From NCBI GenBank assembly GCA_003990745.1, contig RBNI01001575.1, positions 1 through 21,819 on the forward strand: a stretch of 21,819 nucleotides of DNA. Reading direction: 5' to 3'. Made by a program: the position numbers and the translations under genes. Below, in pieces: positions 1-21,819 of this stretch (positions within the stretch are counted from its first letter, which is position 1; every line of letters starts with the position of its first letter). The notes beneath the pieces are model-generated. The model saw only the letters and a program-made list of their open reading frames with translations, did not search any database and was not told the DNA's origin. Origin of the DNA: Jimgerdemannia flammicorona (taxonomy: Eukaryota > Mucoromycota > Endogonomycetes > Endogonales > Endogonaceae).

Positions 1-2
1 TT

Positions 3-677
3 CACAAAGAAATCATCTGCCGATTCAAAACCCCAGTACAAGTCACCACAGATAGAGGAACAGAATTCATGAACCAGTTCTTTGAGATCCTCTACAAGAA
101 ATACAGAATCCAGCATATTCGGACCACGGCATACCATCCTCAAGGAAATGGACAAGCAGAAAGAACCAACAAAACACTCAAGAATGTTATTGCCAAGATC
201 TATGATAACTACGAAAATTGGGATCACTATCTGCCAATAGCATTATCTGCTCTTAGGGATATTCGATCACAAAGTACCCACTTCACCCCTTGGGAAATGC
301 TGTTCGGAGAAGAAAGTTCTCAAGAAACCTTATTGTCCAATGGAGATGCTGTCTGGAAATGCGTGGATACAGAGATACGGAAACTACACCAAATCAGGAA
401 GAAGGCTGAAGATTATATCATTAAGGCGCAGACACTTCAAAGGAACAATGCAGAAAAAACCCACAAGCCCTTGGAGATTATCAAGATAGGAGACAAAGTC
501 CTAGTGTATTGGAATATGGTGGAAGCTTCATGGTCACGAAAACTGGAGCCCAAGTGGGAAGGACCTCACCTGGTGCAAGATATAAAAGGGACTACCTTTT
601 GGCTATGAAAAACTTCAGGCACAATCATCTCCACTACTATCCACCGAAACTAACTCAAGAAGTATCATGGCCAATAA
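3..677 (+). pseudogene. Integrase, C-terminal two thirds (Ty3/gypsy pol)
   Basis: The frame is open from the window edge. It shows the second catalytic Asp in TTDRGTEF (codon 51-53) and the catalytic Glu in GNGQAERTN (codon 159-161). They are separated by 35 residues, the D-35-E spacing of retroviral-type integrases. The first Asp and the HHCC zinc domain lie off the left edge. Downstream are the YHPQGNGQ segment and a C-terminal region ending in a KLEPKWEGP motif typical of gypsy integrases. In-frame stops at 606-608 (TGA) and 651-653 (TAA) interrupt the last twenty residues. Gypsy-B has Arg codons at both equivalent places, so I read these as mutations and the natural end as the TAA at 675-677. 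The family joins cDNA ends to host DNA in the nucleus. Confidence 0.9.
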
Positions 678-1128
678 CCGAAGCACTGAAATAGCATTCA
701 AGATCACTAGTGCTGCCCAAAGAGCCATTGAGAGACAATGGCATACTACTGAACCCCCGACCATAGAAGAATGTTATGACAGTATCCAAAGTATTGTCCA
801 GACCCATCTCTCTCGAATTTCACACTTCAAGGCCTACCAACATAGAATGGAGTTCCAAGAGTACTTCAAGCTCGGACAGATACTTAACCAGAATGAGGAA
901 ATGACCAAAGAAGATTGGATTGCGGAATGTCAGCTCTCTTATTCACAGATCACCATTGCCAAGAGAATTCATAAATTGTTTCGAGATGACGAATCAGCAC
1001 TAGCCCATATCCGAGGAATAACCCCTACAGACTTCGAGCGAGTTAGGTAACATCATTGGGAAACTGTGATACAACAAATCGCACAGTACAAGACCATACA
1101 AACCGTTGAAGCCTGGGAGTTTGAATAG
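667..1128 (+). pseudogene. Accessory ORF between integrase and 3' LTR (unknown function)
   Basis: An ATG at 667 overlaps the last codons of integrase in another frame. It opens a 127-codon frame ending in TAA at 1048-1050. The same frame continues to TAG at 1126-1128, and the continuation (HHWETVIQQIAQ) still aligns with the Gypsy-B LTR-encoded ORF, so the TAA is probably a mutated Gln codon and the intact product about 153 residues. The clearest shared segment is IAKRIHKLFR here against IAKKIHQIFR in Gypsy-B, followed by a conserved Asp-Phe pair. I see no signal peptide, membrane segment or known catalytic motif. The position after pol is where env or accessory genes sit in retroviruses, but the sequence does not look like an envelope. 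Function unknown. Confidence 0.7.
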
Positions 1129-1150
1129 GATATTTCAGGGACGAATCACC

Positions 1151-1165
1151 TATTCAGGAGGAAGT
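1151..1165 (+). other. Polypurine tract of Gypsy-A
   Basis: TATTCAGGAGGAAG ends one base before the LTR start TGTGATGG. Gypsy-B has the same string directly before its own LTR (7447-7432, - strand). The purine run is the expected primer for plus-strand DNA synthesis and fixes the LTR start at 1166. Confidence 0.85.
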
Positions 1166-1276
1166 TGTGATGGTCAATCTGAATTAGTAATATGAATCAG
1201 GGGAATTAGACATTTTATCGTGGTACCTGAATCCGATTCCCAGTATAGTATAGCCTTATAGTTAGCCAAGTCTCCA

Positions 1277-1376
1277 ATTTAGACAATGTCGAAATATTTC
1301 GACACTTGCGAAATCGATGACCTGATATAGTATAGCATTTAGACAATGGCAAAAAGTCTCGACACTTGCTAAATGA
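1277..1376 (+). repeat. Two 60-bp-spaced direct repeats in Gypsy-A U3, one with a perfect 16-bp palindrome
   Basis: ATTTAGACAATG begins at 1277 and again at 1337, and each copy continues through a CGACACTTG motif and a shared AAAT-GAC end. The first copy contains GTCGAAATATTTCGAC (1288-1303), a perfect 16-bp inverted repeat; in the second copy it is degraded. The repeats lie 50-150 bp upstream of the TATA box, where enhancer or repressor sites usually sit. A regulatory role is inference. Confidence 0.65.
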
Positions 1377-1424
1377 CTCATAACTTAGCCGCATAACTTA
1401 GCCATCTCATAGTTAGCAAACTTG

Positions 1425-1456
1425 TATAAATAACCCAGTATCTTAGAGTGAATAAA
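1425..1456 (+). promoter_or_regulatory. LTR promoter: TATA box and nearby AATAAA
   Basis: TATAAATA lies at 1425-1432 and AATAAA at 1451-1456, inside the LTR and about 260 bp after its start. The other gypsy LTRs here have a similarly placed TATAAATA, which supports this as the U3 core promoter. The AATAAA is so close to the TATA box that it would fall around the start of R; it may or may not act as the polyadenylation signal. Confidence 0.7.
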
Positions 1457-1630
1457 CCTCAGATTGAAATAGTTTAAAGCAAAGAGAAAGCAAAGGAACT
1501 AGTAAGCCTGTGGGCAGATACACTTTGAACTCACCCACCCCTGCATACCGAGGACTCCGCGGAGTCAAAGAAGATCAAGAATTCAAGATACAGAAATCCG
1601 ACATACTTATAAGGTTAAGCATCCTCTACA

Positions 1631-2047
1631 TTACAGTACATATAATTCAGTAATAGAAATGAGATTTCTTTGATAGATATAGTATCCTTTATAGTTCAGA
1701 AAAGTCTTGGCTTTATAGTAGCAATTATTTGAGAGTTTGTTCAGGAAGTATTCAGTTATAGTCTCAATAGATTCTTGGGTATATTTCTCATAAAAGTAGC
1801 TGTAAACTAATTTGTTGAAATCTTCCTTAAGTTTGAGAGTATAGGGGACTTCTTTTTTTAAGAGTGAGAAAAGTATTAAATACTTCTTAGATAGTTTCAT
1901 TGTTGAGTTTATCAAACTCCTCTTGGCTGATATAGATTTTAGTCTACTTAGTAATGATTCTATTGGCTTCTTCAGCTTGAGTCTGAAGAGTATCCAGGAT
2001 AAAGGTTTATCGTAATTATTACCAACAATGTTAGTAATATTGATCAA
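1631..2047 (-). pseudogene. 138-codon ORF in the left palindrome arm, possible start of Gypsy-C gag
   Basis: This frame is open for 138 codons and is rich in Lys, Tyr, Leu and Ile. The right arm has the same sequence (about 2940-3345, + strand) but with several stops and frameshifts. Shared protein-level stretches include LKEDFNKLV and NNCYYKAKTF. In the right arm the frame leads into Pro/Lys-rich sequence and then gag-like sequence, so it may be the N-terminal part of gag or a leader ORF of Gypsy-C. The stop at 1633-1631 lies at the Gypsy-A insertion point, so the protein is truncated there. I recognise no domain. Confidence 0.4.
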
Positions 2048-2417
2048 TTCTAATTATCTATAGTAGATTCTTTGAAGGAAGATTGCTTGTAGGTGAAGAG
2101 AAACCATCTACTACTATCAAATTATAATAAAACTATATATCAATAAAATTAATATATTATGGATAGTTAATGGTAACTATTAGCTCTAAATTCTAGATTT
2201 TTGAGGAAGTACTAAGTTTCAGTTGCCTAATATAGCAGAGTCCAAGTATCACTTTCAGTTCTAATACTAGTAGAAATAGCTGTACTTGTATTCTAAGTTG
2301 ATCAGACTCAGAATTATTAACAAGTCAGATCTGAAGAATTTCTATAATAAGAATACTGCTTTATTTTTATATTTAGAGAAAGTAGAGCTGAGGTTATAAT
2401 ATACTCAGTATAGAGAG

Positions 2418-2425
2418 TATTTATA
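2418..2425 (-). promoter_or_regulatory. TATA box in the left palindrome arm, pointing left
   Basis: TATAAATA read on the - strand, followed by the same CTCTCTATACTGAG sequence as in the right arm. It is the mirror copy of the box at 2567-2576 and probably a decayed LTR promoter. Confidence 0.4.
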
Positions 2426-2566
2426 CATATTTGAGGCTATGACTAAATATAGTATACTGGGTATATCTATATATAATTATACTATTTTGAGTAACTATGA
2501 CTAGTAGTTATAGTTATTCAAAGTAATATAACTATATAGATATACTCAATACTTAGTCTTCAAACA

Positions 2567-2576
2567 TATATAAATA
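2567..2576 (+). promoter_or_regulatory. TATA box in the right palindrome arm, pointing right
   Basis: TATATAAATA followed by CTCTCTATACTGAG and, further on, a weakly Gypsy-A-like stretch. By analogy with the other two gypsy LTRs this would be the core promoter of the Gypsy-C 5' LTR. The LTR boundaries themselves are not recognisable. Confidence 0.4.
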
Positions 2577-3643
2577 CTCTCTATACTGAGTATGTTGTAA
2601 TCTTAGCTTTACTTTTCTCATATATAAGAATAAAAGTAGTATTCTTATTACAAACTCCCAGATCTGACTTATTAATAATTCTAAGCCTGATTAACTTAGA
2701 ATATAAGCATGGCCATCTCTATCTATACAAGAATCTAAAAGTAATATTTAGACTCTTAATCAAAACTCAGCACTTCCTCAAGAACTCTAAACTTAGAACT
2801 GATGGTTACTATTGATTATCTATAATATATAAATTCTATCAGTATATAGTTTTATTATAATTAAGTATCAGTGGATAATTATTTCTTATTTATAAGCAAC
2901 TTTCTTCAAGAATCTACTACAAATTATCAGAACTAGTCAATATTACTAATATTATCAGTGATAGTCAAGATGAATCTTCACCCTAGATACTCTTCAGACT
3001 CAAGTAGAAGAATCTAATAGAATTATTACTAAGTAGACCAAACCCTACACTAGCTAAGAGAAGTTTGACAAACTTGATAATAAAACTATCTAAGAAGTAT
3101 TCTCATACTCAATAAAGAAGTTCTCTATACTCCTAAACTTAAAGAGGATTTTAACAAACTACTTGGCAGCTACTTCTATGAGAAATGTATTTAAGAATAT
3201 ATTAAGGCTACAACTAAATACTTTTTGAACCATCTCCCAAACAATTGCTACTACAAAGCTAAGACCTTTTTGAACTATAAAGGATATTACTCCTATCAAA
3301 AGAAATTCTACTTCTATTATTGAATTCTTTGTACATAAGTAAGAATAATCCAGTAACAAGAACTACAAGTCACCAGACCCAGTGAAGCCCCCACTACATC
3401 ATTCAGACCTAGGAAAATAATCAAAAAAACACCCAAACCAGTTGTTAGTGGCCCCAGTACTATTATAGAACCACTACCAAGAATGTCAAGCCTACCAAAG
3501 ATTACAGCAGATTAAACAATTACTTCATCAAAACCACCAGCTATAGACTCACTCATCTCAGCAATATTATAGAAAAATTAAGTCCAAACTACAATTAACA
3601 CACTATAACAATAGAAAAAGATATAACCCAATCATTTTACCAA

Positions 3644-4620
3644 ATGGAAAACAGAGATAGCAGAATGATATTAGTAGATAATAAGATAGTAATATTGGCT
3701 GATTGAGTAGTCATACTTACTCAAGTTCTTTATCTCAGTATTGAAATAAATAAGCTCACAAAAGGACTCTGCTTCACTCTATTTGAAGACAAAGTAGACT
3801 AAGTAATAACATTTATAGAACAAGTTGATACAAATTACTATACTTATAGATAAAACAATAACTGAAGTCTAGATAGTATCCTTAATAACAATATATACTA
3901 TGAGATTGAAGATCTCTATATAACAGTAGACTCATAAGTAGAAAAGATTGCCACACACTTTATAGATACAGTAGTTTAGTAGTGGCACAACTTACCAGTA
4001 TACTCTCTTATCTAAGAAATCTATACTGAAGTTGTTACAAGTAACAGAGATAATAATCACTCTGACTATGAAGTCTATTTAGTTACTATAGACCTAAAGA
4101 AGCTAATTATTCAGCAGTTCTGAAGCTCTATCTATATTGCTGAAGCTAGAGCCAAAATTAAGAATTTATAATTTTATAATAATAGAAAAGAAGATCTTAA
4201 AGCATTTGATACAAGATTAGAAACCCTTCTGAATACTATTAGAGCAGAATATAGCTAGTGAGAGTAGACTATAAATAGAACCCAAGCTACCTATTTCTTT
4301 GACACTATCTCTGAATAGCTATTAGAAAAAATCTATAAATAAGGATGACCCTATAATTACCTATATGAGTAATAGTGCTTAGGATAAGCTGTTACTTAAG
4401 TATATACTATCCTTATAGCTTAAAGGTCAAAAGATAATAGAACTAACAATAAAGGAGATAAACAATACTAATTGAGAAGAAGTATGAACTTCAGAATGAG
4501 TCCTTAAGACCACAAGGAGAATTTAAGAACCTGTCTGATAAGGAAATAGAAGAACTTATGAAGAAGAGAGCATATTTCTACTATAAAAAGAGAAGACATA
4601 TATCATGCAAATATCCTGAC
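3644..4620 (+). pseudogene. Gypsy-C gag remnant with destroyed CCHC zinc knuckle
   Basis: A decayed coding region with many stops and at least one frame change (frame of ATG 3644 and of the segment near 4202, then another frame by 4561). A segment at about 4202-4255 (FDTRLETLLNTIRAEY) resembles the helical capsid region of gypsy Gag proteins, although this alone is weak. The end is clearer: codons 4570-4626 give AYFYYKKRRHISCKY. This fits a C-x2-C-x4-H-x4-C knuckle in which all three Cys have become Tyr, the Gly before His has become Arg, and an Arg has become Cys. Each is a single G-to-A or C-to-T change. Gag coats and packages the element RNA. Upstream, about 3371-3560 translates to a Pro/Lys-rich stretch that may be its N-terminal linker. 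Confidence 0.65.
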
Positions 4621-4689
4621 AAGAAGATCAATATCAACAAAGGACTATCCTCCTCACACACTGTTACTTTGATAAGAGATGACTTAAAA

Positions 4690-5118
4690 GAAACTACCAA
4701 GAAAATCAGAGTTAAGAGATTTCACATTATTGTAAAAATTTCAGATAAAGTATATGAATCTGATGCTAGCTATGACCTCTACTCTAGCATAAAAGTAACC
4801 ATTGAACTAGGCAAGTAAGCAACTATTAATATAGGTGTTGAAATGAAAGTTCCTAAAGAAATCTATATCTATCTTACAGAAAAGTGTAGTTTGGCTAAAG
4901 AAGAGAGACTCTGTATAGCTAAAGAAGTTGTAGACTAAGGATTTAAAGATAAGATTAAGGTCCTATTACATAATATTAGACAAAAGACCATCAAAATTAC
5001 ATATGAAAAATGAATTGCTCAAGCTATCATTGAAGTAATATATAATGACCTTGAAGTAGAAGAAATAAAGAAACTGTCACTCTCTAATAGAGAAAAAAAA
5101 CCCTTTAGATCAATGGAG
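4690..5118 (+). pseudogene. Gypsy-C dUTPase domain, all five motifs recognisable
   Basis: Trimeric dUTPases hydrolyse dUTP to dUMP and keep uracil out of new DNA. Reading one frame through three in-frame stops, the five motifs appear in order: motif 1 ASYDLYS (4765-4785), motif 2 KCSLA (4882-4896), motif 3 VVD.GFKDKIKVLLHN (4927-4974), motif 4 IAQAII (5014-5031) and motif 5 NREKKPFRSM (5086-5115). The Asp of motif 1 and the Gln of motif 4 survive, while glycines of motifs 1 and 5 have become Ser or Arg. Just upstream, a KRFH..VKI stretch matches the equivalent part of the Gypsy-B dUTPase. The domain directly follows the gag CCHC knuckle and precedes the protease. Gypsy-B has the opposite order. 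Confidence 0.9.
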
Positions 5119-5198
5119 AAGTACTCTGATAAAGCCAAAGAGAAAATCAAGGTACAGAAGATTGTCCACATTGAAGAATCTCAAGACTGAGACCAGAA

Positions 5199-5310
5199 AT
5201 GCTACTAGTATATTGCCAACAGATATATCTCTACAAGACAATGTCCATATGAAATTAAGATATACTGTTTCAAGTATATAAGAGAATATATCATATGTAT
5301 TCTTGAATCC
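5199..5310 (+). pseudogene. Cys/His-rich module between dUTPase and protease (Gypsy-C)
   Basis: In the dUTPase frame, codons 5239-5310 give QCPYEIKIYCFKYIREYIIC. The Gypsy-B counterpart reads RCPHGTKMYCSEHLNDCWSC. Cys, Pro, Lys and Tyr positions coincide, and the metal-type residues lost here (His to Tyr twice, Cys to Tyr) are again C-to-T or G-to-A changes. The spacing suggests a small zinc-binding module, although I cannot name a family. It sits between protease and dUTPase in both elements despite their swapped order. Confidence 0.65.
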
Positions 5311-5439
5311 AAGAAGTATAAGCCAATGATTCCAGAATTATAAGATGAAGAAATCAAGAACATCAATGATAAAGATAGAGAAGTACAAGATTAAAAAGAA
5401 GAAACTACTTTAGAAACCATCACCACCTAGTAAGAAACT

Positions 5440-5760
5440 AATATAGAATACATCTGCCTTCTAAGAAAAATTGAAGGAAACCCTATTGAAGTTCTTATTG
5501 ATAGTAGAGTAAGCAAATACTATCTTGATTAAGAAACTACTGACAAAATCCATCTCAAGATGCAAAGAAATTCAGAAGGAAGCATTGCTACTTTTGAAAA
5601 TAGAATAATACAGAAACTCTCTAAATATATAAGAATACACTTCTATAATTCAGAACTATACTATAAGGTAAACCTTCTACATTACACATCTCTCTAGACA
5701 CAACCTCATTCTTAGAAAATCCTGACTTATATAGGAGAACCCCTATATCAATTAGTAAAC
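5440..5760 (+). pseudogene. Gypsy-C aspartic protease
   Basis: The retropepsin signature appears as VLIDSRVSKYYLD (5491-5532), where the active-site Asp-Ser-Gly has become Asp-Ser-Arg through GGA to AGA (5506-5508). About 60 codons further, after a frame change near 5690, sequence resembling the C-terminal ILGNPWL-type motif appears as FLENPDLY. The size and the spacing between the two motifs fit a gypsy protease, which cleaves the Gag-Pol polyprotein. The frame contains TAA and TAG stops. Identification rests on two motifs in a badly decayed sequence. Confidence 0.75.
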
Positions 5761-5890
5761 CAATATAATCTCTCTGAGAGATATCAGGTTACAACTCAAG
5801 CATACTATGAAGAAAACAAAACTCAGATGTGATGTTATTTCTGCTATTCAGATGAAGAAACTGATTCAGAAATCAGACCAGCATATCTAC

Positions 5891-5894
5891 ATAT
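5891..5894. repeat. Target-site duplication of Gypsy-B, left copy (ATAT)
   Basis: ATAT abuts the first base of the left LTR and recurs at 14709-14712 right after the right LTR. Gypsy-C reads across the two flanks without loss. Four bases of AT-rich sequence can match by chance, so the support comes from the LTR ends and the continuity of Gypsy-C. Confidence 0.7.
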
Positions 5895-6100
5895 TGTTAT
5901 GTAGTAGTCGCTGAGTTCTTCAAATAAGCCAGATTCTCTTCAAGATGTATCTCTTAGACTAACTCAAGTTTGTTATAAGCAAGTTCTTATTGGAGTGCCT
6001 TCCCAAGGTCTTATAGTCCTCAAACTTCGTATCTTTAACTATCTTGTTATCTCTTAGATTGTTTACAAGAGATTGTGTATATTGTACTGAGAAAACTGAC

Positions 6101-6133
6101 TTTATTTCAGAGAAAATAAGAGGGATATTTATA
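6101..6133 (-). promoter_or_regulatory. TATA box and polyadenylation signal of the left Gypsy-B LTR
   Basis: On the - strand TATAAATA lies at 6133-6126 and AATAAA at 6106-6101, separated by 19 bases. The right LTR has the same arrangement. In this 3' LTR the AATAAA is the likely signal that ends the genomic RNA. Confidence 0.65.
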
Positions 6134-6250
6134 CAAAATATAATTCAATGGTTGCTAAGATATAAAGCTAAATATAAATTCCAATAACTAAAACTACTAA
6201 GTTCCAGGGTCAGTATTGATGGTTGTATAGGTTCAGGATACTGGTATAAT

Positions 6251-6355
6251 TCAGTGTCACATCAGAATACTGGTGCTGAAACAATTTCGCGTCACCTCAG
6301 AATGCCAGTGCTGGCATTATCCAGTGTTACATCAAAATACTGGTGCTGGCATTAT
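6251..6355 (-). repeat. Three tandem 35-bp repeats in U3 (left LTR)
   Basis: Units at 6251-6285, 6286-6320 and 6321-6355 share the core CATCAGAATACTGGTGCTG with a few substitutions. Partial units flank them on both sides. The array lies between the end of the LTR ORF and the TATA box, a typical place for enhancer repeats. No spacers are present. Confidence 0.8.
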
Positions 6356-6372
6356 TCAGTATAATAAAGAAC

Positions 6373-7324
6373 TTAGAGCAGAAAGTTCAGGATCATGGGG
6401 GCTTCATCCTCATCATCACTGAAGGAGATGAGATCCATAAATTCGTCATTATATAGGTCACATATCTTATATATGTTGCACATTTCACATGCTTTGATGT
6501 CATGTGGGATGATGTCATCGCCGATGATATTATCATGTTCAGCAGTGGGGAAATCTGGGGCTCTCCAATCTATGAGGTTCTCTTCCACAAAATAAGGGAC
6601 AAATGTGGGGTCTTGGGGAGGTCTAACCTAGATGCTTGGGCCTTGGAATACTGAGATCAACCCTTGTAGGAATTAGTCTGGGTTGTCCTGGAGGATGGGG
6701 TGCCAGAAGTCTTCTACTTCATCACTATTGAGAGTGATAGTGGACTGGGCTTCTATAGCCACCCTGGCTTTTAGTACATTGATATGGCAGGATGACAGGT
6801 CTCTGAAATCTGAGACTCTAATATACTCTAAGTTGGAGATTGACCATGGTGTATGCCTGAAGATCTGATAGATCTTTTTAGCTGTCCTTGCCTCATGTAT
6901 ATTCATGGGAGTGGTATCTTGTAGCTCTTGAGAGCTGGCCTGTGGGAACTCCCGGCAGAGGAGGTTTCTTGTTTCATACTCCTGCCACATTTGGAGGCAT
7001 TTGGTAGCAATGGTGATTCTTGTTTCCATTTTACAGCGGTAGAGAATAAAGTGTTAGAGATCTGCAGTATCCAGGTTAATACTAGGAGTCCTTCTTGAGC
7101 GGGTCCTCATGGCTCTTCTGATGTCTTAGAACATCCTTTCCTTGACTGAGATGCCTTAGTGGTTCCTTGACCTTGAGGTTTGGCAAGCAGTGGGCATTTT
7201 ATTTGTGGTAAGTCTTTGGGCTATTTTGGGATTGGTGGGTCTTGTTGGTTGCTGCTACTGTGGTTCCTTAATCCTTCTTTTATATTCCTCAGTGCTGTGG
7301 TCACAATGACTCACAGTTGGTCAT
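6373..7324 (-). pseudogene. LTR-encoded ORF, left copy (about 319 codons when intact; unknown function)
   Basis: The ATG at 7324-7322 opens a frame that shifts by an 8-bp deletion near 7290 and then runs in one frame to TAA at 6375-6373. Stops at 6675-6673 and about 30 codons later are TAA and TAG where Gln is expected; the right copy keeps Gln at the second. Adding back the 8 bp gives 960 nt, exactly the length obtained from the right LTR. The product has a KRRIKEL basic/coiled N-terminal part, a middle with IAKKI..IFR (related to the Gypsy-A ORF), a Cys-bearing CEMCNIYKICDLY stretch, and an acidic end SFSDDEDEAPMILNFLL. No signal peptide or membrane span is evident. Because U3 of the 3' LTR lies within the genomic RNA, expression like nef or sag is possible; that is inference. 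Confidence 0.75.
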
Positions 7325-7644
7325 CATTGCTCATCTTGTATGCTATATGATCTCCTTGTGCTCTGATCTGGTGGCTTGTGAGGAAAGGCTGTCTTCTGTA
7401 CTGATGTTATCATTCTGAGGTCACCATTACATCTTCCTCCTGAATAAGGATCTTCCTGAGTGTCCTTATTCTTTGGTCCAGTCCTGAAAAATTTGCTGAT
7501 CCCATAACCTCTGGCAAGGGGTTGAAAAGTGGTGTTTATGGGCTGGTGTCTTCTCTTTGTATTTTGGCATGATGGTGAAGAGTCACTCTCTTCATATAGA
7601 GCAAGGGCCTGATTCTGATCTTGATCAATCAGTTGACAGTTCAA
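7324..7644 (-). other. 106-codon open frame crossing the polypurine tract into the LTR (doubtful gene)
   Basis: An open frame starts in the spacer after integrase (7644), passes through the polypurine tract and LTR start, and ends in a TGA overlapping the ATG of the LTR ORF. Upstream the same frame continues after one TGA to an ATG near 7690. The product is rich in Gln, Ser and Pro, with no recognised motif. The overlap of stop and start is suggestive of coupled reading, but only one copy of the spacer exists here, so chance cannot be excluded. Confidence 0.25.
7432..7447 (-). other. Polypurine tract of Gypsy-B
   Basis: On the - strand TTATTCAGGAGGAAGA runs directly into the LTR start TGTAATGG. 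It is nearly identical to the Gypsy-A tract. The spacer from here to the integrase stop (about 7448-7795) holds no recognised domain. Confidence 0.85.
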
Positions 7645-7795
7645 ACTCCTCTGACTTTGAAAGTCTCATGGATGAGTAGTTGCCAGTGCCATATCTCTTA
7701 GAGAATGGTCCAGACAGATAGCCTACTGGTCATGAGATATGTTGTTATGATTCGCAAACTAGAACCTCATGGGCAGTCATCACATTTTGCTTCTC

Positions 7796-9040
7796 TTATA
7801 TAGATTTGTGGTACTTCTTGAGTCTGTTCTTATATACCATGGTAGGCAGTATGGTCTCTGAGATTTTTCTAAGCCAGAAGGTGGTTCTCTTGATATCTTG
7901 TACATAGAAGAGTCCTTCCCATTTGGGCTCCAGTTTTCATGATCATAAGGCTTCTACTATATTTCAATACAGTAGAACCTTTTCTCTGATTTGGATGGGT
8001 TCTAGGGCCTTGTGATTCTTTTTCACATTCTTCCTTGTCAGTGCTTGTGACTTGGTGATATAATCTTCAGCCTTCTTCCTGATTTGGTATAGTCTCCAGA
8101 TTTCTGCATCAACCCATCTCCAAGTTAGGTCTAGATTTATAGCTGAGGTTCCATCAGAATCTTCTTCTCTGAAGAATAGCTCTCTTGGGGTAAAGTGTGT
8201 GCTCTGTGACCATATGTCTCATAGGACAGAGAGGGCAGTTGGGAGATAGTTATCCCAATTCTCATATGTCTCTGAGATCTTTGCTAGGATGTTCTTGAGG
8301 GTCTTGTTGGTTCTCTCTATCTGTCCATTTCCTTGAGGGTGGTACACAGTGGTCTTGATGTGCTGAATCTTGTATTTCTGATACATTATCTCATGGAATC
8401 TATTGATGAATTCCGTGCCATGGTCTGTTGTGATTTGCTTTGGTGTCTTGTAGCAGCAGATGATTTCTCAGTACAGGAAGTTAGCTATAGAGAGGGCATT
8501 GGCTTCTTGTAATGTTCCTATCTCTATCCATTTGGTGAAGAGGTCTACAATAACTATAATATAGCAGTTTCCTGATATTGTTACTGGTAGTGGCCCAATG
8601 ATATCCATTGCAATGTGGTGGAAGGGGATAGGCTCAATTCTTGATGACCCAGTTGCCTGGTCTTACTGATCTTGTTTCTGTTTTTGGCACTTGTCACACT
8701 CTTTGACAAATTGGTGCAGGTCTTCTTCCATCTTGGGCCACCACATAGTTCTTCTTGCCTTATTATATGTGTTGGTTCCTTCTAAGTATCCTTGCTCATG
8801 TACTTCCTTCATTACTTGATACTTCTTGTGTTCAGATATTACTAGCTTTTCTCCTTTTCTGAGTGTAGTGTTGTCTAGTTCAAACTGTTTCCAAGTCCAG
8901 TTGATGATAGTGATTGTCCAGGATTCAAGGTGGTTGGACATCTTCTGCTGCCCAAGGTAGCTGATTAATCCATAGTATAGCTCCTTATTCATGTTGAATG
9001 GTCTTGATGGAGGTGTTTCAGGGTGTTCTTGAGAGTGCAT
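7796..9040 (-). pseudogene. Gypsy-B integrase
   Basis: The N-terminal zinc domain is read at about 8850-8680, with VHEQGYLEG (second His of the HHCC set lost) and ECDKCQ (both Cys kept). The catalytic core follows in the next frame: first Asp in AMDIIGPLP (codon 8605-8603), second Asp in TTDHGTEF (8425-8423) and Glu in GNGQIERTN (8317-8315), giving D-35-E spacing. The C-terminal part ends KNRLKKYHKSI and a TAA at 7798-7796. A TAG-type frame end at about 8663 and several TGA codons (for instance in place of Arg or Trp) break it. The protein would insert the cDNA into chromatin. I see no chromodomain after the core. Confidence 0.9.
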
Positions 9041-9480
9041 CAGCATTGGTATTGGTCTTTTCTGAGCAGTGCTTGATAGTACAGTCATACTCTTGCAGCC
9101 TGTAGATTCATCTGACATATATTTCTTTGGAGTTCAGAGTGTGGAATAGCCAGACAAGAGTGGAGTGGTCTGTTTGAATAGTGAAGTATTTCTTAGCTAG
9201 GTAGTAGTGGAACTTGTCTACTGCCCAAACTACTGCTAAGTATTCAAGCTTGTATGACTCATAGTTCTGTTCTGCTCCATGGGTACCTTGGCTTACATAG
9301 GAGATAACATATTCATATCCATCTTTCTTCTGAGCTAGAACTGCTCCAAGTCCTATAGTACTCGCATCTGTCTGCAGGATGAATTCTAGGTTCCAATCTG
9401 ATCTTCTGAGGATAAGTGCTTGGGTCAACCTGGTCTTGAGTTCATTGAAGGTTTCTTGGTACTCCTTGGTCCATTTGAAT
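9041..9480 (-). pseudogene. Gypsy-B RNase H domain
   Basis: In the same frame as RT it shows FILQTDASTIGLGAVL (first catalytic Asp), YKLEYLAVVWAVDKF (Glu-containing helix) and TDHSTLVWL (later Asp), the usual gypsy RNase H landmarks. A stop at about 9108 interrupts a tail that continues with NADALSR, a motif commonly found between RNase H and integrase in this superfamily. The domain removes the RNA strand of the RNA-DNA hybrid. Confidence 0.9.
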
Positions 9481-10450
9481 TTGGTTTCCTTCTTCAGTAG
9501 CTCATAGATAGGTGCTGCAATGTTGGAATATCCTTTGATGAACCTTCTGTAGTAGCTGGCCAGTCCAAGGAAGGCATGGACTTCTGTAGTTGTCCTGGGT
9601 CTCGGGTAGGCTGCAATAGCCTCAATCTTTATAGGGTCTGTGTGGATTCTGGTCTGGTTGATGAGGTGTCCTAGATAGGCGATTTCTTGAGCTGCAAACT
9701 TGCATTTCTTGGGCTTGATATAGAGGCCATGCTCCTTGAGCTTCTTGAGGGCTAGTTGTATATGATTGACATGTTCTTGTACAGTATTGCTGAAGATGAT
9801 CACATCATCAACATAGACAAAGAGCCATTTTCCAATCTCATTACTGAAGACTCTGTTCATCATTCACTAGAAACTTACTGGGGTATTGTACATTCCAAAT
9901 GGCATTCACAGGTAGATATAGGTGGTGTCAGGTGTGATGAAGGCTGATTTCTCACTGGTATCTTGTGTAAGACCTATCTGATGGAAGCCTGAGAACAGAT
10001 CCAAGGTGGTGTAGTATTTGGCTTCACTTCCAAGGGTGGTAAGGATTTCTTGAATATTTGGCAAGGGCTGTCTATCCTTCTTAGTGATAGCATTGAGCTT
10101 TCTGTAGTCAATGCAGAGTCTTGGCACAAACTCTCCAGGTTTGCTTTCTTTCTTCAGGGTAAGGACAATGGGTGAGGCCCAGGGGCTGATAGCTTGCTTG
10201 ATGATTCTGGCTTCTTCTATTTCCTTGAGTTCTGCTTGCAGCCACTCTCTATAGGCAGGTGGTATGGGTTGGGCTTTCTAGTAGATAGGCTTGGTATCAC
10301 CAGTATCAACTTTGTAGTAGTACTTAGGTTCTTGATTATGGATATCCCTAAAGTCTGTAGCAAGTACTCCTTTATTCTGATGCAGGATCTTGAGAAGTTG
10401 TTCCTCCAGGGAAAAGTTTTCTCCAATGGTATATGTGTACTTGTTCTGGT
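9481..10450 (-). pseudogene. Gypsy-B reverse transcriptase
   Basis: Blocks in order: PRLCIDYRKLNAITKKD and YYTTLDLFSGFHQI (10127-9960, with the first catalytic Asp in LDLFSGF), MPFGM (just after a stop near 9905), and FVYVDDVIIFS with the catalytic pair in YVDD (9815-9804). The thumb/connection includes KCKFAAQEIAYLGH and AFLGLASYYRRFI. The frame matches dUTPase and RNase H, and stops such as the one between the first and second halves are point changes. It copies element RNA into DNA within virus-like particles. The N-terminal linker from the dUTPase starts around 10450. Confidence 0.95.
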
Positions 10451-10479
10451 CCTTGTCTTTCTTGTGCTCAAGTTTGGTA

Positions 10480-11114
10480 ATCTTGGTGGTATCATAGGCT
10501 CCTCTTCTAGTAGATCCAAAGCCTTATTCTCTTCTCTTGGTCTTGATGAGTTCGATGGCTTCAATGATCTTGGGCTTCTTGATTTCATAGATCAGCATCT
10601 GGCCAATCCTGTCATACTTCTTGACTTCGAAGGGGGTGGTGTGGTTGTGATTTCTGACTATGAGGAAGATCTCGCCAGTGTAATCAGAGTCAATTACTCC
10701 TCCTTCAACTGAGATTTCACTTTTGGCCAGACTGCTCCTAGTCTTGATAATTCCAGTATAGTTTTCTGGCAGCTTGACTCCAATTCCAGTGCCAAGTAGG
10801 GTAGTGGTCTGTGGTTCAAGGGTAGTATCTTGAATGCTGGCAAGGTCTATTCCTATGGCTCCTTTGGTCTTGTATTCTGGAATCTTGACTTTGGGGTGAA
10901 ACTTCTTGACCTTGAGGGTGATGTCTGATTCTTGTTCCTCCTCATCATCACTATTAGCCTGAAGCTCTGGGGGCTGGTCATCTTCTTTGGCTTTTCTTTT
11001 TGCTTCAGCAGCTTCTTGCTCATGTTTCTGTTGGCAGATTTTCCTGACTTCGCTGATACAGGACCAGCAGTCATTCAGGTGTTCAGAGCAGTACATCTTA
11101 GTACCATGGGGGCA
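10480..11114 (-). pseudogene. Gypsy-B Cys-rich module plus dUTPase domain
   Basis: The segment starts with a Cys/His-rich module, RCPHGTKMYCSEHLNDCWSC and a further Cys after KI (11114-11034), followed by an acidic linker. The dUTPase then shows motif 1 AIGIDLAS, motif 2 TRSSLAKS, motif 3 GGVIDSDYTGEI, motif 4 YDRIGQMLI and motif 5 RRE.GFGSTRRGAY, the last split by a TAA at 10526-10524. The substrate-pocket and catalytic residues of the trimeric family are in place apart from Ala to Gly in motif 4. It is in frame with protease upstream and RT downstream, so it was part of the polyprotein and not a separate gene. dUTPases occur in several retroviruses and some LTR retrotransposons. Confidence 0.92.
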
Positions 11115-11282
11115 TCTTCCTTGAGAGGCATAGCCATCGATGATCTTGTTGTACTACTACTCATCTGTGAGCTTGGGTGTCTTGTTCTTGTTCTTGTTCA
11201 CCGAGTGCATGAAGACCTCTGTATCTTCCTCATCTCCTTCCTCTATGTCTGATAGAACTCCTTTGTGGACATTGATAGAGAC

Positions 11283-11963
11283 TCATACCTTTCTTTCTCT
11301 ATAGTTGATCTGCATCTTCTGGGCATTGAGGTCAATGATGGCCTTGGCCTTGTGAAGCCATTGGTTGCCAATGAGGATGTCATAGTTGGTGGTGCTTGTG
11401 ACAATTACATCTACTGGAATGGTAGCTCCTCCTATCTTAATGGGGACTTCTTGGATTTTGCTAAGAGGGGTAGCTTGTGTACCATCTGCCATGACATAGA
11501 CCATCTTGGTGGACTCTTCAATGTCCCAGCCTAGGTGGTCAATTGTCTTCTTACTCATAAGGCATCCTCCAGCACCAGTATCAATGATGGTATCAAAGAT
11601 ACAGTCTTCGATCTGACATGGGGTATAAGCTGATGTCTTGCGCTGGTCTTCAGATTCTTTACCTGAGTTCTCGGATTCTTCACCTGAGTTCTCAGATTCT
11701 TCCTGTGTATTGTGAGCTTCTACAATCTTGTACTCTTGATTCTTGGTGGTAGTTGTAAGTCCTACTCTCAACTGCTGTCTAAAGGCAGGGACTTCAGCTA
11801 GTTGTTCAAAAGTAGCATTGACCTTCTGTTTCTTGAGGTCCTTGTAGATATCATACTGGTGGATCTTGGTCTTGTGCAGCTTCTGTTCCTTCTTGCTTTC
11901 ACTTTCTCCTGAGACTGGAGTAATGCCTTTAATGATTTGGCAGGCAGCTTCATCTAACTCCAT
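11283..11963 (-). pseudogene. Gypsy-B aspartic protease with acidic linker
   Basis: The active site FDTIIDTGAGGCLMS has its Asp-Thr-Gly at 11582-11574, and the second landmark NYDILIGNQWL lies about 75 codons on. The spacing and both motifs are those of gypsy retropepsins. The N-terminal 100 residues form a Lys/Glu-rich linker with a repeated SGEESEN unit (11690-11640). The segment is in frame with the gag CCHC region before it, separated by TAG (12074-12072) and TAA (about 11967), and with the dUTPase after it, separated by TGA (11285-11283). All three are C-to-T type stops. It would process Gag-Pol. Confidence 0.92.
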
Positions 11964-12071
11964 ATCTTAATCAATCTCCTCGAGTTGGGTCTTACTTTGA
12001 ATAGTAATAGCTGGGGTCTTCTTTGGTCTTCCAACTGGCTTACTGTTGCTTTTCTTGTCATAGGGCTTGGA

Positions 12072-13152
12072 CTAGGTTCTGGTACCTTCAGTAGCAGGGT
12101 AGAATTCAAGCTCCTTATAGTATTCTTCATCATCAGTATCACCAATCTCCTCAATGACTACTGTATTGGTTTGTTCTCTGGTTCTACTAGCATTGCTTGG
12201 TTGGGCTTTAAGTCTTGTTTCAGTCATGCAACTCTTTACATAGTGGCCTTCTTCTCCACATCTGAAGCATATGATATTGCATTCTTCTGTAGTGGCTGCA
12301 AATCTCTGCACTGGTCTCCTATTGGTCCTTCGGACTTCTCTAACAACATCACCAAGGTGTGTAGTCATCTTGGCGAACTGCTTGGCAAGTTCTTCCACTG
12401 AGTCAGCTTTGGCTGTCTTGGGGGTAGGTGGGGTTGGTTGTCTGTTTACAACTGTGGTAGGTATAATACTAGTTGGCTTTGATGGCTCCATCTTGATGCC
12501 AGTTATTTTCTCCATTGAGTGTTCAGCAGGGTGTCTGGCAGTCCAATATCTCTGTGCAAAGACCACTTTCTGATCAAGGGTCAGTGCAGCTGGAGTAGAC
12601 CAGATTGCTAGGGCAATTTCAGAGTGAACTCCTTTGAGGAAGGTTGAATCCACTATTTGTTCCTTGAGGTAGTCATCATAGCCAGCCAAGACAATCTGAT
12701 GGCAGATTCAGGTATAGAATGAGTTGAGATCTTCACTAAGTCCCTGGCAGATAGTATTGAGTTGGTCCTTGAGAGTTGGTCCTTGAGAGCTTGCTTGATT
12801 TCTTCAGTATAATATGTTGTTCTGAGGAAGGCCTTCATGTTGGCAAGTTTGGCTGCACCAGCATTAGCAATGATGGCTGCATTGAACTTATCTCTGGCAG
12901 GTCCTCTGAGGCTGACTAGTAGAAGGGCCAATTGTGCATCTACACCAAGGGCTCATATGTGGCGAATTGTTGAAAGTCTTCAATGAAGGTCAGGATTGAC
13001 TCTTTAGTAGTATATCTATAGAATATTGGGGGATATATTTCCATCTTATCTTGAATTCTTGCAGGAGTGACTCTTGTAGTCAGGGTAGTTGTTGTGGGGG
13101 TTGTTTGTTTTTTAGCTTGAAAGTGAGGGATTTGTCTTGAATCACCAGCCAA
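12072..13152 (-). pseudogene. Gypsy-B gag with intact CCHC zinc knuckle
   Basis: Three reading-frame pieces form one Gag. The first (13152-12940) opens with a TTG-coded residue, with the first ATG only at 13044. The second (to about 12775) holds capsid-like LRGPARDKF and QALKDQL. The third (12689-12072) carries YDDYLKEQI, a Thr/Pro-rich linker and a perfect knuckle CFRCGEEGHYVKSC (12269-12228). The first break, near 12945, is a simple frameshift. The second is explained by a 14-bp tandem duplication at 12761-12788. Gag forms the virus-like particle and binds RNA. No start codon is evident close to the primer-binding site, so the start is uncertain. Confidence 0.88.
12761..12788. repeat. Perfect 14-bp tandem duplication breaking gag
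   Basis: GTTGGTCCTTGAGA occurs twice in a row. Reading past one copy restores the frame from QALKDQL into the segment leading to AGYDDYLKEQ, and the frame arithmetic fits a 14-nt insertion. It looks like a replication-slippage mutation after or during the last transposition. Confidence 0.85.
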
Positions 13153-13161
13153 TGGGTACCA
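13149..13161 (-). other. Candidate primer-binding site of Gypsy-B
   Basis: TGGTACCCATTGG lies three bases inside the 5' LTR end on the - strand. A TGG at this place is what pairing with a tRNA 3' CCA needs. I cannot say which tRNA it would fit. It is in frame with, and immediately ahead of, the first gag-like codons. Confidence 0.5.
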
Positions 13162-13370
13162 AGTTGTTATGTAGTGGTCACTGAGTCCTTCAAATATACC
13201 AGATTCTCTTCAAGATATATCTCTTAGACTAACTCAAGTTTGTTATAAGCAAGTTCTTATTGGAGTGCCTTCCCAAGGTCTTATAGTCCTCAAACTTCTT
13301 ATCTTTAACTGTCTTGTTATCTCTTAGATTGCTTGCAAGGGATTGTATATATTGTACTGAAAAGACTGAC

Positions 13371-13403
13371 TTTATTTCAGAGGAAATAAGAGGGGTATTT
13401 ATA
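13371..13403 (-). promoter_or_regulatory. TATA box and AATAAA of the right (5') Gypsy-B LTR
   Basis: TATAAATA lies at 13403-13396 and AATAAA at 13376-13371 on the - strand, as in the other LTR. In this 5' LTR the TATA box would drive the genomic RNA, starting around 13375. Confidence 0.65.
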
Positions 13404-13520
13404 CAAAATATATTTCAATGGTTGCTAAGATATAAAGCTAAATATAAATTCCAATAACTAAAACTACTAAGTTTCAGAGTTGGTACTGATGGTTGTACAG
13501 ATTCAGGATGCTGGTATAAT

Positions 13521-13625
13521 TCAGTATCACATCAGAATACCGATGCTAGAACAATTTCACATTACCTCAGAATGCCAGTGCTGGCATTATCCAGTGTTAT
13601 ATCAAAATACTGGTGCTGGCATTAT
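13521..13625 (-). repeat. Three tandem 35-bp repeats in U3 (right LTR)
   Basis: Units at 13521-13555, 13556-13590 and 13591-13625 have the same period and phase as in the left LTR, so the array predates the insertion. Confidence 0.8.
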
Positions 13626-13642
13626 TCAGTATAACAAAGAAC

Positions 13643-14601
13643 TTAGAGCAGAAAGTTCAGGATCATGGGGGCTTCATCCTTGTCATCACTGAAGGAGATG
13701 AGATCCATGAATTCATTGTTGTGCAGATTGCACATCTCATATATATCGTACATTTCGCATGCTTCAATGTCATGTGGGATGATGTTATTGCTGATGATAT
13801 TATTACATTTAGAGCAGGGAAATCAGGGGCTCTCCAATCTATGAGATTCTCTTCTACAAAATAAGAGACAAATGTGGAGTCTGGGGGAGGTCTAACCTGG
13901 ATGCTTGGGCCTTGGAATACTGAGATCAACTCTTATAAGAATTGGTCTGAGTTGTTCTGGAGGATGGGGTGCCAGAAGTCTTCTACTTAATCACTATTGA
14001 GAGTGATAGTGGGCTGGACTTCTGTAGCCACTCTGGCTTCTAGTGCATTGATATGGCAGGATGACAGGTCTCTGAAATCTGAGACTCTAATATACTCCAA
14101 GTTAGGGATTGACCATAGTATATGCCTGAAGATCTGATGGATCTTTTTAGCTATCCTTGCCTTGTGTATATCCATGAGAGTGGTATCTTGTAGCTCTTGA
14201 GGGCTGGCCTGTGGGAACTCCCAGCAGAGGAGGTTTTCTATTTCATACTTCTGCCACATTTGGAGGCATTCGGTAGCAATAGTGATCCTTGTTTCTATTT
14301 CACAGTGGTAAAGGATAAAGTGATAGAGATCTGCAGTACCCAGGTTGATACTAGGAGTCCTTCTTGAGCAGGTCCACATGGCTCTTCTGATATCTTGGAA
14401 CATCCTTTCCTCGACTGAGATGCCTTGGTGGTTCCTTGACCTTGAGGTTTGGTGAGCAATGGGTATTTTGTTTGTGATAAGTCTTTGGGCTATTTTGAGA
14501 TTGGTGGGTCTTGTTGGTTGCTGCTACTGCAGTTCCTTAATCCTTCTTTTATATTCCTCAAGATACTTATACTGTGGTCACAATAACTCACAGTTGGTCA
14601 T
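13643..14601 (-). pseudogene. LTR-encoded ORF, right copy (about 319 codons when intact; unknown function)
   Basis: ATG at 14601-14599 opens a frame that is read, through TGA and TAG codons near its start (Arg/Gln expected), to about 13826. There a one-base deletion relative to the left copy shifts the frame. After it the acidic end (EFMDLISFSDD..DEAPMI) leads to TAA at 13645-13643. With the base restored the ORF is 960 nt, the same as the left copy after its own repair. The longest uninterrupted part is 138 codons (14403-13987). An early segment, YKYLEEYKRRIKELQ, could form a coiled coil. The copies confirm each other's frame although each is broken at a different place. Confidence 0.75.
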
Positions 14602-14708
14602 CATTGCTCATCTTATATGCTATATGATCTCCTTGTACTCCAATCTGGTGGCTTGTAAGGAAAGACTGTCTCCTGTGCTGATGTCATCATTCTGAGGTCA
14701 CTGTTACA

Positions 14709-14712
14709 ATAT
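14709..14712. repeat. Target-site duplication of Gypsy-B, right copy (ATAT)
   Basis: Matches 5891-5894 at the other end of the element. Confidence 0.7.
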
Positions 14713-14990
14713 GTATATAGAGTTAAGAAGACCCCAGAAGATAATGATAAAGAGCTCTCTGAACTTCTAAAGGATAAAGATAATAAGGAAGACAATCTCT
14801 AAGAACTTCTCAAGGAATATGAAGATGTTTTTCAAGAATCTCAAGAACTACTACTAGTTTGAGTAGTAGAATATAGTATTGAGACTATTTCTGATTCAAA
14901 CTCACCCTATTATGGAATTTATTAATCAGCCTAATCTGAGCTAGAAACCCTCACTGATATATCAGATTCTAAGAGTATATGCAAGATTAT
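14709..14990 (+). mobile_element. Gypsy-C resumes: start of the RT region
   Basis: After the second ATAT the Gypsy-C pol continues on the + strand. One frame with a few stops gives ELLKEYEDVFQESQ (14803-14844), then VEYSIETISDSNSPYYGIY and SELETL (up to about 14952). These match the conserved entry to gypsy reverse transcriptase: the EYxDVF element, a His-x-Ile-type segment, and the Pro-Tyr run before a Ser-x-x-Glu-Leu. The catalytic RT blocks that should follow are not recognisable, so the element is truncated or too decayed after about 14990. Confidence 0.7.
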
Positions 14991-16060
14991 AGAATAAGCT
15001 ATCAGATTTTAAATTATATTATCTACTATATTTTGTAATATAAAGTAAAATCAACAATATATCCTCATTAACATGTATAGGTGAGCTGGTATAGTGTCTA
15101 AAGAATATATTGCTAACCTTAACAATGTCTTACTCAAAGTTGAACCCTCTAAGCTGAAAGCATATCTTAGATTGAGTTTGACCTAGCTGATCTCTATTAA
15201 TTCTAGAAAGATTTATCACAGATTTTTGAGATATTACTGTAGGATTATCTAAGGTTAGAGATTGCTGATAAAGGATGTCAAATTGTTGAAGAATAGGCTA
15301 AAGAAGGGAAGTTTGCACTTATACATGACAAGAGGTTGTAAAGAGGAGTGACATCATCTTCATGACTGCCATCTCATATTCCTCACACTGATCTTGCTTA
15401 AAGAGATGATACAGCTATATATTCCCTTTACAAATAACAATGTATAGCTGGCTGACACATAAAGTTCTATTTCTGCTATAGCTTTACTATATAATTCTAC
15501 CTAATAAAGTATAAATACCTTCTCATAAATATCAGCTAAGACTTGCATAGCTTGATTTCTAAGTATTCTATACTAGATACAAGAATGACTTCATCTATGG
15601 TAATATCAAGAATGATGTGATTATAGATTGAATCTAAAATTCTTATAGAAATTACAAAAGAATCCAACAGTACTGCTGTGTGAAACTAATCTTATTTGTT
15701 TTTTTTTATTTTCAGATAATTTGACAGAATATTACTCTCCAACTATGGCTGAATCTTAGGTATAAAGTATTGGCTGAATTTCTGAAAAATTGGGAAGTAG
15801 AGTACATAATACTTTGAAATCCTTAGTAGTCAGAATTCAAAACTAAGACTAAATAAATCTGTACTTTAGCTCCTACTGACAATGTCATCAGTCTTACTGC
15901 TAAATTAGAAAATTCTTCAACTATTCTTTCTTAGAATCTTTCTTACTACTCTTTAAAAAATTATCACAAGTTACCAAAATGCTAAATAATTATTTTACTA
16001 AAAGCTACCAAGGAATACCTTTCTCAGCTATCATTCACATTACACACATCTTTACAATAT
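14991..16060. other. AT-rich interval without a recognisable gene
   Basis: No frame is open for more than a few dozen codons on either strand, and stops are dense in all six. CpG is virtually absent, as in Gypsy-C, so this is probably old transposon sequence. Short readable pieces such as NNVLLKVEPSKLKAYL (about 15124-15171) show it was once coding, but I cannot match them to the RT, RNase H or integrase blocks expected next in Gypsy-C. It ends where base composition changes sharply at about 16062. Confidence 0.5.
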
Positions 16061-16076
16061 ACTTTCAAGTCATTTA

Positions 16077-18098
16077 TTGGAGAAAGATACTAAGGCAATA
16101 GTAAATAGCAAGCAATCTGGGGCATGTACTGGGCAGGGCAGCTCTAGTGCATTCGACTGGCAGCAGGTGGGGAGGGGTCCTGGCCTGGCAGAAGGACAAG
16201 GAGGGGGAGGAGGTAGTAGTAGAGGACAGGGGTCTGGGAGGGCGAGCTTTGTGGAGATAGTGAAGTAGAGGCAGCAGACATCTGGGCTGGAGAGATGGCT
16301 GAGGAAAGGCAAGGAGATGGAGAAGATAGCAGTTCACAGGAGAGTAGCTCTTAGTGGTGAGGGCAGTAGAGCTGGGGGAGTAGTGGCTGGGAGGAGTGTG
16401 ATGACTGATAGTGATGGGACTGCCAATCTGGAAAAAAATCCATATGTGACTGCTGATGGTATGGCTGAGCAACTGGGGCTTAGAAGGCAAAGAGATTTGG
16501 CAGATAGTGTGACAGGCCTGGCAGTGGCTCTATTACTCAAGAAATCGATCTTGGCATTTGTGGTGACATTGTGCTTCTAGAGCCTAGCAATGATGGTGAA
16601 AATAGTACTGGAACTTATCACTAAGCAGGTGGCTGGAGCAACATCCATTAAGTTTCTGAAGGAATTGGAGAGAGTGGAGGTGAGCTTTGAGAAGGCCAAG
16701 CCTTTGGAGGAAGCACTGAAGGTTGGATTAATAGTTGGGGAGGTCTGTGTTCCAATAGCACACTGCCTGAAATGGGACCCCAGGGTGGTCCAACTGCTGG
16801 TGAAAGGAGTACCCATAGTGATGGCAGTAGAGATGAGAAGGAGAGTTGAGGAGGTCATAGCAGAGTATAGAGAGGTGGTGGATATCAGATTCAGAGTCTG
16901 GGAAGGGACCTCGCTCAGGACTGAAGATGTGAATGTGAGGATTTGGCTGACAGAGAAAGAAGCTACTAGGAAGGCAAGGGACTGGCCTTCAGGGATGGTC
17001 TGGGGGGCAATCTTGTGCAAGGTGATGAGGGTGAAGGGGAGTGAGGAGGAGGAAGAGGACTTGCTAGAGGTACTGAAAGAGCTGAGTAGAGCAGTGGAGC
17101 AGTGGGTGAAGGCTTGGAAGGCTTTTGTAGAGTCAATACACTTAGAGGTGGTAGATGGGAAGTGGATTGGAGTGAACAAGAAGTAATGGAAAAAAGCTCA
17201 GGGATGTAAGTATCAGAAGAAGCTGCTGGCTAAGATAGAAGGTCAACCACAGAAGGAGATGGGTGAAATGGTGGAAATGGGGGATGCCAAAGTGAGTGTC
17301 TGGGCTGACGAGGATGGTGGGAGTGCAGGAAAGGGGACAGGAGAGGACAGGAAAGCAGCTGGCAATGACCTGTATGCTGATGGCACATTTGAGATCTGGG
17401 AAGAGGACTGGGAGAGATCGCCTACTTCTACTCCTCTTATCAGGCAAGGTCTGGCTTCCCATAGCAGAGTGGGAGAGGATGTATTGATGAAGGGGGCCCA
17501 GTGAGTACAATTTGGAGTTCCTGAGGTGGCCAATAGGGGACAAGTGGTGGCAGTTGGAGAGGAGGAACTGGTGGATATCCTGGAGGTATAGAATGAGTCT
17601 GTGAGTACTGAGGCTGACACCACAATGTTGGATGGTGGGAGACTGGTGACTCCTGGGGAGAAGGAGGTAGAAAACCTACTTTGGATATGCAGGATGATAA
17701 ATAACCTGGCACCTGAAGAGTTGGGGGAGGTGAACTTAAGAGTAATGAGCAATGAGCATTGGGTGTGGATCCTGCAGAGGGATGGTATAGAGTTGGCATT
17801 GAAGGCAGAGATCCTTGCAGTATATCTGGAGAAGGAAGGATATGAGGTAGATAAGGAGCAGGAGGCAGAGCTAGCAGAGGTTACTGGTGAGAGGGCCAAA
17901 TACTATTGGGCCAAGTGACATGGATTGCAGCTCTGGCAGGAGGCCTGTCTGGAGTACCAAGAGGAGTTTGAGGAGAAGGCAGATGGGGAGATGAATGAGC
18001 TATTGGCTGGATTGGAGGCTCAGAGGGCTGAAGAGGCAGAAGTGACTGCAGAACATAATCTGGATTTGGTATAGGAGGAGATGACCATGGAGCAGTAG
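16077..18098 (+). pseudogene. LINE ORF1 (nucleic-acid-binding type protein, decayed)
   Basis: One frame runs about 670 codons with stops at 16266-16268, 16578-16580, 17184-17186, 17502-17504, 17589-17591, 17916-17918 and 18072-18074. The longest clean segment, 16590-17186, is 198 codons. The N-terminal part is Gly/Gln-rich (around 16130-16250), the middle is mixed and amphipathic (MAVEMRRRVEEVIAEYREVV), and the end is strongly acidic and helical (EEFEEKADGEMNELLAG, about 17964-18014), suiting a coiled coil. LINE ORF1 proteins bind the element RNA and form the RNP. I see no CCHC knuckle or RRM signature, so the assignment rests on position and on preservation of one long frame. The start is unknown. 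Confidence 0.65.
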
Positions 18099-18129
18099 GG
18101 AAGGACTTGATAATATACCATATTTCATT

Positions 18130-18900
18130 ATGAATAATATAACCAACATTTTTTCTTTAAATGTGAATGGATTATAGGGTACTTATCAATACAGGAACAT
18201 TTTTACTTAGTTGAAGGGATTGGAGGCTGATCTCTTCCTCTTGCAGGATGTCAGGTGTGAAGATGATTTGGATAGACTGGAATAGATGAAGGAATGTAGA
18301 GGTGAGGCAGTTTGGAAGGGCAAGGTTGGGATTCTGGTACAGAAAGGCAGAGGAGAGATAAGAGATATGCAGAGCTGGGGGGATAGATTGGTCTGGGGTG
18401 AGTGGATACATACAGGATGGGAGCCAGTCATAGTGAGCTCCTGTTACTGCCCCACTGTACCGAGTGAGCATGTGGATTGGGTGAAGGGCCTCCAGGAGAG
18501 TGGAATCCTCACAGAGGCTGGGGTGGATATGCTTGGTGGAGACTTCAATATGGTCCAGAATGTACTGTTGGATAGAAGAGATGAAAGACAGAGAGCTGAG
18601 GGTCAGAGTGGAGGACTGGCAGTATGAGAGGAAGTGGAAAGGCTGAGTGCTCTGGTGTATGTGGGTAGGGAGTACTGGAGGGATAGGAGGGTATACACGT
18701 ATTGAGCAAAGGGCTTAGGGACAAGAATTAATTGGATTCTGATGGCCAGCTACTGGAGCTTGGATGTTTGGAAGACACTGGAGGTGGAATGTCCTTGATC
18801 AGATCATTGAAGGCTTTTAGGACAGGGGCATTTTGGGGGGAGTGGGGATGGGCCTGAACATTGGTGTCTCAATTCCTCTCTATTAGATGATAAGATCTGG
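18130..18900 (+). other. ORF2 domain: apurinic/apyrimidinic-type endonuclease
   Basis: Landmarks of the exonuclease III-like family: SLNVNGL (18154-18174), FLLQDVR (Asp where Glu is usual), GGDFNMV (18535-18555) and a C-terminal SDH triplet (18799-18807), preceded by INWIL. The catalytic His and the Asn of GDFN are still encoded, although stops interrupt the domain. Confidence 0.85.
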
Positions 18901-19499
18901 TGGGATGCATGGGCTGTGGACATTCAACTGAGGGTGGAGTGCTGGAGACAGAAAGGTGCCCCAGTTGGTGTTTGGTGGATGCAGATGAAAGAGATGGCCA
19001 GGACCTACTAGAGTGAGGCTGGTAAGGAGGCTGGGAAACAGAGGAGGTGACAGATCAGATGGGCTTCTAGTAGACTGTCTAGACTTTTAGAGGAGAATTG
19101 GAGATCAATGAGGACAAAAATGGAGGTTGACGAACTACAACAGGTATTGCAGGAGGAGGAAGAGGCAAGGGTGCAGAGTTTGGCAGCATGGCTCTGTTGG
19201 TAGGGTTTGGAAGAAGGAGAGAGACCCTCAAAGTATCTCATGAGAACCCTTCAGGTGAGAAGAGTGCAGCAAAGGTGGGAGGGGGTGCTTGACTCTGATG
19301 GTATACTGGTGCATGATATACAAGACATTCTTGGATCTTTAAAGGAGCATTGGAGTGGATTGTGGAGTGAGGAGGAGGGTGGGGCAGATGCTGATGCCAT
19401 TGACCAAGTATTGGAGGATTGGTACCCCCTATGAGTAGATGGGTTGGGAGACTTAGTGTTGCCAGTACAAGAAGAGAAAATCCACCAGGTTCTTGCCAT

Positions 19500-20730
19500 G
19501 ATAACACTGGGTACAGTACCTGGGGAGGATGGTTTGCCCTAAGACTTCTGGAAGAAGATGGTGAGAGTCTCAAGAGTACTGGGTGAGATGATGGTATTGT
19601 GTGATTTTATTCTACAGACAGGGAGATGGGTGGGGGAACAGGATCTGGGGTTGGTGACATTGCTTTACAAGAACAAAGAAAGACAAGAGGACTGGAAGAA
19701 CTGGAGGCCAATTATGCTGCTGAATATGAACAGAAAGTTGGTTACTAAGGTAGTGGTCGCAAGGCTAAAAAAGGTGGCCTAACAAGTCTTAGGTGTTGAG
19801 CAGAGGGGCTTTGTAAGAGGCTGGCTCATTAGAGATACCACAGCCTGGATATATAGAGTTATTGAAAGGGCACAAGCTAGTAGACTAGATAGACAACTGG
19901 TCTTTTTGGATCAGGAGAAGGCTTATGACTGGGTGAGGTGAGTCTGACTGATAAAAGTATTAGATAAGACTAGGGTTCCACACCAGTTTAGGTCAGAAAT
20001 AGTCAGCCTACTGAAAGAGAGTAGGGCTGTGCTCATATATAATAAACATAGAGGGGTAGCATTCTCCCTAGGTAGGGGGGTGCTCCAGGGGGGCCCACTA
20101 TCTCCCATTCTGTATGCTCTTTCCCTGGAACCCTTAATAGATAGAATCAGGCAGAAGATAGTGGGGCTCTCCATCTTTGACATTGAGTGGAAAGTAGGGG
20201 CCTTGCAGATGACATAGTGGTCAGCCTGGGATCAATTGCTGATGTTGAGGAGCTTAAAGAGACAGTAGAGTGGTATGAGGAGAACTCTGAGGCTAAACTT
20301 AATTGGTATAAGTATAAAACAATAGTGTTAGGCAATAGTCTGATGGGAGGGGAGGTTATTGGAACAATCATCTCTGCTGATGAGGCAGTGCAGTACTTAG
20401 GTATCTATCTGTCAGTTTATAGGTCAGTTCTACTCAGGTTTTGGTGGGAGCAGTGGGTTGGAATCTGGGGGGAGGCCCTGCAGAGTTAGGGGGGTCACCA
20501 ATTGTCTCTGGCAGGGCATGTCTCGATTTTGAATGTCTACTGGCTGCTAAAGTTGTGGTATCTGGCTTATCATCTAGACTTCTCAGTCTGGGTGGTGAAG
20601 AGATTGATGAAGCTGGCCAAGGGGTAGATCTGGGCTGGAAGAAGGAGTCAGATCAGCTAGGAGGTCTTGTTCTTACCAGTAGCAAGTGGTGGACTTGGGC
20701 TGGTTGACTTTCCAAAGAGGCTGCACTGCT
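19500..20730 (+). other. ORF2 domain: LINE reverse transcriptase and thumb
   Basis: Blocks in order: VTLLYKNKERQEDWKNWRPI (19650-19709), LDQEKAYD with catalytic Asp at 19909-19911, GVLQGGPLSPILYALSLEPL (20080-20139), and LADDIVV (20202-20222) in the shifted frame, with Leu where Tyr or Phe is usual. The thumb-like tail has VASGGLGLVDFPKR (about 20679-20720). Confidence 0.92.
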
Positions 20731-21179
20731 TGAGAGCATGGTGGTTGATGAGAGCCATGGAGTTGAGAGGGAGGGATTGGATTCCCCTATTGCAGAAGAT
20801 CTGGGAGATGAGGTCCTCACCAAGAGGTTCGACTGGAGATCTCCTATCTTTGGTTGGCCTTCAGAATACTGAACAATTGCAATACAAAGACTTCTGGTGG
20901 GGGGTAGCAGAGGGGGTACACCACATTGGAATTTGTTGGCAGAGAAATAAAGAGGAGGTGGCTTGGGACCTGGCAATGTGGAGATGGAATTGAGTATTAC
21001 TGAGTGGCATTCCCTTAATCAATTTTGACATTAGTGATGAGATAGAATGCCAAAGAGGACCTGGCCAGGATCTGTGGCCCAGTAGTTGATAAAGAGTAAG
21101 AATCAGTAAAGAGTGGGACTGATATGGTATTTGGGCCTGGAGTGCTGAGGTAAGAAGATAGATACTGCCAAAGTACTAG

Positions 21180-21458
21180 GTGACTTGGTGGCACATGCTG
21201 AGGAGGAATGTAATGCTCAACTACTGCTCAGATCACCTTATCAAGGGAGATTGCTTCAACTGTAAGGAGTACCATAATGTAGGGCAGGAAGGGGGATATG
21301 TGCAGATGTCTGAACATTGGCTAGGAGAGTGTGAGATACTTAGTGACTTTTGGCAGACTATTGGGGATTATTTGGGAGTAGGGTGCAGGAGAGTTGACAT
21401 GTGGGGGCAGTGGGAGGATTTGAGGGATAGACTGGTGGGGGGGGTGGGAAAGGAATAA
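21180..21458 (+). other. ORF2 C-terminal zinc motif region
   Basis: WWHMLRRNV is followed by CFNC (Cys codons 21252-21254 and 21261-21263) and then, 17 residues on, HWLGEC (His 21315-21317, Cys 21330-21332) and DFW. This C-x2-C...H-x4-C arrangement with a following Phe-Trp is the zinc-binding end found in many plant and fungal LINE RTs. Confidence 0.7.
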
Positions 21459-21749
21459 CTCACATTAGGCTGGGCTTTGGCCATTTGGGTGGGGTTGGCC
21501 AGTCACTGGCTATTTGTTTTTGAGAATAAGAGGAGACTGGGCTTGGGGGTCTGGCTGCTGCAGTGGCATAGCCTTATGGAAGACACCTTGATGGGCTGGT
21601 GGCTTGGTTGGTGGTTGCAGGGTGGTCAAAGGTATTGCTTGGTGGAGAAAATCTGTAGGCAGAGTGGAGGGAGGGTTGGAGTAGTGGGTGAGAAGGTAGT
21701 CTTTATTTGGGAGGAGGTGGGGAGAGGTTCTCCTATGGGGATTGGGTAG

Positions 21750-21819
21750 TGGGATGAGATACTGTAAACTTATTAATAGATGGGTAATAAATGGTAGAGT
21801 CTAAGTGACTATAAAAAAA
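21750..21819 (+). other. LINE 3' UTR and A tract
   Basis: About 60 bp after the ORF2 stop the sequence ends in GACTATAAAAAAA at the window edge. An AATAAA is present at 21786-21791. The seven A residues look like the start of the LINE tail; the rest and any target duplication are outside the window. Confidence 0.6.

What the first reader, a model, noticed from the sequence alone, without database searches (positions are those of the whole stretch)
6373..7324. A 319-codon ORF encoded inside the U3 of a gypsy LTR
Both LTRs of Gypsy-B encode the same protein on the - strand. The left copy has an 8-bp deletion and the right copy a different 1-bp deletion. Correcting each gives exactly 960 nt from ATG to TAA in both, and stop codons differ between the copies. 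A frame that long, recoverable from two independently damaged copies, suggests a real gene. Like MMTV sag or lentiviral nef, U3 of the 3' LTR is part of the genomic RNA. The protein has an acidic tail and a Cys cluster but matches no family I know.
Basis: partly seen in the sequence, partly recalled or inferred. Interest (0 to 1): 0.75.

Follow-up and report, generated by a model that had tools for sequence, protein, structure and literature searches.

The report
A gene inside a retrotransposon's LTR
The end repeats of a large family of jumping genes contain a real, selectively maintained protein gene, probably with its own start signal for transcription, so each copy of the repeat may carry a small gene of its own.

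Summary
The frame is real, but not 319 codons. Of 40 LTR copies compared, 12 hold an uninterrupted ORF of 246-286 codons; in the left copy it starts at + 7197. For coding: 28 of 34 distinct indels in the ORF are multiples of three, against 5 of 46 in the rest of the LTR. Third codon positions vary most. Context-corrected omega is 0.63 among intact copies, but 1.07, 2.18 and 1.08 between the two LTRs of one element. Against: transversions alone show no constraint. A diverged sister family (C) also has the ORF in its LTR. Family A has a shorter, probably homologous ORF outside the LTR, between integrase and polypurine tract. TATAAAAG precedes the ORF by 86-87 nt in A (20 of 20) and B (39 of 40), and TATAAAA by 63-69 nt in C (7 of 7), separate from the LTR's own promoter/poly(A) module. 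Best reading: a self-contained accessory gene in U3, transcribed from its own promoter, making a soluble acid-tailed protein of unknown fold that acts in trans. Transcription and function are untested. New variant of a known kind.

The parts
5895..7431 (-). 3' LTR of Gypsy-B (left copy), 1537 bp, TGTAAT...CATAACA; flanked by ATAT (5891-5894 and 14709-14712)
   Evidence: TSD read by eye
13165..14708 (-). 5' LTR of Gypsy-B (right copy), 1544 bp
6373..7197 (-). U3 ORF, left copy: one frame, ATG to TAA, 274 codons plus stop, five internal stops, no frame shift
13643..14466 (-). U3 ORF, right copy: ATA at the start, two internal stops, one frame shift near 13820
7277..7284 (-). TATA box of the U3 gene (TATAAAAG), left LTR
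14546..14553 (-). TATA box of the U3 gene, right LTR
6126..6133 (-). TATA box of the LTR itself (TATAAATA), left LTR; downstream of the ORF
6101..6106 (-). AATAAA, left LTR (probable poly(A) signal)
13396..13403 (-). TATA box of the LTR itself, right LTR
13371..13376 (-). AATAAA, right LTR
6241..6360 (-). 35-bp tandem repeats between the ORF and the LTR's own TATA box (right LTR: 13507-13636)
7432..7441 (-). polypurine tract AGGAGGAAGA
   Evidence: by eye
10524..11096 (-). dUTPase domain of the Gypsy-B polyprotein
   Evidence: PF00692, E 1.1e-25
667..1128 (+). homologous accessory ORF of Gypsy-A (153 codons in intact copies; this copy has an in-frame stop at 1048-1050), between integrase and polypurine tract
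581..588 (+). TATAAAAG 86 nt upstream of the Gypsy-A ORF, lying within integrase codons
1166..1560 (+). start of the Gypsy-A LTR (TGTGATGG...), with TATAAATA at 1425 and AATAAA at 1451; no accessory ORF inside
   Evidence: 1560 is the end of the query used, not the end of the LTR

Best explanation
U3 of Gypsy-B (and of its relative Gypsy-C) contains a complete accessory gene: a TATA box, an ORF of about 272-286 codons, and downstream the LTR's AATAAA as probable poly(A) signal. Shown: the ORF is a protein-coding gene kept by selection in the lineages that transpose, it lies wholly upstream of the LTR's own promoter module, and it forms a cassette with the TATA box. Inferred: the gene is transcribed from its own TATA box as a short mRNA ending at the LTR's AATAAA, from the 3' LTR, the 5' LTR or a solo LTR, without the gag-pol RNA. 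Inferred, least certain: the product is a soluble, mostly helical protein with a basic N-terminal part and an acidic C-terminal tail that acts in trans as a regulator that keeps copies expressed or counters silencing (about 0.3 for that particular role). The gene was once internal or became internal: sister family Gypsy-A has a shorter relative with the same TATA box at the same distance, before the polypurine tract.
For: Open frame of at least 240 codons in 12 of 40 LTR copies; 55 of 142 scored places without a stop. Start ATG kept in 34 of 40, stop TAA in 38 of 40. In-frame stops 77 of 10862 codons, against 394 of 10821 and 891 of 10831 in the other two frames; codon-position differences 0.339/0.214/0.447 in the ORF, 0.332/0.339/0.329 downstream. 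Distinct indels that are multiples of three: ORF 28 of 34, LTR 1-241 1 of 10, LTR 1079-end 4 of 36. Omega with a trinucleotide-context null: mean 0.63 over 66 pairs of intact copies, 0.80 over 378 pairs of damaged copies, 1.07, 2.18 and 1.08 for three LTR pairs of single elements. NG86 dN/dS 0.19-0.42 in five pairs of intact copies. Relatives at 58-90% identity in other sequence sets. Family C ORF 41-49% identical to B in the best stretches, also in an LTR. TATAAAAG upstream of the ORF: A 20 of 20 at 86 nt, B 39 of 40 at 87 (37) or 86 (2) nt; C 7 of 7 TATAAAA at 63-69 nt. In B the integrase codons at the place of A's TATA box do not contain TATAAAAG in 10 of 10 copies where the peptide was found, of 13 examined. 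Separate TATAAATA-AATAAA module: A 12 of 12, B 39 and 38 of 40, C 4 of 7.
Against: Transversions alone give omega 1.20, 0.68, 1.27 and 0.82 in four pairs, no sign of constraint. Shared variants are not poorer in nonsynonymous changes than singletons (108:68 against 72:39). The indel evidence comes almost wholly from the acidic tail: only 2 of the 34 events lie in codons 1-215. The 40 copies were the best matches to a query made of this region, which favours copies whose ORF is little damaged. A/T-only sites mutate less here, so 40 of 40 for the TATA box within B is weak by itself. No transcript, protein or phenotype was seen. No confident fold (pLDDT 38.6 and 49.7).
Confidence: 0.6

Rival explanations
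1. The ORF is a real gene but is expressed as a 3' gene of the full-length RNA (by splicing, readthrough or reinitiation), like retroviral U3 genes; the upstream TATA box is a relic or a chance motif.
For: The ORF lies at the 3' end of the RNA that would start at the LTR's own TATA box. A/T-only motifs are conserved passively here. In Gypsy-A the TATA box lies in integrase codons.
Against: TATAAAAG sits 86 nt upstream in A and 87 nt in B, in quite different surroundings, and B does not keep it in the integrase codons; it is present in all seven C loci read. The chance of the 8-mer in shuffled 120-nt leaders is 0.004-0.007 (single-base shuffles).
Confidence: 0.22
2. The upstream TATA box is the element's main promoter, so the ORF lies in R and is the first cistron of the genomic RNA, ahead of gag.
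For: It is the first TATA box in the LTR, and AATAAA lies near the other end.
Against: The TATAAATA-AATAAA module is shared by A (whose LTR has no ORF and no other match to TATA[AT]A in the stretch scanned), B and C, which points to it as the ancestral LTR promoter. R would have to be over 1 kb.
Confidence: 0.1
3. The ORF codes for protein but serves no function of the element; it is a host or viral gene recently caught in the LTR.
For: No known domain.
Against: Constraint between copies of different elements, and conservation in B and C at 41-49% protein identity, with relatives in other sequence sets. A recent passenger would not be constrained over that span.
Confidence: 0.05
4. No gene: an open frame by chance or by composition, kept open by short age.
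For: Transversions show no constraint.
Against: Multiples-of-three indels, stop depletion against the other frames, third-position excess with a flat control downstream, neutral LTR pairs of single elements.
Confidence: 0.03

Closest known systems
Retroviral genes in U3: MMTV sag and lentiviral nef (recalled, no call)
   Same: A protein gene in U3, present in both LTRs, wholly or largely upstream of the LTR promoter.
   Different: A Ty3/gypsy element of a probable fungus with no envelope gene seen; no sequence match to either was found by Pfam; the ORF has its own TATA box; a probable relative lies outside the LTR in a sister family.
Additional ORFs of LTR retrotransposons (plant aORFs such as those of Grande, RIRE2, Retand; brtn of Botrytis Boty), PMC7264820, passages seen
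   Same: An extra gene besides gag-pol near the 3' end of the element; Gypsy-A's ORF is of this kind.
   Different: Those described there lie in the internal region, and the 3' ones listed are antisense; here the B and C ORFs are sense and inside the LTR.
Fungal Ty3/gypsy elements with a dUTPase domain (Postia, Phanerochaete, Tuber), PMC2864245, passages seen
   Same: dUTPase in the polyprotein.
   Different: The passages seen mention an additional ORF only as a figure label; they do not describe an ORF in the LTR. Whether Gypsy-B belongs to one of those lineages was not tested.

Membership tests
Ty3/gypsy LTR retrotransposon (the element) | LTR pair with target-site duplication, and gag-PR-RT-RH-IN order | tested here: met
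   LTRs and ATAT duplication; CCHC, protease, RT/RNase H and integrase zinc-binding domains in that order on the minus strand; the integrase end seen by eye
U3 accessory gene (MMTV sag / nef-like position) | ORF lies between LTR start and LTR promoter, present in both LTRs | tested here: met
   ORF at LTR 242-1078 and LTR TATA box at 1287 in the reference copy; both LTRs of the window
MMTV sag / lentiviral nef as protein families | sequence or fold homology | tested here: not met
   No Pfam family at E up to 5 for the intact B protein; no useful match to solved structures (best E 0.34, a human DEP-domain protein). Fold not testable: models too poor
Additional ORF of an LTR retrotransposon (internal aORF) | ORF in the internal region between pol and 3' LTR | tested here: not met
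   Not met for B (ORF in the LTR) nor, by alignment ends, for C. Met for Gypsy-A: 7 of 12 LTR loci have the ORF and tract directly before the LTR, 5 have unrelated flanks
Homology of the Gypsy-A ORF and the Gypsy-B U3 ORF | profile similarity above shuffled controls | tested here: met
   hhalign score 39.2, probability 75.8%, against at most 22.3 in 200 column shuffles and 21.5 reversed; modest, about 104 columns at 23% identity
Private promoter of the U3 gene | transcripts start downstream of TATAAAAG | not testable with these tools
   Motif and spacing only
Mu transposase DNA-binding domain (HTH_Tnp_Mu_2) | score above the family cut-off across members | tested here: not met
   20.8 bits against 20.5 in the window's Gypsy-A copy, 17.6 in a second, none in four other A-type proteins

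The most novel reading that the evidence does not exclude
The LTRs of this retrotransposon group are portable genes: each LTR, even a solo one, is a complete transcription unit (promoter, protein gene, poly(A) signal) for a trans-acting factor that serves the whole family, and the cassette can move between the internal region and the LTR, taking its promoter with it.
Probability: 0.4. Interest if true: 0.8.

Novelty: new variant of a known kind. Interest (0 to 1): 0.62.

Why it matters
LTRs are usually treated as regulatory DNA and are masked or annotated as non-coding, so a gene of about 275 codons in an LTR is easily missed. If each LTR is a transcription unit, solo LTRs, the commonest remains of such elements, could go on supplying a helper protein in trans, and any functional one would affect the whole family. 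The A/B/C comparison shows an accessory gene inside the LTR in two families and outside it in a third, with the same TATA box upstream, which makes the move of a gene into an LTR open to study. In nine searches of a library of open papers I found no description of a sense ORF inside a Ty3/gypsy LTR (listings, and passages of four papers); most subscription papers are not in that library.

Tried and rejected
Fold: two structure predictions gave mean pLDDT 38.6 (B) and 49.7 (A), so no fold search was run. Known domains: none for B; the Mu-type HTH match of one A copy did not hold in its relatives. Solved structures: best E 0.34 and 0.07, not used. Origin from the element's own gag-pol: the B and A proteins find only the U3 ORFs and the A ORF in the window below E 0.1; a few 21- to 42-residue stretches at E 0.12-0.72 were not followed. 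Site-frequency test: no difference between shared and single variants. Transversion test: no constraint. Frame between the integrase stop and the polypurine tract in B: no clear coding signal in 13 copies. RNA families and tRNAs in the window: none. Host: not identified; seven requests for an actin match did not complete. Integrase in front of the C LTR was recognised by eye in one locus; a tblastn with a B integrase end did not find it.

Full report
What was checked. Its frames match CCHC, aspartyl protease, dUTPase, reverse transcriptase/RNase H and integrase zinc-binding models. The window lies in an unnamed 134.8-Mb genome in 7754 contigs. I fetched 38 regions and with the two window copies compared 40 LTR copies.

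The ORF. Twelve of the 40 copies carry an ORF of at least 240 codons: ten of 272-286 codons beginning at about LTR position 242, and two that start later, of 246 and 252 codons. In each of the 12 the upstream stretch printed holds at least two stops, so the 319-codon version is not supported. In the left window copy the ORF runs from 7197 to 6373 in one frame with five stops; in the right copy from 14466 with ATA at the start, two stops and one frame shift near 13820. A search with a related protein scored 142 places, 55 of them without a stop (counted by hand; a lower bound).

Is it coding? Across all pairs of the 40 copies, differences fall 0.339/0.214/0.447 on codon positions 1/2/3 in the ORF and 0.332/0.339/0.329 in the LTR downstream; upstream of the ORF they are 0.352/0.270/0.378. 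Stops are 77 of 10862 codons in frame and 394 of 10821 and 891 of 10831 in the other frames. Distinct indels that are multiples of three: 28 of 34 in the ORF, 1 of 10 upstream, 4 of 36 downstream; in the 28 copies without a long ORF, 25 of 30, 1 of 8 and 3 of 29. Of the 34, only 2 lie in codons 1-215, so this evidence is mainly from the acidic tail. With a null that keeps trinucleotide context, omega is 1.07, 2.18 and 1.08 for the two LTRs of three single elements, as expected after insertion, 0.63 on average (0.43-0.99) over 66 pairs of intact copies from different contigs, and 0.80 over 378 pairs of damaged copies. In four pairs of intact copies the same kind of null gave 0.72, 0.45, 0.57 and 0.59, reached by 22, 3, 2 and 4 of 1000 simulations; transitions carry the signal, and transversions alone gave 1.20, 0.68, 1.27 and 0.82, no constraint. 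NG86 dN/dS was 0.19-0.42 in five pairs. A comparison of single and shared variants did not separate (72:39 and 108:68 nonsynonymous to synonymous). Taken together I hold the ORF to be a gene under purifying selection in the transposing lineages, decaying neutrally after insertion.

Where it sits. In the reference copy the ORF occupies LTR 242-1078; TATAAATA lies at 1287 (39 of 40 copies) and AATAAA at 1314 (38 of 40). The ORF is therefore upstream of the LTR promoter, in U3. Between the ORF and that promoter are 35-bp tandem repeats.

Sister families. Gypsy-A, whose 3' end opens the window, has an ORF of 153 codons in intact copies, with at least 150 places in the genome (capped). Of 12 loci with its LTR start, 7 have ORF and polypurine tract directly before TGTGAYGGTC or its close variant and 5 have unrelated flanks, so this ORF is outside the LTR. 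Profile comparison with B gave score 39.2 against at most 22.3 in 200 column shuffles and 21.5 for the reversed profile: significant but modest, about 23% identity over 104 columns. Family C, found with a metagenomic relative, is heavily mutated; its ORF is 41-49% identical to B. Alignments of five C loci with two others begin sharply about 270 nt before the ORF, while one pair of loci runs on upstream, into what looks by eye like an integrase end. That places the C ORF in an LTR too.

A promoter of its own. TATAAAAG lies upstream of the ORF in 39 of 40 B copies, at 87 nt (37) or 86 nt (2); the fortieth has a shorter form. In Gypsy-A it lies at 86 nt in 20 of 20 distinct loci with enough upstream sequence; of 32 loci examined, 2 were duplicates, 5 were cut and 5 had no ORF match; 18 of the 20 have ATG and 2 ATA at the start. 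There it overlaps integrase codons. In B the same integrase peptide, found in 10 of 13 copies, is encoded without TATAAAAG in 10 of 10. C has TATAAAA at 63-69 nt in 7 of 7 loci, 5 of them TATAAAAG. The LTR module TATAAATA-AATAAA is separate: 12 of 12 A LTRs, and 4 of 7 C loci; in the other three it was not found, two of them having little sequence left. The caution is that A/T-only sites mutate less here, so conservation within B alone says little; the spacing shared by A and B in different surroundings says more.

How it probably works. The simplest reading is a gene cassette (TATA box, ORF) with the LTR's AATAAA as terminator, working from any LTR independently of gag-pol RNA. The protein is acidic (pI 4.5-4.6 in three copies), without a membrane segment (highest 19-residue hydropathy 0.43), net +6 in the first 60 and -16 in the last 50 residues of one copy. 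No family, structure or fold could be assigned. A trans-acting regulator or counter-silencing factor is my first guess, an assembly factor the second; neither is tested.

Known parallels. Additional ORFs of LTR retrotransposons are known in the internal region (PMC7264820, passages), including antisense brtn of Boty. dUTPase in fungal gypsy elements is known from Postia, Phanerochaete and Tuber (PMC2864245, passages). Retroviral sag and nef are recalled. Strong CpG depletion of the elements here (observed/expected 0.04-0.16 in Gypsy-B and the non-LTR element) would suit a CpG-methylating host such as the truffle described in PMC4165359 (passages), but the host is not identified.

Noticed in passing
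10524-11096 (-): dUTPase domain between protease and reverse transcriptase in the Gypsy-B polyprotein (PF00692, E 1.1e-25).
   Followed up: partly
1621-5894 and 14709-16050: Flanking DNA almost without CpG (observed/expected 0.01 and 0.00) and with TA/AT of 1.18 and 1.04, unlike the elements themselves; looks like older, heavily mutated repeats.
   Followed up: no
1669-3300: Long inverted repeats (arms of 75-194 nt, 73-83% complementary) around about 2500, perhaps a decayed palindromic or terminal-inverted-repeat element.
   Followed up: no
about 16050-21780 (+): A LINE-like element (reverse transcriptase-like frames seen by eye, A-rich end), CpG observed/expected 0.04.
   Followed up: no
flanks of the LTR copies, e.g. 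L020, L033, L039: Many insertions sit in A/T-rich TATNTA-like sites, which hints at a target preference.
   Followed up: no
L029 LTR 242-1078, C-terminal tail: The acidic tail is preceded by a conserved DLISF and ends in LNFLL or a close variant in most copies and relatives; possible short interaction motifs.
   Followed up: no
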